Source: Halorubrum sp. 2020YC2 (GTDB lineage: Archaea > Halobacteriota > Halobacteria > Halobacteriales > Haloferacaceae). Taken from it: a stretch of 64,000 bases of DNA. Position numbers and translations under genes: made by a program. The notes beneath the pieces are model-generated. The model did not search any database. It was not told the origin of the DNA and worked only from the letters and a program-made list of their open reading frames with translations. Positions within the stretch are counted from its first letter, which is position 1. Each line of letters opens with the position of its first letter. Where the stretch lies: contig NZ_CP076019.1 in assembly GCF_018623055.1 (NCBI RefSeq), positions 186,001 through 250,000 of the forward strand, written 5' to 3'. Shown here one piece after another: positions 1 to 64,000 of this stretch.

Positions 1-999
1 CTGGACGCCCGTCATGATCGCCATGACGCGCACCTTCCCCTTGTACTCCTCTTGGATGCGGGCGCCCCAGATCACGTTGGCGCTCGCCTCCAGCCGCTCG
101 GTGATGTTGTTCGCGATCCCCTCGGCCTCCTTCAGCGTGAGGTCCGGGCCGCCAGTGATGTGGACGAGTCCGCCCGAGGCGCCGCGGTAGTCCACGTCGA
201 GCAGCGGGTGGTTCATCGCGTCGTTGACCACCTCTTGGGTCTTGTTCTTGTCTTGCGTCTCGCCGACGAGCATGACCGCGACGCCGCCCTGGTCCATGAT
301 CGTCGACATGTCGGCGTAGTCGAGGTTGATGAGGCTCGGCTGGGTGATCGTCTCCGAGATCCCCTTGACCGTCTCCGCGATGATCTGGTCCATCACGGAG
401 AACGCCTTCCCGATCGGCAGGTTCGGGACGTAATCGAGGAGCCGGTTGTTGTCGAGGACGATGATCGAGTCGGCCTCGTTGCGGAGGGTCTCTAACCCCT
501 CCTCGGCTTTCACCGTGCGGGCGCGCTCGACGTTGAACGGCGTCGAGACCATCCCGACCACGATGGCGCCCTGCTCTTTGGCGATCTTCGAGACGACCGG
601 CGCCGCGCCGGTGCCCGTGCCGCCGCCCATGCCGGCGGTGACGAAGACGAGGTCGGCGTCACCGAGCACCTCCTTTATCGTGCCCTGAGCCATCTCGGTG
701 GCGCGCTCGCCCATCTTGGGGTCGCCGCCGGCGCCGAGCCCCTGCGTGAGCGACTTGCCCACGAGGATCTTGGTGTCGGCCTCGATCATCTTGAGGTGCT
801 GTTTGTCCGTGTTGATGGCGACGGTGTCGGCGCCGTCGACGCCGATGTTGTACAGCCGGTTGACCGTGTTGTTCCCGGCGCCGCCGGCGCCGACGATGAC
901 GATCCGGGGGTCCCCGAACTCGTCGTCGTCCATGTCGACGTCCATGTCGCGCTTCTCCGCTTCCGCGTTGTCAAGGGCGTCCTGAACGAGATCTTGCAT
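1..999 (-). CDS. ftsZ2: Cell division protein FtsZ2 (3' end outside window)
   Basis: Tubulin-like GTPase that polymerises at mid-cell and drives haloarchaeal constriction. The minus strand translates from ATG at 997-999 and stays open to position 1, so about 333 residues are present and the C-terminus lies outside. The nucleotide-binding start has GAGGAGNN near residue 38, the tubulin signature [10 protein letters not shown] lies near residue 125, and the T7-loop region follows. The FtsZ2 rather than FtsZ1 assignment rests on the [20 protein letters not shown]-type N-terminus and on the cdrS neighbour, which is the known haloarchaeal arrangement. Only 4 bases separate it from cdrS, so the two are probably co-transcribed from the promoter near 1330. 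Confidence 0.96.
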
Positions 1000-1003
1000 C
1001 AGT

Positions 1004-1183
1004 TTACACCTTCGCCCAGTTGCGGTTGCGGCCGCGCTCGTCGCGGTCGCCGTCCTGTTCGTTCAACATGTCGCGGACGGCCGACCGGATCGCCTCGCTC
1101 CGGTTCGGGAACTCGCCCGTCTCCACCATCTGTTCGACCTCGTCGATCTGCTGTTTCGGGATTCGTAGTGTCACACGCTCCAT
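1004..1183 (-). CDS. cdrS: CdrS, short ribbon-helix-helix cell division regulator
   Basis: A 59-residue ribbon-helix-helix protein: the beta strand is [12 protein letters not shown] and the helices are [23 protein letters not shown] start at ATG 1181-1183 because it gives a compact RHH fold. The open frame continues upstream to 1261, but that part has no RHH homology and covers the operator region. CdrS in Halobacterium and Haloferax is known to control ftsZ2 expression and cell division, and its gene lies directly upstream of ftsZ2, as here. The C-terminal tail (residues 43-59) is charged and likely disordered. Confidence 0.92.
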
Positions 1184-1398
1184 TGGTATTCCCCCGGTAA
1201 GACGGCGAACACGCGACGCGTGTGTCTTACAGTCCGGAACCGCCCGAATGCGGAGCGACACCCCGCGCCGGACGTCCGCTGTAAGACGACCGTCTTACGC
1301 AGTTGAAGTCATCGAGCCTACTAATATAAATCTACCGGTGGTTGTAAGACAATTCGCGACCCGTTGCCTCTCCGACGGGTCACGGCGTCAGACACCGG
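1184..1398 (-). promoter_or_regulatory. cdrS-ftsZ2 promoter with repeated GTAAGACG operators
   Basis: On the minus strand a TATA-like TTTATATT occupies about 1324-1331, placing transcription start near 1300 and leaving a leader of about 110 bases before cdrS. The octamer GTAAGACG/CGTCTTAC, or one-base variants, occurs at 1197-1204, 1223-1230, 1281-1288, 1291-1298 and 1344-1351. The two copies at 1281-1298 form a perfect palindrome with a 2-base centre, at the expected start site. This spacing suits a dimeric RHH repressor. CdrL is known to bind upstream of cdrS in other haloarchaea, so CdrL is the best candidate ligand, but that is inference. Confidence 0.75.
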
Positions 1399-2007
1399 TC
1401 ACCGGTCGTTCAACACGTCCGCAGCGGGGGTTCGGCGCCCGCAGCCGGGGCAGAACGCCCAGTCCGTCCGGATCTCGTCGCCGCACTCGCAGAACGCCCT
1501 GTGGGACTGCTTTTCCCCGCAGTTCGGGCAGTACACGTGGTCTGACGGCACGTTTTCGCCACATCCGCCGCAGACGTTCGCTCGCGTTTGCGCGCTCGGG
1601 CTCCCGTCCGTCTTACGCGTGTCCGGCTCCGGAGCGCCGGCCGTCTCGCGCGTCGCGCCGACGTCCGCCTCCGACTCGTCGAATTCGGCACTCGGAGCGT
1701 CGAGCGTGACGTTTACGTTGATGTCGCCGGCGCTTCCGGGCGACCGCGTCGGCGTCGCGGCGCCGCCCGTCGGACCCAACCGCTCGTCGAGGGCGGCGTC
1801 GAGCCGCTCCGCGATCAGCTCGTCGACCCGCTCCGCGAGGGCGTCGTCGACGCTCTCGGCGGGCGCGTCGGACGCGTCCGACGCGGCGGGGTCGTCCCCG
1901 TCGAGGTACGTCCGCAGCGCCTTCCGCATCACCTCGCTCTTCGAGGCGTCACACGCTTCCAGCCGGTCGACGAGCCCGTCGTCCGCCCGGAAGGTGATCT
2001 TGCTCAT
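1399..2007 (-). CDS. cdrL: CdrL, long ribbon-helix-helix regulator with zinc ribbons
   Basis: 202 residues. Residues 1-35 form a ribbon-helix-helix domain (SKITFRADDGLVDRLEACD, then SKSEVMRKALRTYL). A low-complexity Asp/Glu/Ala linker follows. The C-terminal part carries paired CxxC zinc-ribbon motifs: CGGCGENV, CPNCGEKQ, CECGDEI and CPGCGRR. ATG 2005-2007 starts exactly at the RHH strand. CdrL in Halobacterium is the long partner of CdrS and binds the cdrS promoter. Here 215 bases containing repeated GTAAGACG boxes separate it from cdrS. One further CGTCTTAC lies inside this gene at 1609-1616 and may be chance. Confidence 0.9.
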   Translation of the reverse strand: MSKITFRADDGLVDRLEACDASKSEVMRKALRTYLDGDDPAASDASDAPAESVDDALAERVDELIAERLDAALDERLGPTGGAATPTRSPGSAGDINVNVTLDAPSAEFDESEADVGATRETAGAPEPDTRKTDGSPSAQTRANVCGGCGENVPSDHVYCPNCGEKQSHRAFCECGDEIRTDWAFCPGCGRRTPAADVLNDR

Positions 2008-2166
2008 ACCGAAAGAGTACCTCCGGTCGATACAAGTATCTTCCCCCTGCGTCCGACAAATATAATAAATATGAAATTTCCGGCCGAACGCGGCCGACCG
2101 TGGTATGTGGTCACACATGTGTCTGACGCAGATTTATACGCGTCGCGCGAGCACACACGGACATAA
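2008..2166. promoter_or_regulatory. Divergent cdrL / coiled-coil gene promoter region
   Basis: Two opposed promoters share this gap. For cdrL an AT-rich TATTTATTATATTTG lies at about 2059-2073 on the minus strand, with a small palindrome GATAC-AA-GTATC at 2029-2040 between it and the ATG. For the plus-strand gene GATTTATACG lies about 30 bases before ATG 2167, which predicts a nearly leaderless transcript. A CACATGTG palindrome precedes that box. The palindromes are possible operators, with no known ligand. Confidence 0.55.
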
Positions 2167-2601
2167 ATGAGCAACCGCGTCGAGGACCTCGAACGGCAGG
2201 TCGCGGAGCTACAGGCGGCGGTCAACGGACTCACCGAAGAGCTCGTCGAGATGAAAGAGCGCGTCCGACAGCTGGAGGACGAACGCGCGGTCGCGGTCGA
2301 GGCGGACGCGGCCGACGCCGAGCGCCCGGCGGGCGAGTCCGACGGCCCCGCGGCCGAATCGGCGGCGGACGAGCCGGCGCCCGGCGGCGAGCGGACGACC
2401 CACTCCGACGACCACGTCGACGTCTTCGAGTCCGTCGAGGACCCGTCCGACGACGCGTCGACCGCGGCCGACGCGACCGAGGAAGCGGACGTCATCGTGC
2501 CCGAGCAGTCCGCGACGACGCCCGACGCGGAGACGGCGACGGACGAGGCCGACGACGACGAGACCGAGTCGAGCGAGGGCGACGACATCATCGTCGCGTG
2601 A
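2167..2601 (+). CDS. Coiled-coil acidic protein preceding smc (DUF7518-like)
   Basis: 144 residues. Residues 1-40 form a short heptad coiled coil (VEDLERQVAELQAAV, then LTEELVEMKERVRQLEDE). The remaining 100 residues are extremely acidic and low in complexity, as in disordered haloarchaeal tails. It lies 18 bases upstream of smc on the same strand and is probably in the smc-scpA operon. No catalytic motif is visible. The position suggests an accessory role in chromosome organisation, but that is inference from context only. The family name is recalled from haloarchaeal annotation and not verified. Confidence 0.8.
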   Translation: MSNRVEDLERQVAELQAAVNGLTEELVEMKERVRQLEDERAVAVEADAADAERPAGESDGPAAESAADEPAPGGERTTHSDDHVDVFESVEDPSDDASTAADATEEADVIVPEQSATTPDAETATDEADDDETESSEGDDIIVA

Positions 2602-2619
2602 TCGGTCGCCTCCGACCAC

Positions 2620-5600
2620 ATGCACATTACTGAAGTCGTTCTGGACGGGTTCAAGAGCTTCGGGCGGACGACGAGGATCCCCTTCTACGAGGACTTCACC
2701 GTCGTCACCGGCCCGAACGGCTCCGGGAAGTCGAATATCATCGACGGCGTGCTGTTCGCGCTCGGGCTGGCCCGGACCCGCGGGATCCGCGCGAAGAAGC
2801 TCACCGACCTCATCTACAACCCCGGCCACGACGACGGCGAGGCCGCGGACGGCCCGAACGAGGCCTCGGTGACGGTCGTGCTCTCGAACGAGGACGGCAC
2901 CCTCGACCGGTCGCAGGTCGTCTCCGCCGCGGGCACCGAGAACGTCGGTGACGTCTCGGAGATCACGATCAAACGCCGCGTGAAAGAGACCGAGGACAAC
3001 TACTACTCGTACTACTACCTCAACGGTCGCTCGGTGAACCTCTCGGACGTTCAGGACCTGCTCGCGGCGGCGGGCGTCACGCCGGAGGGGTACAACGTGG
3101 TGATGCAAGGCGACGTCACCGAGATCATCAACATGACCCCCTACCAGCGGCGGGGGATAATCGACGAGATAGCGGGCGTCGCGGAGTTCGACGAGAAGAA
3201 GGAGGCCGCCTACGAGGAGCTAGACACCGTCGAAGACCGGATCGGCGAGGCGGACCTCCGGATCGGGGAGAAGGAGGACCGCCTCGATCAGCTCGCCGAC
3301 GAGCGCGAGACCGCCCTCCAGTACCAGGACCTCCGCGAGGAGCTAGAGGAGTACCGCGGGTTCCGGAAGGCCTCGGAGCTAGAGGAGAAGCGCGAGTCGC
3401 TCGCGGCCGTCGAGGCGGACATCGACGAGGCGGAGGCGGACCTCGACGAGCTCCGGACCGAACTCGACGCCAGACAGGGGAAGCTCACCCGCTTGGAGGA
3501 GGATCTGGCGGATCTCAACCACGAGATAGAGACGAAAGGCGAAGAGGAACAGATCGAGATCCGCTCGGAGATAGAGGAGATCAAAGGCGAGGTCTCGCGG
3601 CTGGAGGACAAGATCGAGTCCGCGGAGTCGCGCGCCGAGTCGGCCGAGAACGACCGCCGACAGGCGTTCGTCCAGATCGATCGCAAGGAAGAGAAGATCG
3701 AGGAGCTGGAGGCGGAGATCCGCGAGACGAAAGTGGAGAAGGCGTCGGTGAAATCGGAGCTGGCGACGAAGCGCTCGGAGCTGGCGGACGTCGAGGCCGA
3801 AATCGAGGGCGCGGACACCGAGTTCGACGAGCTGAAGGCCGAGCTGTCGGAGAGGAAGGAGGAAATCGAGTCGCTCCGCGAGGAGAAAAACGAGACGCAA
3901 CGCGAGAAGGACCGGCTGCTCGACGAGGCCCGCAGACGCTCGAACGCGGTGAGCGAGGCCCGCGAGAAGCTGGAGGCGGCCCGCGAGTCGCTCCCGGAGC
4001 ACAAGGCGCGGATCTCCGAGCTGAAAGGCGAACTCGACAAAGCCGAGAAGAACGAGGCGACCATCGAGGACGCGGTCGCGGACCTGTTCGCGGAGAAGGC
4101 GGAGCAGGAGGAGCACCTCGAAGAGGTCGAGGCGACGCTCCGCGAGAAGCAGAACGAGTACGCCAAGCTGGAGGCGGCCGCCGACCAGCGCGGCGACGCC
4201 TCCTGGCCGCGGGCGGTCACCGAGGTGAAGAGCGGCGGCATCGACGGCGTCCACGGCGCGGTCGGAGAGCTGGCCTCGGTCGAGGCCCGGTACGCCGAGG
4301 CCTGCGAGACCGCCGCGGGCGGCCGGCTGGCGAACGTCGTCGTCGACGACGACGGCGTCGGTTCGACCTGTATCGACTACCTCAAGCGGCGCAACGCGGG
4401 GCGGGCGACGTTCCTCCCGATCACGGAGATGGACGACCGGAGCCTGCCGCGGAAGCCCTCCCTGCCGGGCGTCGTCGACTTCGCGCGGGACCTCGTCGAC
4501 TACGACGCCGAGTACGAGTCGATCTTCTCGTACGTGCTCGGCTCGACGCTCGTCGTCGAGGACATGGCGACCGCCCGGGAGCTGATGGGCGACTACCGGA
4601 TGGTCACCCTCGACGGCGACCTCGTCGAGAAGTCGGGCGCGATGACCGGCGGCTCCGGCGGCGGCTCCCGCTACTCGTTCACGAAGTCCGGCGGCGGGAA
4701 GCTCGAACGCCTCGCGACCGAGATATCCGACCTCGAGGACGAGCGGCAGTCGCTCCAGTCGGAGATCGACGCCCTCGACGACGACATCGAGGACGCCCGC
4801 GACCGCAAGGCCGACGCGGCCGAGCGCGTCCGGTCGCTGGAGGCGGACGTCGAGCGCGCCGAGGACGACCTCGCGGAGGCCGAGGATCGGATCGAGGAGT
4901 TGGAAGCCGAGCTGGAGGAGCTGGAGGCGGAACGCGAGTCGGTCGACGCGGAGATGACGGCGTTAGACGAGGAGTTGGCCGAGACCGACGCGGAGATCGA
5001 CGAGCTCGCCGGCGAGATATCGGAGATCGAGGCCGAGCTGGCCGACTCGAAGATCCCCGAGCTCTCCGAGCGCGCCGACGAGATCCGCGCGGAGATAGAC
5101 GATCTGGAGGGCCGGATGAGCTCGCTCGACGGCCGGGTCAACGAGCTGGAGCTGGAGAAGGGGTACGCCGAGGACGCGCTCGACGACCTCCACGACGACG
5201 TCGAGGAGGCCCAGAACGCGAAGGCGGACGCGGAGGAGGCGATCGCGGACCACGAGGCCGCAATCGAGGAGAGGGAGGCGGAGCTGGCGGCGAAGAAGGA
5301 GGCGATCGCGGACCTCGAAGAAGAGCTCACGGCGCTGAAGGAGGACCGCGAGGACCTCCGCGAGGAGATCCGCGAGGCGACCCAGCGGCGCGACGAGCAG
5401 CGGTCGCTCGTCTCCGAGGCCGAGTCCGACCTCTCGGAGCTCACCGACCGCCGCGACCGCTTGGAGTGGGAGATCGACGAGCTGGAGTCGCAGGTGGGCG
5501 CGTACGACGCCGACGAAATCCCCGACCTCGACGAGGTGGAGTCGCGGATCGAAGAGCTAGAGACCGAGATGGAGGCGCTCGAACCGGTGAACATGCTCGC

Positions 5601-6201
5601 CATCGACGAGTACGACGAGGTGCAGGAGGCGCTGGCGGAGATCCAACAGCGCCGCGACGTGCTCGTCGAGGAGCGCGACGCCATCGAGGAGCGCATCGAG
5701 GGGTACGAGGCGGCGAAGAAGGAGACGTTCATGGAGACGTTCGACTCGATCAACGACCACTTCGAGGACATCTTCGCACGGCTCTCGGCCGGGAGCGGCG
5801 AACTCGTCTTGGAGAACCCCGAGGACCCGTTCGAGGAGGGGCTGACGATGAAGGCGCAGCCCGCGGACAAGCCGGTCCAGCGGCTCGACGCGATGAGCGG
5901 CGGCGAGAAGTCGCTCACCGCCCTCTCCTTCATCTTCGCCGTCCAGCGGCACAACCCCGCGCCGTTCTACGCCTTAGACGAGATCGACGCGTTCCTCGAC
6001 GCGGTCAACGCCGAGCGCGTCGGGGAGATGATAGAGGAGCTGGCCGAGGAGGCGCAGTTCGTCGTCGTCGGGCACCGCTCGGCGCTGCTGGAGCGCTCGG
6101 ACCGCGCCATCGGCGTCACGATGCAGGGCGACAACCTCTCGGCGGTCACCGGCATGCAGTTCGGGGACGACGCCGACGAGGAGGTGAGCGCGGATGACTG
6201 A
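2620..6201 (+). CDS. smc: Chromosome segregation protein SMC
   Basis: 1193-residue SMC ATPase, full length for the family. The N-terminal head has Walker A GPNGSGKSN at residues 31-39. A coiled-coil arm follows, then the hinge at about 535-680 ending in a glycine-rich loop (MTGGSGGGSRYSF). A second coiled coil leads to the C-terminal head with the ABC signature MSGGEKS near 1090 and Walker B FYALDEIDAFLD near 1115. It forms a dimeric ring that organises chromosomal DNA with a kleisin. The last 8 bases overlap the start of scpA, its kleisin partner, indicating translational coupling. Confidence 0.98.
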   Translation: MHITEVVLDGFKSFGRTTRIPFYEDFTVVTGPNGSGKSNIIDGVLFALGLARTRGIRAKKLTDLIYNPGHDDGEAADGPNEASVTVVLSNEDGTLDRSQVVSAAGTENVGDVSEITIKRRVKETEDNYYSYYYLNGRSVNLSDVQDLLAAAGVTPEGYNVVMQGDVTEIINMTPYQRRGIIDEIAGVAEFDEKKEAAYEELDTVEDRIGEADLRIGEKEDRLDQLADERETALQYQDLREELEEYRGFRKASELEEKRESLAAVEADIDEAEADLDELRTELDARQGKLTRLEEDLADLNHEIETKGEEEQIEIRSEIEEIKGEVSRLEDKIESAESRAESAENDRRQAFVQIDRKEEKIEELEAEIRETKVEKASVKSELATKRSELADVEAEIEGADTEFDELKAELSERKEEIESLREEKNETQREKDRLLDEARRRSNAVSEAREKLEAARESLPEHKARISELKGELDKAEKNEATIEDAVADLFAEKAEQEEHLEEVEATLREKQNEYAKLEAAADQRGDASWPRAVTEVKSGGIDGVHGAVGELASVEARYAEACETAAGGRLANVVVDDDGVGSTCIDYLKRRNAGRATFLPITEMDDRSLPRKPSLPGVVDFARDLVDYDAEYESIFSYVLGSTLVVEDMATARELMGDYRMVTLDGDLVEKSGAMTGGSGGGSRYSFTKSGGGKLERLATEISDLEDERQSLQSEIDALDDDIEDARDRKADAAERVRSLEADVERAEDDLAEAEDRIEELEAELEELEAERESVDAEMTALDEELAETDAEIDELAGEISEIEAELADSKIPELSERADEIRAEIDDLEGRMSSLDGRVNELELEKGYAEDALDDLHDDVEEAQNAKADAEEAIADHEAAIEEREAELAAKKEAIADLEEELTALKEDREDLREEIREATQRRDEQRSLVSEAESDLSELTDRRDRLEWEIDELESQVGAYDADEIPDLDEVESRIEELETEMEALEPVNMLAIDEYDEVQEALAEIQQRRDVLVEERDAIEERIEGYEAAKKETFMETFDSINDHFEDIFARLSAGSGELVLENPEDPFEEGLTMKAQPADKPVQRLDAMSGGEKSLTALSFIFAVQRHNPAPFYALDEIDAFLDAVNAERVGEMIEELAEEAQFVVVGHRSALLERSDRAIGVTMQGDNLSAVTGMQFGDDADEEVSADD

Positions 6202-7174
6202 GGAGGGCGGTGACCGGGGGTCGAGCGCCGACGCCGACGGCGGCGTCCCCGACCTCGACCTGACGAGCGAGCGCGACGGCGCGGACCCGTTCGGCGGCGG
6301 CTCGTCGTCCGACGACGACCCGGACTCGACCGCCGACTCCGGTCCGGAGGTGGCCGGCGTCTCACCGCCCGACGAGACCGACGACGACGAGGTCGAGCCG
6401 GTCGAGCTCCTCGTCCAACTCGCGGAGGAGGGCGAGATCGAGCCGTGGGACATCGACATCGTACAGGTGACGGACACCTTCTTAGAGAAGCTCGACGAGA
6501 CGGACCTCCGGACGACCGGACGGGCGCTGTTCTACGCCAGCGTCTTACTCCGGATGAAGAGCGACGGCATGCTGGCGGACGACGACGACGAGGAGCCGGA
6601 GCCGGAGCCGTGGGAGGTCGCGATGGAGGGCGGCGCGCCCGACCCGGCCGCCGACGGGTTCGACCCGGTCGACAAGCTGGAAGAAGAGATCGACCGCCGG
6701 CTCGACCGCAAGAACACCCGCGGGTCGCCGGAGACGCTCGACGAACTGGTCCGCGAGCTGCGCGAGGCCGAGCGCGGCTCGTGGTGGAAGGAGTCCCGCG
6801 AGTACGACACCGCGGAGTCGCCGCACGGCCACGCCCGCGGCACGCAGACGCTCGACTACCACGCCGGCGACGAGTTCCGGCAGGACGGGGAGCCGACCGC
6901 GGGCGACGCGACCGACCGCACCCACGACGAGGACATCGAGGAGGTGATCGTGGAGATCGACAACGCCCTCCGGAGCCACTTCGATCGGGGGCGCACGGAG
7001 GTGCTGTTCGCGGAGATCGAGACCGCGGGCGGCCGCCCGTTCATGACGTACCTCGCGCTGCTTTTCATGGCGCACCGCGGCTCGGTCCGACTCCAGCAGG
7101 ACGACCTGTTCGGCGACCTGTGGGTGAAAGACCCGGCGGCGATGACCGGCGAGTCGGAAGCGATCGCGGACTAG
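6194..7174 (+). CDS. scpA: Segregation and condensation protein A (kleisin)
   Basis: 326 residues. After an acidic N-terminal extension of about 55 residues comes the ScpA domain with its typical opening, VELLVQLAEEGEIEPWDIDI, then helical segments (TGRALFYASVLLRMKSD) and a C-terminal winged-helix part (FMTYLALLFMAHRGSVRLQQ) that contacts the SMC head. It bridges the SMC heads. ATG at 6194 overlaps the smc stop. The gene is followed within 46 bases by structured repeat element 1. Confidence 0.95.
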   Translation: MTEEGGDRGSSADADGGVPDLDLTSERDGADPFGGGSSSDDDPDSTADSGPEVAGVSPPDETDDDEVEPVELLVQLAEEGEIEPWDIDIVQVTDTFLEKLDETDLRTTGRALFYASVLLRMKSDGMLADDDDEEPEPEPWEVAMEGGAPDPAADGFDPVDKLEEEIDRRLDRKNTRGSPETLDELVRELREAERGSWWKESREYDTAESPHGHARGTQTLDYHAGDEFRQDGEPTAGDATDRTHDEDIEEVIVEIDNALRSHFDRGRTEVLFAEIETAGGRPFMTYLALLFMAHRGSVRLQQDDLFGDLWVKDPAAMTGESEAIAD

Positions 7175-7219
7175 TGCGTTTACGACTTCGTCACCGGTTC
7201 TGAGGTCATTGTCGCTCGC

Positions 7220-7522
7220 TTATAAATAGCTGATTGCGGATCGACGGAGAACACCTCCAAAGCCCCAGTCCTGAGGTCGCCGTACGCTCGCTGCGCTCCT
7301 CAGTCGCTCGCGCTGCTCGCTCCCTGCGGTGCTTACGTCGCCTACGGCGACCTCACGACTGCCCCTTTGAGCCCCTCCCCGCACCGCTCCGCACCGCACC
7401 TCTCACCTCCCCAGCCTCGTCAGTCGCCTCCGCTTCGCTCCGGCGACTGACTCCCTCGCGCGTGCGGTTCGCAGCCTGTCGGCCGCTCACCGGCACGCGC
7501 CACCGCAGTTGGTGTTTATAAG
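7220..7522 (-). repeat. Structured intergenic repeat element, copy 1
   Basis: First of seven related elements, oriented on the minus strand. Read 5'->3' on that strand it opens with GCGGTGGCGCGTGCC. Stem P1 is GCGCGTGC/GCACGCGC, with an inner CGGT/ACCG helix. Stem P2 is a perfect 10-bp helix GTCAGTCGCC/GGCGACTGAC. The conserved block GACGAGGCTGGGGAGG follows. Long stem P3 pairs CAGTCGTGAGGTCGCCGTA with TACGGCGACCTCAGGACTG (one mismatch). Then come GGGGCTTTGGAGGTGTTC and a terminal TATTTATAAGC. It fills the gap between convergent scpA and mtnP. The mtnP stop codon lies inside its TTATAA end. Confidence 0.85.
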
Positions 7523-8394
7523 TAGTCGCCCAGCAGCGGCTCGACGCGCGCTTTCGTCGCCTCGGGGATCGCCTCGGTCGGCGTGTTGACGGTGCCTTCG
7601 AGCGCGGTGTGCGCGTCGCACTCCAGATCCTCGGGAAGCGATCGCACGGCCTCCTCGACGGCGGCCTTGATCGCTTTCTGGTTCTGCTCGGCGTTTTCGA
7701 GCACCTCTTCGAGCGTCACCTCGCTGTCTTCCTTCCAGACGTCGTAGTCGGTGACGCCGGCGATCGTCGCGTACGCGATCTCGGCCTCCCGGGCCAGTTT
7801 CGCCTCCGGGATCGCGGTCATGCCGACGAGGTCCCAGCCCTGACTCTTGTAGAACTCCGACTCCGCGCGCGTCGAGTACTGCGGCCCCTCGATACAGACG
7901 TAGGTGCCGCCCTTGACGACGTTCGTGCCGTCGTCGCCCTCGCCGCCGACGGCCGACTCCGCGGCCTCGGTGAGGTGGTCGACGAGTTCGGGGCTGTACG
8001 GGTCCGCGAACGGCTGGTGGACGACGACGCCGTCGCCGTAGAAGGAGAGGTCGCGGCCCTTCGTCCGGTCGTAGATCTGGTCGGGGACGACCAGCGTCCC
8101 CGGCTCCAGTTCCTCCTTCAGGCTCCCCACCGCGTTCGACGCGAAGATGTGCGTGACGCCGGCCTGCTTCAGCGCGTACATGTTCGCGCGGTACGGGAGG
8201 TCGGTCGGAGAGACGCCGTGTTCCGAGCCGTGGCGCGGCAGGAACGCCACCTCGCGACCGGTGTCACCGAACTCCCCGACCGTCACCGCGTCGCTCGGCT
8301 CCCCGTACGGGGTGTCGAACTCGACCTCCCGCACGTCGTTCAGGGGGAGCGCCTCGTAGATGCCGCTGCCGCCGATGAATCCGATGGTTCCCAT
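7516..8394 (-). CDS. mtnP: S-methyl-5'-thioadenosine phosphorylase
   Basis: 292 residues of the PNP/MTAP phosphorylase family. It cleaves methylthioadenosine with phosphate to adenine and methylthioribose-1-phosphate in methionine and purine salvage. The phosphate-binding GGSGIY is at residues 8-13, the RHG motif follows near 55, and the substrate loop is CIEGPQYSTRAES. Length and start (ATG 8392-8394) fit the family. The terminal Leu and TAA stop fall in the TTATAA end of repeat element 1, so the element boundary supplies the end of the gene. Confidence 0.93.
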   Translation of the reverse strand: MGTIGFIGGSGIYEALPLNDVREVEFDTPYGEPSDAVTVGEFGDTGREVAFLPRHGSEHGVSPTDLPYRANMYALKQAGVTHIFASNAVGSLKEELEPGTLVVPDQIYDRTKGRDLSFYGDGVVVHQPFADPYSPELVDHLTEAAESAVGGEGDDGTNVVKGGTYVCIEGPQYSTRAESEFYKSQGWDLVGMTAIPEAKLAREAEIAYATIAGVTDYDVWKEDSEVTLEEVLENAEQNQKAIKAAVEEAVRSLPEDLECDAHTALEGTVNTPTEAIPEATKARVEPLLGDYL

Positions 8395-8474
8395 ACCCGA
8401 ACTGTGCCCGCTCGCTACTTATATGGCGTGAACCCGCGTCGCCACACGGCGAGCCGGTGTGCGCCCGACGCATT

Positions 8475-9473
8475 TCAAAGCAGCCAGCGCACCGCCGCGA
8501 GCGCGACCGCGCTCACGACGAGCAGGTGGACCAGCACCGCGCCGACGGGCGCGGCCCCCACCGCGCGCATGTCGTCGACCCGGATCGAGAGCCCGAGACC
8601 GACGAACGCCAGCGCGAACAGCGCGTCCGAGACGCGGCCGAGAGAGTCGAGCGCGGCCGGCGAGAGCAGCCCCCCGTTGGCGACCGCCGCGACGATCAGG
8701 AACCCGAGCAGGAACTTCGGGAACTCCGCCCAGAGCCGTCGGACGCCCGGGTCGGCGGCCGACCGCGCCGTGTACGCCAGCGAGTACGCGACCGCGACGC
8801 CGCCCAGAAGCGAGTTGCGCGCCAGTTTCGTCACGGTCGCCCACTGGCCGGCCTCGGGCGAGTAGGCGAACCCCGCGGCCGCGACGGGCCCGGTCGAGAA
8901 CATGCTCACGCCCGCCCAGACGCCGAACTGCCGACCGGTGAGCCCGAGCCACTCGCCCGCCAGCGGGAACGCGACGAGCGTCGCGGCGTCGAACAGCAGT
9001 ATCGTCGCGGCCGCGAAGGTGATCGCGGCGCCCCGGGCGTCCAGCACCCTCCCGATCGCGACGACCGCGGAGACGCCGCAGATGCTCGCGCCGGCCGCGA
9101 GAAGCGACGAGGTAGGCGATCCGATCCGGAAGAGGCCGCGCGCGACGACCTCCGCGAACAGGAGTCCACCCGCGACGAACGCCACCACTAATCCGAGGAC
9201 GGTCGGTCCCGCGGCGAGGAACTCCTCGACCGCGACCGCGGCGCCGAGCAGCACGATGCCGGTCTCCAAGAACAGTTTGTCGACGCCGACGCCCGGCTCC
9301 GCGACCTCGGGAACCCCGACCGTGTTCCCGACGACCACCCCGATCGCGACGGCGACGACGAGGGGTTGGAGGCCGGAAACCGCGTCCGCGAGGAGCGTCG
9401 CGGCGAGGGCGCCGCCCGCGAGCAGCGCGAGGCCGGGCAGGTACGCTCGGACCGCCTCGAGAGCCCCCGTCAC
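8475..9473 (-). CDS. YeiH-family membrane transporter (UPF0324, putative sulfate exporter family)
   Basis: 332 residues with about 10 hydrophobic membrane spans. The family signature region AAGASICGVSAVVAIGRVL lies near residues 105-125, and the second inverted half contains the conserved WAGVSMFSTGPVAAAGFAYS. Family members are annotated as putative sulfate or sulfite exporters, with the substrate not firmly established. GTG start 9471-9473 overlaps the stop of the upstream 50-residue gene by GTGA, so the two are translationally coupled. Confidence 0.85.
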   Translation of the reverse strand: MTGALEAVRAYLPGLALLAGGALAATLLADAVSGLQPLVVAVAIGVVVGNTVGVPEVAEPGVGVDKLFLETGIVLLGAAVAVEEFLAAGPTVLGLVVAFVAGGLLFAEVVARGLFRIGSPTSSLLAAGASICGVSAVVAIGRVLDARGAAITFAAATILLFDAATLVAFPLAGEWLGLTGRQFGVWAGVSMFSTGPVAAAGFAYSPEAGQWATVTKLARNSLLGGVAVAYSLAYTARSAADPGVRRLWAEFPKFLLGFLIVAAVANGGLLSPAALDSLGRVSDALFALAFVGLGLSIRVDDMRAVGAAPVGAVLVHLLVVSAVALAAVRWLL

Positions 9474-9622
9474 AGCGCCTGTCCGGCGACGTGGGCGGCG
9501 ACGATTCCGAGGCCCAGCGCGAGCGCCTGCCAGCCGCGGTCGAGCGCGGTCCAGCGGTCGACGACCCCGGCGTCGCCCGCCGAGCCGTCCGATTCCGCTC
9601 CCTCGTCGCCGGTCGATGCCAT
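9470..9622 (-). CDS. Small single-span membrane protein coupled to the YeiH transporter
   Basis: 50-residue reading frame starting at ATG 9620-9622. The first 27 residues are acidic and polar (MASTGDEGAESDGSAGD and on). A hydrophobic segment GWQALALGLGIVAAHVAGQAL follows, long enough for one membrane span. Its TGA overlaps the transporter's GTG start (GTGA), an arrangement rarely seen by chance. I do not recognise the family. It may be a small transporter subunit or simply a coupling leader. Confidence 0.65.
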   Translation of the reverse strand: MASTGDEGAESDGSAGDAGVVDRWTALDRGWQALALGLGIVAAHVAGQAL

Positions 9623-9676
9623 GGGGGCGAGTCCGCCGGGGCGCTACTTACGCGTGTCGCTCGCGCCCGGTTCCGA

Positions 9677-11092
9677 TCAGTCGTCGGCCTCGGCCGCGAC
9701 CTCGTCGCCCGCGTCCGCGTCGGGCGCCGCCGTCTTGTCGTCGGCCTCCTCCCCGTCGTCGAGTCGCGGGAAGTTCTCGATGGTCGCGTCGCGGAAGGCG
9801 GCCTCGTCGAACTCGTAGTCCTCCTCGAAGAAGCCGAGGACGGTCTTGACGTCGGTCATCGCGTTCTTCAGCGCGGTCGACGCGCCCGGCGAGGGCGTGA
9901 TGTTGAAGAGGATGCCGTCCTCGGTGATCTTCGCTTCGCCCATGTCTAACTCCTTGTTCTCGGTGTCGACGATCTGGGGGCGCACGCCGCCGTACCCCTT
10001 CGCCCGGTCGATGTCGTCGACGTCGACGCTCGGGACGACCTTCTGGACATCCGGCAGGAACGCGCGCTTGCCGACCACCGGGAGGTCGTACACGAGGTTG
10101 CGAACGACGTACGGGAAGAGGATCCTGTCCGAGAGGATGTTGACGTAGCTCAGCACGGAGTCGGGGTTGAAGCCGAACACGTCGACGAAGTCGCTCACCG
10201 TCGAGAGGTGGCCGCGTTCGAGCGCGGGCACGAGCTTCGCGGTCGGGCCGAACCGGGTGATCTCGTCGTCGTGGACGTCGGCGTCGCCGTGGACCGCCGC
10301 GAACGGGAGCTTCTTCATCTGTAACGTGTACACCTTCCCGTTCAGCAGGTCGTCAGCGAGGAAGAAGCTCCCCGCGACCGGCAAAAGCGACATCCCCTCG
10401 CCGTACCCCATCTCCTTGGCGAACTGGAGGCTGTGCGAGCCGGCCGCGACGACGACCGCCTCGGCGTCGAACTCGCCGTCGTCCGTCTCGACGCGGAAGC
10501 CGTCGCCCCGCTCGTCCACGTTCGTCACGGTCGTCCCGAGGTGGACGGCGACGCCCTCCTCCTCGCGGGCGGCGTCGACGAACGACTCCGCGACCGCGCC
10601 GTAGTCGACCACGTAGCCGTCGGGCGTCTGGAGCGCCTTGAGCTCGGTGTCGGGGTCGCGCCCCTCGACGACCTTCGGCTCCAGTTCCGCGATCGCCTCG
10701 CGGCCGATCTCCCGGAGCTTCGGGAACAGGTCGCCGAACCCGTTCTCGCGGTAGCGCTCCTCCAGCTTGGCGACCTCCTCGCCCCCGACGCCCAGCACCA
10801 TCTTGCTCCGCTTGCTGTGCATCTCGCGGTCGGGGTCCTCCCCTTCGAGGTAGCCGGCGAGCAGCTCCGCGCCCTCCTTGACCTCCTCGGCCTTTTCGAG
10901 GGTGTAGTTCGTCTCGATGTCCCCGAAGTGGAGGGTCTGCGAGTTGTTCGTCCGGTGAGTGTTGATCGCGGCGATATCCCGCTCCTTCTCGATCAGCGTG
11001 ACGTCGTCGACGTCGGTGAACTTCGCGACCGTGTACAGCAGCGACGCCCCGCTTATCCCCCCGCCGATGATTACGAGATCGGTGTCAGACAT
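9677..11092 (-). CDS. FAD-dependent malate:quinone oxidoreductase-like enzyme
   Basis: 471 residues. The N-terminal Rossmann motif GGGISG at 10-15 binds FAD and is followed by the acidic strand end LIEKE. The family features INTHRTNNSQTLHFGDIE near residue 45 and KGYGGVRPQIVDTENKEL near 355 match membrane-associated Mqo, which oxidises malate to oxaloacetate with electrons to quinone. The last 40 residues are an acidic tail. Other FAD-dependent 2-hydroxyacid oxidases cannot be excluded. It is a single gene with its own divergent promoter against the phosphorylase gene. Confidence 0.78.
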   Translation of the reverse strand: MSDTDLVIIGGGISGASLLYTVAKFTDVDDVTLIEKERDIAAINTHRTNNSQTLHFGDIETNYTLEKAEEVKEGAELLAGYLEGEDPDREMHSKRSKMVLGVGGEEVAKLEERYRENGFGDLFPKLREIGREAIAELEPKVVEGRDPDTELKALQTPDGYVVDYGAVAESFVDAAREEEGVAVHLGTTVTNVDERGDGFRVETDDGEFDAEAVVVAAGSHSLQFAKEMGYGEGMSLLPVAGSFFLADDLLNGKVYTLQMKKLPFAAVHGDADVHDDEITRFGPTAKLVPALERGHLSTVSDFVDVFGFNPDSVLSYVNILSDRILFPYVVRNLVYDLPVVGKRAFLPDVQKVVPSVDVDDIDRAKGYGGVRPQIVDTENKELDMGEAKITEDGILFNITPSPGASTALKNAMTDVKTVLGFFEEDYEFDEAAFRDATIENFPRLDDGEEADDKTAAPDADAGDEVAAEADD

Positions 11093-11307
11093 GCGTGGTG
11101 AAAGCTCACCTCACGCGACACGCTCCCCCGTTAACCATTTTACCATCCGTCCGCGAAATCGAGCGGTAGAGCGCCTACGAACGTCGACTAGCAATACGAC
11201 GATCGTCGAATACCTTGCCGGTCACGAACGCGTCCGCCGTCGGCCGCTCGCGTCGGAGCCGTCGAGCGACCGCAACGTCCTTTCCTGTTCCCGCGAACAC
11301 CGGTCGT

Positions 11308-12117
11308 ATGACCGATCCGTCCGACTCGGACGCGTCGCCGCTCTTCGAGGCGAAGGCGTTCGAGGAGCCGTCCGTCTTCGAACCGGCGGCGCTCATGGAG
11401 AACGCCCGCCGGCAGAAGGACCTCCCGGAGCGCTCGGTTCCGGACGTCTGCGTCCTCGACCCGGACGGAGACGTCGTCCGCCAGCTGGCGGCCACGGGCG
11501 CGGCGCAAAAAGACGAGACGTGGCCCGGCTATCACACCGACCTCTACCGCTTCGAGCGAGCCGGCGAGGAGTTCGGGATCGTGGGGTGCGCCGTCGGGGC
11601 GTCGTTCGCGGTCCTCGTCGCGGAGCAGCTGTTCGCCGCCGGCTGCGAGTTCCTCGTGAGCGTCACCTCCTCGGGACAGATCGTCTCGAAGGACGACCCG
11701 CCCTACTTCGTGCTCGTCGAGCGCGCGCTTCGCGACGAGGGGACGAGTCACCACTACCGGTCGGCGGGCCGCTACGCCAGCCTCGACCCCGACCTCCGGG
11801 AGTCGGTTGAGCGCGCGTGCGAAGCGGTGTCGCGTCCGGTTTTCGCGGGCGCGACGTGGACGACCGACGCGCCCTTCCGCGAGACGGAGGCCGCGATCGA
11901 GCGCGCCCGGTCCGAGGGGATCCTCGCCGTCGAGATGGAGGCGGCGGCGCTGTACGCGTTCGCCGACGTCCGAGACCGGCCGGTCGTCTGCTTCGCGCAC
12001 GTGACGAACCAGATGGGGCAGACCGAGGAGGACTTCGAGAAGGGGGACGCGGACGGCGCCCGCGACGCGTTGGAAGTGATCGACGCCGCCGCGGTCGCCT
12101 GGCGGGCATCGAACTGA
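11308..12117 (+). CDS. Nucleoside phosphorylase (uridine/purine type)
   Basis: 269 residues of the PNP/UDP phosphorylase superfamily. The central GIVGCAVGASFAVLVAEQL and FLVSVTSSGQI strands and the C-terminal GILAVEMEAAALYAFAD motif (ribose-binding Met-Glu) are diagnostic. It would cleave a nucleoside with phosphate in salvage. The exact base specificity cannot be read from sequence. The open frame extends to 11215, but ATG 11308 begins the acidic N-terminus typical of the proteome and I prefer it. Confidence 0.82.
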   Translation: MTDPSDSDASPLFEAKAFEEPSVFEPAALMENARRQKDLPERSVPDVCVLDPDGDVVRQLAATGAAQKDETWPGYHTDLYRFERAGEEFGIVGCAVGASFAVLVAEQLFAAGCEFLVSVTSSGQIVSKDDPPYFVLVERALRDEGTSHHYRSAGRYASLDPDLRESVERACEAVSRPVFAGATWTTDAPFRETEAAIERARSEGILAVEMEAAALYAFADVRDRPVVCFAHVTNQMGQTEEDFEKGDADGARDALEVIDAAAVAWRASN

Positions 12118-12133
12118 CCTCACGCCCCGTCTC

Positions 12134-12781
12134 TCACGTCCCGTCCCGCGCGGCCCGGTACCGCTCGCGGACCGCCGCGAACAGCCCTCGGCCGGCCTCG
12201 GTCCGCAAGCGGGGCTCGGCCGTCGCGAAGAACTCGTCGAGGTCGTCGTACTCGCGGAACGCGTCGGGCTCGCCCCGCTCCGGCTCGTACCGGTCGTCCC
12301 GCTCGTAGATCACGGCCTGGAGGCAGGTGTCGAGCAGGTCACACTCCTTGACGAGGACCGCTTCCGGCGAGTCGCGGGCCTCGTACGCCTCCCACGCGTC
12401 GCGGACGCGCTCGGGGAGGGGCCCGGCGAGGTCCGCCATCGCCCCGCGCTCCGCCGCGACCTTCGCCTCGCGGTCCACCGCGTCCGCGGTCGAGTCGGCG
12501 CGCGTCGCGACGTCGCCGGTCTCGGCCTCCGCGACGTCATGGACCACGGCGAGCCGGAGCGCGCGGTCGAGGTCGACGCCCGGGAGGTCGGCGGCCAGCC
12601 GGTCGCCCAGCGAGGCGACGAGGTACGCGACCCCCCACGAGTGGGCGGCGACCGACTCCGGCTCCTCGACCCCGCGGAGCTGCCAGCCGGTGCGCCGCTC
12701 GTCTTTGAGTTCGTAGGCGGCGAGGACGGCGTTGAGCGCCGCGTCGCGGTCGTCGTCGTTGCGCGGTTCCTCCTCCATCAC
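12134..12781 (-). CDS. HD-domain hydrolase (YfbR/HDDC2-like 5'-nucleotidase)
   Basis: 215 residues. Metal-binding HD motifs are visible: ESVAAHSWGVAYL near residue 45, HDVAEAETGD near 80, and ECDLLD near 147. This pattern matches YfbR/HDDC2 deoxynucleoside 5'-monophosphatases, so a role in nucleotide clean-up is likely. A second ATG three bases downstream is an equally good start. It lies 9 bases after the phosphoribosyltransferase gene, consistent with a small nucleotide-salvage operon. Confidence 0.8.
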   Translation of the reverse strand: MMEEEPRNDDDRDAALNAVLAAYELKDERRTGWQLRGVEEPESVAAHSWGVAYLVASLGDRLAADLPGVDLDRALRLAVVHDVAEAETGDVATRADSTADAVDREAKVAAERGAMADLAGPLPERVRDAWEAYEARDSPEAVLVKECDLLDTCLQAVIYERDDRYEPERGEPDAFREYDDLDEFFATAEPRLRTEAGRGLFAAVRERYRAARDGT

Positions 12782-12790
12782 TCCGGCCCG

Positions 12791-13486
12791 CTACTCGGCG
12801 AGCGCCCAGGTCTCCTCGCCGACGGGCACCGCGACGTCCCGGCGGACCATCTCGTCGATGACCTCGTCGAGGCGGTCGGGCTGGGCCACCTCCATCTCGA
12901 TGCGCCCGACGCCGTGGAACTCCTCTAAGTAGTGGCGCAGGTCCTCCCGGGAGAACGCGGACTCGTCGGCGCGCTCCATCGCGCCTTCGGTGAGGTCGAC
13001 CATGTCCTCGAGGAAGTTCCACGGGTAGACGACCCACGTCCACTGCTCCAGTCGCTCGCCCACGAAGTCCGGCTGGAACTCGGAGGTGCCGAGAAGCTGG
13101 AGCGTCGCGGTGCGGACCTCGGCGGCGTCCCGCTCGTCGACGTACTCCTCTGCGCGGCGGATCGACCCGCCGGTGTCCGCGATGTCGTCGATGATGAGGA
13201 CGTTTTTCCCCTCCACGCTCCCCTCCGGCATCGGGTAGCGGATCTGCGGCTCGCCGCTCTTCTCCGCGGTCCCGACGTAGTGTTCCATCTTGAGGCTGGT
13301 GAGGTCGTTGAGCCCGAGGAAGTCGCAGACGCACCGCCCCGCGAACCAGCCGCCGCGGGCCAAGGCGACGATCACGTCCGGCTCGAAGTCGGCCCGCTTC
13401 ACCGCGTCGGAGACGTTGCGGCAGAGCCCGTAGATGTACTCCCAGTTGGTGAGCGTGCAGTCGAAGTCGTCCGGGAGGTCGCTCAT
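12791..13486 (-). CDS. Purine phosphoribosyltransferase (hypoxanthine/xanthine type)
   Basis: 231 residues. The PRPP-binding motif NVLIIDDIADTGGS is at 96-109, and the N-terminal PDVIVALARGGWFAGR loop is typical of archaeal HPRT/XPRT-like proteins. It transfers phosphoribose from PRPP to a purine base. I start at ATG 13484-13486 (MSDLPDDFDC), where homology begins. The longer open frame to 13903 is Arg-rich antisense noise. It probably shares a transcript with the downstream HD hydrolase. Confidence 0.87.
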   Translation of the reverse strand: MSDLPDDFDCTLTNWEYIYGLCRNVSDAVKRADFEPDVIVALARGGWFAGRCVCDFLGLNDLTSLKMEHYVGTAEKSGEPQIRYPMPEGSVEGKNVLIIDDIADTGGSIRRAEEYVDERDAAEVRTATLQLLGTSEFQPDFVGERLEQWTWVVYPWNFLEDMVDLTEGAMERADESAFSREDLRHYLEEFHGVGRIEMEVAQPDRLDEVIDEMVRRDVAVPVGEETWALAE

Positions 13487-13581
13487 ACGAGCGTACCTGC
13501 CGTCCGCGCGGTGATAAGGGTTTAGCTCCGCGGGCGAGGCGCCCGCGACCCGACCGACACCGCCGGTCTCGCCGCCCGCGC

Positions 13582-14133
13582 TCACCGGAGCGCCGAGGTC
13601 AACGCGATGCCGCCCGCGAGCAGCAGCGCGAGCGCGGCCACCGGCTGCCCGCCGCCGACCGCGAGGGTGACCCCGTAGACGAGACCCGCCGCGAGCGCGC
13701 CGACGAGCAGGCTCGCCCCCGCGTGGACCGCGACGTTCCGGCGGACCCGCGCGCCCCGGCCGACCTGCTCGCCCAGGCCGACGCCGTGGTCCGCGACGTC
13801 CCACGCGACCGCCAGCCCGACGCCGGCGACGAGCAGCGCCTCGACCGGCGCGCCGCGGTATCCCGCGACTCCGACCCCGACCACGCCGACGGCGGCGCCC
13901 CACGTCAGGACCCGCGTCGACCCCCGGAGCCCGCCGCCGAGGAACCCGAGCGCGGCGACCCCGAGCAGCGCGCCGCCGAGCGGACTCGCGACGGCCCCGG
14001 CGGTCGCCGCGACCCCCGCGGCCGCGAGGCTCGCGACGACCGCGACCGTCGGGGGCCGGGCGTCGACCTCGTGGAAGTCGGCGCTCGGGTCGTCGTCCGC
14101 GCCGCGTTCTCCAGCGCCGCCCGCGCCGCTCAT
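13582..14133 (-). CDS. DUF7519-like membrane protein
   Basis: 183 residues with a short polar N-terminus and about six Ala/Gly/Val-rich membrane spans. It is the last gene of the DUF4129-DUF7269-DUF58 operon and overlaps the preceding stop codon (ATGA at 14130-14133). The function is unknown. In haloarchaea this small membrane protein travels with DUF58 proteins, so it may belong to a MoxR-type assembly system, although no moxR gene is adjacent here. Confidence 0.75.
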   Translation of the reverse strand: MSGAGGAGERGADDDPSADFHEVDARPPTVAVVASLAAAGVAATAGAVASPLGGALLGVAALGFLGGGLRGSTRVLTWGAAVGVVGVGVAGYRGAPVEALLVAGVGLAVAWDVADHGVGLGEQVGRGARVRRNVAVHAGASLLVGALAAGLVYGVTLAVGGGQPVAALALLLAGGIALTSALR

Positions 14134-15626
14134 CGCGACCACCGCCTCGTCGCGGCCGCGACCGCGACCGGGAAGGAGTCGTCCCGCCACTCCAGCGCGC
14201 GGATCCCGGCCGACCGGAGCGTCCGCAGCCGCTGGCGACGCTCGAACGCGGTCAGCCGCTCTCCGGTCGTTTCGGTCGCAGTGGGGTCCGGCGAGAGGAC
14301 GGTCACGAGGTGGCCGTGCGCGTCGATCCGGCGCGCGAGCGACGCCGCGGCGTCGTCGACGAGGGGGGTGAAGAACAACACCTGCGCGTCGCCGGGGAGC
14401 CGCCGCCGGAACCGCCGGAACCACAGCGACCGGTAGAACCGCTCGCCGCTCGGGGTCGGCGCCAGCGCCGGGTCGGTGGCCAGCGTCTCGCGCCCGCGGG
14501 CCGCGTGGACGCTCCCGCTGCCGGGCGGGAGCCAGCAGTCCAGCGGCGACAGCGCCGCGATCCCGACCCGGTCGCCGCCCGTCAAGAGCGCCGAGAACGC
14601 CTGTCCGGCGGCCGCGACGCTCGCCTCCACCGCCGTCTCGGCGTCCGGGTCGGGAGCGACGTACGCGGACTCGCGGGCGTCGACGAGCAGCACGACGGTG
14701 GCGGAGCGCTCCTCGCGTAGCTCGACGGTCGACAGCTCCCCGGTGCGCGCCCGCCGGTTCCAGTCGACGCGTTTGAGTGGGTCGCCGCGGCGGTACTCCC
14801 GGGTCGCGTGGAACTCGACGCCGGCCCCGCCCACGTCCGTCGGCACCCGGCCGTGGTGGACGGTCGTCAGCCCGCGCAGGGGGAGATCGCCGCCGGCCGA
14901 AAGCTCCGGGGTACAGGCGATCGCCGTCGCCGCGTCGAGGGCCGTCGTGCGCTCCCGAGCGCCGGCGGCGTCGCGCGTGATCGCGGTCAGCGGCTCCCAC
15001 TCGTGGTCGCCGCGCGCCGCGCGAACCGTGTACTCGAACGTCACCGCCGCTCCCGGTCGCAGCGCGGTCGCGACCCGGGCCGGGCCGTCGACGACCGCCA
15101 GCCCCGGCGGGACGCCGTCGACGAGCCGGAGGTCCGGGAGCGCGGCCTCCCCGACGTTCTCCGCGCGAACGGTGACCCGGACCTCGTCGCCGGGCGCCGG
15201 CGCCGCCTCGCTCACGGACCGGGTCACCGCGAACGTCGGCGTCGGCGCGTCTCCCGCCCGGGCGTACACGGCGTACCCGACCCCGACCGCGCCGGCGAGC
15301 ACCAGCGACGGCTCGCGGACGACCACGCCCAGACCGACGAGCGCCAGCGCCGCGCCCGCGACCCCGAGCCACCGCTCCGTCTCGACCTCTCGTCGGCGCT
15401 CCCGGTCGGTCGGGGTCTCGGTCGATGCGGTCGTATCGTCCTCCCGTTCGGGCGACGCCGTCGCGGTCGTATCGTCCTCCCGTTCGGGCGACGCCGTCGC
15501 GGTCGTATCGTCCTCCCGTTCGGCCGACGCCGTCGCGGTCGTATCGTCCTCCCGTTCGGCCGCGTCGCTTTCGCTATCGGTCGAATCGGCCGACCCGGGC
15601 GTGGTCTCCGCCCGCGAGTCGCTCAC
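14130..15626 (-). CDS. DUF58 domain protein (MoxR-associated, vWA-like)
   Basis: 498 residues from GTG 15624-15626, which overlaps the preceding stop as GTGA. Residues about 18-66 are a repeated acidic linker. Two membrane spans and a CARDB-like extracellular region follow (TRSVSEAAPAPGDEVRVTV). The DUF58 signature EYRRGDPLKRVDWNRRARTG lies near residue 290, and a vWA-like fold follows (VVLLVDARES). DUF58 proteins typically work with MoxR AAA ATPases and transglutaminase or DUF4129 partners at the envelope. The partner role here is inferred from the operon. Confidence 0.87.
   Translation of the reverse strand: MSDSRAETTPGSADSTDSESDAAEREDDTTATASAEREDDTTATASPEREDDTTATASPEREDDTTASTETPTDRERRREVETERWLGVAGAALALVGLGVVVREPSLVLAGAVGVGYAVYARAGDAPTPTFAVTRSVSEAAPAPGDEVRVTVRAENVGEAALPDLRLVDGVPPGLAVVDGPARVATALRPGAAVTFEYTVRAARGDHEWEPLTAITRDAAGARERTTALDAATAIACTPELSAGGDLPLRGLTTVHHGRVPTDVGGAGVEFHATREYRRGDPLKRVDWNRRARTGELSTVELREERSATVVLLVDARESAYVAPDPDAETAVEASVAAAGQAFSALLTGGDRVGIAALSPLDCWLPPGSGSVHAARGRETLATDPALAPTPSGERFYRSLWFRRFRRRLPGDAQVLFFTPLVDDAAASLARRIDAHGHLVTVLSPDPTATETTGERLTAFERRQRLRTLRSAGIRALEWRDDSFPVAVAAATRRWSR
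15430..15575 (-). repeat. 36-bp tandem repeat inside the DUF58 gene
   Basis: Four near-identical 36-bp units starting at 15430, 15466, 15502 and 15538 encode the 12-residue repeat AEREDDTTATAS or PEREDDTTATAS. The repeat is in frame and forms an acidic Thr-rich linker before the first membrane span. Such arrays expand by slippage, so copy number is likely to vary between strains. Confidence 0.9.
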
Positions 15627-16177
15627 GCCCCACCCCCGGACTCGGTCCGGTCGACCTCGTCTATCGCCGCCCGCAGCCCGTACCAGTAGCGCGACCGCCC
15701 CCGGACCGCGGCCGACAGGCGGACTCGGACGGGGTACCCGCCCCGCGCGCCGAGGAACGCGGCGGCGACGGGGTCGTCCGTCCACGTCCCGTCGTCGACG
15801 GCCGCCTCGGCCGCCTCCCGCGAGCAGTTGCGGTCGCGGGTGACGACGTCGACCACGGCTTCCCGGACCCGGTTGCGGAGGTCCCGGCGGTCCCGGTACC
15901 CGCCCGGGTCCGTGCCGGCGACCCGAGCGATCCGCTCGTCGAGGGCCGCGCCGGGCACCGCGGCCGGCGCGCGGCGCTCCGGCTCTCCGGGGTCGGCCGG
16001 GAGCCGCCGCCGGTCTCGGCGCGCGTTCGCGTATCGGACCCCCTGAACCACGCCGAGCACGCCGATCAGCGTGACGACGGTCGACGTCGGGGAGACCGCC
16101 GCCGCCACGCCGCGGTCGAGCGCCGCGAGGAACCCGACGGCGACCGCCGCCACCCCCGCGACGACCAGAGGGCGCAC
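15623..16177 (-). CDS. DUF7269-like membrane protein
   Basis: 184 residues from a GTG start at 16175-16177. It has two N-terminal membrane spans (PLVVAGVAAVAVGFLAAL, then a second near residue 30) and a soluble helical remainder ending RSRYWYGLRAAIDEVD. It is the middle gene of the DUF4129/DUF58 operon and its stop overlaps the DUF58 start. Function is unknown. The association with DUF58 and DUF4129 proteins is the main clue. Confidence 0.75.
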   Translation of the reverse strand: MRPLVVAGVAAVAVGFLAALDRGVAAAVSPTSTVVTLIGVLGVVQGVRYANARRDRRRLPADPGEPERRAPAAVPGAALDERIARVAGTDPGGYRDRRDLRNRVREAVVDVVTRDRNCSREAAEAAVDDGTWTDDPVAAAFLGARGGYPVRVRLSAAVRGRSRYWYGLRAAIDEVDRTESGGGA

Positions 16178-16229
16178 TACCGGTCACCTCCGCCGGCTCC
16201 GACGCGCCCCGTCCCGGCGGGTCCGCGGT

Positions 16230-17177
16230 TCACGAGTCCTCCCCGTGTCGCTCCTCGATCCGGCGCAGCGCGTCGACGGCGCGGCGCTCGCGGTCGTCGG
16301 TCGCGTCCTCGCCGCCGTACCGCACGCGCTCGAACACCTCAGTCAACGCGGTCACAGACTCCTCGTCGACCCCGGCGTCGACCGCCGCGGTCGCGAACTC
16401 GGCGGGCGTCGAGGAGGCGGGGCGGTCGACGTCGAGGACGTCCGTCATGTCGCGCCACGCGCGGTACACCTCGTTGTCGGCGTCCGACGACTCGATCCGG
16501 TCCGCGGCCTCGCCGGCCGCCCGACCGATCGCGTCCAGCTCCGGGGGGTCGTCGTCCGCCGGATCGGGGCCGCCGGTCTCGCCGTCGTCGGCCTCGTCGT
16601 CGCCGCCGGCGAGGAGGAGGACGGCGACGCTCGCGACGACCGCGGCGACGACGACGACCGCGAACAGGGCCTCCGGCGTCGACGCCGCCCCCTCGCCCCC
16701 GCCGAACCCGCCGCCGCCGCGGGCGCCCTCCGGGAACAGGCCCGTTTCGTTGCCGCCGAGGCCGAGCGACACCGAGAGGCTCCGGCCGGCCGACCCGCAC
16801 GCCGACAGCACCCAGAAGAGGACGGCGACCGGGGCGCCGATCACTCCGGCGACGGCGACGCCCGCGAACGGCGACGCGGTGTCCCGGTAGGCCACCCCGG
16901 CGAGCAGCGCCATCCCGAGGAGGAGCGCGGCCACGGCGGGGGGCTCCCTCAGGGACGGGAAACAGATCCCACCGGTGGAGGGTCCGCTCGCCGCCCCCGA
17001 CGAGGTGAGGACGCTCGGATCGCCGTCCGACTCCCCGACGCTCGGCGCGTCGCCGCCGCCCCCGCCGAACCCGCCGCTGCCGGTTTCGACGGCGGTGTCC
17101 AGCGTCGCGGCCGCGACGCCGAGCGCGACGAGGGCGAGGAGGGCGACGACGACGGCGGCGAGGGCGTCCCGCTTCAC
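16230..17177 (-). CDS. DUF4129 domain membrane protein
   Basis: 315 residues starting at GTG 17175-17177 (VKRDALAAVVVALLAL, a signal-anchor). A Gly-rich extracellular loop, further spans near 135-165 and 205-225, and an acidic stretch precede the C-terminal DUF4129 domain (VYRAWRDMTDVLDVDRP, then TPAEFATAAVDAG). DUF4129 is normally the C-terminal part of membrane transglutaminases. Here it stands alone, as in other haloarchaeal DUF58 operons. First gene of the four-gene operon. Confidence 0.8.
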   Translation of the reverse strand: MKRDALAAVVVALLALVALGVAAATLDTAVETGSGGFGGGGGDAPSVGESDGDPSVLTSSGAASGPSTGGICFPSLREPPAVAALLLGMALLAGVAYRDTASPFAGVAVAGVIGAPVAVLFWVLSACGSAGRSLSVSLGLGGNETGLFPEGARGGGGFGGGEGAASTPEALFAVVVVAAVVASVAVLLLAGGDDEADDGETGGPDPADDDPPELDAIGRAAGEAADRIESSDADNEVYRAWRDMTDVLDVDRPASSTPAEFATAAVDAGVDEESVTALTEVFERVRYGGEDATDDRERRAVDALRRIEERHGEDS

Positions 17178-17254
17178 GTCCGCGAATACGGCGGCCGCCG
17201 TGAATAGCTTTCGGCGGCAGAGACGCAGGGGGATCGCCGGACTGCGGCTCCCGA

Positions 17255-18328
17255 CTACCCGTCCTCGCTCCCGTCGACGAGGTCGTCGAGGGGCGTAGTC
17301 GGGAACAGCGCGTCGACGTCGGGGTCCGGGTCGACGAGGCGGTAGGCGGTCCCGTCGCGCTCGACGACGCCGGCGGCCGCGAGGTGATCGAGGTGCGAGA
17401 ACGCCTCGCCGGGCCCGTGGAGGACGTGGATCCCCTCCAACGAGCCGAACAGCGCGGCCGACACCTCCCACGCGGTCGCCGGTCCCGACTCGTCGAGGAC
17501 GCCGATCACCCGGCGGGTCCGGTGGCGGTGGTGGTCGAGGATCGTCGCGGCGCGGCGGCTCGGCTCGTCGATCCGCCACCGGTGGCCGGGGTGGGCGGCG
17601 TCGAACTCGCGGGCGACGATCCGCGCGAGGCTCTCGGCGTAGGCGGCGAGCGCGCCCTCGACGCGCACGTCCGCACCGCCGACGTTGGGGGTGTACTTCG
17701 GGAGCAGCGCGTCGCCGGTGAACGCCTCCTCCGTCGCGTCCGCGCCGGCGACCGGCTCGTGGTCCGGCACCGTCCGCGGGTCGAACGCGAACCCGGAGAG
17801 GCCCGCGGTGTGGCCGGGGAGGTGGAGCGCCTCCAGTTCGACGCCGCCGGCCTCAATCGCGTCGCCGTTGGTGAAGGTGGTCACGTCCGCCGGCTCCCCG
17901 GTGAGGTCCGCGCTGACCGCCGCGAAGAAGTCGGTGAGCCGCTCGCGGTCGGTCTCCGGCATCCCCCACCGCTCGAACGTCTCGCGCTGGAGGTCGCGGT
18001 CGACGAACAGGGGCGTCTCGGTCCCGTCGACGAGGCCGGCGTCCGCCTCGTGGACGTACACGTCGGCGCCCCCCTCGGCCTGAACCTCGCCCGCCAGCCC
18101 CGCGTGGTCCGGGTGCCAGTGGGTGAGGACGACGGCGTCGACGTCGGCAAACGAGTGCCCGTACCCGGCGAGGCCGTCGACCAACTCCTCGCGGACGTCC
18201 GGGAGCGCGACGCCGGTGTCGACGAGCGCGGTCGTCTCGCCGTCGAGCAGGTACACGTCGTTTTCGCCCTCGAAGACGGTGTTACCGAGCTGGATCCGTT
18301 TCACACGGACCCCTCGCCCGCCGGCCAT
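17255..18328 (-). CDS. MBL-fold metallohydrolase with C-terminal winged helix
   Basis: 357 residues. The zinc-binding signature THWHPDHAG is at about 69-77. A second histidine ligand lies in LHLPGHTAG, and further ligands in FTGDALLP and AAHPGHRWRI. The C-terminal 80 residues resemble the winged-helix tail of LACTB2-like enzymes (FSHLDHLAAAGVVERDG). It is a likely hydrolase of thioester, ester or nucleic-acid substrates, and the substrate is not predictable. ATG 18326-18328 is used. GTG 18302-18304, eight codons in, is an alternative. Confidence 0.82.
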   Translation of the reverse strand: MAGGRGVRVKRIQLGNTVFEGENDVYLLDGETTALVDTGVALPDVREELVDGLAGYGHSFADVDAVVLTHWHPDHAGLAGEVQAEGGADVYVHEADAGLVDGTETPLFVDRDLQRETFERWGMPETDRERLTDFFAAVSADLTGEPADVTTFTNGDAIEAGGVELEALHLPGHTAGLSGFAFDPRTVPDHEPVAGADATEEAFTGDALLPKYTPNVGGADVRVEGALAAYAESLARIVAREFDAAHPGHRWRIDEPSRRAATILDHHRHRTRRVIGVLDESGPATAWEVSAALFGSLEGIHVLHGPGEAFSHLDHLAAAGVVERDGTAYRLVDPDPDVDALFPTTPLDDLVDGSEDG

Positions 18329-18397
18329 TTCACGGTTTCCACCGCGGCGACCCCGACCGTCAGGAGGGCTTTTACTCGCGGGCCCCTCAGCGTCGGT

Positions 18398-18775
18398 ATG
18401 GAGTATCAACCGGGCGTGTGTAACATCGGACCGACCCAACAGCGACGGCGGCTCCTCCTCGGCGTCGGCTCGCTCGCGCTCACGGCGGTCTACGTCGCGG
18501 CGGTCGTCGCGCTCGCGTGGCCGCACTGGGCGCTCCTTGTCTCGGTGTTCCCGCTGTACGGCGCCGCGATGGGCGCGTTACAGTACCGCGAGCGCTTCTG
18601 TATCGGCTTCGCCGGCATGGGCGTCTTCGACGTGGGCGGGGGGACGAACGAGATTCAAAACGAGCAGGCGCTCGCCGCCGACCGCAAGAAGGCGGTCCGG
18701 CTCAACGCGAAGGCGATGGCGATCGGCGCGGCCGGGACGGTGGTCGTCTTCGGTGCGGTGACCGTTCTCTTATAA
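18398..18775 (+). CDS. Conserved haloarchaeal membrane protein
   Basis: 125 residues with three to four hydrophobic spans: LLLGVGSLALTAVYVAAVVA, WALLVSVFPLYGAAMGAL and the C-terminal MAIGAAGTVVVFGAVTVLL. A CxxGFAGMGVFD stretch and the N-terminal YQPGVCNIG supply conserved cysteines. I do not recognise a named function. The TAA stop lies within the TTATAAATAG edge of repeat element 2. Confidence 0.75.
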   Translation: MEYQPGVCNIGPTQQRRRLLLGVGSLALTAVYVAAVVALAWPHWALLVSVFPLYGAAMGALQYRERFCIGFAGMGVFDVGGGTNEIQNEQALAADRKKAVRLNAKAMAIGAAGTVVVFGAVTVLL

Positions 18776-19163
18776 ATAGCGCCGAGTGGATCGGCGGCAG
18801 ACACCGCTACAGATCCAGCTGCTCGTTTATAAATAGTCGACTGCGGATCGACGACGAACACCGCCAAAGCCCCAGCCGCTCGCTTATAACTGGTTGACCG
18901 AAATTCGGCGGCGAATACCTCCAAAGCCCCAGCCGTGAGGTGGGCACACGCTCGTTGCGCTCCTCGTCACTCGCTTCGCTCGTTCCTGCGGTGCTTACAT
19001 CGCCTGTGCCCACCTCACGGCTGCCCCTTTGAGTCCCACCCGACCGCACAGCAACCGCACCTCACGCCTCCCCAGCCTCGCCGCTCACGCCCTGCGGGCG
19101 TTCGCGGCGTCCCTCGCGCGTGCGACTCGCGCCCTCCGGGCGCTCATCGGCACGCGCCACCGC
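18770..19163 (-). repeat. Structured intergenic repeat element, copy 2
   Basis: Minus-strand copy between a membrane-protein gene and purL. P1 has GCGCGTGC/GCACGCGC and inner CGAT/GTCG. P2 is GACGCCGC with inner GAACGCC/GGGCGTGA. P3 is a perfect 19-bp helix, CAGCCGTGAGGTGGGCACA with TGTGCCCACCTCACGGCTG. Its 3' side has three tandem modules with a 57-bp period (plus-strand anchors at 18914, 18857 and 18800), each pairing GGGGCTTTGG-like sequence with a TTATAA segment. The last module is degenerate. The 95 bases between it and purL hold the purL promoter (GTATAGAAAAGC near 19215). Confidence 0.85.
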
Positions 19164-19258
19164 ACAGCACCGCGATCCGTTTGGGATCTCGATCCTCGGA
19201 TACACACAAACGTGCGTATAGAAAAGCATTAGAACCGGCTCGGTAACCACGTAAGTGA

Positions 19259-21520
19259 ATGAGTCTGTCCGATGCGGACCACGAGCTCGTGACCGCGGAG
19301 CTCGGTCGGGAGCCGACGGCGGCCGAGGCCGCGTTATTCGAGAACCTCTGGAGCGAGCACTGCGCGTACCGCTCCTCGCGACCCCTGCTGTCGGCGTTCG
19401 ACAGCGAGGGCGATCAGGTCGTGGTCGGTCCCGGCGACGACGCCGCGGTCCTCGCGCTGCCGGACCCCGAGGTCGCGGACGTGCCCGCGGCCGAGCGCGA
19501 CGCCGACGACTACGGCGACACCTACGTCACGTTCGGCGTCGAGAGCCACAACCACCCCTCCTTCGTCGACCCGTTCGACGGCGCGGCCACGGGCGTCGGC
19601 GGCATCGTCCGCGACACGATGAGCATGGGCGCGTACCCGATCGGCCTCCTCGACTCGCTGTACTTCGGCGGCTTCGACCGCGAGCGCTCCCGCTACCTCT
19701 TCGAGGGCGTCGTCGAGGGCATCTCCCACTACGGCAACTGCATCGGGGTCCCCACGGTCGGCGGCAGCGTCGCCTTCCACGGCGGCTACGAGGGGAACCC
19801 CCTCGTCAACGTCGCCTGCGTCGGCGTCACGAACGAGGACCGCCTCGTCACGGCCACCGCGCAGGAGCCGGGCAACAAGCTGGTCCTCGTCGGCAACGGC
19901 ACCGGCCGCGACGGGCTGGGCGGCGCCTCCTTCGCCTCGGAGGACCTCGCGGAGGACGCCGAGACGGAGGACCGCCCCGCGGTTCAGGTGGGCGACCCCT
20001 ACGCCGAGAAGCGGCTGATCGAGTGTAACGAGGCCTTGGTCGACGAGGACCTCGTGCTGTCCGCCCGCGACCTCGGCGCGGCCGGCCTCGGCGGCGCCTC
20101 CTCCGAACTCGTCGCGAAGGGCGGGCTGGGCGCGCGGATCGACCTCGACGCCGTCCACCAGCGCGAGCCGAACATGAACGCCACCGAGATCCTGCTCGCG
20201 GAGAGCCAAGAGCGGATGTGTTACGAGGTGGCGCCCGGCGACGTCGACCGCGTCGCGGCGCTCGCGGAGCGGTTCGACCTCGGCTGTTCGGTGATCGGCG
20301 AGGTGACCGACGGCAACTACGTCTGCGAGTTCGCAGGCGACGCGGTGCGAGACGACGACGGCGGGGAGGACGACGCGGACTCCGAGGTCGTCGTCGACGC
20401 CGACGCCGAGTTCCTCGCTGACGGCGCACCGATGAACGACCTCGCGAGCGAGCCGCCGAGCCCGCCCGAGCGCGACCTCCCCGACGACGAACCGTCCCTC
20501 GACGAGGCCGTCGACGCCGTCCTCGCGGCCCCCTCGACGGCGAGCAAGCGCTGGGTGTACCGGCAGTACGACCACGAGGTGGGGACGCGGACGGCCGTGA
20601 AGCCCGGCGACGACGCCGCGCTGCTCGCCATCCGCGAGACGGAGGGCGAGAGCGCCTCTGCCGACGGCGTCGGTCTCGCGCTCGCCTCCGGCGCGAACCC
20701 GAAGTGGACCGCGGTCGCGCCGTACGACGGCGCCCGCGCGGTCGCGCTGGAGAACGCGACGAACCTCGCCGCGACCGGCGCGGTCCCGCTCGCCGCCGTC
20801 GACTGCCTCAACGGCGGCAACCCGGAGAACCCGGACGTGTACGGCGCGTTCGAGGGGATCGTCGACGGCCTCGCGGACGCCTGCTCGGCGCTCGACGCGC
20901 CCGTCGTCGGCGGCAACGTCTCGCTGTACAACGACAGCGTCGAGGGACCGATTCCCCCGACGCCGACGCTCGCGGTGCTGGGCACGACGCGCGGGTACGA
21001 CGCCCCGCCCGCCGCGCTCGACGCAGACCGCGCCGACGACTCCGAACTACTGCTCGTCGGCGCCGGCGGCGACGCGCTCGGCGGCTCGGAGTACCTCGCG
21101 CACGCCGGCGGGAGCGACCGGTTCCCGACGCTGCCCGACGACTCCGGCGCCGCCGACGACCTCGCCGGCCTCGTCGCGTCGCTCTCGGCGGCCGCGCGCC
21201 ACGAGTCCACGCTGGCGGCTCACGACGTGAGCGAGGGCGGACTCGCGGTCGCGCTCGCGGAGCTAGTGACCGACGACGCCGGCGTCGACGCCACCCTCCC
21301 CGACCGCGTCGCGGCCTTCGACGAGACGCCCGGTCGGCTGCTCGTCCAGACGACCGACCCCGAGGCGCTCGCCGCCGCGACCGGCGACCTCCCCGTCTTC
21401 CGGCTGGGCGACGTGACGACCGATGGGACGCTCTCGCTCGCGGTCGGGGACGAGTCGGTCGCGCTCTCGGCCGACGCGGTCCGCGACCGCCGCGACGTGA
21501 TCGACCGCGAACTGGCCTGA
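19259..21520 (+). CDS. purL: Phosphoribosylformylglycinamidine synthase subunit PurL
   Basis: 753 residues, the small archaeal PurL that works with PurS and PurQ in step 4 of purine synthesis (FGAR + Gln + ATP to FGAM). The N-terminal [15 protein letters not shown] is diagnostic. ATP and Mg binding is seen in PGDDAAVL and [21 protein letters not shown], and the second half repeats the AIRS-like fold ([27 protein letters not shown]). An acidic insertion lies near residues 365-410. purS and purQ are not in this window. Confidence 0.96.
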
Positions 21521-21592
21521 GCCGCCGCGACGCCCGGACCTGCGCCCCTTTGCGACCACCGATTTCGACGCCGCGAGAGCGAGCGATACGCT

Positions 21593-21608
21593 TTTAGGTA
21601 CTCCTAAA
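21593..21608. promoter_or_regulatory. Iron-box-like palindrome (DtxR-type operator)
   Basis: TTTAGGTACTCCTAAA is a perfect 6+4+6 inverted repeat just before the ABC ATPase gene. It closely resembles DtxR/SirR-family metal-regulator boxes (TTAGG...CCTAA). The location at the expected promoter would block transcription when the repressor carries iron or manganese. The identity of the repressor is inferred. Confidence 0.65.
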
Positions 21609-21660
21609 GTATGTGGCGGCAACCGCGGGACGCCGGTCGCCCGGCGCCCGCCACTCATCG

Positions 21661-22847
21661 ATGGCATCTACTGAACCAGTCGGGACGACGCGCTCGGTCG
21701 AGTCGGAGGACGCGACGACCGAGAAGTCGGACGGCGCGGCCGCCGGCGGTCGGACGGACACCGCTTCCGACGACGCGGCCCCCGCCGCCGCGGACCCCGT
21801 CCTGTCGCTGTCGGGGATCACGAAGGCGTTCGGTCCCGAGACCGCCGTCGAAGACGTCTCGCTCGACGTGCGCTCCGGCGAACTGCTGACGTTCCTCGGC
21901 CCCTCCGGCTGCGGCAAGACGACGACGCTCCGCACGATCGCGGGGCTGGAGGAGCCGACCGAGGGCCGGATATCGATCGACGGCGAGACCGTCGCCGGCG
22001 ACGAGGCGTTCGTTCCGCCGGAGCAGCGCGACGTGGGCATCGTCTTCCAGAACTTCGCGCTCTTCCCGCATCTCACCGTCCGCGAGAACATCGCGTTCGG
22101 GCTGACCGACGCCGACGCCGCCGAGAGCGAGGCGCGCGTCGACGAACTGCTCGAACTCGTCGAGATGACCGACCACGGCGAGAAGACTCCCGACCAGCTC
22201 TCCGGCGGCCAGAAGCAGCGCGTGGCGCTCGCCCGCTCGCTCGCGCCCGAACCCGAGGTGCTCCTCTTAGACGAGCCGTTCTCGAACCTCGACGTGCGCC
22301 TCCGGGTGGAGATGCGCGAGGAGGTGCGCCGCATCCTTAAAAAGGCAGGCGTCACCGCGGTCTCGGTCACCCACGACCAGGAGGAGGCGCTTTCAATCTC
22401 CGACCGGGTCGCCGTCATGAACGACGGGACGATCGAACAGGTCGGCCGCCCGAGTCGGTGTTCGAGCGCCCCGAGTCGAAGTTCGTCGCCTCCTTCCTCG
22501 GCCGGGCGTCGTTCCTCGAAGGGGAACTCCGCGACGGGAAGGTCGACACCGGTATCGGCCGCTTCGACGCCGTGACGCTGGAGGGGTACGACACCGTCTA
22601 CGACGGCGCGCCCGTCGACGTGCTCGTCCGTCCCGACGACCTGCGCGCGACGCCGGCCAGCCCCGAACTCGCGGACGGCGTCGTCACCTCGCGGCAGTAC
22701 GTCGGTCCCTCGTTCGTCTACCGGGTCGAACTCGACTCCGGCGAGGCGGTCCATTGCCTCCACAACCACGTCGAAGAGTTCGACCTCGACGAGCCGGTCG
22801 CCCTCGAACTCACCGCGGACCACCCGCTCGCCTGGTACCCGCGGTAA
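21661..22847 (+). pseudogene. ABC transporter ATPase, ferric-iron type, frameshifted
   Basis: The first frame (ATG 21661) encodes an ATPase with Walker [10 protein letters not shown] near residue 82, signature [15 protein letters not shown] near 180 and Walker B VLLLDEP near 200. The frame is lost at about 22452, where CGCCCGAGTCG appears to lack one G. The next frame resumes with the family-consistent [15 protein letters not shown] and a regulatory C-terminal domain. The gene is either dead or carries a sequencing error. No permease or binding-protein gene is adjacent. Together with the iron-box operator, it looks like an orphan of an iron(III) importer. Confidence 0.8.
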
Positions 22848-22899
22848 GCGAGTCGCTGTTGGCTGATTCGGGATGATTCAAAAAGCGTCGAGCGGCGGC

Positions 22900-23049
22900 T
22901 CAGAAGGTCGCGAGGAACGGCACCGCGTACGCGATCAGCAGGCCGACGAGCGTGACGGCCGCGCCGATACCGACCTCGCGGCTCCCGAACTCCTGCATCG
23001 GGGCGGTCACGCGCTCGTCCGGGTCCGGCTCGTGCGAGTGGTCGTCCAT
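22900..23049 (-). CDS. Small membrane protein (DUF7550-like), intact copy
   Basis: 49 residues from ATG 23047-23049: an acidic, His-containing N-terminus (MDDHSHEPDPDERV), then one membrane span GAAVTLVGLLIAYAVPFLATF. Function is unknown. A decayed second copy lies at 24175-24326, which shows the pair arose by duplication and supports this short frame as a true gene. Confidence 0.75.
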   Translation of the reverse strand: MDDHSHEPDPDERVTAPMQEFGSREVGIGAAVTLVGLLIAYAVPFLATF

Positions 23050-23236
23050 GCTCGCGGATCCGGTCGGGGGATACATAAGGTCACCTGAACGGGACAGTCG
23101 TTCCGTGTCGCTGTCAGGCCGGAGAAACGCCGTTCGGAACCCGATCAGGCCCGTTAACTGGACGGATTTGACGTTGTGGACGGTCCTGGCTTCCGCTCGG
23201 GTATGATTTATACAACCGCGGACGCAACACAACGGT
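23050..23236 (+). promoter_or_regulatory. Promoter of the RHH antitoxin operon
   Basis: GATTTATACAAC at about 23204-23215 is a good haloarchaeal TATA box. It lies about 27 bases before ATG 23237, predicting a leaderless or nearly leaderless antitoxin-toxin transcript. The rest of the gap shows no other clear signal. Confidence 0.5.
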
Positions 23237-23527
23237 ATGTCAGAAACGGGTACGAACGACTCCGATATCGATGATCCCGAGACGACGACGATCAACATTC
23301 GGGTCACCGAGCGTCAGTTGGCGGAGATCGACGCGGTCTGGAAGGAGGAGGGGTACACGTCTCGGAGCGAATTCCTCCGGCACGCGATCCGCGACGCGAC
23401 GCATCACCCCGGCGCGTCGCGCGACATGCTGGCGAGCATCGCCGCTGAGGAGTACGCGATGCGAAAGGGTGAGAGCGAGGCCGTCTCTCGCGACGAGGTC
23501 CTCGAACTGATCGATGACGAGGAGTGA
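23237..23527 (+). CDS. Ribbon-helix-helix antitoxin
   Basis: 96 residues. The RHH core TTINIRVTERQLAEIDAVWK and SRSEFLRHAIRD spans residues 16-52. The C-terminal part is the toxin-binding tail. It precedes and overlaps by 14 bases a RelE-family toxin frame, the standard order of a type II toxin-antitoxin pair. RHH antitoxins autoregulate their promoter. The antitoxin frame is intact while the toxin is frameshifted. Confidence 0.85.
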   Translation: MSETGTNDSDIDDPETTTINIRVTERQLAEIDAVWKEEGYTSRSEFLRHAIRDATHHPGASRDMLASIAAEEYAMRKGESEAVSRDEVLELIDDEE

Positions 23528-23800
23528 CGACTGGACGTGGGAGTTCCGGCCGCCGGCCGCACGGGCGTTCGAGGGGCTCGATGCGCCGATACAGCGCCGG
23601 ATCGTCTCGAAGCTCGACGACATCGTGACCGACGAGTGGCGAGACCCGCCCGAGTATATCGAACCGCTTTCGGGCGTTCCACATGGAAAAATTCGTATCG
23701 GTGACTTTCGGTTGGAGCCTCCGCGGATCGCGATCGAGGGGTCGTGGTGATCTACGACATCGAGCATCGATCGGACGCGTACCGTCCCGGCGACGACTGA
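23514..23800 (+). pseudogene. RelE/ParE-type toxin, frameshifted
   Basis: The frame opens WTWEFRPPAARAFEGLDAPI, then RRIVSKLDDIVTDEW, typical of the RelE fold, and continues to KIRIGDFRL. The expected C-terminal strand RGVVVIYDIEHRSDAYRP lies in another frame and ends at TGA 23798-23800. A single missing G near 23716 (TTGGAG for TTGGGAG) would restore one 95-residue protein. As written, the toxin lacks its catalytic C-terminal strand and would be inactive. Confidence 0.78.
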
Positions 23801-23817
23801 GCGCCGATTCGTACTCG

Positions 23818-24078
23818 ATGTGCGATTCACGCACGTCCGAGGAGAATCCGGCCGGAGCTGATGACGGTCCCGAGCGACCGCCCCGCTACGAGCAGGTGAT
23901 CCGATGGGCCGAGTATATCAAAGCGCAGCCGCCGAGGTGTGGGGACCACAGCAGAACGCGGTCGTGAACGGGCAGATCGAGAGCGCAGGCGGTCGACGAG
24001 AGCGCCGAGGAGCAGGAGGCAATCCGGGAGTTCGCTGACACGGAGTTGTACGACACTAACGGCGATCCCGACGCCTGA
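23818..24078 (+). pseudogene. Small hypothetical gene with two frameshifts
   Basis: Three overlapping frames read as one acidic protein of about 87 residues: ERPPRYEQVIRWAEYIKAQP, then EVWGPQQNAVVNGQIESA, then AVDESAEEQEAIREFADTEL ending at TGA 24076-24078. Each join needs one base restored (near 23935 and 23983). I do not recognise the family. It follows the toxin-antitoxin pair by 17 bases and may have belonged to that operon. Confidence 0.6.
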
Positions 24079-24174
24079 TCGCGCTCCATCTTGACGTTCT
24101 GTTCGCTTCTGTCGGTACAGGAGCACCGTTCAAATCCGGAGTCTATGTGGTTACCATATTCCTTACAACAGCGC

Positions 24175-24326
24175 TCAGAAAGTGGCGAAGAACGGAACGG
24201 TGAACGGGATCAAGGTGGACGAGCGTGACAGCCACATCAATGCCGACTCGGGGGCTCTTGAACTCCTACATCAGGGTAGTCAGGCACGCGTCCGGGTCGG
24301 GCTGCTGGAGTGACTGTACTGTCCAT
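24175..24326 (-). pseudogene. Decayed duplicate of the 49-residue membrane-protein gene
   Basis: Base-by-base comparison with 22900-23049 shows the same order of motifs: the TCAGAAAGTGGCGAAGAACGG end, GACGAGCGTGACAGCC, GAACTCCT, ACGCGTCCGGGTCGG and a final start CAT. Indels break the frame, and the length is 152 rather than 150 bases. It is a clear relic of a duplication about 1.28 kb away. The following 24327-24532 is AT-richer than its surroundings and holds no gene that I can support. Confidence 0.75.
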
Positions 24327-24532
24327 GTGCGGTTGTGCGGTCGCCGGGTGTAACTGCGTGAACGTATGCGTCGGCTTGTATATACTTCGTACACCCGTAT
24401 CTGCTTTGTCTTTAGTTACATTCCTCAATGTACCGAGTTTGGACTGTATGACTGACACTAAAAATTGACATCGTCAAAAACTACGGAGAGCTACTGGCCC
24501 AAAATTTGTAATTAAATGGGTGCTGTCGGGTT

Positions 24533-25100
24533 TTAGTTTTCGAACGTTATTTCAACCGTCCCAGTTTCCCACTCGCTTCCAAGGTCGGCTCCCGTCGTGT
24601 CGATACCAACCCCAACTCCCACGTACGAACCGCTACCCGTACCGGGGAATCCCTCAGTGTAGTCTCCGTCGGGGTTGACCTCGGTTGGTCGACCCTGCTG
24701 CGGTATATCGTAGAACGAAATGTTCCGGATTATCGAGTCTACTCCAGTCGATCTCGGCCGTCACACTGTCACCGATCCGCGATCCGTACCCAAACACGTT
24801 GTCAAAGAAGTACTCGGAGTCGGTACTGAGCCCCGTCCCGTCGGAAAGGAAGCCACCACTGTCGACATCTGCATTCTAATTGAACCGTAACTCGAGTTTG
24901 CCGTTCTGCTGTTCGGCGTACTGTGAATTCTCCAAGCCTGAATCATCTGCGAGCAGCGTTGCGAACGCACTATTGTCCGAGACGACTGAAACGCTCACAC
25001 CACGCGATGCGCTTGCCTGCGAGAACGCACCTGTCCCCGTTGCCGCCGCAGTTCCAGTTGCCAATGCGCCCAGCCCGACCACGAATTTGCGTCGTTCCAT
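24533..25100 (-). pseudogene. DUF1102-type exported protein, disrupted
   Basis: ATG 25098-25100 opens a Tat/Sec-like leader (MERRKFVVGLGALATGTAAA) and the motif TGTGAFSQASASRGVSVSV shared by haloarchaeal DUF1102-type surface proteins. An in-frame TAG at 24876-24878 ends the frame after 74 residues. The same frame continues NADVDSGGFLSDGTGL and on, then a frameshift around 24715-24760 leads to DYTEGFPGTGSGSYVGVGVG and a normal stop at 24533-24535. One nonsense and one frame change together mean true decay. Confidence 0.75.
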
Positions 25101-25214
25101 TGTTGGTCTACCTGTTACAGCACGCGACCCGCCTTCGGGGACACGAGACATCTCGTGTCACCCCGGGTCGCTCTACTACATCCATGGGACGTATCCCATA
25201 TCGTTATGAGTCAG

Positions 25215-25613
25215 CAGAAGGCGTTCTGGACGGTGTTGAACACGCTTCGTCCACGTCGGTCAGCGCGGGGGTCGGTTCGACGACCCCGCGATCCTTGTTG
25301 AACTCCACGCCCCCGGCGTCGTCCATCTTCGGCAGGTGCGCTGCTGAAGGCCGTGTACACTCGCTTCCGCTCGCTGCTCGATCTCGGCGGTGTCGATACC
25401 GTTCTCCCAGGCGGCGATCTGCTCGGCCATCTCGCCAATCTCGACCGCGTCGTCCGGGTCGCGTTTCAACAGGTGGACCGCGAACCGGCGCCGCTGGTTC
25501 GCGAGAACGTCGAACAGGTCGTCCTCGGAGAGCTCCGCCGTCGGCTCTGCCCCTCCTCGTCGATCCGCTGTGCCGACGCCATTAACGTCTGACAAATATG
25601 AATACGCCAACAT
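25215..25613 (-). pseudogene. DUF7344-type winged-helix regulator, copy 1, truncated
   Basis: The N-terminus is complete: ATG 25611-25613, then AELSEDDLFDVLANQRRRFA and HLLKRDPDDAVEIGEMAEQI, a winged-helix domain with DUF7344 character. The frame is lost after DTAEI because of small deletions relative to copy 2 at 26639-27234. Homology stops at 25251, so the two C-terminal membrane spans are missing. Confidence 0.72.
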
Positions 25614-25814
25614 AAAACCACGGGTTGTGATAACTCAGCAACGTTTACATGCGTTTACGAACGACCCCCGGCCCGGACTCGAAAACCGAACTAAAGCCCC
25701 TCAAACGTCCAAATTCGCGCGTTCTGTATTCCTGACAACATATTTGATCGAGGGATTCACCCGAAAATCACATCCCGGATCACTCTGTCGGGGGGCCGAT
25801 TGGCGGCCGTACAC
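25251..25814. repeat. Long direct repeat, copy 1
   Basis: This 564-bp segment matches 26890-27438 almost base for base (offset about 1640), apart from short indels: 22 bases are present here but missing in copy 2 near 27178, and a few single bases differ. It covers the N-terminal half of the DUF7344 gene and its upstream AT-rich region. It marks a segmental duplication of about 1.6 kb. Confidence 0.9.
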
Positions 25815-25855
25815 TTCCTGCTCTGTCCGGGGAACTGTACCCGATCAACGAACTC

Positions 25856-26466
25856 TTACGGATCGCTCTCCGCCCTGTGAAGCGTGAACGAGCGCGTGTC
25901 ACCGAACAGCTGCGCGCTGACACCGCCTTCGACCCCCTCGATCGTGATTGTTACTTCGACGTCGGCGCTGCCTTCGAGCGGGAGGTACGCATCCGCGACG
26001 ATCCGAACCCATTCGCCGGGTCCGAACGCGTCATCTTCGTTCGCGGCCGGGTAGTCGCCGTTCGTTGACCCGCGCTCGATCGCTACGTGATCCTCGTTGA
26101 CGTCGGTGAAGTCCTCGTCGCTGAGCGTTTCGTCGGGAGCCGCTTGGCTATCGTAGCGCTCGACGGCGACGTCTCGCAGTACGTCACCCTCTCTGTCGTC
26201 GTCTTCGTACTCGTACTCGACGCGACGAGAGCGAGGTCTTGGTTGCCACCGAACTGATTCCGAACGCGAACGAGCGTGACCTGTTGACCGTATTCGACGC
26301 TTGCGCCGTCGCTCGGCGTCTCGTACCGAATGTACGCGTTCTCGTCGTCCGCCACGTTCACCTCTACCCCCCGCTCCGCCTCCATACTACTGAACGCGCC
26401 GGTCCCGACGCTCATCGCGCCGGAACTCGCGCCGCCGAGCAGAAGAATGAGGTTGCGTCGTTTCAT
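25856..26466 (-). pseudogene. DUF1102-type exported protein, single frameshift
   Basis: ATG 26464-26466 starts MKRRNLILLLGGASSGAMSV, a leader peptide, then GTGAFSSMEAERGVEVNV. A frame change near 26225 (one base missing after GACCTCGCTCTCGTC) passes into VEYEYEDDDREGDVLRDVAV, ending at TAA 25856-25858. The restored product is about 203 residues with an immunoglobulin-like beta composition. It is paralogous to the gene at 24533-25100 and to the N-terminal domain at 27526. Confidence 0.72.
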
Positions 26467-26638
26467 GTGCCGTGTGGGGACCGGTGTCGTCTACTCGTCG
26501 GGACAACGCCTCGGAAGCATAAGGTTATGCGCCGCTGGAAGCCGGTATGGCGCCGCTTGAACGCCCGCGGTCGTTGCCTGAACATCGTCTGTCGACCTCC
26601 CCTCGGCCCGGTCGGCGGCTCCCGCGACGCGGGTCGCG

Positions 26639-27234
26639 TCACTCGCGGTCCACTTCCGGCGGCTCCTCCCCGCGCCCGACCTCCATCTCCGCGGCGTAGT
26701 ACTTGTGCGCCAGCGCCGAGAAGGCGAACGCGACGACGATGGCCAGCGTCCACCCCATCTCGGGCAGGAGGGTGAAGGGCCACACCCCGAGCCACACCGC
26801 CGCGACCAGCGCGGCGGCCACCCCGGAGAGCCCGAGGTAGTACTCGCTCCACGGGATCTCTCGCCCCTCGACGACGTCGAGGTAGACGTCCACGTCGGTC
26901 AGCGCGGGGGTCGGTTCGACGACCCCGCGATCCTTGTTGAACTCCACGACCCCGGCGTCGTCCATCTTCGGCAGGTGCGACTGCTGAAGGGCCGTGTACA
27001 CTCGCTTCCGCTCGCTGCTCGATATCTCGGCGGTGTCGATACCGTTCTCCCAGGCGGCGATCTGCTCGGCCATCTCGCCAATCTCGACCGCGTCGTCCGG
27101 GTCGCGTTTCAACAGGTGGACCGCGAACCGGCGCCGCTGGTTCGCGAGAACGTCGAACAGGTCGTCCTCGGAGAGCTCCGTCGATCCGCTGTGCCGACGC
27201 CATTAACGTCTGACAAATATGAATACGCCAACAT
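26639..27234 (-). pseudogene. DUF7344-type regulator with two membrane spans, copy 2 (start region damaged)
   Basis: The readable part spans the winged helix (ELSEDDLFDVLANQRRRFAV to VYTALQQSHLPKMDDAGVVE) and two membrane helices (YYLGLSGVAAALVAAVWLG and MGWTLAIVVAFAFSALAHKY). Compared with copy 1, a 22-base deletion near 27178 puts the original ATG (27232-27234) out of frame, and no ATG precedes codon 27112. Translation from 27112 would lose the first recognition helices. DUF7344 proteins are haloarchaeal regulators. The target here is probably the neighbouring surface genes. Confidence 0.7.
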
Positions 27235-27438
27235 AAAACCACGGGTTGTGATAACTCAGCAACGTTTACATGCGTTTACGAACGACCCCCGGCCCGGACT
27301 CGAAAACCGAACTAAAGCCCCTCAAACGTCCAAATTCGCGCGTTCTGTATTCCTGACAACATATTTGATCGAGGGGATTCACCCGAAAATATCACATCCC
27401 GGATCACTCTGTCGGGGGGCCGATTGGCGGCCGTACAC
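26890..27438. repeat. Long direct repeat, copy 2
   Basis: Partner of 25251-25814. The two copies diverge abruptly at their ends (at CCACGTCGGT and just after GTACAC), giving sharp duplication boundaries. The unique 1.07 kb between them contains the DUF1102-type pseudogene and the C-terminal part of this DUF7344 gene. Recombination between copies would delete or amplify that segment. Confidence 0.9.
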
Positions 27439-27525
27439 CGTTCTCGGACGGCCTGACGGCTCCCTTCCGAACTTCAAGCAGCGCATAACCAAGGGCCTCC
27501 GACGGTAACGGGCGATCAGTCACGG

Positions 27526-29057
27526 ATGTCTACCGCGCGTCGAACCCTGCTCGTCGTCCTCGTCGCCGCCGCGGGCGGTCTCGCCCTCGCCACCGGAGCG
27601 GCGGTGATCGACGGGCCGACGGACTCGCTCGCCGAGGAGCGCCTCGCGGTCCAACCCGCTGAGGGTCCGAACGGCGCGTACGCCTATTTAAATAACGACG
27701 ACGAGATCGTCGTCGACGTCTCGGCGTCGAACCCCAAACTCCCGACCGACTTCGAGGGCGTCAACCCCGGAAGTCTCGCCGCGGCCGAGGGCGTCTTCAC
27801 GATCACCTACACCGCCGACGAGCGCGCCCGCGTCTGGATCGAACACCCGGAGGCGAACGTCACCTTCGTCGCCGACGGCGCGTCGATCGAGGGGGAGGCG
27901 AACAACGTCACCCTCGGTCCGACGAGACGGTCGCGGTCGGCCTCGACGTGGACGCGCGCGGCGCCGTTGCGGGTACCCAACTCGGCGGCGACGACTTCGA
28001 CATCCGGGCCGAGGTCGCGGAGCCGGAGTCGGTCTCGACCGCGGACGACGACGGCGGGGGCGGCGCCGCCACCGTCGTCCGGCGTCCCGCTCCCGACCGG
28101 CGGGAGTTCGAGGGGCGCGGTCTCTCCGCCGGCGGGAGCGTCACCTTCGACGCGGAACGGATGGCGATCGTCGGCGGCGACGTCACCCTCGACCGCGTGC
28201 GAATCGAGGGGACGCGCGGCGGGGACGTCGGCTTCGGGACCGTCGGCCGGCCGGACCCGTTCGCGTCGGCCGGGGAACTGAACGACTCCCGGGGCGCGGC
28301 GCCGAACGGCTACTTCGAGTTCGACCACTCGTTCACCGACGAGGCGGTCTCCCGCGTCCGGTTCTCCGTCAGCGTCGACCGCGACTACCTGAACGAGACC
28401 GGCGGGGATCCCGAGGACCTCTCGCTGTACCGCCGGGCGGCGTCGGAGCCGGACGGCTGGGAGCGGCTGGAGACGGAGCGCGTCGACCCGGCGGTCCGCC
28501 GGCTGCTGAACCTCCCGGAGGACCGAGTCCACGTCACGGCGTCGACCGACGAGTTCTCGGTGTTCGCCGTGGCGACAGAGCGGTCCCGCATCCGCGCGAC
28601 GTCCGCCGCGCTCGACCGCGAGGCCGTCGACCCGGGCGAGCCGGTCGTCGTCCGCGCGACGGTCGCGAACGGGGGCGGCAGCGACGGCGCGCGCGACCTG
28701 ACGCTCACCGCCGACGGCGAGGCGGTCGCGACCGAGCGGGTCGAACTCGACCCGGACGAGACCGCCGCCCTCGCGCTCGAAGCGACGTTCGACGAGCCGG
28801 GGTCGTACGACATCGCGGTCGACGCGGCTCCCGCCGGGACGCTCGTCGTCGGCGATCCGGCTGGCGACGGCGACGAGGGCGACGGCGCGTCCGTCGGGGA
28901 CGGGACCGGCGGCGCGACGGCGCCCGACGACCCCGCGTCCGATCCGCCGACCGAGGAGCCGAGCGGGATCGACCCGTCGAACCTCGTCGGTCTCGCCGCG
29001 CTCGTCGCCATCGTCTTGGCGAGCGTCGCGCTCGTCCGGCGCATGCCGCGGTCGTGA
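27526..29057 (+). pseudogene. DUF1102-domain surface protein with C-terminal anchor, one frameshift
   Basis: ATG 27526 begins a signal sequence (TLLVVLVAAAGGLALATGAA), then the DUF1102 core (NGAYAYLNNDDEIVVDV). Near 27923 GGTCCGACGAG seems to lack one C. The next frame continues DETVAVGLDVDARGAVAG, a PGF-pre-PGF-like region (YFEFDHSFTDEAVSRVRFSV), a CARDB-like domain (DPGEPVVVRATVANGGG) and a terminal span LVGLAALVAIVLASVALVRR. Apart from one base the gene of about 510 codons is well preserved, so a sequencing error is possible. It heads the surface module. Confidence 0.75.
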
Positions 29058-29165
29058 CGCCCGCTCGCGCCGGGTCCGGCGCCGGTCGCGCGAACAGCGC
29101 TCGACGTTATCACCGCTGGATCCCGAGACCATAGAGATTAACCGACCGTCGCGGAAGACACTCCC

Positions 29166-30101
29166 GTGACCGACCTCTCGTCGGAGGCCGACCGTTCGGT
29201 CCCGGACCGCGGCGGGAGCGACGGCTCCGTCCGCGACCGGGACGCGCGCGACCGGTCGGGGTACGCGGCGTTCGTCGACGAACTGGCCGCCCGCGCTCGC
29301 GTCCGCGACCTCCTCGCGCTTTTCGCCCCGCCGGTCGCCCTCCTCGCGGCGTTCGCGCTGCCGGACGCGACCCGGCGCTCGCTCGCGTTCGCCTACGCCG
29401 ACCCCGACCCGCTGTCGGCGTTCACCGCCCACTACGTCCACCTCGGCGTCGACCACCTCCTCGGGAACCTCGCCGGGTACGCGCTCCTCGCCGGGGTCGG
29501 CTACGCGCTCGCGGTCCTGAGCGGGCGCCGGCGCCTCTTTTTCACCGCGTTCGCGACCTACCTCGGCGCCTTCCCGTTCGCGCTCTCTGCGCTGAACCTC
29601 GCCGTCCCGCGGGACGCGATCGGCTTCGGCTTCTCCGGGGTCAACATGGCGCTCGCCGGGCTGCTCCCGATCCTGTGGTACTGCTACGCCCGCGACCGGT
29701 TCGCGCCGGCCGCCTCGACCGCCGCCCTGCCCGCGGTCTTCTTCGCGCTCGTCGGGTGGATCGCGCTCCTGGCGCTGCCCGTCTCGACGTCGGGAGACGG
29801 GTTGGCGGGGCTGTCGATCGCCGTCGCCGGCGCGCTCCTCGCGGCGCTGTACGCGGCCAGCAGCGGGGTGCGGTTCCCGCGGCCGGTCCGGCGACACGCG
29901 AGGGCGGTCGCGTCGCGTCCCGGCTACGGGGACTTACTCGCCGTCGGCGCGGTGGTCGCGGTCGGCTACCCCGTCGTCGGCTTCCCGCCCGACCCCGCCG
30001 GCGGCGGGAGCGTCGTGAACCTCTACGTCCACCTGCTCGGGTTCTGTCTCGGGTTCATCGCCCCGTTCGCGCTGCTCGCCGGCGGCGCCTTCGACGACTA
30101 G
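29166..30101 (+). CDS. Rhomboid-family intramembrane protease
   Basis: 311 residues starting at GTG 29166. Seven or more spans are visible. The second conserved segment has HYVHLGVDHLLGNLAGYALL. The catalytic serine lies in GFGFSGVNMALAGL, and the partner histidine in the last-but-one span VNLYVHLLGFCLGF. A polar N-terminal tail of about 40 residues precedes the core. It would cleave membrane proteins within the bilayer. It lies between the DUF1102 protein and a signal peptidase, which suggests processing of exported proteins. Confidence 0.82.
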   Translation: MTDLSSEADRSVPDRGGSDGSVRDRDARDRSGYAAFVDELAARARVRDLLALFAPPVALLAAFALPDATRRSLAFAYADPDPLSAFTAHYVHLGVDHLLGNLAGYALLAGVGYALAVLSGRRRLFFTAFATYLGAFPFALSALNLAVPRDAIGFGFSGVNMALAGLLPILWYCYARDRFAPAASTAALPAVFFALVGWIALLALPVSTSGDGLAGLSIAVAGALLAALYAASSGVRFPRPVRRHARAVASRPGYGDLLAVGAVVAVGYPVVGFPPDPAGGGSVVNLYVHLLGFCLGFIAPFALLAGGAFDD

Positions 30102-30253
30102 GGCCGCCCGCAACCGTTCGGGCTCGCCTACACCCACGAACTTATTAGGACACGCCGCCCTTCAGCGATCGACGGCTACCTGACGCTCGCGCGACAGGAA
30201 TTCCGGCGCGGCGGTGGCCGCTTCGGGGCCGTCTCCGAGCCGAGTCCGACACA

Positions 30254-31417
30254 ATGTCCATCAAACGAACGCTGTCCGTGGCCCTTCAGGCGGCCGCGGT
30301 GCTGGTCGTCGTCTCGCTCGTCGTCGGACAGTTCCTCGGCCAGCCGATCCTCCTCAGCTACGTGGAGACCGGGAGCATGCAGCCGACGCTCGACCCCGGC
30401 GACGGGTTCGTAGCGATCCCGGCGCAGATCGCCGGCGGGATCGGGACGGGCGACGTCGTGACGTTCGACGCGCAAGAGATCCAGGGCGGCGGGCTGACGA
30501 CCCACCGCGTCGTCGAGGAGACCGAGCGCGGCTATATCACCCGCGGGGACAACAACCCCTTCACCGACCAAGACGGGGGCGAACCGATCGTTCAGGACGC
30601 GGACGTCGTCGCGAAGGCGCTCCAGGTCGGTGGGAGCGTCGTCGTGATCCCCCACTTGGGAACCGCCGCAATGGGGTTCCAGTCCGCGCTCGACGCCGTT
30701 CAGACGCGGCTCGCGGTGACGTTCGGCGTCCGCTCGCTCCAGGGGACGCAGGGGCTTGCGTACATCGTTTTCGCGGTCTCGGTCGTCGCCTACGCGGTCG
30801 ACTGGTACCTCAACGCCGGCTCCCGCGACCGCGACTCGCGGGACCGGTCGCGCGACGACGGCACCTCCGTGCTCGCGATCCTCGGCGTGCTGGCGCTGGT
30901 GCTGATGGCGACGGCCACCGCCGCGATGGTCGTCCCGGCCGGAACGCAGGAGTACGGCGTCGTGAGCGCCGAGTTCGAGTCCGAAAACCCGACCGTCATC
31001 GAGAGCGGCGCGAGTCAAGAGCTAGAGTACGTCGTCCCCAACGCCGGGCTGGTTCCGGTGTACGCGTACGTCACGCCAGCGAGTCCGGGCGTCGACGTCG
31101 ACCCGCAGCGCCTCTCGGTCGGCAGCCGCGGCGAGGCGTCGACGACGGTGACCCTCTCGGCGCCCGACGAGACGGGGTACTACCGGCTGTTCGTCGCCGA
31201 ACACCGCTACCTCGCGGTGTTGCCGCCCGGGGTCGTCGACGAGCTGTACGGCGTCCACCCCTGGGCGCCGCTCGTCGCGATCAACGGGCTGCTCGGCGGC
31301 GGTATCGTCGGTATCGGACTACTGCTGTTGCGCGGTGAACCGGCCCGGATCCGGTCGCGCGACTCCCGCGAGCGCCCCCCGCTCCACAGACGGCTCCTCC
31401 GCGAGTTCTACAAGTAA
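30254..31417 (+). CDS. Signal peptidase I (S26B) with large C-terminal membrane and extracellular region
   Basis: 387 residues, about twice the usual archaeal signal peptidase. A membrane anchor at 8-28 is followed by the catalytic GSMQPTL (Ser41), LTTHRVVEE (His84) and TRGDNNP (Asp99), the S26B triad. Further spans near 160-180 and 215-235 frame an extracellular domain (about 240-345, rich in beta-type sequence), and a last span ends at about 375. Only 3 bases separate it from the DUF5305 gene. Signal peptidases of this SipW-like type often serve a dedicated exported partner. Confidence 0.88.
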   Translation: MSIKRTLSVALQAAAVLVVVSLVVGQFLGQPILLSYVETGSMQPTLDPGDGFVAIPAQIAGGIGTGDVVTFDAQEIQGGGLTTHRVVEETERGYITRGDNNPFTDQDGGEPIVQDADVVAKALQVGGSVVVIPHLGTAAMGFQSALDAVQTRLAVTFGVRSLQGTQGLAYIVFAVSVVAYAVDWYLNAGSRDRDSRDRSRDDGTSVLAILGVLALVLMATATAAMVVPAGTQEYGVVSAEFESENPTVIESGASQELEYVVPNAGLVPVYAYVTPASPGVDVDPQRLSVGSRGEASTTVTLSAPDETGYYRLFVAEHRYLAVLPPGVVDELYGVHPWAPLVAINGLLGGGIVGIGLLLLRGEPARIRSRDSRERPPLHRRLLREFYK

Positions 31418-31420
31418 CAC

Positions 31421-32776
31421 ATGTCTTCAGGCCCCAACGAACGTCGACTCCGACTCCGCGCCGTCCTGAACGAACAGTCCACCGCTATCCTCGTCGCCTG
31501 CCTCCTCCTCGCCGCGGTCGGCGCGGGGCTCGCGTACACGACGCACGTCGACCCCGGGACGGAGACGGAGACCCGGACGGTCTCCTCGCTGACCGTCGAG
31601 AGCGAGTACCGCCACAGCGCGACGGTGACGGAGCCGAACGCCGTCTTCCAGACGGGCGCGGTGCTCGACGGGCGCGACACGTACTTCGCGCGGATCGCCC
31701 CGGAGCTCGACGTGGACGTGGCGACGAGCTACGCGGCGTCGAGCGCCGAGAACGTGACCGTCGAGGTCGGCTCCACGCTCGTCGTCCGCAACGTCGGTGA
31801 AGGCGACGTCGTCTACTGGCGCGACACGGAGCCGCTCGCGTCGGAGACCGTCTCGAACGTCGCTCCGGGGGAGACGGTGAACGCCTCGTTCACGCTCAAC
31901 AGCACGGCGATAGACCAGCGGACGGCGTCGATCGAAGAGCAGCTCGGCGCCTCGCCCGGCGAGACGGAGACGTTCGTCACGACCGAGGTCGCCGTCGACG
32001 GGTCGATCGGCGGCGTTCCCACGGCGACGACCCAGACGCTCGAGATGGCGCTCACCCACGGCGGCGCCACGTACGCCGTCGACGAGCCGGGCGTCCAGTC
32101 CGACACGACGCCCCGGACGGTACAGGAGACGGTCGAGCGGGAGTACGGCGCGCTCCGGTCGTTCGGCGGGCCGCTCCTCCTGCTCGCCGGGCTCGTCGGT
32201 GCCGGCGGAATCGGGTACGCGACGCGCGAGTACGACCTCGCGCTCACGTCCGCGGAGCGGGAGTACCTCTCGTACCGCGACGACCGCTCGGAGTTCGCGG
32301 AGTGGATCACGACGTTCCGGCTCCCGGCGTCGACCCACGAGCGCCCGACGGCCGAGGCGGAGTCGCTGCGCGACCTCGTCGACTTCGCGATAGATAACGA
32401 CACCGGCGTCGTGGAAGACCCCCAGACCGGCGCGTTCCACGCCGTCTCCGGGGAGTTCGTCTACACCTACCGACCGCCCGCCCCGGCGACCGGCGACCAC
32501 GGTGGAATCGCCGGCGACGACGGCCAAGCCGCCGCCGAGGCGGTCGACGACGAGGGGTCTGACGACGAGGCGGTCACCGACGCGGACTCGACGGCCGTCG
32601 CGTCGGCTCCGGGCTCGACCGCCGCGACCCCCTCGGCCGACGGCGACTCGCCGGACGAGGAGCGTGAGGCCGCCGACGTCGACGTGCCGGACGAGGCGGA
32701 CGTCTGGGAGATGGACACCCGGCCGACGGACGCCGACGCGGGTGGCTCGGACGAGGGGGACGACGACCGGGCCTGA
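31421..32776 (+). CDS. DUF5305 membrane protein
   Basis: 451 residues: a short cytoplasmic start, one span at about 22-42 (AILVACLLLAAVGAGLAYTT), an extracytoplasmic beta-rich domain of about 200 residues, a second span near 250 (GGPLLLLAGLVGAGGIGYAT), then a cytoplasmic region and an acidic low-complexity tail. DUF5305 proteins are commonly encoded next to signal peptidases and DUF1102 proteins in archaea. Their role is unknown, and a scaffold for export or assembly of the secreted partner is plausible. Confidence 0.82.
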   Translation: MSSGPNERRLRLRAVLNEQSTAILVACLLLAAVGAGLAYTTHVDPGTETETRTVSSLTVESEYRHSATVTEPNAVFQTGAVLDGRDTYFARIAPELDVDVATSYAASSAENVTVEVGSTLVVRNVGEGDVVYWRDTEPLASETVSNVAPGETVNASFTLNSTAIDQRTASIEEQLGASPGETETFVTTEVAVDGSIGGVPTATTQTLEMALTHGGATYAVDEPGVQSDTTPRTVQETVEREYGALRSFGGPLLLLAGLVGAGGIGYATREYDLALTSAEREYLSYRDDRSEFAEWITTFRLPASTHERPTAEAESLRDLVDFAIDNDTGVVEDPQTGAFHAVSGEFVYTYRPPAPATGDHGGIAGDDGQAAAEAVDDEGSDDEAVTDADSTAVASAPGSTAATPSADGDSPDEEREAADVDVPDEADVWEMDTRPTDADAGGSDEGDDDRA

Positions 32777-32948
32777 CCGCCCCGGCCGCCGACGGCGACG
32801 ACACCCTCGCCCCGCGCCGGGCGTCGCCGTCGCTCCCGGTGACTAGTCGGCGTCTACCTCCCCGCGAGCGCGATCCGATCAAAGAAGTCCGGCAGTTCGG
32901 TCGGCAGAGATTCGCGCCTCGTCTCCGACGCTCCGTTGGCGCCGTCTC

Positions 32949-33143
32949 TTACGCCGACGCCTCGTAGCCGGCGTCCTCGATGGCGGCCACGACGGCGTCG
33001 ACGTCGACGTCGCCCTCGACGGTCGCGGTCCCCGACTCGTGGTCGGCGCTGGCCGACTCGACGCCCGGTAGCTCCCCGAGCGCGTCGGTCACGTTGTCCT
33101 CGCAGCCGGTACAAGACATGCCGTCGACATCTATCGTCGTCAT
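32949..33143 (-). CDS. Heavy-metal-associated domain protein (copper chaperone-like)
   Basis: 64 residues from ATG 33141-33143, a single HMA fold with the metal-binding MSCTGCEDNV at 9-18. It resembles CopZ chaperones that hand copper(I) to a P-type ATPase. It is encoded 0.6 kb from an AsnC-TRASH regulator of the type tied to copper response in Halobacterium, so copper is the likely metal. The ATPase itself is not in the window. Confidence 0.9.
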   Translation of the reverse strand: MTTIDVDGMSCTGCEDNVTDALGELPGVESASADHESGTATVEGDVDVDAVVAAIEDAGYEASA

Positions 33144-33274
33144 GGGCGCCCGTTGGCGCCGCGGACAGAACTGCCTTTCCGTCGCCCCCACGGTCGGCCG
33201 GTTTCGCGGACGCGGGTCGCCCGGTAGCCCCGCCCGGGGGACCCGTCGCTCAGACCTGTCCGGAACGGCCCCAC

Positions 33275-33295
33275 GGACGCCTTTTTGCCGCGCCG
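33275..33295 (+). repeat. 21-bp direct repeat (copy A) matching the Lrp-TRASH promoter
   Basis: GGACGCCTTTTTGCCGCGCCG occurs here and again at 33703-33723, with weaker similarity continuing about 20 bases to a shared GTCG...TAT. The second copy lies directly before the regulator's ATG at 33739. The 408 bases between the starts of the two copies contain the 88-residue membrane protein gene and its own promoter (GTTTATTATACGG near 33388). Confidence 0.8.
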
Positions 33296-33417
33296 ACTGA
33301 GCCGTCGGTTATCCGCCCAGAGCCGCTTCGAGTCACACGGGGTACTCGAAGCGCGACATTATTCCAACAGTTTTCTCCCAACAGAAAGTTTATTATACGG
33401 ACGTTTGTGCTACCTCT

Positions 33418-33684
33418 ATGGTCCCCGGTGTAAATCGCCGCGTTATCAGCGGAGTCGCCGCCGTTTGCTGTGGTGTCGCATCGCCGTTCGTGTTGGCGAA
33501 CGGCACCGCTATCGACGGGTCTCGGTTGCTGTACAGTTCCGTACTGCTGGCGGGCGCCAGTGCGCTACTGCCGGCTATCTACGCCCCTCAGCGCTCCTGG
33601 AAAACCGCGCTTTCGTTCACGTCCGTCACCGTCGGTAGCTGTCTCGTCTTCTGGCTGTCCGCGTTCGCTCTGCTGGGTGCGTAA
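33418..33684 (+). CDS. Hypothetical membrane protein, 88 residues
   Basis: Three hydrophobic spans (VISGVAAVCCGVASPFVLA, LLYSSVLLAGASALLPAIY, SVTVGSCLVFWLSAFALLG). No known family is recognised. Codon use is less GC-biased than its neighbours (for example TTTGCTGTGG and GTTTATTATAC upstream), and it sits between direct repeats, so it looks inserted. A TATA box about 27 bases upstream suggests it is expressed. Confidence 0.6.
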   Translation: MVPGVNRRVISGVAAVCCGVASPFVLANGTAIDGSRLLYSSVLLAGASALLPAIYAPQRSWKTALSFTSVTVGSCLVFWLSAFALLGA

Positions 33685-33738
33685 CTGCGGGTCCCTCCGC
33701 CCGGACGCCTTTTTGCCGCGCCGGCCGAACGGTCGACT

Positions 33739-34329
33739 ATGCGCACCCTCGACGAGACGGACCGGGAGATCATCCGGCTGCTGTTGGCCGACGCGCGGCG
33801 CTCGTACAGCGACATCGCGGAGCGCGTGGACCTGTCGGCGCCCGCGGTGTCGGACCGGATCGACCGCCTCCGGGAGGTGGGCGTGATAGACGGGTTCACG
33901 CTCCGTATCGACGGCGACGCGCTCTCCGACGGCCTGCGGGTCCTCGCGACGCTCGCCGTCGCGCCCGCGGACGCCGACCGCGTTCACCAGGCGGTCGCGG
34001 GCCACGAGCGCGTCGAACACGCGTTCCTCACCGCCGACGGCGAGGTGACCATCGCGGCGCGCGTCGAGGAGGGGACCGCCCGCGACCTCGTCGACGACGC
34101 GGTCGGGTTGGAGGCGGTGCGCGACCTGTCGGTGCGCGTGCTCGACGCTCACGAGTGGTCGCCCGCGGTCGGGGACGCGGACCTCGCGGTCGACTGCGTC
34201 GAGTGCGGGAACACCGTCACCGCCGAGGGGGAGTCCGCCCGGATCGACGGGACGCTGTACCACTTCTGTTGTGGCTCCTGCCGGGAGAACTTCGAACAGC
34301 GCTTCGACCGGATCGAGGAGGGGGCGTAG
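33739..34329 (+). CDS. Lrp/AsnC-family regulator with TRASH metal-sensing domain
   Basis: 196 residues. The N-terminal AsnC helix-turn-helix (DETDREIIRLLLADARRSYS, SAPAVSDRIDRL) spans 5-55, a RAM-like ligand domain spans 65-140, and a C-terminal TRASH domain has CVECGNTVTAEG and YHFCCGSCRENFEQRF at about 154-190. Proteins of this architecture (VNG1179C in Halobacterium) control copper efflux genes. The copy B repeat at 33703-33723 forms its promoter. The neighbouring HMA chaperone fits copper homeostasis. Confidence 0.88.
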   Translation: MRTLDETDREIIRLLLADARRSYSDIAERVDLSAPAVSDRIDRLREVGVIDGFTLRIDGDALSDGLRVLATLAVAPADADRVHQAVAGHERVEHAFLTADGEVTIAARVEEGTARDLVDDAVGLEAVRDLSVRVLDAHEWSPAVGDADLAVDCVECGNTVTAEGESARIDGTLYHFCCGSCRENFEQRFDRIEEGA

Positions 34330-34395
34330 CCGGCGGTGCCGGCTCTCGCCGCGGAGAGTAACGTACTTGAGTGCCCGCCGGTTAGCCGAACTCGC

Positions 34396-34546
34396 AGTCC
34401 CGTGGTGTAGTGGCCAATCATAATGGCCTTTGGAGGGAATCCGTCCGCGTCTACGGCTCACACGCGGCTGTTGGGCGTTCCGGCAAGAACGCCCGTCGGA
34501 TGCCCGAAGTCAGCCATTGACGGCGGTTCGAATCCGCCCGGGACTA
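34396..34546 (+). tRNA. tRNA-Gln (TTG) with intron
   Basis: The acceptor strands AGTCCCG and CGGGACT pair, with A as discriminator. The anticodon stem is ATGGC/GCCAT around loop CTTTGGA with anticodon TTG at 34430-34432. The T arm is GGCGG-TTCGAAT-CCGCC. A 78-base intron (about 34434-34511) sits at the canonical position after nucleotide 37. Introns in tRNA-Gln(UUG) are known from Haloferax, where a splicing endonuclease removes them at a bulge-helix-bulge. Confidence 0.93.
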
Positions 34547-34638
34547 TTCTCCGAACGAAGTGAGGACGAACAGTCCCGACTACGGATTCGAAGTAGGGAA
34601 CGGAGCGAAGCGGAGTGACTGAGGTTCGAATCCGCCCG
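34525..34638 (+). repeat. Partial tRNA 3'-end duplication after tRNA-Gln
   Basis: The 16-bp T-arm sequence GGTTCGAATCCGCCCG at 34525-34540 is repeated exactly at 34623-34638, 98 bases on. A further CAGTCCCGACTACGG fragment resembling tRNA ends lies between them. This is the pattern left when an element integrates at a tRNA 3' end and later leaves or erodes. No integrase gene is nearby. The gap to the next gene otherwise shows nothing. Confidence 0.6.
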
Positions 34639-34765
34639 AGAGCGTCGTCCAACCGGACCGACTGCCAGGCGTTCCGCGAGCGTCCCACCTCTTGACAGCC
34701 CGCGCCTCCGTCGTCGCGTCCGAATCACCTGTGTTATTTTTTACCATGCGGATTGTGGGTGTCTC

Positions 34766-35269
34766 ATGGACATCTCCGAATACCGGGAGTCGGTCGCCGC
34801 GAACCGGCGCAAACACGGCTTCGAGGCGGTCGACGAGGGGACGGGCGAGTTCGATCGACTGTGGGCGATCCGCGAGACGGACGACACCCTCGGTGACGTG
34901 GCGGTGCTGGCGACGGTAGTCGAGGGGGACGGCCCCGAGGACGACGGAATCGACGCGGCGGCGCTCGCTAAGACCGCGGCCGCGTTCCGCGACGCGCTGG
35001 CCGACCGCGTCGACGCCCGACCGGGGCGCGCCGACGGCGGCAAATCCCAGACGGCCATCGGCTACGTGGCGTTCGCGGTCCCGGACCCGGACGCGTCGCT
35101 GCTCGACGCGATGTCCGGGTTCACGGTCGCGAAGCGGCGGACGAACGTGTTCCCGCTTGTGTACGACACCGCGGCGGAGCGGCTCCACCGCCACGAGGTG
35201 CCGCGGCTGAAGGGGCGGGGGATCTACCGCCGACAGGCCGACGACGTCGAGCGCCTCTTTGACGTGTAA
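34766..35269 (+). CDS. Conserved haloarchaeal protein of unknown function
   Basis: 167 residues, acidic and soluble, with an alternating alpha/beta pattern (DVAVLATVVEGDGPE, IGYVAFAVPDPDASLLDAM, AKRRTNVFPLVYDTAAERLH). I recognise no catalytic motif. A TTATTTTTT stretch 30 bases before ATG 34766 may be its TATA region. The stop codon lies in the GTGTAAATAGC edge of repeat element 3. Confidence 0.78.
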   Translation: MDISEYRESVAANRRKHGFEAVDEGTGEFDRLWAIRETDDTLGDVAVLATVVEGDGPEDDGIDAAALAKTAAAFRDALADRVDARPGRADGGKSQTAIGYVAFAVPDPDASLLDAMSGFTVAKRRTNVFPLVYDTAAERLHRHEVPRLKGRGIYRRQADDVERLFDV

Positions 35270-35763
35270 ATAGCGGTCTGCGGATCGAGAGTGAGCGCTA
35301 TCGAATTCCCTGTCGATCACTTATAAATACTCGAATACGGATCGGCGGTGAACGCCTCCAAAGCCCCAGCCGCTCGGCTGTGCGTGATCCGTAACTCCGC
35401 GGTGAACGCCTCCAAAGCCCCAGCCGCTCGGCTGTGCGTGATCCGTAACTCCGCGGTGAACGCCTCCAAAGCCCCAGCCGCTCGGCTGTACGTGATCCGT
35501 AACTCCGCGGTGAACGCCTCCAAAGCCCCAGCCGCGAGGACTCGATGCGCTCGCTGCGGTCCTCAGTCGCTCGCTTCGCTCGCTCCCTTCGGTCCTTGTG
35601 TCGCGCGTCTTCGTCCTCGCGGCTGCCCCTTTGAGTCCCGCCCGACCGCGACCGCACCGCACCTCAGACCTCCCCAGCCTCGTCGCGGCCGCTTAAAAGC
35701 GGCCGCGACTCCCTCGCGCGTGCTTCTCGCGCCCGGTGGGCGCTCGAAGGCACGCGCCACCGC
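35264..35763 (-). repeat. Structured intergenic repeat element, copy 3 (longest)
   Basis: Minus-strand copy between convergent genes. P1 has inner helix CTTC/GAAG. P2 is a perfect 12-bp palindromic stem, GTCGCGGCCGCT/AGCGGCCGCGAC, around TTTA. P3 pairs CAGCCGCGAGGAC with GTCCTCGCGGCTG. The 3' part carries three extra copies of a 54-bp module and a final TTATAAATA-bearing module. The 76 bases between the element and the actin gene hold nothing I can name. Confidence 0.85.
35351..35512 (-). repeat. 54-bp tandem modules of repeat element 3
   Basis: Three nearly identical 54-bp units start at 35351, 35405 and 35459, and a fourth partial unit at 35513 runs into P3. On the minus strand each has the hairpin CAGCCG-AG-CGGCTG followed by GGGGCTTTGGAGGCGTTC, CCGCGGAGTTACGG and ATCACG. 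The period is a multiple of three, so all frames stay open, but composition and context argue against a protein. Confidence 0.9.
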
Positions 35764-35839
35764 ATCGATTTCACTATCTATAGCGTGGATCGATCGCTAC
35801 AGGCGTTAAAAATAGAAACCCGAACCGCTCGCGCGCCGC

Positions 35840-36892
35840 TCAGACGAGTCGCGCCGCGATGCGCGCCGCGCCGTCCGCGGCCGCGACTGCGGGCTCGTCG
35901 GGCGAGACGACCTCGACGTCGCGGTCGAGCTCGTCGCTGAGGCGCTTCTCGAACTCCTCGGTCAGCCCGGGGATGCACGCCATGCCGCCGGTGGCGGCGA
36001 GGGGGCGCCCGAGCGCCAGCTGGTAGGGCTTCATGTGGTCGTTCGCGAGCTCGGGGAGGAACTCGTTGGCGACGACGTCGACCGCCTCGTCGATGTAGCG
36101 GTCGATCGGCTCCTGAACGCCGCGGTCGACGGTGAACTCGTGACTCCCGCCGCCGGGCTGTTGAACCACGTCGGTGAACGGCTCGAAGTCGTACACGTTG
36201 CCGTGCTGCTCTTTGTACTCCCGCGCGGTCGTCCGGTCGATGTGGACCCGGCCCTGGGTCTCCTCCTCGACGGCGGCGACGATCCGGCGGTCGACCTCGT
36301 TGCCCGTCACCGAGCCGGTCGAGAACGGCGAGAGCTGCTCGCCGCGCCGGTAGGCGCACGCCTCCATCGTCGTCGAGCCGAGGTTCACTGAGACGAACAC
36401 CTCGTCGATGGCGTCGAGGTCGTCGCCGTAGGCGGGGATCGCCCCGCACAGCGACTCGGGGTAGCTCCGGGTCTCGACCTCACCGATGGAGGAGCCCTCG
36501 ATCACCGACTTGAGGTTCTCGACGCCCGCCTCGTTGTCGATGGTCGGGACCGCGTAGACGACCGCGCTGTCCTCGGGCACGTCGTGGGCGTCCACGACCG
36601 CCTCGAAGAAGCGCTCGGCGTCAGCGACGCTGTCGTCGTCCTCGGGGAGGCCCGAGCGCAGCATGAAGCGCACGCGGTCGGGGTACTCGACCGCGGCCTC
36701 CTCGCCGAACAGCACCTTCTCCTCGCCGGTGATGGCGTCCTCGTAGGTCGCCAGACAGGTCAGCACCGAGTGGCGCTCGCGCCCCCCGCGTCCGTCGGGG
36801 ATGTCGAGCACCGTTCGGGTGCTGCCCAGTTTCACGCCGACCGCTGCCGATTCGTCCGATTCGTTGATGTCCGTGGATTCGTCGTCGCTCAT
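35840..36892 (-). CDS. Actin-like cytoskeletal ATPase (salactin/volactin-like)
   Basis: 350 residues of the actin/Hsp70-fold superfamily. The phosphate-1 loop is near the N-terminus (AVGVKLGSTRTVLD), a phosphate-2 segment is FVSVNLGSTTMEACAYRRGE, and the adenosine-binding loop is ATGGMACIPGL near residue 305. The acidic tail-like N-terminus is haloarchaeal. It resembles the polymerising actin homologues studied in Halobacterium (salactin) and Haloferax (volactin), which act in cell growth and shape. Which of the two it corresponds to cannot be judged. ATG overlaps the upstream FlaD/E-domain gene by ATGA. Confidence 0.82.
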   Translation of the reverse strand: MSDDESTDINESDESAAVGVKLGSTRTVLDIPDGRGGRERHSVLTCLATYEDAITGEEKVLFGEEAAVEYPDRVRFMLRSGLPEDDDSVADAERFFEAVVDAHDVPEDSAVVYAVPTIDNEAGVENLKSVIEGSSIGEVETRSYPESLCGAIPAYGDDLDAIDEVFVSVNLGSTTMEACAYRRGEQLSPFSTGSVTGNEVDRRIVAAVEEETQGRVHIDRTTAREYKEQHGNVYDFEPFTDVVQQPGGGSHEFTVDRGVQEPIDRYIDEAVDVVANEFLPELANDHMKPYQLALGRPLAATGGMACIPGLTEEFEKRLSDELDRDVEVVSPDEPAVAAADGAARIAARLV

Positions 36893-37374
36893 TGGTCACT
36901 CGCACACGAAGCGATCCGGACGATGGAGACGAGGCTGATCCGGTGGTCCGCGGGCGTGAACGGCCGGTCGCGCGTCGGGGCGTCGAACCCCTCGAGGCGG
37001 CGCGTCAGCGCCGCGACCGCGTCGTCTCCGACCCAGTCGAGTTCGGCGTAGTAGGACAGCGCGTCCCGGCTCCGCACGTGACCGCCGACGTCGACGAGGT
37101 AACCGAGCCACTTGCCGAGTTCGCGTTCCGCCGCGGGCGACGCCGGGATAGCCGTCAGGTACGGCTTCTCCCCCGCGCCGTCGCCGTTCAACCGCGCACC
37201 ACGCTGACGCTGGAGCAGCTCCGTGAACGCGGCCGAGCGCGCCGCTTGCTCGGCCCGGTTCCGGTTCGGCCGCCGGAGCGCCCGCTCCCGAGGCGCTCCG
37301 TCCGCGCCGTCTCGCGGTGCGTCCGCGATCCGGCGCAGCTCTCGTACGTCGTATCGTCGTGGATTCAGACTCAT
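36889..37374 (-). CDS. FlaD/FlaE-domain protein coupled to the actin homologue
   Basis: 161 residues. The C-terminal half matches the archaellum accessory FlaD/E domain: KPYLTAIPASPAAERELGKW, LGYLVDVGGHVRSRDALSYY, then DWVGDDAVAALTRRLEGF. The N-terminal half is basic (Arg-rich), unusual for this proteome. It stands alone, away from archaellum genes, and its stop overlaps the actin start (ATGA), so the two proteins are made together. A role linking the cytoskeleton to a polar structure is a reasonable guess. Confidence 0.8.
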   Translation of the reverse strand: MSLNPRRYDVRELRRIADAPRDGADGAPRERALRRPNRNRAEQAARSAAFTELLQRQRGARLNGDGAGEKPYLTAIPASPAAERELGKWLGYLVDVGGHVRSRDALSYYAELDWVGDDAVAALTRRLEGFDAPTRDRPFTPADHRISLVSIVRIASCASDQ

Positions 37375-37506
37375 GTTCCGTCCGTCGTTCGCGTCCGTAC
37401 TCGAACCCTCTCGGCGGGCTCATATGATAGTTGGCCCTCAGTTATCACCGGTGAGAAACTACCGGGGGACTCCTCTGCCCGCGCTCCTCGCCTGATTCCG
37501 CCCGCG

Positions 37507-38022
37507 CTACTCGTCTGACTCCGCCCACGGGAGCGGCTCGGTACACCAGTAACAGAAGCCGAGGTCGGCGTCGGTCTCCTGCCCGCAGTTCGGGCACGTC
37601 ACTTCGAGCGTCTCGCCGTCCCCGCCGCTGATCGCCGCGGCCGGCGGGTTCCGACCGCTCTCCGGGCCGTCCTCGCCCTCCGCGCTCGCGGCGCGGCGGC
37701 GCATCGCCTCGGCGGCGGCGTCGGCCCGCTCGCGCTCCGCGACATCCGCCCGTCCGACGAGGTACGCGTCGAGCGCCGACAGCGCGAACAGGAGGGCGAC
37801 GGGCAGCGCCACGTCGGTCGGGATCGCGGCCGACGCCGCGGCGGGATCGGCGAGGGGGTCGACCGGCTCGACGTCGTACAGCGCGAACAGGGCCACCCCG
37901 CCGCCGACGACCGTCAGGTGCCACAGCAGCGCCCGCCCCCACCGGCGCAGCGAGAGGTGGCCGAGCCCCGGAAGGACCAGCGCGAGCACGGCGGCGAGGA
38001 CGGGACGCAACTGGCTTCGCAT
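37507..38022 (-). CDS. Membrane protein with C-terminal zinc ribbon
   Basis: 171 residues. Spans are visible at about 8-25 (PVLAAVLALVLPGLGHLSL), 33-50 (LLWHLTVVGGGVALFAL) and 70-90. A charged linker follows, then a zinc ribbon CPNCGQETDADLGFCYWC near the end. Haloarchaea have many such proteins of unknown role. ATG 38020-38022 is chosen because it directly precedes the first span. Confidence 0.78.
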   Translation of the reverse strand: MRSQLRPVLAAVLALVLPGLGHLSLRRWGRALLWHLTVVGGGVALFALYDVEPVDPLADPAAASAAIPTDVALPVALLFALSALDAYLVGRADVAERERADAAAEAMRRRAASAEGEDGPESGRNPPAAAISGGDGETLEVTCPNCGQETDADLGFCYWCTEPLPWAESDE

Positions 38023-38173
38023 ACGGCCCGGCTTCGCCCGGCCGGTATTTAGGCCTGCGGTGTCGTCCCGAGCGCCGGGAGCCCTCGACCCGCCCGCCGC
38101 GCCCGCACCCTCTCCGGACCGGTTTTCGTCTGGGATAACAACCGTTAATCGCGGCCCGCTCGTCCGCCGCCAC

Positions 38174-39109
38174 ATGAGCAGCCAGCGGGCGACCGCGTTC
38201 GTCCCGGGTCACGTCACCGCCTTCTTCAGCGCGCACCCCGCCGACGACCCCGCGGTCGCCGGGTCGCGCGGCGCGGGCGTGACGCTCACCGACGGCGTGA
38301 CCGTCCGGGTGTCGGCGCCGGACGGTGCGGCCGACGGAACGGGGATCGACGACGAGGTCGCGGGCGGCGCGAGCGAGGCCGTCGGCTCCCGCACGATCGA
38401 CGGCGAGAGCGGGTCGATCGGCACGGTCGACGACGTCCTCGACGGACTGGGCGCCGCCGCCGCCGACGTCGCGGTCGAGACCGATCTCCCGATCGGCGCC
38501 GGCTTCGGCGTCTCCGGCGCGGCGGCGCTGGGGGCCGCGCTCGCGGCGAACGCCGCGTTCGACTTGGGCCGCTCCGAGAACGAACTCGTCCGGACCGCCC
38601 ACGCCGCGGAGGTCGGCCGCGGGACCGGCCTCGGTGACGTCGTCGCGCAGGCGCGCGGCGGGGTCCCGGTCCGGCTGGAGCCGGGCGCCCCGGGCGTCGG
38701 AGCGCTCGACGGGGTGCCGGCGACGGCGCGCGTCGAGTACGTCACCTTCGGTGAGCTGTCGACGGAGGCGGTGTTGGGCGGCGACACGGCGGCCCTCTCC
38801 GCGGCCGGCGAGGAGGCGCTCGACCGGCTCCGGGCGGACCCGCGGCTCCCGACGCTGATGGACGCCGCCCGCGAGTTCGCCCGCGGGGCGGACCTCCTCG
38901 TCCCGGAAGTTGCCGAGGCGCTCGCGGCGGTCGAGTCGGCCGGCGATGAGGGGACGGAGGGGGGGGACGACCCCGGGGCCGCGATGGCGATGCTCGGGCG
39001 CACCGTCTTCGCACTCGGGACCGGGCTCTCGGACGCGGGCTACGACCCCGAAGTCTGTCGGGTCGACGCCGCCGGCGCGCGGCTCGTCGACGGCCGTGAC
39101 CGGCGATAA
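38174..39109 (+). CDS. Pantoate kinase (GHMP family)
   Basis: 311 residues. The GHMP ATP-binding loop is LPIGAGFGVSGAAALGAAL near residues 107-125. The N-terminal ATAFVPGHVTAFFSAHP is typical of archaeal pantoate kinase, which phosphorylates pantoate to 4-phosphopantoate in the archaeal coenzyme A route. The partner phosphopantothenate synthetase is not in the window. ATG 38174 is chosen because homology begins there. Confidence 0.88.
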   Translation: MSSQRATAFVPGHVTAFFSAHPADDPAVAGSRGAGVTLTDGVTVRVSAPDGAADGTGIDDEVAGGASEAVGSRTIDGESGSIGTVDDVLDGLGAAAADVAVETDLPIGAGFGVSGAAALGAALAANAAFDLGRSENELVRTAHAAEVGRGTGLGDVVAQARGGVPVRLEPGAPGVGALDGVPATARVEYVTFGELSTEAVLGGDTAALSAAGEEALDRLRADPRLPTLMDAAREFARGADLLVPEVAEALAAVESAGDEGTEGGDDPGAAMAMLGRTVFALGTGLSDAGYDPEVCRVDAAGARLVDGRDRR

Positions 39110-39138
39110 GGACTTTGCGCCTCTCGCCGGAGTAGCGC

Positions 39139-39714
39139 ATGGCCGAGTCGCTCCGCTCGTTCTTCGACGAACTGCTCGAATCGGTGCTGGTCATCAACTC
39201 CGACCTGTACAAGACTGGGGGCATCGAACTCGACGAGGCCGCGCTCCCGGCGGTGTTCGAGGGGCTCGACGAGGTCCCGTTTCGGGTCCGCGGCTACCCC
39301 GCCTCGAACAAGGAGAAGCTCCTCCTCATCATCACCTCGCGGGTGATAGAGCGGATCGCGGCCGAACACGGGACGGGGACGCTGCGCGCCTCGTTCCAGC
39401 GCCTCTCGCGGATCGACGACGAGCGCGGCACCCGGTCGGTGTACGAGCGCGTCGCCGGGAGCGGCGTCGACGTCCACGTGTACGGCGTCGGTGACGTGGA
39501 CCCGCTGTCGTCGCTGCCCGTGACGGTCCACAGCGGGACCTCCTACCCGTACCGGCGGTCGTGGTTCGTCGTGTTCACGCCGCCCGAGGGGGTCGACGGC
39601 GACCACGTCGCGCTGCTCGCGCTCGAAGACGAGCCGAACGTCTGGGACGGCTTCTGGACGTTCCGCCCGGAGCTCGTGACGCGGATCGAGCGGTATATCG
39701 CGGAACACGTCTGA
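39139..39714 (+). CDS. DICT sensory domain protein
   Basis: 191 residues. The core VYERVAGSGVDVHVYGVGDVD, then RRSWFVVFTPPEG and ALLALEDEPNVWDGFWTF, fits the DICT domain found with two-component sensors. No kinase domain is present. The last residues (RPELVTRIERYIAEHV) are helical. It follows pantoate kinase by 29 bases but is probably unrelated. Repeat element 4 starts 56 bases after its stop. Confidence 0.72.
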   Translation: MAESLRSFFDELLESVLVINSDLYKTGGIELDEAALPAVFEGLDEVPFRVRGYPASNKEKLLLIITSRVIERIAAEHGTGTLRASFQRLSRIDDERGTRSVYERVAGSGVDVHVYGVGDVDPLSSLPVTVHSGTSYPYRRSWFVVFTPPEGVDGDHVALLALEDEPNVWDGFWTFRPELVTRIERYIAEHV

Positions 39715-39769
39715 GGCGGACGGTTAGGGGAGAACCGTCGGATCGAGGCGGCGGCGATATAATCATCTA

Positions 39770-40163
39770 GCGGTGGCGCGTGCCGACGAGCGCCCGGAGG
39801 GCGCGAGTCGCACGCGCGAGGGAGTCGCTGGCGCCATCGGCGCCAGCGACGAGGCTGGGGAGGTGTGAGGTGCGGTCGCGGTGCTGTGCGGGGTGGGACT
39901 CAAAGGGGAAGCCGGGAGGACGAAGACGCGCGACGCAAGGACCGCAGGAACGAGTGAAACGAGTGACGAGGACCGTGGTTCGAGAGAGCAAAGCTCTCTC
40001 GTCATCACGAGACGCCTTCGGCGTCTCGAACGACAGCGAGCGCATCGAGTCCTCCCGGCTGGGGCTTTGGCGGTGTTCACCACAGAGTCACAGATCACGT
40101 ATAGCCGAGCGGCTGGGGCTTTGGCGGTGTCCACCACCAAGTCACAATCACGCACGTATTCCG
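39770..40163 (+). repeat. Structured intergenic repeat element, copy 4
   Basis: Plus-strand copy. It opens GCGGTGGCGCGTGCC. P1 inner helix is CGAC/GTCG with tandem GA opposite GA. P2 is a perfect 12-bp stem GTCGCTGGCGCC/GGCGCCAGCGAC. P3 is AGCCGGGAGGAC/GTCCTCCCGGCT. The P3 loop carries a 48-bp double hairpin (39981-40028) identical to one in copy 5. Two 3' modules follow with a 54-bp period (GGGGCTTTGG at 40061 and 40115). It lies directly upstream of srp54, whose promoter (AAAGCTTTACC near 40188) follows. Confidence 0.85.
39981..40028. repeat. 48-bp double-hairpin insert in element 4
   Basis: CGAGAGAGC/GCTCTCTCG around AAA and CGAGACGCC/GGCGTCTCG around TTC, separated by TCATCA. Each is a perfect 9-3-9 hairpin. 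The reverse complement recurs exactly at 41769-41816 within element 5. It sits in the loop of P3, a place where an added hairpin would not disturb the main structure. Confidence 0.9.
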
Positions 40164-40213
40164 CGGCCGCCGACGAACAAAGCTTTACCGCGTCGCCCGC
40201 CTAGCTCCGGCAA

Positions 40214-41608
40214 ATGGTACTCGACGACCTCGGTACGTCCCTGCGGAGCAGCCTCGACAAGCTCCAGGGGAAGTCCCGACTCTCCGAGAGCGACGTCGAG
40301 GAGATCGTCAAGGAGATCCAGCGCTCCCTCCTCTCGGCCGACGTCGACGTCTCCCTCGTCATGGAGCTGTCGGACTCGATCAAGTCCCGCGCGCTCGAAG
40401 AGGAGCCGCCGGGCGGCACCACCGCGAAGGACCACGTCCTCCGGATCGTCTACGAGGAGATGGTCGAACTGGTGGGCGACTCCACCGAACTCCCCTTAGA
40501 AAACCAGACGATCCTGCTCGCCGGGCTTCAGGGGTCGGGGAAGACCACCTCCGCGGCGAAGATGGCGTGGTGGTTCTCGAAGAAGGGACTCCGCCCCGCG
40601 GTCATCCAGACCGACACGTTCCGGCCGGGCGCGTACGATCAGGCGAAACAGATGTGCGAGCGCGCAGAGGTCGAGTTCTACGGGAACCCCGACAACGACG
40701 ACCCGGTCGACATCGCGCGCACCGGTCTCGAAGAGACCGAAGACGCCGACGTCCACATCGTCGACACGGCGGGCCGGCACGCGCTCGAAGACGACCTCAT
40801 CGCGGAGATAGAGGAGATCGAGGGCGTCGTCGACCCCGACCGCTCGCTGCTCGTCTTGGACGCCGCGATCGGGCAGGGCGCGAAAGAGCAGGCCCGCCAG
40901 TTCGAGGAGTCGATCGGCATCGAGGGCGTGATGATCACCAAGCTCGACGGGACCGCGAAAGGTGGGGGCGCGCTGACCGCGGTCAACGAGACCGACTCCT
41001 CCATCGCCTTCCTCGGCACCGGCGAGACGGTGCAGGACATCGAGCGCTTCGAGCCGTCCGGGTTCATCTCCCGGCTGCTCGGGATGGGGGACCTGAAACA
41101 GCTCTCCGAGCGCGTCGAGCGCGCGATGCAGGAGACCCAAGAGGAGGACGACGACTGGGACCCCGAGGACATGCTTCAGGGCGAGTTCACCCTGAAGGAC
41201 ATGAAACGCCAGATGGACGCGATGAACAAGATGGGACCGCTCGACCAGGTGATGGACATGATCCCCGGGCTGGGCGGCGGGATGATGGACGAACTCCCGG
41301 ACGACGCGATGGACGTCACCCAAGACCGGATGCGCCGGTTCGAGCGCATCATGGACTCGATGACGGAGGAGGAGCTAGAGAACCCCCGCGTCGTCGGCCA
41401 GTCCCGCGTCGAGCGGATCGCCCGCGGCTCCGGCACCGACGAGGAGACGGTCCAGCAGCTCTTAGAGCAGCACTCGATGATGGAGGAGACGATCGGCCAG
41501 TTCCAGGGGATGGGCGAGGGCGACATGCAGCGCATGATGAAGAAGATGGGCGGCGAGGGCGGCGGCGGTCTCGGCGACATGATGGGCGGCGGCAAAGGGC
41601 CGTTTTAA
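40214..41608 (+). CDS. srp54: Signal recognition particle 54 kDa protein
   Basis: 464 residues. Residues 1-90 form the N helical bundle. The GTPase domain has G1 [13 protein letters not shown] near 105, [18 protein letters not shown] near 190 and [13 protein letters not shown] near 243. The C-terminal M domain (about 300-464) is rich in methionine and binds 7S RNA and signal peptides. It delivers ribosome-nascent chains to FtsY and Sec. The gene is flanked by inverted copies of the structured element, and its TAA stop falls in the TTTTAAATAG edge of element 5. Confidence 0.97.
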
Positions 41609-42049
41609 ATAGTATCTCATCCGCGAACTGATTAGAAATCGTCGCCCACGCGGGCGACGGCGAATGCTTCCAACTCCCCAGCCGGTCACTTATAAACAGC
41701 CAATTGCGGATCGACGGCGAACACCTCCAAAGCCCCAGCCGGGAGGGCTCGGTGCGCTCGCTGTCGTTCGAGACGCCGAAGGCGTCTCGTGATGACGAGA
41801 GAGCTTTGCTCTCTCGAACCACGGTCCTCGGCGCTCACTCCGTTCGCGCCTGCGGTCCTTACGTCGCGCGCCTTCGCCCTCCCGGCTGCCCCTTTGAGTC
41901 CCACCCCGCACAGCGACCGCACCGCACCTCACGCCTCCCCAGCCTCGTCGGGCGCGTCCTTCGGGCTCCCTTCGGTCGCCCTCGGAGCGCCCGACTCCCT
42001 CACGCGTGTGACTCGCGCCCTCCGGGCGCTCGTCAGCACGCGCCACCGC
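41606..42049 (-). repeat. Structured intergenic repeat element, copy 5
   Basis: Minus-strand copy between srp54 and an MFS gene. P1 has inner helix TGAC/GTCA, a compensated variant. P2 is GTCGGGCGC/GCGCCCGAC with an extra inner hairpin. P3 is CAGCCGGGAGGGC/GCCCTCCCGGCTG. It shares about 75 identical bases with copy 4 in the P3 loop. A second, degenerate module (GAATGCTTCCAACTCCCCAG on the plus strand at about 41663) ends next to the srp54 stop, 56 bases from the intact one. A TTATAAAC segment separates the two. Confidence 0.85.
41769..41816. repeat. 48-bp double-hairpin insert in element 5
   Basis: Exact reverse complement of 39981-40028: two 9-3-9 hairpins joined by TGATGA. The identity over at least 70 bases including flanks, while the rest of the two elements differs by many bases, indicates recent gene conversion or recent copying between the elements flanking srp54. 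Confidence 0.9.
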
Positions 42050-42136
42050 GGAAATCGAGGTAACAAGATCGATCCCTACCGGCAGTCCCCGAGCGCTTCA
42101 GGCCCTTTATACGGGTGACCGGGCTACGCTCCGCCG

Positions 42137-43366
42137 ATGGACCGCGACCGGATCGGCGAGTACGACGCCTTGATCCTCGTCTCGCTGATCTGGTTCCTCG
42201 GGAAGTTCGTCCGCTACCTCTTCCCGCCGCTGTTCGAGTCGATTCAGGGCGCCTACGGCGTGAGCAACGCCACCGTCGGGACCGCGTTCACGGGGTTCAT
42301 GGTCGTGTACGCCCTCCTCCAGTTCCCGAGCGGCGCGGTCGCGGACCGGCTCGGCCCGGTGCGGGTGATCGTCGCCGGCGCGCTCGTCGCCGGCGCGGGG
42401 TCGCTCGCCATCGTCTTCGACGCCCCCTTCGCCGCCCTCGTCGCGGCGATGCTCGTCGTCGGCGCGGGGACGGGCGTCCACAAGACCGTCTCCGTGCGGC
42501 TGATCGCCCGCGTCTACCCCGCCCGCACCGGACGGATGCTCGGCGCGCACGACACGCTCGGCGCGATGGGCGGGGTGGCCGCGCCCGCGGTCGTCGTCGC
42601 CGTCCTCTCGGCGCCGCCCGCGCTCGCGGCCGTCCTCGCGTACCTCCCCGGCGCCGACTGGCGCGCGCCGTTCCTCCTCACCGGCGTCCTCGCCGTCGGC
42701 CTCGCGGTCGCGACCGCGGTCCGGCTCTCCGGGTCGCCCGCGGCGACCGGGGGGAGCGACGCCGACGGCGACGACTCGCCGGGGACGCGCGAGTACCTCC
42801 GGCTGTTCCGGAACCCGCGCTTCTCGGCGTTCGTGCTGGTGACGGTCGGGTTCTCGTTCGCGCACAACGGGCTGGTCGCGTTTCTCCCGCTGTACCTCTC
42901 GGAGGCCGCCGGGCTGGCGACGTCGACCGCGAACCTCCTCTACTCGCTCGTCTTCGCGGTGACGTTCGTCCAGCTGGTCACCGGCGACCTCTCCGACCGC
43001 GTCGGGCGGTTCCCCGTGATGGTCGGCACGCTCGGGTTGGCCGCGGCGGCGCTCGTCGCGCTCGTCTCACTCCCGGGCCTCGGGCTCGGCGCCGTCGCGG
43101 CCGCCGTCGTCGTCGCCGCGTTCGGACTCGGCTCGCACGGCTTCCAGCCCGTGCGCAGCGCCTACCTGATGGAACTGCTCCCAGAGCGGCTCGCCGGTGG
43201 GGGGCTGGGCGTCGTCCGGACGCTGCTCATGGGCGCCGGCGCGCTCGCGCCGAGCGCGGTCGGCGTCACCGCGGACGCGGTCGGGTTCCGCCCCGCGTTC
43301 GGGCTGCTCGCCGGGTCGATGGGCCTCGCCGCGGTCGTCGCGGGCGGGCTCTGGGTGACGGAGTAA
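42137..43366 (+). CDS. Major facilitator superfamily transporter
   Basis: 409 residues with 12 predicted spans in two halves joined by a polar loop near residue 215 (PAATGGSDADGDDSPGTRE). The first-half signature is FPSGAVADRLGPVRVIVAGA, and the second-half equivalent is VTGDLSDRVGRFPVMVGTLG. The substrate is not predictable. The family includes exporters of drugs or small metabolites. A TATA-like CCTTTATACGGG lies about 30 bases before ATG 42137, so it has its own promoter. Confidence 0.87.
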   Translation: MDRDRIGEYDALILVSLIWFLGKFVRYLFPPLFESIQGAYGVSNATVGTAFTGFMVVYALLQFPSGAVADRLGPVRVIVAGALVAGAGSLAIVFDAPFAALVAAMLVVGAGTGVHKTVSVRLIARVYPARTGRMLGAHDTLGAMGGVAAPAVVVAVLSAPPALAAVLAYLPGADWRAPFLLTGVLAVGLAVATAVRLSGSPAATGGSDADGDDSPGTREYLRLFRNPRFSAFVLVTVGFSFAHNGLVAFLPLYLSEAAGLATSTANLLYSLVFAVTFVQLVTGDLSDRVGRFPVMVGTLGLAAAALVALVSLPGLGLGAVAAAVVVAAFGLGSHGFQPVRSAYLMELLPERLAGGGLGVVRTLLMGAGALAPSAVGVTADAVGFRPAFGLLAGSMGLAAVVAGGLWVTE

Positions 43367-43393
43367 CTGGCTCCTACACGGCGCTCGCAACGC

Positions 43394-43816
43394 TCAGTCG
43401 AGGCTCCCGGGCTCGAACGCCTCCGGGTCGAACTCGTGGTCGCGGAGCCGGTCGGCGTCGACCGCCCGCAGGACGGACTCGTTCGTGGCCTCCAGGACGA
43501 CCGGCGGGGCGACCCCCGCCTCGGCCGCCTCCAGCCACCGACCGACGCAGAGACACCAGCGGTCGCCCGGCTCCAGCCCCGGGAAGTCGAACTCGGGGCG
43601 CGGCGTGATCAGGTCGTTGCCGCGGTCGCGGCTGTACTCGAGAAACTCGGCCGTGAGGACCGCACAGAGCGTGTGCTCTCCGGCGTCGCCGTCGACGTCG
43701 CGGCAGCGCCCGTCGCGGAGGTACCCCGTGACGGGGTCGCGGCCGCAGGGGGCCAGTTCGTCGCCGAACACGTTGCGCTCGTCGCGGTCGTCGTCGTGAC
43801 TGTCGTCCGCTGACAC
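43394..43816 (-). CDS. DUF2237 family protein
   Basis: 140 residues, matching the full domain. Conserved features are NVFGDELAPCGRDPVTGYLRD near the start, CAVLTAEFLEYSRDRGNDL, and PGLEPGDRWCLCVGRWLEA. DUF2237 proteins are small and conserved in bacteria and archaea, with no established function. The two invariant cysteine regions suggest a ligand or metal role. It is divergent from polX across 54 bases. Confidence 0.87.
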   Translation of the reverse strand: MSADDSHDDDRDERNVFGDELAPCGRDPVTGYLRDGRCRDVDGDAGEHTLCAVLTAEFLEYSRDRGNDLITPRPEFDFPGLEPGDRWCLCVGRWLEAAEAGVAPPVVLEATNESVLRAVDADRLRDHEFDPEAFEPGSLD

Positions 43817-43870
43817 GGATCACGGTTCCCGCCCCGTCGACATAAGTGGGACGCCGACGAACGGTGACCG

Positions 43871-45667
43871 ATGAGCCGGAACGACGAGGTCGCGACGCGG
43901 TTAGAGGAGTTCGCCGACCTCCTCGAGGCGACGGGCGTCGAGTACAAGCCGACCGCCTACCGACGGGCGGCCGAGAACGTCCGCGACCACCCAGCGCCGA
44001 TAGAGGGGCTCGCCGCCGAGGGCGAGGAGGCGGTCGCGGAGATAGACCGGGTGGGCGACGCCATCGCGGCGAAGGTCGTCGAGTACGTCGAGACCGGCGG
44101 GATCGAGGAGCTCGACGACCTGCGCGAGGAGCTTCCCGTCGACATAGCCGGGTTGACCGCGGTCGAGGGCGTCGGCCCGAAGACGGTCGGCTCGCTGTAC
44201 GACGCGCTCGGAATCACCGACCTCGACGAGCTGGAGGCCGCCGCGGAGGCGGGCGAGATTCAGGAGGTCTCCGGATTCGGCGCGAAGACGGAACAGAACA
44301 TCCTCGACAACGTGCCGTTCGCGCGGGAGGCCCGCGAGCGCACTCGCCTCGGAGACGCCCGCCCCGTCGCGGACGACGCGCTCGCGTCCCTCGCCGCCCT
44401 CGACCCCGTCGAATCGGTCGAGGTGTGCGGCTCGATCCGGCGGTGGAAGCCGACGATCGGCGACGTCGACCTGCTGGTCGCCAGCGAGGCGCGCGACCCG
44501 ATCGTCGAGGCGTTCACCGACTGGGACGCCGCGGACGCGACCATCGAGGCGGGCACCGGGAAGGCGAGCGTGCGCGCGGACGGCACGCGCGTCGACCTCC
44601 GGATCGTCGACCCCGACGAGTTCGGCGCCGCGCTCCAGTACTTCACCGGGTCGCGCGCCCACAACGTCGCCGTCCGCAACCGCGCGATCGACCGCGGGCT
44701 CAAGCTGAACGAGTACGGGCTCTTCGACGTGAGCGATGTCGAGGGCGAGGGAGCCGAGGCCGGAGACGGTGACGAGACAGACGCCGGGGCCGAGGAGCCG
44801 GACGCCACGCGCGCCGGCGAGCGCGTCGCGGGCGAGAGCGAGGACGGGGTCTACCGCGCCCTCGATCTCGACCCGATCCCGCCCGAACTGCGGGAGGACC
44901 GCGGCGAGGTCGACGCGGCCGCCGAGGGGCGGCTCCCGTTCCTCGTCGAACCGTCGGACCTCCGCGGCGACCTCCACACCCACACCGACTGGTCGGACGG
45001 CGGCTTCTCGATAGCCGAGATGGCCGCCGCGGCCGAAGAGCGCGGCTACGACTACCACGTCGTCACCGACCACGCGACCGGCCCGGGGATGGTCGGCGGG
45101 GTCGGCCTCAACGAGTCCGACATCGAGGGGCAGGCCGCGGCGATCGCGGAGGCCGCGGACGAGGTCGACATCCCGATCCTCCACGGGATCGAGGCCAACG
45201 TCGACGCGGACGGCGACCTCTCGACCGACGACGAGACGCTCGCCGCCCTCGATCTGGTCGTCGCGTCGCCGCACGCCGCGCTCGGACAGGACCGGGAGGA
45301 AGCCACCGAGCGGCTGGTCCGCGCGGTCGAGCACCCGCACGTCGACGTGCTCGGCCACCCGACCGGCCGCCTGATCAACGAGCGGCCCGGACTCGACCCG
45401 GACGTCGAGGCGGTCGCGGCGGCCGCGTCGGCGGCGGGCACCGCGATCGAGGTGAACGCGAACCCCGCCCGGCTCGACGCCGACGGCGAGTTCGTCCGGG
45501 CCGCGGTCGAGGCGGGCGCGACGATCGCGGTCGACACCGACGCGCACGCGCCCCGCGAACTCGACAACGCCCGGTACGGGGTCCACACCGCCCGGCGGGG
45601 CTGGGCCGAGGCCGCGGACGTGCTCAACGCGCGCTCGCTCAACGGGCTCCGGTCCTTCGTCCTGTAG
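43871..45667 (+). CDS. polX: Family X DNA polymerase with PHP domain
   Basis: 598 residues. An 8-kDa-like helical start (RLEEFADLLEATGVEYKPTA) is followed by helix-hairpin-helix repeats (VEGVGPKTVGSLYDAL, VSGFGAKTEQNIL). The nucleotidyltransferase core has CGSIRRWKPTIGDVDLLV near 185 with the two catalytic Asp residues. An acidic linker joins a C-terminal PHP phosphoesterase (HTHTDWSDGG near 369, HGIEANVD, DTDAHAP). This bacterial-type PolX fills gaps and trims 3' ends in base-excision repair. It abuts the next gene with no gap. Confidence 0.95.
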   Translation: MSRNDEVATRLEEFADLLEATGVEYKPTAYRRAAENVRDHPAPIEGLAAEGEEAVAEIDRVGDAIAAKVVEYVETGGIEELDDLREELPVDIAGLTAVEGVGPKTVGSLYDALGITDLDELEAAAEAGEIQEVSGFGAKTEQNILDNVPFAREARERTRLGDARPVADDALASLAALDPVESVEVCGSIRRWKPTIGDVDLLVASEARDPIVEAFTDWDAADATIEAGTGKASVRADGTRVDLRIVDPDEFGAALQYFTGSRAHNVAVRNRAIDRGLKLNEYGLFDVSDVEGEGAEAGDGDETDAGAEEPDATRAGERVAGESEDGVYRALDLDPIPPELREDRGEVDAAAEGRLPFLVEPSDLRGDLHTHTDWSDGGFSIAEMAAAAEERGYDYHVVTDHATGPGMVGGVGLNESDIEGQAAAIAEAADEVDIPILHGIEANVDADGDLSTDDETLAALDLVVASPHAALGQDREEATERLVRAVEHPHVDVLGHPTGRLINERPGLDPDVEAVAAAASAAGTAIEVNANPARLDADGEFVRAAVEAGATIAVDTDAHAPRELDNARYGVHTARRGWAEAADVLNARSLNGLRSFVL

Positions 45668-46240
45668 ATGCCGGACCGCGACGAGGACGGCGCCGACTCC
45701 CCGCCCGGTCGCGCTCGCGGTCCCGGCGACCGCCCGCCCGTCCTCCTCGACGTCATGTGCGGGAAGCTCGCCACCTACCTCCGCTTTTGCGGGTACGACG
45801 CGGCCTACGCGCTCGACCGCGGGGCCGAGGCCGACGACCGGCTCCTCTCGCTCGCGGCCGCGGAGGGGCGGACGCTGATCACCCGCGACCGCGAACTGGC
45901 GGACCGCGCGCCGGGCGCCGACCCCGCGGTCGAGGCCGTCCTGCTCACCGAGCGCGACCCCCTCGACCAGCTCCGCGAACTCGACGCCGCCGGGTTCCCG
46001 GTCGAACTCGCCGCGGAGCCGTCGCGGTGCGGGGCGTGTAACGGCCCCGTCGAGCGCGTCGGCGCCGGCGGGGACGACGGCGACGGCGGACCCGACGGCT
46101 TCCCGCCGGCAGACCGCCCCGGCTACGTCCCCGACGACGTGGGAGTCGACCGGCCCGGCTGGCGCTGTACCGATTGCGGCCGGTGGTTCTGGAAGGGCGG
46201 CCACTGGGACGACGTCGCGGCGCGGCTGGGGGGGATCTGA
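45668..46240 (+). CDS. Mut7-C RNase-domain protein with zinc ribbon
   Basis: 190 residues. The Mut7-C core opens PPVLLDVMCGKLATYLRFCG and contains RTLITRDRELADRA, a PIN-like nuclease fold. The C-terminal zinc ribbon has CGACNGPVE and WRCTDCGRWFWKGGHW. These proteins are predicted RNases of unknown target. The ATG directly follows the polX stop, so the two are co-transcribed. Confidence 0.9.
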   Translation: MPDRDEDGADSPPGRARGPGDRPPVLLDVMCGKLATYLRFCGYDAAYALDRGAEADDRLLSLAAAEGRTLITRDRELADRAPGADPAVEAVLLTERDPLDQLRELDAAGFPVELAAEPSRCGACNGPVERVGAGGDDGDGGPDGFPPADRPGYVPDDVGVDRPGWRCTDCGRWFWKGGHWDDVAARLGGI

Positions 46241-46323
46241 CTCGTCCGGTCGGCGCGCCCCCGATCGGCGCGCCCTCCGGGCGAGCGTAACCGGTTTGCC
46301 CGCCCGCCGCCTACGCCTCGCTA

Positions 46324-47013
46324 ATGGAACGCGAACGGGCAGTCGACCGCTTGGAGTCGCTCGTCGACCGCGTCGCGGGCGAGCAGATGCCGGTGCCCGT
46401 CCGCGAGGTGTGGGCCTTCGGTGACGTCGCGCTCGGCCTCGACCCGGTCGACCGGCTCGACGTCTACCTCACGAAGGACGTGATCATGGGCGGCGACGGC
46501 GACGCGGCCGCCGAGTTCGAGGCCGAGTACGGCGTGAAAGGCGTCGGGACGACGGTCGACGCCGACTGGGCGCGAGCGAATCCCGACCGCGTGCGGACGA
46601 GCGACAACGGGTACGCGGCGCCCGAGAAGTGCCTCGCGGCCGAACTCGTCGACAGCGAGGGACTACGTCCCTCTGGCAGCCGGACGCAGTCCGGCGACGA
46701 CGACGAGCCGATCCACCTCGAAGTGTGCAACGCGGGCTTCGAGGACAACGTCCGCCAGCGCTTGAAGGGCGCGCTCGCCCGCGACGCCTACGAGGAGGTG
46801 CTCGACCCCCGCGGGGTCTGTCTCTGGGTGGACGGCGAGCGCGACGACGAGGCGTTCGACCGCCTGCGCGAGGCCTCGCTCGCGATGCCGACGCTGCCCG
46901 CCGCGCTCGGGATGCTCGGCGCCGACGAGGAGGCCGCGACCGAGGCCGCGGACGTGCTCAAACGGGAGCGCGCCGAGCAGGAGGGGGCCTCGGTGCGCGG
47001 CGACATGGTCTGA
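46324..47013 (+). CDS. Conserved haloarchaeal protein (DUF7095-like)
   Basis: 229 residues, acidic and soluble. The N-terminal VREVWAFGDVALGLDPVDRL, then LDVYLTKDVIMGG, has the flavour of a nucleotidyltransferase-like fold, but no catalytic pair is evident. The second half includes FEDNVRQRLKGALARDAYEE. An in-frame stretch SEGLRPSGSRTQSGDD near residue 112 is encoded by a small double-hairpin insert (46657-46694) that looks foreign to the protein. Confidence 0.8.
   Translation: MERERAVDRLESLVDRVAGEQMPVPVREVWAFGDVALGLDPVDRLDVYLTKDVIMGGDGDAAAEFEAEYGVKGVGTTVDADWARANPDRVRTSDNGYAAPEKCLAAELVDSEGLRPSGSRTQSGDDDEPIHLEVCNAGFEDNVRQRLKGALARDAYEEVLDPRGVCLWVDGERDDEAFDRLREASLAMPTLPAALGMLGADEEAATEAADVLKRERAEQEGASVRGDMV
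46657..46694 (+). repeat. Small double-hairpin element inside a coding gene (copy 1)
   Basis: GAGGGAC-TAC-GTCCCTC, spacer TGGCAG, then CCGGAC-GCA-GTCCGG. Both hairpins are perfect (7-3-7 and 6-3-6). The same architecture appears at 61318-61355 (opposite strand) and 62388-62429, with different stem bases and the same six-base spacer. The reading frame of the host gene is kept. Confidence 0.85.
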
Positions 47014-47033
47014 CTCGGACGCGCCGCGACGCT

Positions 47034-47495
47034 ATTTATAAGTAAAACCTAGTGCGGTGGCGCGCGCCTGCGAGTGGCCGCCGGAGGCGGCCGCGAGGAG
47101 CGCGTGCGAGGGAGTCGGCCGGCCGGAGCGAAGCGGAGGCCAGCCGACGAGGCTGGGGAGGTGTGAGGCGCGGTTGCTGTGCGTTCCCGCGAGCGACCGA
47201 CGGGAGCGAGCGGGAGCACGGAAGTCGCAGCCCGCGCAGCGAACGGAGTGAGCGAGCAGGAACGTCTTCCGGTGGGGCGGGGCGGGATTCAAAGGGGCAG
47301 CCGGGAGGGCGAAGCACGGCGACGGAAGCACCGCAGGGAGCGAACGAAGTGAGCGACCGAGGAGCGCACCGAGCCGCGCGAGTCCTCCCGGCTGGGGCTT
47401 TGGAGGTGTTCACCGGAGAGTCATCGATTACGTATCGCCGAGCGACTGGGGCTTTGGCGATGTTCGCCGCCGATCCGCTGCTACTCACTTATAAA
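47034..47495 (+). repeat. Structured intergenic repeat element, copy 6
   Basis: Plus-strand copy between convergent genes. TTTATAAGTA at 47034 lies about 20 bases before the opening GCGGTGGCGCG and could act as a TATA box. P2 is GTCGGCCGGCC/GGCCAGCCGAC (one mismatch) around GGAGCGAAGCGGA. P3 is CAGCCGGGAGG/CCTCCCGGCTG. Two 3' modules follow with a 54-bp period (47394 and 47448), the second ending in CTTATAAAGG. The segment 47496-47563 holds a further degenerate TTCATAAATA. Confidence 0.85.
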
Positions 47496-47563
47496 GGTCT
47501 GTCGAAACCCCTGACTTCAGTTCATAAATAACCGCCTAGCCGCATTGATTCACGCCTTTTCGC

Positions 47564-48400
47564 TCACTTCACTCGTCCGACGGTCACGTCGAACGGGACG
47601 TACTCGACGCGCTCGTACTCGCCCGCCTCCATCTGGTCGACCGCTTCACGGCCCATTTCGCGCCAGCGCCCGCGGAGGTCGTCGTAGGCGTTCTCGGAGG
47701 TCGCGGCCACCAGCTCCTCGCGGTGGTCGGCCAGCCCCGCGCCGGAGGCCTTCCGGGCCGCCGACCGCAGCGCCGGCTCCGCGTACGGGGGTTCGGTCCG
47801 CTTCTCGTGGACGTAGCGCCGCGTCCGCACGTCGACGATGCCGGCCGCGTCGAACGCCTCGCGCACGCGGTCGCCCAGCGCCACGTCGGTGTCGACGCCC
47901 GCGACGTACGCCTCGCGGGCCTCGCGCTCCAACCGCTCCTCGGCGTCGACCGTCGACGCCACCCGCACGTCGGCGTTGTCCGGTTCGACCGCGGCGACGA
48001 GGTCCGAGGAGACCCGCGCGAACTCCCTGACCGCCGCGGTCGGGTCCGGGAGGTTGATCAGCAGGGCCTGACAGACCGCGAGGTCGACCGCGTCGCCGCC
48101 GACCGGGAGCCGCGTCGCGTCGCCCGCGAGGTAGCCGATCCGGGCGTCGGTTTCGGATCCCCGTTCCGCTTCGCGGGCGACCGAGAGGAGGTCCGGATCG
48201 GCGTCGACGCCGACCACGGTCGCCGGGGGGTCGCGGGCCGCCGCCTCGGCGGCCAACACCCTCGTCAACTCGCCGGTGCCGCAGCCGACGTCGAGGACGC
48301 GCTCGCGGCTCGACAGCGCCAGGTCCGCGAGCGCGTCGCGGCCGCCCTCCCACATCCCGCGGCGGGTGTGTTCGAGGTACTCGGCGGAGAAGCGTCGCAC
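47564..48400 (-). CDS. Class I SAM-dependent methyltransferase
   Basis: 278 residues. Motif I VLDVGCGTGELTRVLAAEAA is at about 37-56, motif II VVGVDADPDLL follows, and CQALLINLPDPTAAVREFAR corresponds to motifs IV-V. The fold is a standard Rossmann methyltransferase. The substrate cannot be predicted. The C-terminal 100 residues (from about 180) are variable. It is divergent from nothing and convergent with the DUF7095-like gene across element 6. Confidence 0.85.
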   Translation of the reverse strand: MRRFSAEYLEHTRRGMWEGGRDALADLALSSRERVLDVGCGTGELTRVLAAEAAARDPPATVVGVDADPDLLSVAREAERGSETDARIGYLAGDATRLPVGGDAVDLAVCQALLINLPDPTAAVREFARVSSDLVAAVEPDNADVRVASTVDAEERLEREAREAYVAGVDTDVALGDRVREAFDAAGIVDVRTRRYVHEKRTEPPYAEPALRSAARKASGAGLADHREELVAATSENAYDDLRGRWREMGREAVDQMEAGEYERVEYVPFDVTVGRVK

Positions 48401-48470
48401 GGCTCCGATTCGGCACGGGAGAGGATAAACGTCCGGAGATCGGTCGCCGCCGCGTCCGCGTCGCGCCCGC

Positions 48471-48974
48471 TCAGTTCTCGTCGTCGGTGGCGGCGTCGCG
48501 CTCGTCGCCCCCGTCGACGGGGTCGCCCCCGTCGCCGCCGAACCCGAGGAGGTCGGCGGCGAGGACGGCGGTCACGCCGGCGCAGTAGCCGGCGAACGCG
48601 CTCGTCAGCCCGACCGCAGCGAAGCTCACCGTCACGCCGCCGAGCGCCGGATTCCCGCCGTTGACGCCGGGGACGCCGACCGCAGTTCCGAGGAGGACGA
48701 ACCCGCCGAGGACGGCCGCCGGCACGACGCCGACGGCCAGACACGCCGGTCCCCCGCAGCGCGCGTACGCCCCCGCGGCCGCCAGCGGTCCGGGCGCGTA
48801 GAACACCAACAGCGGCAGGAGCCGGTCGGTCAGCGCGCTCGCCGTCGCGGCGTCCGCCGACTCCGCGACGAACGCGGCGACGAGCGCGAGCGTCACGACG
48901 CCGGCGAACCCGACCACCAGCCCGACGGCGAGGTCGCGGCGGCCGCCGACGAGGAGCGCCTTCGTGGTGGGCAT
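48471..48974 (-). CDS. Haloarchaeal membrane protein of unknown function
   Basis: 167 residues with about four spans (LAVGLVVGFAGVVTLALVAA, LLPLLVFYAPGPLAAAGAYA, CLAVGVVPAAVLGGFVLLG, VSFAAVGLTSAFAGYCAGVT) and a short acidic C-terminal tail. No motif is recognised. It precedes the methyltransferase by 70 bases on the same strand. Confidence 0.75.
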   Translation of the reverse strand: MPTTKALLVGGRRDLAVGLVVGFAGVVTLALVAAFVAESADAATASALTDRLLPLLVFYAPGPLAAAGAYARCGGPACLAVGVVPAAVLGGFVLLGTAVGVPGVNGGNPALGGVTVSFAAVGLTSAFAGYCAGVTAVLAADLLGFGGDGGDPVDGGDERDAATDDEN

Positions 48975-49079
48975 GTGCGCGGATCCCGCTCGGGGAAACT
49001 TAAATCCGCGTCGGACGGACGGCGTCGGACGGGCGTCGTCGGCCGATTTAACGGGAGTCGCCCGCGGGCTCGACGACCT

Positions 49080-49916
49080 TCAGTCGTGCCGCAGTTCGCG
49101 CACGCGGTCGATGTTCCACGCGAAGCTCTTGCCGTCCTCAGTCGGCGTCTCTAGGGCGAGCGGCACGTCGGTCAGGTCCGGGTGGTTGAGGAACCGCTCC
49201 ATCCCCGCCTCGCCGATGTGGCCCTCCCCGATGTGGGCGTGCTCGTCTTTGTTGGTGCCGCACTCGTGTTTCGAGTCGTTGAGGTGGACGTACTTCAGGT
49301 GCTCTACCCCGACCACGTCGTCGAACTCCCCGACCGTCTGGTCGACCGCCTCGGGCGTCGAGAGGTCGTAGCCCGCCGCGAACACGTGGGCGGTGTCGAC
49401 GCAGACGTCGATGTCGGTCTCGGTGCGGTCGATGACCCCCGCGAGGTGCTCGAACTCGCCGCCGAGCTTCGTCCCCGCGCCGGCGTCGCTCTCGATCAGA
49501 ATCGTGACGCCGTCGGGCACGTCGAGGTCGTCGATCACCGACGCGGCGTTGTCGAGGCCGCCCTCGACGCCGGCGCCCGTGTGCGCGCCGAGGTGGACGT
49601 TCACGTACGGGATACCCAGCCTGTCGGCCGCGTCGACCTCCTTTTGCATCGAGTCGACCGACTTCTCGCGCAGTCCCTCCTTCGGCGTACAGAGGTTCAC
49701 GAGGTAGGAGGTGTGGATCACCCACGGCCCCTCCAGGTCGCGTTGGGTCCCCTCGCGGAACCGCTCGGCCTCGTCGCCGCCGATGTTCGGGTCCTGCCAC
49801 ACCTGCGGCGAGTGGGTGAATATCTGTCCGCAGTTGCCGCCGACCTCGACCTGATTCGCCACGGCGTTGTCCACGCCGCCGGCGATGGAGACGTGCGCGC
49901 CGACCTTGAGACTCAT
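49080..49916 (-). CDS. nfo: Deoxyribonuclease IV (AP endonuclease)
   Basis: 278 residues, full-length endonuclease IV. It cuts 5' to abasic sites in base-excision repair using three zinc ions. Visible features are [32 protein letters not shown] with a metal His, [15 protein letters not shown] with the metal Glu, [35 protein letters not shown] and [11 protein letters not shown] 49914-49916 begins the barrel directly. The longer frame upstream is Arg-rich noise. Confidence 0.95.
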
Positions 49917-50013
49917 ACCGGTTACAGGGGGGCGGTCGAAAAAGCCCCTTCGGAACCGGGCGGTTCCGCCGACCGCGCCCGTCGCACTCCGCCTACGGCC
50001 CGCCGAACCCCGC

Positions 50014-50880
50014 CTACGCCCCGCCGCCTCCGGGTCGCGTCCGGATCCACTCCTCGTCGCGGTACTTCTCCGCGACCAGCTCCTCGGCGCGCTCCAACTC
50101 CGCGTCCGTCCACGACCCGTTCGGATCCAGCGTCGCCTCCGGAGCCTCGCTCGCCCAGTCGGCAAGCGCCGCCTCGACGGTCGCGACCGCGTCCGTGCGG
50201 CCGACGTCGACGAACTCGTCGATCCCGACGACGCGCTCGCGGAACGCCTCGGGCGTCACCGGCGGGTCCGCGAAGACCCCGAGGTGCCGCGCCGCGTCGA
50301 CCGCGAACGTCAGCGAGCCGTGCTGGATCACCGCCTCGCGCTTGCGGTACTGCGCGTTGCCGGCGACCTTGCGGGACCCGTCTCGGCCGTCGCCCGCCCC
50401 GACCTTCCCGCCCGCCACCACGTCGTGTGCCGGATGAAGCTCGCGGAGGTAGCAGGCGGGGTGATACAGCTCCGGCATCGGCTCGTCGACGTAGTCGGCG
50501 TCGACCCCGAGCCGGCCGAACGCGTCGAGGATCGGCTCACAGAGGAGGTGATAGCAGTCGAGCAGTTCGCCCGGAACGGTCTCCGCGGGGACCGCGACCG
50601 AGTAGGCGACGTCCCCGAACCCGTCGTGGTAGATGCCGCCGCCGCCGGTCTGGCGGCGGGTGACGTCGATCCCCTCGCGCTCGCAGAACGCCCAATCGAC
50701 CGTCTCGGGGTCCTGATGGCGGCCGAGCGTGAGACAGCCCGGCTCCCAGCGGTAGGTGCGGAGCGTGGCGGGGCCGCCCGCCGCGGCGGTCTCGGCGGCG
50801 ACCTCGTCTAACGCCATCTGCATCGGACCGGGGCGGGCCTCCTCGCGGATCAGCCGCCAGTCGACGGCGGGGGCGGTCAT
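50014..50880 (-). CDS. Lipoate-protein ligase A family protein
   Basis: 288 residues of the biotin/lipoyl ligase fold. The lipoyl-AMP binding motif is [20 protein letters not shown] at about 72-90, and the lysine region is VAGGKVGAG...[11 protein letters not shown]. It attaches lipoate or a related acyl group to carrier domains such as GcvH or 2-oxoacid dehydrogenase E2. The C-terminal extension ([20 protein letters not shown]) resembles the accessory domain of LplA. No carrier gene is adjacent. Confidence 0.87.
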
Positions 50881-50942
50881 ACCCGCACTCTCGGACGCCG
50901 CTCCGAAAGCGGTTGCGCTCGGTCGCTACCTCCCGCCCCGCG

Positions 50943-51899
50943 TCACCGGTCGATCCCGCCCTCGCCCTCGATGACGCTCCGGACCTCCTCGCGGGTCGTC
51001 ACCGCGAGGTCGCCGTCGGTCGTGCGCTTCAGCGCCGCGGTCGCGGATCCCCACCGGAGGGCCGCCGGGAGGTCGCCGCCGCGCAGCCGCTCCGCGATGA
51101 ACCCGGCGACGAACGCGTCGCCGGTCCCGATCGCGTCGAACGTCTCCGCCTCGTAGACGTCCTGCTCGTACACCGAGCCGTCGTGGAGCGCGACCGCCCC
51201 CTCCAGCCCGCGGGTGACGACCACCGTGTCGAACCCGAACTCCGTGGCCAGCCCGTGCGCGATCTCGACGGCGTTGCCCTCGCGGTCGAGCACCTCGCGC
51301 GCGTCGCGCCGGGGGACCAACAGCGTGTCGACGTGCTCGAACACCCCTTCGTAGGCCGCCCGCGCCGTCTCCGGGTCCCAGAGCTTCGACCGGTAGTTCA
51401 GGTCGAACGAGCGGGTGGTCCCCGCGTCGCCCGCGGTCCGCAGCAGGGCCGTCGTCGTGTCCGCGGCGGCGTCAGAGAGGGCGGGCGTGATCCCCGTCGT
51501 GTGGAACCAGTCCGCCGCCGCGACCGCGTCGGTCGGTAGCTCGTCCGGCTCGACCGTCGTGATCGCCGCGTCGGCGCGGTCGTAGATCACGTTCGTCCCC
51601 CGCGGCTCGCCGCCGTGTTCGAGGTAGTAGGTCCCCACTCGGCTCGTCTCCGGGTCCGCCCACGCGACGCCCGGCCGGACGCCGTGGCTCCGCAGTTCGG
51701 TCGCGACCCGTCGGCCGAGCGGCGAGTCCGGGAGCTTCGAGAGCCAGCGGGCGTCGGCGCCGAGCCGCGCGGCCCCGACGGCGACGTTGCTCTCCGCGCC
51801 GCCGGCCTGAACGGTCAGGTCGCGCGTCGTCTCCAGCCGCTCGCCGCGCGGCGGCGACAGGCGGAGCATCGTCTCGCCGAACGTGACGAGGTCGGTCAT
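50943..51899 (-). CDS. 2-keto-3-deoxygluconate/galactonate kinase (PfkB family)
   Basis: 318 residues. PfkB signatures are the N-terminal [20 protein letters not shown] and the C-terminal [20 protein letters not shown] with the catalytic Asp. It fits KDG kinases that phosphorylate 2-keto-3-deoxygluconate or 2-keto-3-deoxygalactonate. ATG 51897-51899 ([16 protein letters not shown]) is preferred to a start three codons upstream. It lies with a galactonate dehydratase and a KDPG-type aldolase, which places it in the sugar-acid pathway below. Confidence 0.9.
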
Positions 51900-52068
51900 C
51901 GGCGCCACCCCACGGCGCGGGCTTCGAACGGACTCATACCGGGTGCTACGCTCGGCCGACTATAAGAAGAGGTGATCGCAGTCGACCGGCGGGCGCTGGG
52001 ACTCGCGCACCGCGCCTGCGCCGCGCCTCTCCGCACCGCCGCGCCTCTCCGCACCGCGCCGTCCCCGC

Positions 52069-52899
52069 CTACTCCGAGCGCTCCCGCGCCCGGTAGTCCG
52101 GGAGGGTGTCGTCTTGTATCACCGCGCCGCGGCCGCCGTCGACGAGCAGCGCGGCCCCGGTGACGAAGGCGGCGTCCCCGCTCGCGAGGAAGGAGACCGC
52201 GCCGGCGACGTCGGCGGGCGTCCCGATACGACCGGTCGGGTGGATCGACTCGACCTCTTCGAGCCGGCCCTCGGGAAGCTCATCGCGGGTCCGCTCGATC
52301 TCCACCCAGCCGGGGACGACCGTGTTCACCCGCACCTTCGGTCCGAAGTCGACGGCGAGCGACCGCGTCATGCCGTTTATCCCCGCCTTCACCGCGTTGT
52401 ACGGGAAGTGCGCCGGCATCGTCGCGTACGCGTGGTTCGACGAGACGTTCACGATCGCCCCGCGGTCCATGTGTTCGAGGGCGGCCCGCGCGGCGAGCCA
52501 GTACGCCCGGAAGTCCGTCTCGACGACGAACGCCCAGTCGTCGAGCGTCGCCTCGTCGGCGGCCGTCTCCGTCTGGACGCCGGCGTTATTCACGAGCACG
52601 TCGACCGACCCGTAGCGCTCGGCGGCGGCCTCGGCCAGCGCGGCCACGTCGTCCGGGTCGCGCATGTCGGCGCGGACGAACGTCGCGTCTCCTTCCGCAC
52701 TCTCCGCCGCGATCCGCTCAACGACGGCCCTCCCCGCCTCCTCCGAGCGGCCGCTGACCACGACGTTCGCCCCCTCGGCGGCGAGCCGCTCCGCGATGCC
52801 GGCGCCGATCCCCCGCGTCGACCCCGTGACGATCGCCGTCTCGCCGGCGAACCGACCGGGGACCGCGCCCTCGGACGGCGACTCGCGTCGGCGGGTCAT
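52069..52899 (-). CDS. Short-chain dehydrogenase/reductase
   Basis: 276 residues. The cofactor motif GSTRGIGAG is near 25, NNAGVQTE near 108, the catalytic Ser in NVSSNHAY, and YNAVK supplies Tyr and Lys. The end FVTGAALLVDGGRGAV is typical of classical SDRs. It lies between the dehydratase and the kinase, so oxidation of galactose or another aldose to its lactone is likely, but the substrate is inferred only from context. 169 bases separate it from the kinase. Confidence 0.85.
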   Translation of the reverse strand: MTRRRESPSEGAVPGRFAGETAIVTGSTRGIGAGIAERLAAEGANVVVSGRSEEAGRAVVERIAAESAEGDATFVRADMRDPDDVAALAEAAAERYGSVDVLVNNAGVQTETAADEATLDDWAFVVETDFRAYWLAARAALEHMDRGAIVNVSSNHAYATMPAHFPYNAVKAGINGMTRSLAVDFGPKVRVNTVVPGWVEIERTRDELPEGRLEEVESIHPTGRIGTPADVAGAVSFLASGDAAFVTGAALLVDGGRGAVIQDDTLPDYRARERSE

Positions 52900-52939
52900 C
52901 GCTTTCCCCCGCCGCGTCGCGTTCGAGCTTCCATCCGGA

Positions 52940-54091
52940 TCACCACTCCGCGACGGAGCCGTCGTCGTGCCGCCAGACCGGGTTGTGCCAGTCGACCTCC
53001 TCCTCGGCCTGCTCGCGCACGTGGTCCTCGTCTATCTCGATCCCCAGCCCGTCGCCGTCGGGGACGTCCACGAACCCGTCGCGGTACTCGAACACGGACG
53101 GGTCCGCGAGGTAGTCTAACACGTCGCTCGTCTCGTTGTAGTGGATGTCGAGCGACTGCTCCTGAATGAGCGCGTTCGGCGTGCAGGCGTCGACCTGAAT
53201 ACAGGACGCGAGCGCGATCGGCCCGAGCGGGCAGTGGGGCGCGACCGACACGTCGTACGCCTCGGCCATCGACGCGATCTTCTTTAGCTCGGTGATCCCG
53301 CCCGCGTGCGAGACGTCCGGTTGGATCAGGTCCACCGCGTCCGCCTCCAGCACCTGCTTGAAGTCCCACCGCGAGTACATCCGCTCGCCGGTCGCGATCG
53401 GGATGGTCGTCGACGCCCGGATCGCCGGGAGCGCGTCGTTGTTCTCGGGCAACACCGGCTCCTCGATGAACATCGGGTCGTACGGCTCCAGCGCCGCCGC
53501 GAGCCGCCGGACCATCGGCTTCGACACGCGCCCGTGGAAGTCGACCCCGACGTCGACCTCGTCGCCCACCGCCTCTCGGACGGCCGCGATCCGGTCGGCC
53601 GCGGCGGCCACGGAGGCCGGCGTGTCGATCGACTCCAGCTCCGCGGTGGCGTTCATCTTCAGCGCCGAGAAGCCCGCGTCGACCTTCTCGCTCGCGGCCT
53701 CGCCGACGTCTGCCGGCCGGTCCCCGCCGATCCACTGGTAGACGCGGATCCGGTCCCGCGCGCGGCCGCCGAGCAGCTCGTGGACGGGCGCGCCGAGATC
53801 TCTCCCCTTGATGTCCCACAGCGCCTGGTCGATGCCGGCGATGGCGCTCATCAGCACGGGACCGCCGCGGTAGAAGCCGCCGCGGTACATCGCCTGCCAG
53901 TGGTCTTCGATCCGCGTCGGGTCCTCGCCCAGCAGGTAGCTGTCGAGCAGTTCCTCGACGGCCGCGACGACCGTGTGGGAGCGCCCCTCCACGATCGGCT
54001 CCCCCCAGCCGACGGTGCCGTCACTCGTCGTCAGCTTCAAGAACAGCCAGCGGGGCGGGACCTCGAACAGCTCGTAGTCGGTGACGCGCAT
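52940..54091 (-). CDS. D-galactonate dehydratase-like enolase-superfamily enzyme
   Basis: 383 residues. It has the mandelate-racemase fold with an N-terminal lid and a barrel. Metal ligands are in DVGVDFHGRVS, FIEEPVLPENN and IATGERMYSR, and the catalytic His lies in SVAPHCPLGPIALASCIQ. The pattern fits D-galactonate dehydratase (DgoD), which makes 2-keto-3-deoxygalactonate. With the kinase and aldolase this forms the DeLey-Doudoroff galactose route known from Haloferax. A gluconate or mannonate activity remains possible. Confidence 0.87.
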   Translation of the reverse strand: MRVTDYELFEVPPRWLFLKLTTSDGTVGWGEPIVEGRSHTVVAAVEELLDSYLLGEDPTRIEDHWQAMYRGGFYRGGPVLMSAIAGIDQALWDIKGRDLGAPVHELLGGRARDRIRVYQWIGGDRPADVGEAASEKVDAGFSALKMNATAELESIDTPASVAAAADRIAAVREAVGDEVDVGVDFHGRVSKPMVRRLAAALEPYDPMFIEEPVLPENNDALPAIRASTTIPIATGERMYSRWDFKQVLEADAVDLIQPDVSHAGGITELKKIASMAEAYDVSVAPHCPLGPIALASCIQVDACTPNALIQEQSLDIHYNETSDVLDYLADPSVFEYRDGFVDVPDGDGLGIEIDEDHVREQAEEEVDWHNPVWRHDDGSVAEW

Positions 54092-54096
54092 CCGTG

Positions 54097-54201
54097 TTAC
54101 CTCCCGTGCGGCGTGCCGGCCGCGGAATCGACGGGTACGGGACGGCTCGCGCGGTTCGTCGGTCGCCGCCGGGTACCGGCGGGGTCTGCGTCGGTCGCCA
54201 T
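54097..54201 (-). CDS. Possible 34-residue leaderless leader ORF before the dehydratase
   Basis: ATG 54199-54201 lies 24-29 bases downstream of ATTTAA (54230-54225 on the minus strand), which is where a haloarchaeal transcript should start. The ORF (MATDADPAGTRRRPTNRASR...) ends with TAA 5 bases before the dehydratase ATG. The product is basic and Pro-rich, unlike a typical protein here. It may be a translated leader, or the start of transcription may be mis-predicted. Confidence 0.4.
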   Translation of the reverse strand: MATDADPAGTRRRPTNRASRPVPVDSAAGTPHGR

Positions 54202-54224
54202 ACCGGTACTTGCCCGTTCGTCTC

Positions 54225-54272
54225 TTAAATGACGGGTGTCCGCGCCGCCCGCGACACGGTCCGATTTAATAC
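54225..54272. promoter_or_regulatory. Divergent promoters of the galactonate cluster
   Basis: On the minus strand ATTTAA (54225-54230) serves the dehydratase operon. On the plus strand GATTTAATACC at about 54263-54273 lies about 27 bases before aldolase ATG 54295. Back-to-back TATA boxes only about 35 bases apart suggest shared control by one regulator. The regulator gene is not obvious here. Confidence 0.6.
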
Positions 54273-54294
54273 CCCGCCGCGGCAGGTACCGACC

Positions 54295-54933
54295 ATGCGA
54301 ACCGACAGACTCGACCGGGTCACGGCGGGCGGCGTGATCGCGATCCTCCGCGGCGTCGAGCGTGACGACGCCGTACGGGTCGCGGACGCCGTCGTCGACG
54401 CCGGCGTGACGGCGCTGGAGGTGACGGCGGACACCCCGGACGCGATGTCCTCCATCGAGGCGATAGCGGACCGCGTCGACGAGGCGCTGGTCGGCGCCGG
54501 GACCGTGCTCGACTCGGAGACGGCGCGCGCGGCGCAACTCGCGGGCGCGGAGTTCCTCGTGACGCCGACCGTGAACCGCGACGTGATCCGGACGGCGAAC
54601 CGCTACGGGACCCCGACCGCGGTCGGCGCGTACACGCCGACAGAGGCGCTCTCGGCCTTCGAGGCCGGCGCCGACCTCGTGAAGGTGTTCCCCGCGAAGA
54701 CCGGCGGCCCGGACCACGTCGCGGCCATCGGCGGCCCGCTCCCGCAGATCCCGCTGGTCCCGACCGGGGGCGTCGACGCGTCGAACGCGGGCGAGTACGT
54801 CCGGGCGGGCGCGGCCGCGGTGGGCGTCGGGAGCGGCATCGTCGACGGCGAAGCGATAGCCGACGGGGAGTTCGACGCGATCGAGTCGAACGCGCGAGCG
54901 GTCGTCGAGGCCGTCTCCGCGGCCCGACGCTGA
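54295..54933 (+). CDS. 2-keto-3-deoxy-6-phosphogluconate/galactonate aldolase
   Basis: 212 residues, KDPG aldolase family. The Schiff-base lysine is in GADLVKVFPAK near 128. The catalytic Glu is in TALEVTADTPDAM near 45, and the phosphate-binding GGV is in VPTGGVDASNAGEYVRAG. It splits the 6-phospho sugar acid into pyruvate and glyceraldehyde-3-phosphate. It is read divergently from the dehydratase and predicted to be leaderless. It completes the pathway with the kinase at 50943-51899. Confidence 0.92.
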   Translation: MRTDRLDRVTAGGVIAILRGVERDDAVRVADAVVDAGVTALEVTADTPDAMSSIEAIADRVDEALVGAGTVLDSETARAAQLAGAEFLVTPTVNRDVIRTANRYGTPTAVGAYTPTEALSAFEAGADLVKVFPAKTGGPDHVAAIGGPLPQIPLVPTGGVDASNAGEYVRAGAAAVGVGSGIVDGEAIADGEFDAIESNARAVVEAVSAARR

Positions 54934-55150
54934 CGGCCCGCCGTCGAACGCCCGCACGGAGCGGTTCGCGGCGACTTGCTCTCCGCCTCGCTAGTTTCCC
55001 TCCAGCGAACGCCTTCTCAGTGCCCCTCGATGGAGCCGGTCTCCGAGCGCGTCGTGACGCCGAAATCGGATTTGCTATCGCGATATACGCTATACGCTCC
55101 GATCCGCCGAACGCGCGTCCCTTTTAGGAATCGCCGGAGTAAGGGCGCGT

Positions 55151-56065
55151 ATGGTGCGAAACGTCGCCGGCGACATGGCGGAACTCGACCCCGAGGACTT
55201 CTATCTCCTCTCGGGCGTCGAGCAGGGGATGCGCTTCTCGGAGTGGGTCCGCCGCGACAAGCTCCCGGACTACGCCGACCTGACGCGTGAGGAGGTCGAC
55301 TACCGAATCGACCGGTGTCTCGACCGGGAGCTGATCGAGCGGAAGACGATCCAGTACGAGGGGTACCAGCTCACCTTCGAGGGGTACGACGCCTTGGCGC
55401 TCCGGACGTTCGCGGAGCGCGAGACGATAGACGGCGTCGGGTCGCCGCTCGGGCTCGGCAAGGAGGGCGACGTGTACGAGGCGCAGTCGTTCCGCCCGCT
55501 CGCCTTAAAGTACCACCGCGAGGGGTACACCAACTTCCGCGAGGTGAACCGCGACCGCGAGTACACCGCCGACCGCGACCACGTCTCGTGGCTGTACACC
55601 GCGCGCAAGGCCGCCGAACGCGAGTACGAGGCGATGGAAGAGCTGTACCCCGACGTGAGCGTGCCGCGACCGGTCGATCACAACCGGCACGCCATCGTGA
55701 TGGAGAAGTTCGCGGGCGTCGAGCTGTCGCGCGCGCAGCTCGACCCCGAGCAGGCGGTCGGCGTCCTCGACCTGATCTGCCGCGAGCTCGCGACCGCCCA
55801 CGAGATGGGTTGGGTCCACGCCGACGCCTCAGAGCACAACGTCGCGGTCGCGGAAAGCGGGGTCACCATCTTCGACTGGCCGCAGGCGGTCTCGGTCGAC
55901 CACGAGAACGCCCGGGAGTTCCTCGAACGCGACGTCGAGAACCTCCTGCGGTACTTCGCCCGGAAGTACCCCCACGAGGTGCCCCGAGACGCCGACACCG
56001 ACGGAATCGCCGCCGCCATCGCTGACGGCACGTTCGAGACCGTTCGGACGTTCGGCGGCGGATAA
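55151..56065 (+). CDS. rio2: RIO2-type serine/threonine protein kinase
   Basis: 304 residues. The N-terminal winged helix (about 1-90; FYLLSGVEQGMRFSEWV) identifies the Rio2 subfamily. The kinase core has the P-loop LGKEGDVYEAQ near 100, the lysine strand LALKYHREG, the catalytic loop GWVHADASEHNVAV near 218 and the metal loop FDWPQAVSVDH. Rio2 acts in late small-subunit ribosome maturation. The 217 bases upstream contain AT-rich palindromic sequence (CGCGATATACGCTATACG) of unknown meaning. Confidence 0.94.
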   Translation: MVRNVAGDMAELDPEDFYLLSGVEQGMRFSEWVRRDKLPDYADLTREEVDYRIDRCLDRELIERKTIQYEGYQLTFEGYDALALRTFAERETIDGVGSPLGLGKEGDVYEAQSFRPLALKYHREGYTNFREVNRDREYTADRDHVSWLYTARKAAEREYEAMEELYPDVSVPRPVDHNRHAIVMEKFAGVELSRAQLDPEQAVGVLDLICRELATAHEMGWVHADASEHNVAVAESGVTIFDWPQAVSVDHENAREFLERDVENLLRYFARKYPHEVPRDADTDGIAAAIADGTFETVRTFGGG

Positions 56066-56079
56066 ACCCGATAGCGCGA

Positions 56080-56464
56080 TACGAAATTTCGTCTCGACGG
56101 CGTCGACATCGTCGAGCGCGGGAAGGCGTACGTCGACGCCGACGAGCGCGGTGGGACCGGCGTCGACGGGCTGTACGCCGCGGGGCGACTCGCCGGCAAA
56201 CCCCATCAGGCGGCCGTGTGCGCCGGCCACGGCGCCGAGGTCGCGGTGACGCTTCTCGAAGAGGCAGAGACTCCGTTCTACCACGACTGGGTCGCGCCCG
56301 AGGGGTACTTCACCGACCGCGGCCGCGAGGTGCCGCCCGGCTGCGAGGCGATCGACGCCGCGGAGCGCCGGGAGCGTCAGGCGGCCGCGCTCGACGCGAC
56401 CCGCGACCGGTTCGCCGCGCCGCACCCGGACCCGCAGGAGACGCATCCGAGTATAGAGGACTGA
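56080..56464 (+). pseudogene. 5'-truncated FAD/NAD(P)-dependent oxidoreductase remnant
   Basis: An open frame with no start codon reads DGVDIVERGKAYVDADERGG, LYAAGRLAGKPHQAAVCAGH and FYHDWVAPEGYFTDRGREVP, then SIED and TGA. This is the C-terminal third of a thioredoxin-reductase-like flavoprotein. The FAD and NAD domains are missing. It begins about 15 bases after the rio2 stop, so a deletion seems to have fused the end of rio2 to the remnant. GTG 56216 could start an 82-residue fragment, which I do not believe functional. Confidence 0.72.
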
Positions 56465-56470
56465 CGACGC

Positions 56471-57532
56471 CTACTCCGCGTCCGACTCGATCCGGACGAG
56501 GTCCGCCTCGACGTCCTCGACGAACGCGCCCTGCCCGCCGACGGTGACCTCGCCGTCGTCGGTCTCGACGACGAGCGAGTGCTCGACCGGGAACTCGTTG
56601 TTCGTCGGCTCCACCATCCCCTGTCTCGTCTCGACGACGCGCCCGACCACCTCGGCCGGCTCGTCGTCGTCGGTCCACCGGCCGCCGACGGTCACGCGCG
56701 GCGGGTCGCCGGCGCGGAGCCGCAGGGTCGCCTGGAGGACGGTGTGTCTGAAGTTCCTGTACTCCGCCGGGAGCGGCGCGGAGTCCGCCACGAGGACCTC
56801 CGTCGCCGCGGGCCAGTAGTTCCCGAGGAACGAGCCGACGATCACCGGCGCGAGCTGCTCCTGCGCGAAGGCGATGGCCTGCCGGTCGGTGGTCGACCGG
56901 CGGAGGAGCTCCGGCGGGGCGACGACGCCGGCCGCGGAGTCGACGGTGAGCAGCGTCGGCATCGCCTCGCCCCAGCTCCTGACGACGTTCGCGACCCCCG
57001 ACAGCGCGGGGTCGTCCGCGTCGAGGTCCGCGTCCGCGTCGGAGACGACGAGCAGGACGAGCACGCCGCGGTCGACCGCGTCCGCGAGCGCGTCCGCGAC
57101 CTCCGGGACCTGTTCGGCCGTGAGCGACAGCGTCACCTCGGACTCGGCGTCCGCGAGCAGCGAGCGGATCCGCTTGAGGACGGTGACCCGCGATTTGATC
57201 ACCTCGAACTGCTCGGCCTGCCGCTCCACCCGGGAGTACCGCTCCGCTAGCCCGGGCCGCATCGCGTCGACGTCGGACCGGAGGCGGTCTATCACCTCGT
57301 CAGGCGGGTTCGCGCGGATCGTCGTCGGCACGACGTGGTCGTTCACCTCGACGAAGCCGCGCCCTTCGAGCGACTCGCTCACGCTGTAGACGTACCGCTT
57401 CGAGACCCCGGCCGCGTCGGCGACGGTGCTCGCCTTCGCCTCGCCGTGTTCGAGCAGACTGAGATAGGTGTCGACCTCCTTGTCGGAGAGTCCGAACCGC
57501 CGGAGGAGGTCGGTCAGCGTCCGGTCGTCCAT
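56471..57532 (-). CDS. TrmB-family sugar-responsive transcription regulator
   Basis: 353 residues. The N-terminal winged helix (LLRRFGLSDKEVDTYLSLLE, ASTVADAAGVSKRYVYSVSE) is TrmB type. A coiled segment follows, then the phospholipase D-like ligand domain (VTVLKRIRSLLADAESEVTL, AIAFAQEQLAPVIVGSFLGN). TrmB proteins control glucan and sugar metabolism in archaea. It is encoded 65 bases from a GH13 glucosidase, on the same strand, and likely regulates it and the GH15 gene. Confidence 0.9.
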   Translation of the reverse strand: MDDRTLTDLLRRFGLSDKEVDTYLSLLEHGEAKASTVADAAGVSKRYVYSVSESLEGRGFVEVNDHVVPTTIRANPPDEVIDRLRSDVDAMRPGLAERYSRVERQAEQFEVIKSRVTVLKRIRSLLADAESEVTLSLTAEQVPEVADALADAVDRGVLVLLVVSDADADLDADDPALSGVANVVRSWGEAMPTLLTVDSAAGVVAPPELLRRSTTDRQAIAFAQEQLAPVIVGSFLGNYWPAATEVLVADSAPLPAEYRNFRHTVLQATLRLRAGDPPRVTVGGRWTDDDEPAEVVGRVVETRQGMVEPTNNEFPVEHSLVVETDDGEVTVGGQGAFVEDVEADLVRIESDAE

Positions 57533-57597
57533 ACGCACGCCTCTTCCGAGCGACACTTATAAGAGTCGGTCCGGGACCGCTCGGGCGGGACCGAGGG

Positions 57598-59955
57598 TCA
57601 GCGGAGGACCGCGAGCGCGTCGACCTCGATTCTGATCTCGCCGTCGCTCGCGTCGTCATCGTCGTTCGCGCCGCTCGCTCCGATTCCCCCTTCGTCGCCG
57701 CCGAACAGATCGGTCTCGACACCGTCGGGCACGGCGACGATCGCCGGCGCCTCGGCGAAGTTGACGACGACGAGGACCGAGTCGTCGGGCCCGGCGTCCC
57801 CGCTCCCCGCCTCCCGTCCCTCCGAGGCCGTCCGCTCGTAGGCGACCACGCGCTCGGCGTCGCCCTCGACGACGCGCACCTCGCTCGCTCGGCCGTCGAA
57901 CCGCACATCTCCGTCGCGGAGGAGCGGTTCGGCCTCGCGCAGCGCGGCCAGTTCGCGGTGGAACGCGGTGAGTTCGTTGTCGCCGTCGTGCCACCGGATC
58001 GGCCCCCGGTACGTCTCGTTGCCGCGCTCCTGTCCGGCGTAGATCATCGGCGCCCCCGGCAGCGTGAACGTCACGGCGGCGGCCGCGCGCAGGGCCTCGC
58101 GGCCGTGTTCCGCGAGGTACCGGTCCTCGTCGTGGTTCTCGACGTAGCGCATCTGCGCGCCCGGGTCGTCGAAGCCGAGCCACTCGCCGCGCGCGAGCGC
58201 CGTCTCGACCGCGTCGGCCGGCGCCTCGCCCGCGCCGACCGCCCGGAGCGTCTCGTACAGCGAGGTGTCGTAGTGGCGGTGGAACTCCCCCTCGCCGTAG
58301 AACGGGTCGTGCGGGAGCGTCTCGTCGAGGAGGAGCGTGTCGTCGGGGACGCGGTCCGCGACCTCCTTCCAGAAGCCGTGCGGGACGCCCCACGCCACGT
58401 CGGCGCGGAATCCGTCGACGACGCCCGCCCACTCGTCGACCACGTCGAGGAGCCACGCGCGGACCGCCGGGCTGTCGTAGTTGAGGTTCGGAATGCGGCC
58501 CCACTCGAAGTAGTAGTCCGGCGCCGCGCTGCCGTCGACCTCCGCCCAGTCGATCCCGGTCACGTCGGCGGCCGCGTCGGTCCGGCGGTAGTGGTCGGCG
58601 TACGCGTCGACCCCGGCGGAGTGGAGTTGGAAGGCGGGGTGGTCGCGGGAGGTGTGGTTGATCACCAGATCGAAGACGACCCGGATGCCCGCGTCGTGGC
58701 AGGCGTCGACGAGCGACGCGAACGCTTCCCGGGAGCCGAGGTCGGCGGCGGTGGCGTAGTAGTCGGTGACGTGGTAGCCGTGGTCCGTCGGCGAGGCGAG
58801 GACGGGAGTGAGCCAGAGCGCGTCGACCCCGAGGGACTCCAGGTACTCGACCCGGCGCTCGATTTCCTGAAAGGTCGTCGGCAGCGTGTCGCCCGCGAAC
58901 GACCGCACGAAGACCTCGTAGATCGTCGGGGACGCGGCCCAGTCGGGCGTCGGGTTCGGGTCGCTCACCGCGACCGGTCCGCCGCGGTCGCCGGCCGCCT
59001 CCCCGGCGGCCGCGTCGCCCCCGCCCGTCTCGATCCGCACCGTCTCCGCGGCCCCGTACCGCTCGCCGTGCGGGACCGCGTGGATCCGGACGGAGTTGGG
59101 GAGGTCGTCGAGCGGGACCGAGAGGGTCCCGCCGTCCGCTCGCGACTCGATCGCCGCGACCGTCTCGGGGTCGGCGTCGCGGTCGTCGACGAGGAACGCC
59201 GCGTCGAGCGCGTCCGGGTCGCCCCCGCGCTCCACGTCGTCGACGGTGGGCGCGGCCTCGACCGCGGCGGTCAGGCGGAGGCGGTCGCCCGCCTCGGGGG
59301 CGTCGGTCTCGACGACCGCCGCGTCGAGCGAGAGCCGCGGGCGGCCCGGACCGGGCACCTCGCAGACCCCGTGGTGCGCCGACGACCGGTCGCCGTCGGG
59401 GACGAGGCCGAAGCCGTGTTTCCCGGGCGGCACGCGCACCGAGGCGACCCAGTCGTCGCCGTCGCGCTCGGCCCGGTCGAGCGCGAGGCGGTTCTCGTTC
59501 CGCGGCCACAGGAGGGAGACGCGGTCGGGGTCGTCGGCCGGGAGGTCGGCGGCCGGCACGCGGATCGCCGCCTCGCGGCGCTCGTCGGGGAAGGCGCGCA
59601 CGCGCTGGCGGTGGCCGCCGTCGGGGGCGTCGAGCGCGAGGACGTAGGTCCCGGGCGCGTCGGGGGCGAGGTGGACGACCGGGTCGTCGTCGCGGTTCGT
59701 CTCGCCCGCGCGCAACGCCGCGGTCGACCCGTCGGGAGCGGTCGCGTCCGACGCCGACCCCTCCGAGCCGACCGTCGTCGCCGAACTCGGCGGGCCGGTC
59801 GCGTCCGGGTCCGGGCCGTCTCCGGCCGACAGCGCGCTGTCCGCCGGCGCGTCGCGGACGGTCCACCGGTACGTCCCGTCGGGGTCCGGAGACCGCGGCG
59901 CTAACTCCACGGACTCACCGACGCTCGTCGCTCTCGGGGGGCCGGGTTCGTACAC
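57598..59955 (-). CDS. GH13 alpha-amylase family glycosidase
   Basis: 785 residues from GTG 59953-59955 (VYEPGPPRATSVGESVEL). GTG 59964 is an alternative. About 330 residues of N-terminal beta domains precede the barrel. The GH13 motifs are VVFDLVINHTSRDH, VDGFRADVAWG (nucleophile Asp), LLLDETLPHD (acid Glu) and VENHDEDRY. It hydrolyses alpha-1,4-glucans or maltodextrins. No signal peptide is seen, so it is probably intracellular. A GH15 enzyme is encoded divergently and a TrmB regulator downstream. Confidence 0.9.
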   Translation of the reverse strand: MYEPGPPRATSVGESVELAPRSPDPDGTYRWTVRDAPADSALSAGDGPDPDATGPPSSATTVGSEGSASDATAPDGSTAALRAGETNRDDDPVVHLAPDAPGTYVLALDAPDGGHRQRVRAFPDERREAAIRVPAADLPADDPDRVSLLWPRNENRLALDRAERDGDDWVASVRVPPGKHGFGLVPDGDRSSAHHGVCEVPGPGRPRLSLDAAVVETDAPEAGDRLRLTAAVEAAPTVDDVERGGDPDALDAAFLVDDRDADPETVAAIESRADGGTLSVPLDDLPNSVRIHAVPHGERYGAAETVRIETGGGDAAAGEAAGDRGGPVAVSDPNPTPDWAASPTIYEVFVRSFAGDTLPTTFQEIERRVEYLESLGVDALWLTPVLASPTDHGYHVTDYYATAADLGSREAFASLVDACHDAGIRVVFDLVINHTSRDHPAFQLHSAGVDAYADHYRRTDAAADVTGIDWAEVDGSAAPDYYFEWGRIPNLNYDSPAVRAWLLDVVDEWAGVVDGFRADVAWGVPHGFWKEVADRVPDDTLLLDETLPHDPFYGEGEFHRHYDTSLYETLRAVGAGEAPADAVETALARGEWLGFDDPGAQMRYVENHDEDRYLAEHGREALRAAAAVTFTLPGAPMIYAGQERGNETYRGPIRWHDGDNELTAFHRELAALREAEPLLRDGDVRFDGRASEVRVVEGDAERVVAYERTASEGREAGSGDAGPDDSVLVVVNFAEAPAIVAVPDGVETDLFGGDEGGIGASGANDDDDASDGEIRIEVDALAVLR

Positions 59956-60059
59956 GCCCGACACCTCGGCGCGCCGGGGTTTGAGCGTTTCCGTCTGTGA
60001 AACGAATGAACAACAATTACACCAAAACTTCATATCGGCCGATGGCGTACGGCCCCGTA

Positions 60060-62264
60060 ATGCAACTCCGCGACGCGCTCGACGACTACAAGCGCCACGC
60101 CGGCGACGGGACGCGCTTCCCCGGCGAGCGGCGCACCGTCTCCGGCCGCTTCTCGGGCGGCGACGGCCGGCTCGTCCACGTCGGCGACGACGGCGAACTC
60201 CGCGATTTCGGCTACCCGCTCACCGGGCAAACGGGTCTCGTTCGGTCCCGGATCGGGCTCGCCGTCGGCGACGAAGTCGCCTGGCTCGACGAGGCCGAGA
60301 CGACCCAGCGGTACGTCGGCGACACCGCGATGGTCGAGACGGTCCACGAGACGCCGCGCGCGACGGTGACTCGCCGCGACGTGACGCTGGGCAATGCGCA
60401 TCTCACCCGGGCGGAGGTCGAGTTCGACGAGGACGCGTCGGCCGACGGGGACGCCGACGGGCCGGCCGTCGACCCCGCGGACGCCTCGCTCGTCGTCTAC
60501 GCCCGCTTCGCGCCCGACGGCCGCGACGACCGGGTGGGACAGCTCCGGTACGACGACGCCGTCGAGGTGTACCACGCCGACGAGCACGACTTCCTCGCGA
60601 GCGCGACCGGCTTCGCGGACCTCCGCGGTCAGCTCCCGGCGACGTTCCCCGAACTGCTCGACGACGACCCCACCGACCTCCCGCGCGACCGCGACGGCGA
60701 CCGGTACGAGGAGGAGCGCCTCTCGGGGGAGGTGATAGCCGACGTGCCCTTCTCCGACGGGGCGGCGACGGTCGCCACCCTCCTCACGGACCGGACGGAG
60801 ACCGACCGCGAGGCGGCCCGCGAGCGCCTCGACGCGCTCTTTGCCGACCTCGACAGCGCCGACGCCCTCGCGGACGCGGCCGCGGACGCGCTCCCGTCGG
60901 TGCCCGAGTCGGCGCCCGCCCGCGAGTCGGTCGTCGCGGACCTGCGCGTCCTCTCACTGCTCTCCGCGCCGTCCGGGCTCCGGATCGCGGGGCCGGACTT
61001 CGACCCCTACTACGAGCACTCCGGCGGCTACGGCTACACCTGGTTCCGCGACGACGCGGAGATATCCGGGTTCCTGCTCGGCGCGGCCGACGCGCTCGGC
61101 GTCGACCTCGGCGACCGGCACGCCCGGTCGGTCCGGATGTACGTCGCCACGCAGCGCCCCGACGGCTCGTGGCCCCACCGGGTGTGGCCCCGCGACGGCG
61201 CGCTCGCGCCGGGGTGGGCGAACGCCCGCATCGAGGACGGGCCGGACGTCGACTATCAGGCCGACCAGACCGGTAGCGTCGTCGCGTACCTCGCGCAGGC
61301 CCGGGCGGCCGGCGTCGCCGGACCCCGTCCGGCTGCCGGCGGGACGTCGTCCCGTAATGTCGACGTCGACAGCCTCGACGCCACGCTGGTCGCCGCGCTC
61401 GCGGGGCTCGACCGGACGCTCGAACCCGACGGCCGCCCCGTCGTCTGTCAGAACGCGTGGGAGGACTCCGCCGGCCGGTTCACGCACACCGCCGCGACGT
61501 TTCTGGAGGCGTACAGCGAACTCGGCCGCCACGGCGAGGGGCTCGCCGCCGACGCGCTTGAGAACCCCGACGCCGTGCCCGGCGCCGACTCGCTCCCCGA
61601 GGACCTCGCCGCGCACGCCCGCGACCGGGCCCGCGAGGTGTACGACGCGCTCGACGACCTCTGGGTGCCCGAGCGCGGCTGCTACGCCGTCTGCGAGACG
61701 CTCGACGGCGGTATCGACGACCGGCTCGACTCCGCCACGCTGGCGCTCGCGGCCGCGCACCGATCGTTCGACGCGCTCGGCGTAGCGGACGGCGAGGGGA
61801 GCGGGGCCGCCGGCGCGGTCGACGACGAGCGCCTTGACCGGCTGGTCTCGCACGTCGAGACGGTCGTCGACGGGCTCCACCACGAGACCGACGACATCAC
61901 CGGGCTGATCCGCTACGAGGGCGACGGCTGGCGGCGGGCGGGACAGGTGTCCGAGAAGGTGTGGACGGTCTCGACCGCGTGGGGCGCGAACGCCTGCGCG
62001 GAGCTCGCCGCGCTGCTCGCGGCGCACGACGACTCGCGCGCGGCCGAGATGACGGCCCGCGCCCGCGACCTGCTCGCGCACGTCTCGCCCGGCGGCACGC
62101 TCTGCGAGCCGACGACGTACCTCCCCGAGCAGTTCTTCGACGACGGGACGCCCGACAGCGCGACCCCGCTCGGCTGGCCGCACGCCATCCGGCTGGCGAC
62201 CGTCGCCCTCCTCGATGAGGAACTGCCGCAGTTCGCGGACCGCGCCCCCGCGGACGACGACTGA
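60060..62264 (+). CDS. GH15 family glucoamylase-like glycosidase
   Basis: 734 residues from ATG 60060. The open frame reaches 59997, but that part overlaps the AT-rich promoter. The catalytic domain has GGYGYTWFRDDAEISGFLLG near 325 and RPDGSWPHRVWPRDG, and the second acid is in the FTHTAATFLEAYSELGRHGE and GAGQ-like GWRRAGQVSEKVWTVSTAWG regions. An N-terminal beta-sandwich of about 270 residues is as in archaeal glucoamylases. It releases glucose from alpha-glucans. A 38-base double-hairpin insert (61318-61355) adds PRPAAGGTSSRN-like residues in frame. Confidence 0.88.
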   Translation: MQLRDALDDYKRHAGDGTRFPGERRTVSGRFSGGDGRLVHVGDDGELRDFGYPLTGQTGLVRSRIGLAVGDEVAWLDEAETTQRYVGDTAMVETVHETPRATVTRRDVTLGNAHLTRAEVEFDEDASADGDADGPAVDPADASLVVYARFAPDGRDDRVGQLRYDDAVEVYHADEHDFLASATGFADLRGQLPATFPELLDDDPTDLPRDRDGDRYEEERLSGEVIADVPFSDGAATVATLLTDRTETDREAARERLDALFADLDSADALADAAADALPSVPESAPARESVVADLRVLSLLSAPSGLRIAGPDFDPYYEHSGGYGYTWFRDDAEISGFLLGAADALGVDLGDRHARSVRMYVATQRPDGSWPHRVWPRDGALAPGWANARIEDGPDVDYQADQTGSVVAYLAQARAAGVAGPRPAAGGTSSRNVDVDSLDATLVAALAGLDRTLEPDGRPVVCQNAWEDSAGRFTHTAATFLEAYSELGRHGEGLAADALENPDAVPGADSLPEDLAAHARDRAREVYDALDDLWVPERGCYAVCETLDGGIDDRLDSATLALAAAHRSFDALGVADGEGSGAAGAVDDERLDRLVSHVETVVDGLHHETDDITGLIRYEGDGWRRAGQVSEKVWTVSTAWGANACAELAALLAAHDDSRAAEMTARARDLLAHVSPGGTLCEPTTYLPEQFFDDGTPDSATPLGWPHAIRLATVALLDEELPQFADRAPADDD
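61318..61355 (-). repeat. Small double-hairpin element inside the GH15 gene (copy 2)
   Basis: On the plus strand CCGGAC-CCC-GTCCGG, spacer CTGCCG, then GCGGGAC-GTC-GTCCCGT. Read on the minus strand this is the same order as 46657-46694 (7-3-7 hairpin, CGGCAG, 6-3-6 hairpin), with changed but still paired stem bases. It lies in a loop region of the enzyme without breaking the frame. Confidence 0.82.
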
Positions 62265-62279
62265 CCGAACCCCGACGAC

Positions 62280-62639
62280 TATTTATAAAGGACTACGCTG
62301 CGGTCGGCGCGTGCCTGCGAGGCCGCTCCGCGGCCGAGCAGCACGCGCGAGGGACGCCGCGAACGCCCGAAGGGCGTGAGCGGCAGCGAGGCGCGACGCG
62401 CCTCTGGCAGCCGGCGGCGGAGCCGCCGGCGACGAGGCTGGGGAGGCGTGAGGTGCGGTCGCTGTGCGGGGCGGGACTCAAAGGGGCAGTCGCGAGAGCG
62501 GCGTAGGCGACGTAAGCACCGCAACGAGGGAGTGAACGGAGTGAGCGACCGAGTGAGGAGCGCAGCGAGCGTACGCCGCTCTCGCGACTGGGGCTTTGGA
62601 GGCGTTCGCCGTCGATCTACCTTCTGCTGTTTATAAACG
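62280..62639 (+). repeat. Structured intergenic repeat element, copy 7
   Basis: Plus-strand copy after the GH15 gene. It opens TATTTATAAAGG, then GCGGTCGGCGCGTGCC. P1 inner helices are CTGC/GCAG and GGCCGC/GCGGCC. The P2 region is enlarged by GCCGC...GCGGC and the small double hairpin 62388-62429. P3 is a perfect 19-bp helix, CAGTCGCGAGAGCGGCGTA with TACGCCGCTCTCGCGACTG. It ends with GGGGCTTTGGAGGCGTTC and GTTTATAAACG. A degenerate further module follows to 62700 (GCCTTATAAATAAAACC). Nothing else is visible before 62723. Confidence 0.87.
62388..62429 (+). repeat. Small double-hairpin element in repeat element 7 (copy 3)
   Basis: GAGGCGC-GAC-GCGCCTC, spacer TGGCAG, then CCGGCGGC-GGA-GCCGCCGG. 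Same geometry and same spacer as 46657-46694. It is nested in the P2 region of the larger element, which shows the small element can enter both genes and the structured repeats. Confidence 0.85.
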
Positions 62640-62722
62640 AACGGCTGAAGTTCTGGACGTGATTACCGCCGCTCCGCTCACAATGCCTTATAAATAAAAC
62701 CAAAACCACGACAAAATTCCTC

Positions 62723-62908
62723 TTACCGCCACTCCTCGCGGGGAATACAGTCGGCCTCCGGGACCGTGACCCAGCGGGTGGTCCGCTCGTCCGGGTCGAC
62801 GTCCGGCTCGAAGAACGTCACCTCGCCGCCGCCGTCGCCGTCGGTCCGCTTACAGACGAGCTCCGGCGACTCGTCGCGAACACGTGCGGATGACGTGGAC
62901 GTGGACAT
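62723..62908 (-). CDS. Small protein (DUF7511-like)
   Basis: 61 residues from ATG 62906-62908, Ser/Thr-rich at the start, then ELVCKRTDGDGGGEVTFFEP and TTRWVTVPEADCIPREEW. It is a short conserved haloarchaeal protein with two cysteines and a terminal Trp motif. Function is unknown. An AT-rich stretch (AAAAAATATACACTAC) 35-50 bases upstream provides a promoter. Confidence 0.75.
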   Translation of the reverse strand: MSTSTSSARVRDESPELVCKRTDGDGGGEVTFFEPDVDPDERTTRWVTVPEADCIPREEWR

Positions 62909-63006
62909 ACGTCGCGGTTCGCGCCCGATCGGATAATAACTGTTGGTTTCGGGCGCGAAAAAATATACACTACGGCCGTAGTTAGCGGCGCCTCCGACGC
63001 CCGCGC

Positions 63007-63825
63007 TCAGCGCCGCACCGGGACGCCGCGCTCGTCGAGATACGCCTTCGTCTCCTCGATGGAGTAGTCGCCGAAATGGAAGATAGAGGCCGCCAGCCCG
63101 GCGTCCGCGTTCGCCTCGGTGAACACCTCGTACATGTCCTCTGGGCCGCCACACCCCGACGACGCGATGAGCGGTGTCGAGACGGCCTCCCCGACCGCCT
63201 TCATCAGGGGGATGTCGTAGCCGTCCTTCGTCCCGTCCTTGTCGATGGAGTTGACGAACAGTTCGCCCGCGCCGCGTTCCTCGGCCTCCTTCGCCCACGA
63301 GACGGCGTCGATGCCGGTGCCCTCGCGGCCGCCCTTCTTCGTGCACTCGAACCACACCGTCTCGCCGTCGTCGTCCTCGTAGAAGTGCTCGCCCGCGTCG
63401 TCGTGCCGGCGCCGCGCGTCGACCGAGATGACGATGCACTGGCTGCCGAACGCGGCCGCGCCCTCCTCGATCAGCTCCGGGCGCTCCAAGGCGCCGGTCG
63501 TGATCGACACCTTGTCCGCGCCGGCGCGGAGCGTCTCCTTGATGTCCGCCTTCGTCCGGATGCCGCCGCCGACCGTCAGCGGGATGAAACACTCGTCCGC
63601 GACCGCGTTGACCACGTCGAGCATCGTCTCGCGGCCGTCGGCGCTCGCGGTGATGTCGAGGAAGACGAACTCGTCGGCGCCGGCCTCGTTGTACTTCTTG
63701 GCCAGTTCGACGGGGTCGCCGGTGTACTCTAAGTTCTCGAAGTTGACGCCGGTGTACACCGCCGCGTCCCCGTCGTCGTCGAGGTCGACGTCGATACAGG
63801 GGATGATACGCTTCGTGAGTCCCAT
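63007..63825 (-). CDS. hisF: Imidazole glycerol phosphate synthase subunit HisF
   Basis: 272 residues, a (beta/alpha)8 barrel. The catalytic Asp is in [11 protein letters not shown] near residue 12, and the second Asp in [11 protein letters not shown] near 130. Phosphate sites are [15 protein letters not shown] and [10 protein letters not shown]. It condenses PRFAR with HisH-derived ammonia to imidazole glycerol phosphate and AICAR in histidine synthesis. An acidic insertion near 140-150 is haloarchaeal. hisH is not adjacent. Confidence 0.97.
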
Positions 63826-63892
63826 TCGTTGCCGGACCGTAGGCCGGCCCTTCGGTTAAAAGGCGCGGGGCGCGCTCACCGGGGCCGAACCC

Positions 63893-64000
63893 CTACTCGG
63901 GGTCCTCGACTTCGGTCGCTCCTGCGCTCCCGACTCCGCCCGGCCCGCCGTCGTCCGCCCCCGGGCGTCGGTCGTACTTCGCGACGGCGCGGTCCGCGCG
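63893..64000 (-). CDS. C-terminal end of an unidentified gene (5' part outside window)
   Basis: An open minus-strand frame runs from the window edge to TAG at 63893-63895: RADRAVAKYDRRPGADDGGP, then a Gly/Ala-rich tail ending VEDPE. Too little is present to identify a family. The acidic tail and the position 68 bases downstream of the hisF start side suggest a separate gene transcribed in the same direction. Confidence 0.5.
   Translation of the reverse strand, partial: RADRAVAKYDRRPGADDGGPGGVGSAGATEVEDPE

Follow-up and report, generated by a model that had tools for sequence, protein, structure and literature searches.

Gene organization and box cluster at the cdrS-ftsZ2 promoter

Three genes lie near the start of the window, which is the whole stretch of 64,000 nucleotides of Halorubrum sp. 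2020YC2 DNA that was analyzed. They follow the order cdrL, cdrS, ftsZ2, all on the minus strand. The main features are as follows, with positions counted from the first letter of the window.

1399 to 2007, minus strand: cdrL, with N-terminal RHH (KITFR strand), linker, and C-terminal double zinc ribbon
1609 to 1616, minus strand: box inside the cdrL linker, codons CGT-AAG-ACG (Arg-Lys-Thr)
1344 to 1351, plus strand: box 1, GTAAGACA, reading TGTCTTAC on the cdrS strand
1322 to 1330, minus strand: TATA-like element TTTATATTA of the cdrS-ftsZ2 promoter
1291 to 1298, minus strand: box 2, GTAAGACG, first arm of the palindrome on the cdrS strand
1281 to 1288, plus strand: box 3, second arm of the palindrome, reading CGTCTTAC on the cdrS strand
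1184 to 1300, minus strand: cdrS leader RNA, strongly structured, start predicted
1223 to 1230, minus strand: box 4, GTAAGACA, in the transcribed leader
1197 to 1204, plus strand: box 5, near the cdrS start codon, reading CGTCTTAC on the cdrS strand
1188 to 1195, minus strand: GGGGGAAT, found conserved between box 5 and the cdrS ATG when loci were compared
1004 to 1183, minus strand: cdrS, 59-aa RHH protein (RVTLR strand; NF058555 TransRegCdrSHalo, E 5.9e-36; PF01402)
1 to 999, minus strand: ftsZ2, running off the window (TIGR00065, E 8.5e-117)

The CdrL domains are PF24252 (CdrL_M), PF12773, and PF01402, and the protein was matched by its profile in its own genome at E 6.9e-75. The nearest named CdrS, from H. 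tebenquichense, is 100% identical. The RVTLR strand of CdrS and the KITFR strand of CdrL are nearly identical, and their residues are the supposed DNA contacts by analogy with the RHH family. An AlphaFold model of CdrL was of low confidence (pLDDT 60, pTM 0.24). A DUF7518 coiled-coil-like protein is encoded at 2167-2601, just before smc and divergent from cdrL.

The gap between cdrL and cdrS is 215 bp long and holds five copies of GTAAGAC/GTCTTAC within 155 bp (1197-1351). The initial annotation of this DNA had reported five half-sites in about this distance, flanked on both sides by genes for RHH proteins, and both observations were reproduced. It had also described the repeated word as an octamer. 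The repeats are real, but the eighth base varies, being G in three boxes (GTAAGACG) and A in two (GTAAGACA); because the boxes at 1223 and 1344 end in A, the word common to all five is the heptamer GTAAGAC. Similarly, the pair at 1281-1298, GTAAGACGACCGTCTTAC, had been called a perfect palindrome. Its two arms of 8 bp are exact matches, but they enclose an AC that is not self-complementary. The two heptamers of this pair are separated by 4 bp, which gives a pitch of 11 bp.

The centre of the TATA-like element lies 29 bp before the palindrome, and from this spacing the cdrS transcription start is predicted at about 1300. The proposed location of the palindrome at the predicted start therefore holds, as does that of a further site just upstream of the TATA box: box 1 lies upstream of the BRE/TATA region, 52 bp before the palindrome. 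A strong cdrS promoter has been reported from dRNA-seq in Haloferax (PMC8406309). A word of the GGGGAA type, as found at 1188-1195, recurs in the loops of leader hairpins in some genera (L025, L028, L029, L030) and is not a canonical ribosome-binding site.

The 3.06-Mb genome contains 37 copies of the octamer GTAAGACR, which leads to an expectation of about 0.002 copies per 155 bp against the 5 observed. The octamer with at most one mismatch is not enriched across the 64-kb window (36 copies vs 51 expected), and the exceptional feature is the cluster rather than the overall frequency of the word. Another box at 6541-6548, within a coding sequence downstream of smc, was treated as a chance occurrence.

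Conservation in Halobacteria

When 30 loci of the same family were compared, the boxes stood out from diverged surroundings. A search for the word upstream of cdrS in other haloarchaea had been proposed as a check, and the outcome was positive throughout the class. The inverted pair GTAAGAC-N-GTCTTAC was found in 93 of 99 genomes of the family, in 172 of 195 genomes of the order with a spacer of 3-6 bp, and in 190 of 194 genomes of class Halobacteria, representing 64 of 65 genera, with a spacer of 1-6 bp. Nearly always, a genome contains exactly one copy. The reversed control pattern was rare in the family, order, and class samples, appearing in a few genomes only, and allowing two mismatches added only a few extra pair sites per genome. 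The pair first seemed to be missing from one family (f14), but this was rejected as an artefact of the spacer limit initially applied; the heptamers are present there at a distance of 2-3 bp.

The pair is present in 137 of 147 unique cdrS loci, and the other ten retain at least one exact arm. In the fetched loci, which include Haloferax as a carrier of the operator, the pair sits at the predicted cdrS start site, with cdrS downstream and, in most loci, cdrL upstream. The geometry is also conserved. The heptamer spacer is 4 bp in 117 of the 137 palindrome loci and 5 bp in 17, and the TATA centre precedes the first base of the palindrome by 29 bp in 111. An exact upstream box is found in 110 of these loci, in 77 of them as GTCTTAC at -52, and its orientation varies between families. 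Boxes 4 and 5 are exact in 107 and 124 loci, respectively, and their orientation is invariant. The hairpins that flank the boxes vary between loci, whereas the boxes are constant.

A sixth box, absent from the initial annotation, lies inside cdrL, about 318 bp upstream of the palindrome. Of the 84 cdrL genes in which the Arg-Lys-Thr motif was detected, 81 encode it as CGT-AAG-ACR (ACG or ACA), even though CGT accounts for just 18% of the Arg codons of cdrL. Codon choice of this kind reflects nucleotide-level selection on the box in addition to selection on the protein, and supports a distal site that acts at the level of DNA. The orientation bias of boxes in cdrL (100 forward vs 2 reverse) may stem from the codons.

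Structure of the leader RNA

The initial annotation also made no mention of structure in the leader. Compared with dinucleotide shuffles, the fold of the cdrS leader has a mean z of -3.5, and the segment from box 3 to box 4 reaches -5.5, against -0.4 and -0.6 in controls. With the boxes left out, the stretch that separates box 3 from box 4 still had a z of -2.2. In the predicted fold, box 4 pairs with box 3, and boxes 3-4 and 4-5 form stem arms. Compensatory changes beside the boxes amounted to 53 cells vs 35.9 in shuffles (0 of 500 shuffles), under a control that does not remove shared ancestry. Consensus folds of equal-length leader segments returned the outer stem only, in the three largest length classes, and the inner hairpins thus rest on single-sequence energies. 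No Rfam family scored above its gathering score for the cdrS leader.

Post-transcriptional control of the cdrS-ftsZ2 operon has been proposed (PMC8303175), and an additional RNA role for the transcribed boxes is possible. Inverted boxes, however, pair in RNA by necessity, and it does not follow from their pairing that the primary function is in RNA.

Loci without CdrL

In Halobacterium salinarum, ChIP of CdrL-FLAG gave the cdrS-ftsZ2 promoter as the sole reproducible peak (PMC7439475). In Haloferax volcanii, ChIP of CdrS gave 18 sites, and the cdrS promoter was not among them (PMC8406309). Every one of the 157 near-complete genomes in the order sample has CdrS. A profile search with a cut-off of E 1e-6, in which true CdrLs score 1e-26 or better, detected no CdrL in eight near-complete haloarchaeal genomes (G016, G040, G058, G101, G109, G122, G134, G189). 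These genomes run counter to a published claim, according to which CdrL is encoded by all Halobacteria.

The palindrome is kept in all eight of them, which makes it unlikely that CdrL is the only reader. Seven of the loci were read (L020, L023, L033, L067, L070, L073, L085; G134 was searched only), and other genes occupy the place of cdrL. Box 5 is intact in all seven. Loci without CdrL have box 4 in 1 of 7 cases and loci with CdrL in 98 of 121 (Fisher p 0.0005); for box 1, with at most one mismatch, the counts are 4 of 7 vs 116 of 121 (p 0.005). These values come from a small sample, with three of the seven loci from one genus, and from related genomes that are not independent. On a plain reading of this distribution, the palindrome and box 5 would have a CdrL-independent reader, most simply CdrS, and boxes 1 and 4 would depend more on CdrL.

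CdrS targets and methanogen relatives

The genes ftsZ1 and dacZ are CdrS ChIP targets in Haloferax volcanii (PMC8406309). Sites resembling GTCNGAC-N4-GTCNGAC were found about 60-67 bp before the start codons of these genes in Haloferax, Halorubrum, and relatives. The ftsZ1 sites have 1-2 mismatches in 3 of 3 regions; over 23 ftsZ1 and dacZ regions, the mean was 3.8 mismatches vs 5.9 in shuffles, and around half of the 20 genomes have a weak dacZ site or none. Their inverted 7-4-7 geometry, with GAC/GTC inner halves, is the same as at the cdrS promoter. The bases differ, however: position 3 of the heptamer is C at ftsZ1 and dacZ (GTCNGAC, as read from these regions) and A at the cdrS promoter. 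A binding code for the RHH regulators of division, as suggested in the initial annotation, is strongly supported by the 11-bp pitch, which is common to the ftsZ1/dacZ sites and to the methanogen cdrS arrays described below. The suggestion needs refinement, however: GTAAGAC is found at the cdrS promoter and GTCNGAC at the CdrS ChIP targets examined. The difference suggests how two paralogous regulators split their targets.

A site resembling GTCAGAC-N4-GTCTCAC also occurs in several Halorubrum genomes (L238 near 1056; L239, L240, L242). It precedes, by about 60 bp, a gene that belongs to no known family (at least 327 aa in L238) and is a candidate CdrS target. Separately, GTAAGACCAGCGTATTAC (L241 near 1043) lies directly upstream of an RHH-ParE toxin-antitoxin pair.

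Methanogen relatives in the same phylum but outside Halobacteria contain cdrS; full-length CdrL was not found in ten methanogen genomes by the CdrL profile search. Upstream of 20 methanogen cdrS genes (L206-L225), GTAAGAC was not found and GTCTTAC occurred once. The same leaders contain 52 boxes of the wider pattern vs 2 expected, and 78 of 87 GTCNGAC near-boxes fall into one 11-bp register per locus. The register is the best one of each locus, so that the excess over the chance share of 1 in 11 arises partly by construction. Such a register fits the needs that tandem RHH dimers would have along one face of the DNA. About ten of the 52 boxes already carry A at position 3 (GTATGAC, GTCATAC), which makes the step to GTAAGAC a small one. 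These arrays point to CdrS self-feedback as the older arrangement, and autoregulation by CdrS is likely to be the ancestral state, preceding the haloarchaea.

Function of the boxes and their readers

The boxes probably constitute a dedicated operator for RHH proteins of the CdrS/CdrL family, controlling cdrS-ftsZ2. One heptamer would hold one RHH dimer, and the inverted pair with its 11-bp pitch over the start site would hold two cooperating dimers, as in operators of the Arc/MetJ type. Dimers bound there may hinder initiation, which would result in negative or homeostatic control of cdrS-ftsZ2; repression is suggested by the position of the operator over the start site. Box 1, the leader boxes, and the cdrL box may add cooperativity or looping. 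Activation from box 1 is possible as well, since it lies about 47 bp upstream of the predicted start, in the manner of the CdrS sites at ftsZ1 and dacZ. Published genetics are mixed on the sign of regulation. Deletion of cdrS in Halobacterium lowers ftsZ2 activation (PMC7439475), CdrS overexpression in Haloferax alters FtsZ2 little (about 0.7-fold), and the published cdrL deletion carried second-site mutations that precluded interpretation.

The operator would be read by CdrL and also by CdrS, the latter being the likely ancestral reader. A core that does not need CdrL would consist of the palindrome and box 5; boxes 1 and 4 would rely more on CdrL. The chance that both proteins read the boxes is put slightly below even, and CdrS acting alone is improbable; the published CdrL ChIP supports CdrL as a reader. 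Alternatively, CdrL may be the sole reader, GTAAGAC being a CdrL code that diverged from the GTCNGAC of CdrS when CdrL arose in Halobacteria. The single CdrL peak in Halobacterium, matched by one site per genome nearly everywhere, agrees with this, as do the omission of the cdrS promoter from the CdrS list in Haloferax, the difference at position 3, the near absence of the exact word in methanogens without cdrL, and the scarcity of box 4 where CdrL is missing. The persistence of the operator in eight genomes without a CdrL match, with box 5 intact at every such locus read, makes this alternative unlikely, although it deserves serious consideration. The survival of the palindrome without CdrL might also indicate a different haloarchaeal factor, such as an antitoxin-like RHH protein or an HTH protein, and other RHH loci do use similar words, GTAAGACCAGCGTATTAC among them. 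Such a factor would have to be class-wide and devoted to the cdrS promoter, a description that CdrS and CdrL fit, and it would leave the CdrL peak at this promoter to be accounted for; its probability is small.

A primary role in RNA, with boxes 2-5 as stem-loop arms that govern translation, processing, or stability of the cdrS-ftsZ2 mRNA, would agree with the stability of the leader fold, the compensatory changes beside the boxes, the proposed post-transcriptional regulation, and the orientation of boxes 2-5, which alternates in every case. However, box 1 and the cdrL box lie outside the predicted transcript, box 1 occurs in both orientations, covariation was never seen within the 7-bp arms, and the 11-bp phasing of the methanogen boxes is a signature of DNA. 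Pairing is given by any inverted boxes, the covariation control leaves shared ancestry in, and Rfam returned no match, so that RNA as the primary function is quite unlikely. Chance clustering, or core-promoter sequence without a regulator, might be suspected because the one-mismatch octamer is not enriched in the window. Comparative data refute chance clustering, given the genome count of GTAAGACR and one conserved site per genome throughout the class, with boxes both upstream of TATA and in the leader; the probability left to either form is negligible.

The dedicated RHH operator may be part of a broader scheme, in which GTAAGAC would serve in three registers: as a start-site operator for two RHH paralogues, as a distal operator in cdrL, and as arms of the leader RNA. 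These would derive from an ancestral 11-bp CdrS array of the kind found in methanogens, and CdrS feedback and CdrL would together determine the dosage of division genes. In this full form the scheme is speculative and rather doubtful.

Relation to known operators

Arc, MetJ, CopG, and omega bind tandem RHH operators, in which short boxes lie about one helical turn apart. The cdrS-ftsZ2 boxes are alike in this respect. Unlike the operators of these proteins and of NikR, they combine a 7-bp box and an 11-bp pitch with an archaeal start site and with extra boxes in the leader and in the upstream gene. The half-site of the E. coli NikR operator, GTATGA-N16-TCATAC (PMC7055735), is similar to the GTATGAC boxes seen in cdrS leaders of methanogens, and CdrS shows a weak match to NikR structures; NikR, however, has a nickel domain, and none is found here. 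In Sulfolobales, aCcr1 is an RHH repressor of cdvA, as cited in PMC7617429, and likewise represents RHH control of an archaeal division gene. It belongs to another clade and acts on another target and division machinery, and the likeness is drawn from its description in that source.

RHH operators as a kind, and the cdrS-ftsZ2 promoter as a CdrL target, are already known. The region bound by CdrL in Halobacterium salinarum (Darnell et al. 2020, PMC7439475) is the same promoter, and the single operator matches the single reproducible peak; that paper names no motif in its main text, and the operator described here is also present in genomes without detectable CdrL. The literature searched, which left out preprints and many subscription papers, yielded no published motif for this promoter, and a search with the heptamer and haloarchaeal names gave no paper containing the heptamer among the matches listed. 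Nor was any mention found in that literature of the binding word or its uniqueness across the class, of the cdrL box, of the link with the CdrS code, or of the methanogen arrays.

The timing of division-tubulin expression in archaea is a wider question, in which CdrL and CdrS are known regulators. GTAAGAC is likely the docking code for these small division regulators of archaea, and the boxes supply the exact bases to mutate. Haloarchaea that carry the operator without detectable CdrL are natural test species.

One haloarchaeon, Haloferacaceae archaeon XH8, has two cdrS loci (L132, L137) near opposite ends of one chromosome record. The second of these has a truncated cdrL and is possibly a duplication at the assembly ends.

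Follow-up and report, generated by a model that had tools for sequence, protein, structure and literature searches.

A conserved haloarchaeal locus with an enlarged S26B signal peptidase and a DUF5305 partner as a candidate site of Taf-type fimbrial biogenesis

Nucleotides 24533 to 32776 of the window, the 64,000-nucleotide stretch of Halorubrum sp. 2020YC2 DNA analysed here, very probably encode a biogenesis site for Taf-type surface fimbriae, a reading from sequence to which we assign a probability of roughly 0.8. As a unit the locus is real and conserved: its gene order was found again when the loci of relatives were fetched and compared, and this repetition places it beyond chance. NCBIfam already has a name for the Taf fimbrial family. 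Two things look new: that SipW-type peptidases of two classes of archaeal fibre share DUF5305 as a partner, and that TafF is paired with a rhomboid protease. The roles of both proteases and of the partner membrane protein likewise look like new leads. A search of the open-access literature returned no paper on DUF1102, on 9P0A with archaea, or on three of TafB, TafC, TafD and TafF with pilin or archaea, and the papers listed for further Taf names were unrelated; a Taf paper may well exist in subscription journals or on bioRxiv.

Results

The features of the locus are as follows.

24533-25100, minus strand: TafA/DUF1102-type pilin gene (gene 1), broken in the assembly by an internal TAG near 24876 and a frame change near 24711
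25248-25814: direct repeat of about 560 bp, first of two near-identical copies
25250-25613, minus strand: second DUF7344 regulator gene copy, truncated to its N-terminal part, in the repeat (PF24035, 50.6 bits)
25859-26466, minus strand: TafE-like pilin/adapter gene (gene 2), with a frame change near 26222 (NCBIfam TafE, 45 bits, cut-off 155)
26639-27190, minus strand: DUF7344 regulator with one hydrophobic segment (PF24035, 80.6 bits)
26887-27438: second copy of the direct repeat
27526-29057, plus strand: TafF-like protein with a DUF1102-like pilin domain, a CARDB-like domain and a C-terminal motif-TM-Arg signal; frameshift near 27920
28940-29054, plus strand: tripartite C-terminal signal of TafF (PTEEPSGID, hydrophobic segment, RRMPRS), kept in relatives
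29166-30101, plus strand: rhomboid-type intramembrane protease with GFSG and TM6 His motifs (PF01694 below cut-off)
30254-31417, plus strand: enlarged S26B (SipW/Sec11-type) signal peptidase (TIGR02228, 56.3 bits, cut-off 51.85)
31421-32776, plus strand: DUF5305 protein (PF17231, 190 bits)

The TafA profile matched chain C of PDB entry 9p0a ('Pilin') with an E-value of 5.1e-33 over 170 positions, gene 2 matched the same chain at 1.1e-5 and another pilin search reached 9p0a at 4.2e-11; as judged by these matches, the pilins are relatives of the archaeal pilin whose structure is solved. Gene 1, gene 2 and the TafF-like gene match the N-termini of NCBIfam TafA (NF052520), TafE (NF052522) and TafF (NF052523), respectively, TafC being NF052521. 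The window pieces score only 39.8, 45 and 32.7 bits against cut-offs of 190, 155 and 420, values that the breaks in the genes depress, and the best TafA match in the genome as a whole (52.9 bits) is likewise below the curated cut-off. The preliminary description had spoken of several DUF1102 proteins. Three related genes are indeed present, but all three are interrupted and the support for DUF1102 is weaker than claimed: gene 1 reaches the Pfam DUF1102 cut-off only on read-through of its internal TAG, the TafF-like gene matches the family below cut-off, and gene 2, whose orthologue is whole in the related locus L090, has no DUF1102 match in the Pfam scan and weak TafE, TafA and TafC matches in NCBIfam. 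As in the NCBIfam Taf system, where genomes with full TafA matches also have S26B and DUF5305, these components occur together; the locus differs in that all window matches lie far under the curated cut-offs, in the CARDB domain and tripartite C-terminus of its TafF, and in that the NCBIfam matches name no peptidase, DUF5305 or rhomboid among the Taf parts.

Co-occurrence of the peptidase with DUF1102-type genes across archaea, proposed beforehand as a check, proved very strong. In a survey sample of 145 genomes of the class, with S26B presence set at E 1e-15, a TafA-type gene was found in 105, and all 105 carried S26B; DUF5305 was present in 113 of 113 S26B-bearing genomes, eight of which had no detected TafA-type gene. 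Among the S26B matches listed, DUF5305 lay within 10 kb in at least 135 of 150 and directly downstream on the same strand in at least 103, and TafA lay within 10 kb in at least 86; these counts are lower bounds, drawn from 150 S26B, 150 DUF5305 and 152 TafA among the matches listed, the last including the two window TafA matches. In 80 loci fetched by their peptidase, DUF5305 was found in 76 (downstream of the peptidase and on the same strand in 74), DUF7344 in 67 and a TafA/TafE-type gene in 67. Of 65 rhomboid matches, at least 43 lay no more than 10 kb from the S26B/DUF5305 coordinates compared; two rhomboid matches that were split are each counted without their second fragment.

The rhomboid that had been described beside the peptidase was found at 29166-30101, though its PF01694 score is 18.1 bits against a cut-off of 22.6. 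Among the 80 loci, 44 have both TafF and rhomboid, seven TafF alone, two rhomboid alone and 27 neither; the pair is an optional module of the locus. Halorubrum accounts for many of the 44 loci that have both, and these are therefore not independent. Whole TafF relatives combine DUF1102, PGF-pre-PGF and CARDB domains, and the C-terminal signal of the window TafF is the sole strong match to its motif in its own genome. A first regular expression for the motif, chosen with the sequences in view, was found in 39 of 44 rhomboid-paired TafFs and in two of seven unpaired ones, one of the latter matches looking spurious. In a repeat test that kept training and test genera apart, a profile built from 34 Halorubrum tails scored paired TafFs of other genera higher (15 versus 7 unpaired, one-sided p 0.017). 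Two loci have a rhomboid without the motif (L126, L138) and one has the motif without a nearby rhomboid (L131).

With its modest statistics, the conserved arrangement of motif, TM segment and Arg at the TafF C-terminus suggests, at the level of sequence, a rhombosortase-like processing step. Like the rhombosortase/GlyGly-CTERM system, as far as the available part of its description goes (PMC3237569), the locus joins a rhomboid to a surface protein with a C-terminal Gly motif, TM segment and basic tail; it differs, relative to the same part, in an active-site stretch of SGVNM or SGINM rather than SGMLH, in having one neighbouring substrate rather than many, and in being archaeal. Its rhomboid also falls far under the cut-off of the rhombosortase model TIGR03902 (19.7 bits, and 24.4 for the best of four relatives, against 84). 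We tentatively propose, at somewhat less than even odds, that archaea have a rhombosortase-like fimbrial step of their own, in which the rhomboid encoded in the locus would recognise the motif E-[PAL]-[GSA]-[GA]-[FIL]-[GD], the helix and the basic tail of its partner TafF and would cut it, so that the fibre base is freed or re-anchored. DUF5305 would, in the same proposal, be the general membrane partner of SipW-type peptidases for both DUF1102/TafA and TasA/M73 fibres. On this proposal a haloarchaeal rhomboid would have a predicted natural substrate; the function of archaeal rhomboids is described as poorly understood in the available part of PMC11985538.

Rather unlikely, in our view, is that the TafF motif is a variant PGF-CTERM signal for archaeosortase A and that the rhomboid next to it acts on other substrates. 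The sequences EPGGFG or EPAGFG in the tails of several TafFs are, in our view, near PGF-CTERM, whole TafFs match the PGF-pre-PGF domain above or near its cut-off, and the low rhombosortase score points the same way. However, neither the window TafF (E 0.1) nor its whole relatives gave a PGF-CTERM family match among the NCBIfam and Pfam matches listed, TafF and rhomboid travel together in 44 of 80 loci, and the motif profile favours rhomboid-paired TafFs outside Halorubrum.

In the assembly, interruptions affect both DUF1102-type genes as well as the TafF-like gene and the two DUF7344 copies, so that this strain may not produce a fibre from the locus. The frame change near 24711 in gene 1, additional to its internal stop, was seen by comparison with relatives' proteins. 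The two repeat copies, which contain the DUF7344 copies, differ by single-base indels and a 22-base gap, through which the DUF7344 copy at 26639-27190 has lost its N-terminal frame relative to the other; the regulators named in the preliminary description both match PF24035, but one is truncated and neither is whole. Sequencing errors are a likely source of the interruptions, since a neighbouring ABC ATPase also changes frame, at about 22450 with relatives' proteins as guide, and a second Taf cluster has genes split between frames. That the locus is instead a decaying remnant in this strain we consider unlikely: the internal TAG and frame changes of the pilin genes, the broken TafF, the two incomplete DUF7344 copies inside a repeat and the lower G+C at 23-27 kb would fit decay, whereas the loci of relatives are intact and conserved in order, the peptidase, DUF5305 and rhomboid genes are open frames, and the frame changes in the ABC ATPase and second Taf cluster point to indel errors.

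The DUF5305 gene starts exactly 3 bases past the peptidase stop, as had been noted. Its product consists of two TM segments with a β-rich domain between them, followed by a conserved C-terminal domain. Sequence search gave no PDB relative of DUF5305, and profile comparison gave no similarity between TafA and DUF5305 or between S26B and DUF5305. An AlphaFold2 model (mean pLDDT 92.4) returned general β-sandwich matches, the best among those listed at Z 8.8. In another family of the phylum, an S26B-type peptidase lies within 2 kb of DUF5305 in nine of nine fetched loci from seven genomes; the pair adjoins M73/TasA-family proteins in three loci (L170, L172, L173), the only ones of this second lineage with Peptidase_M73 matches, and DUF7344 with DUF1102/TafA in three others (L174, L175, L177).

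The peptidase itself agrees with its earlier description as an enlarged S26B enzyme: TIGR02228 is matched above cut-off, and a region beyond the catalytic domain is present. It has catalytic Ser, His and Asp residues in the layout S41-H84-D99/D105, additional TM segments and, at its C-terminus, a domain predicted to be extracellular. S41, H84 and D99 are invariant in an alignment of seven S26B sequences, and among 118 proteins the catalytic motifs GSM, HR[VI] and GD[AN]N occur in 111, 118 and 115. It does not reach the SipW equivalog model NF046067 (31.3 bits, cut-off 190), and sequence search gave no PDB relative. The genome has one S26B above the TIGR02228 cut-off, the window enzyme, and two weaker S26 relatives, a pattern expected for a dedicated enzyme. 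That it is the general signal peptidase, linked by chance operon inheritance, is very improbable: S26B enzymes are the usual archaeal signal peptidases and the window enzyme alone exceeds the cut-off in its genome, but S26B was missing at the survey threshold from 32 of 145 class genomes, all without a TafA-type match, the two further S26 relatives are at hand, and in another family the pairing is seen again, there with pilins of a different type.

Discussion

In the mechanism that we propose for a dedicated peptidase in a Taf locus, exported β-rich pilins (TafA and TafE-like) have an N-terminal signal whose end reads G-[TSA]-G-[AG]-F-[ST], a motif present in 182 of 255 TafA/TafE proteins, and the neighbouring S26B peptidase would remove this signal. 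By analogy with TasA, the freed N-terminal strand could then complete the fold of the next subunit. The β domain of DUF5305, the peptidase's encoded partner, probably holds or passes subunits at the membrane, to judge from its context. TafF, whose pilin domain sits on a spacer and whose C-terminus forms a membrane helix, would anchor the fibre base; where a rhomboid is present it might, on weaker contextual grounds, cut the TafF helix at the motif, releasing or transferring the base. DUF7344, a membrane-tethered regulator by sequence that we take to be of winged-helix type, probably controls the divergent genes. Several domains whose function is not known, namely DUF1102, DUF5305, DUF7344 and the region at the C-terminus of the enlarged S26B, would thereby be joined in one fibre-making pathway, which occurs in most haloarchaeal genera sampled. 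The locus would also be a direct counterpart in archaea with which to test how removal of the signal peptide licenses the growth of fibres.

The suggestion of a surface fibre or matrix system resembling SipW-TasA is borne out by the co-occurrence, the pilin matches and the neighbours of DUF5305. Because peptidase, pilin and DUF5305 are linked, and DUF5305 elsewhere lies beside SipW-like peptidases and TasA/camelysin proteins, the analogy holds in the sense of 'works like', not as homology of DUF1102 to TasA. Such homology is not claimed, since profile comparisons of DUF1102 with M73 gave 65% (weak) and 1.7% (nil); in Pfam, neither the window pieces nor six TafA proteins matched PF12389 (Peptidase_M73). 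A model of the TafE-like L090 orthologue (pLDDT 74) returned general β-sandwich matches, with a best Z of 8.6 among those listed; TasA and 9p0a were absent among the matches listed for this and the DUF5305 model, which is not evidence against a relation. Archaeal bundling pili of Pyrobaculum are cited as TasA-like fibres with donor-strand assembly in the available part of PMC9674648. In PDB profile searches, no chain of AbpA was found among the matches listed. AbpA is the protein name for the Pyrobaculum archaeal bundling pili.

The locus shares with the SipW-TasA-TapA system of Bacillus an S26B peptidase with Ser-His-Asp residues, here with a SipW model match of 31 bits, and linked exported fibre proteins. 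It differs in that the archaeal peptidase is about twice the 189-position SipW model, with an extra C-terminal domain, and in that DUF5305, DUF7344 and often TafF-rhomboid are added. A further likeness, matching what the available part of PMC10269814 reports for TasA, is the aromatic residue that immediately follows the expected cleavage site.

The locus and its gene order

The fibre class is already known, as Taf fimbrial proteins are named in NCBIfam; because the Taf matches in the window fall below cut-off, the system there appears from its sequence to be a variant of Taf fimbriae. A search of mainly open-access literature found no paper on Taf fimbriae. The window (186001–250000) belongs to a single-contig genome of 3.06 Mb and carries the following genes.

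Genes of the window locus
24533–25100, minus: TafA/DUF1102-type gene, interrupted
25250–25613, minus: truncated DUF7344 copy, within a direct repeat
25859–26466, minus: TafE-like gene, interrupted
26639–27190, minus: DUF7344 gene, interrupted
27526–29057, plus: TafF-like gene, interrupted
29166–30101, plus: rhomboid
30254–31417, plus: enlarged S26B signal peptidase
31421–32776, plus: DUF5305 protein, 3 bases after S26B, the spacing given in the preliminary description and borne out here

The locus is a real unit. Within the genus, S26B is matched in 52/52 genomes, with a full-length orthologue of at least 71% identity in 38/52. Of 40 loci mapped, 36 have a close S26B orthologue, and in all 36 the rhomboid precedes and DUF5305 follows it; TafF-type sequence is present in 35 and a minus-strand DUF7344 in 33, the remainder ending near contig edges. 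Two layouts occur: TafA-type genes are either plus-strand and ahead of TafF or, as in the window, minus-strand and placed after the TafE-like gene. In 80 named loci collected through the S26B alignment, several on short contigs, TafE and DUF7344 usually run in one direction; in the other come TafA genes, then TafF and rhomboid where present, and finally S26B and DUF5305.

In the window, interruptions affect the TafF-like gene, the pilin-type genes and both copies of DUF7344. A near-identical direct repeat of ~560 bp (25248–25814 and 26887–27438) flanks the TafE-like gene and contains both DUF7344 copies; the repeat copies are distinguished by indels of one base and a single gap of 22 bases. 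Indel errors are a likely cause of the interruptions, since, judging by the ORFs of 11 relatives, a frame change near 22450 also divides the neighbouring ABC transporter ATPase gene (21613–22847). A small ribbon-helix-helix protein (23237–23527) is kept near the same place in many Halorubrum loci.

Co-occurrence across the class

The proposed association of the peptidase with DUF1102/TafA genes holds across 145 class genomes: every genome with TafA-type genes (105) also has S26B (113), and these sets are nested within that of DUF5305 (118), a relation borne out by a separate subset check. Fisher's test on the presence table gives p 6e-25, with kinship making the genomes non-independent; by genus, the counts are 41/58, 46/58 and 49/58, respectively. 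For the 150 S26B matches listed, DUF5305 lies within 10 kb of at least 135 and a listed TafA within 10 kb of at least 86.

Pilins, peptidase and DUF5305

The TafA profile matches a solved archaeal 'Pilin' (PDB 9p0a, E 5.1e-33), as does the TafE-like gene of the window (E 1.1e-5). Of 255 TafA/TafE proteins, 182 carry the export motif G[TSA]G[AG]F[ST]. TasA, which SipW cleaves, has Phe at P2' (PMC10269814); its donor strand comprises residues 28–38, and F29 is one of those inserted (PMC9674648). By analogy, the Taf Phe may act likewise.

S26B residues S41, H84 and D99/D105 are invariant in a seven-sequence alignment. Hydropathy places transmembrane segments at 5–37, 164–182, 201–231 and 338–360, and from this layout residues 232–337 are predicted to lie outside the cell. 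The DUF5305 model (pLDDT 92.4) has a helix (20–42), a beta domain (47–239), a second helix (244–270) and a small C-terminal domain; two transmembrane segments are found by hydropathy in 74/102 relatives. We infer a holding or assembly role for DUF5305.

The firmest support for the suggested SipW-TasA resemblance comes from outside the class. DUF5305 occurs in 24/120 genomes of a phylum sample, 10 of them outside the class and 9 of these in one family. Nine stretches (L170–L178) were fetched from 7 of the 10, and in all nine the DUF5305-type protein (positioned from phylum-search coordinates in L175 and L176) has an S26-type peptidase at most 2 kb away. L170, L172 and L173 carry Peptidase_M73/TasA-family proteins; 5/6 tested reach the Pfam cut-off and 6/6 have SipW-type signal peptides. 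A profile of such proteins (L170–L173) finds TasA structures 8aur (E 1.8e-4) and 5of1 (E 4.8e-4). M73/TasA genes give way to DUF7344 and DUF1102/TafA genes in L174, L175 and L177; TafF-like genes are found in L176, and L178 shows the peptidase-DUF5305 pair. The DUF1102 proteins of this family align to haloarchaeal TafA with 99.2% probability in profile comparison. DUF5305 is thus found with SipW-type peptidases alongside two classes of pilin. In L170–L173, DUF5305 adjoins peptidase clusters with TasA/camelysin-family proteins, and a single gene run in each of L170 and L173 includes two S26B-type genes.

TafF and the rhomboid

TafF and rhomboid occur together in 44 of the 80 loci, TafF alone in 7, rhomboid alone in 2 and neither in 27. 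TafF relatives contain DUF1102, PGF-pre-PGF and CARDB domains, and 80/83 have a C-terminal transmembrane segment. Rhomboid-paired TafFs end in E-E-P-[GSA]-[GA]-[IF]-[GD] or similar, a transmembrane segment and Arg residues, a tail that most TafFs without a paired rhomboid lack. Applied to other genera, a motif profile trained on 34 Halorubrum tails scored 15 paired TafFs higher than 7 unpaired ones, a result of modest strength (one-sided p 0.017).

Close relatives of the rhomboid, which is not a rhombosortase by family definition, occur in 53/145 class genomes; of 65 matches, 43 fall within 10 kb of an S26B or DUF5305 position entered into the comparison. A study of haloarchaeal rhomboids used Haloferax volcanii (PMC11985538); 'signal peptidase', 'fimbria' and 'genomic context' are all absent from its main text. 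The TafA search gave no match among its 14 control genomes; H. volcanii is one of the controls named in two other searches of this analysis.

Other loci in the genome

A second Taf cluster (L013, C1:2263000–2282000) has DUF7344 and four TafA-type genes, several genes of the cluster being split between frames. By eye, the third and fourth TafA-type genes appear to run into repeat-rich and lectin-like sequence, as if they were pilins fused to adhesin domains. A third DUF1102 gene (L012, C1:1603000–1621000, near 8824–11289) is apparently interrupted, again by eye, by a transposase-like ORF on the opposite strand (9958–10968). DUF7344 has twelve matches in this genome, and the regulator family is therefore broader than the fibre loci.
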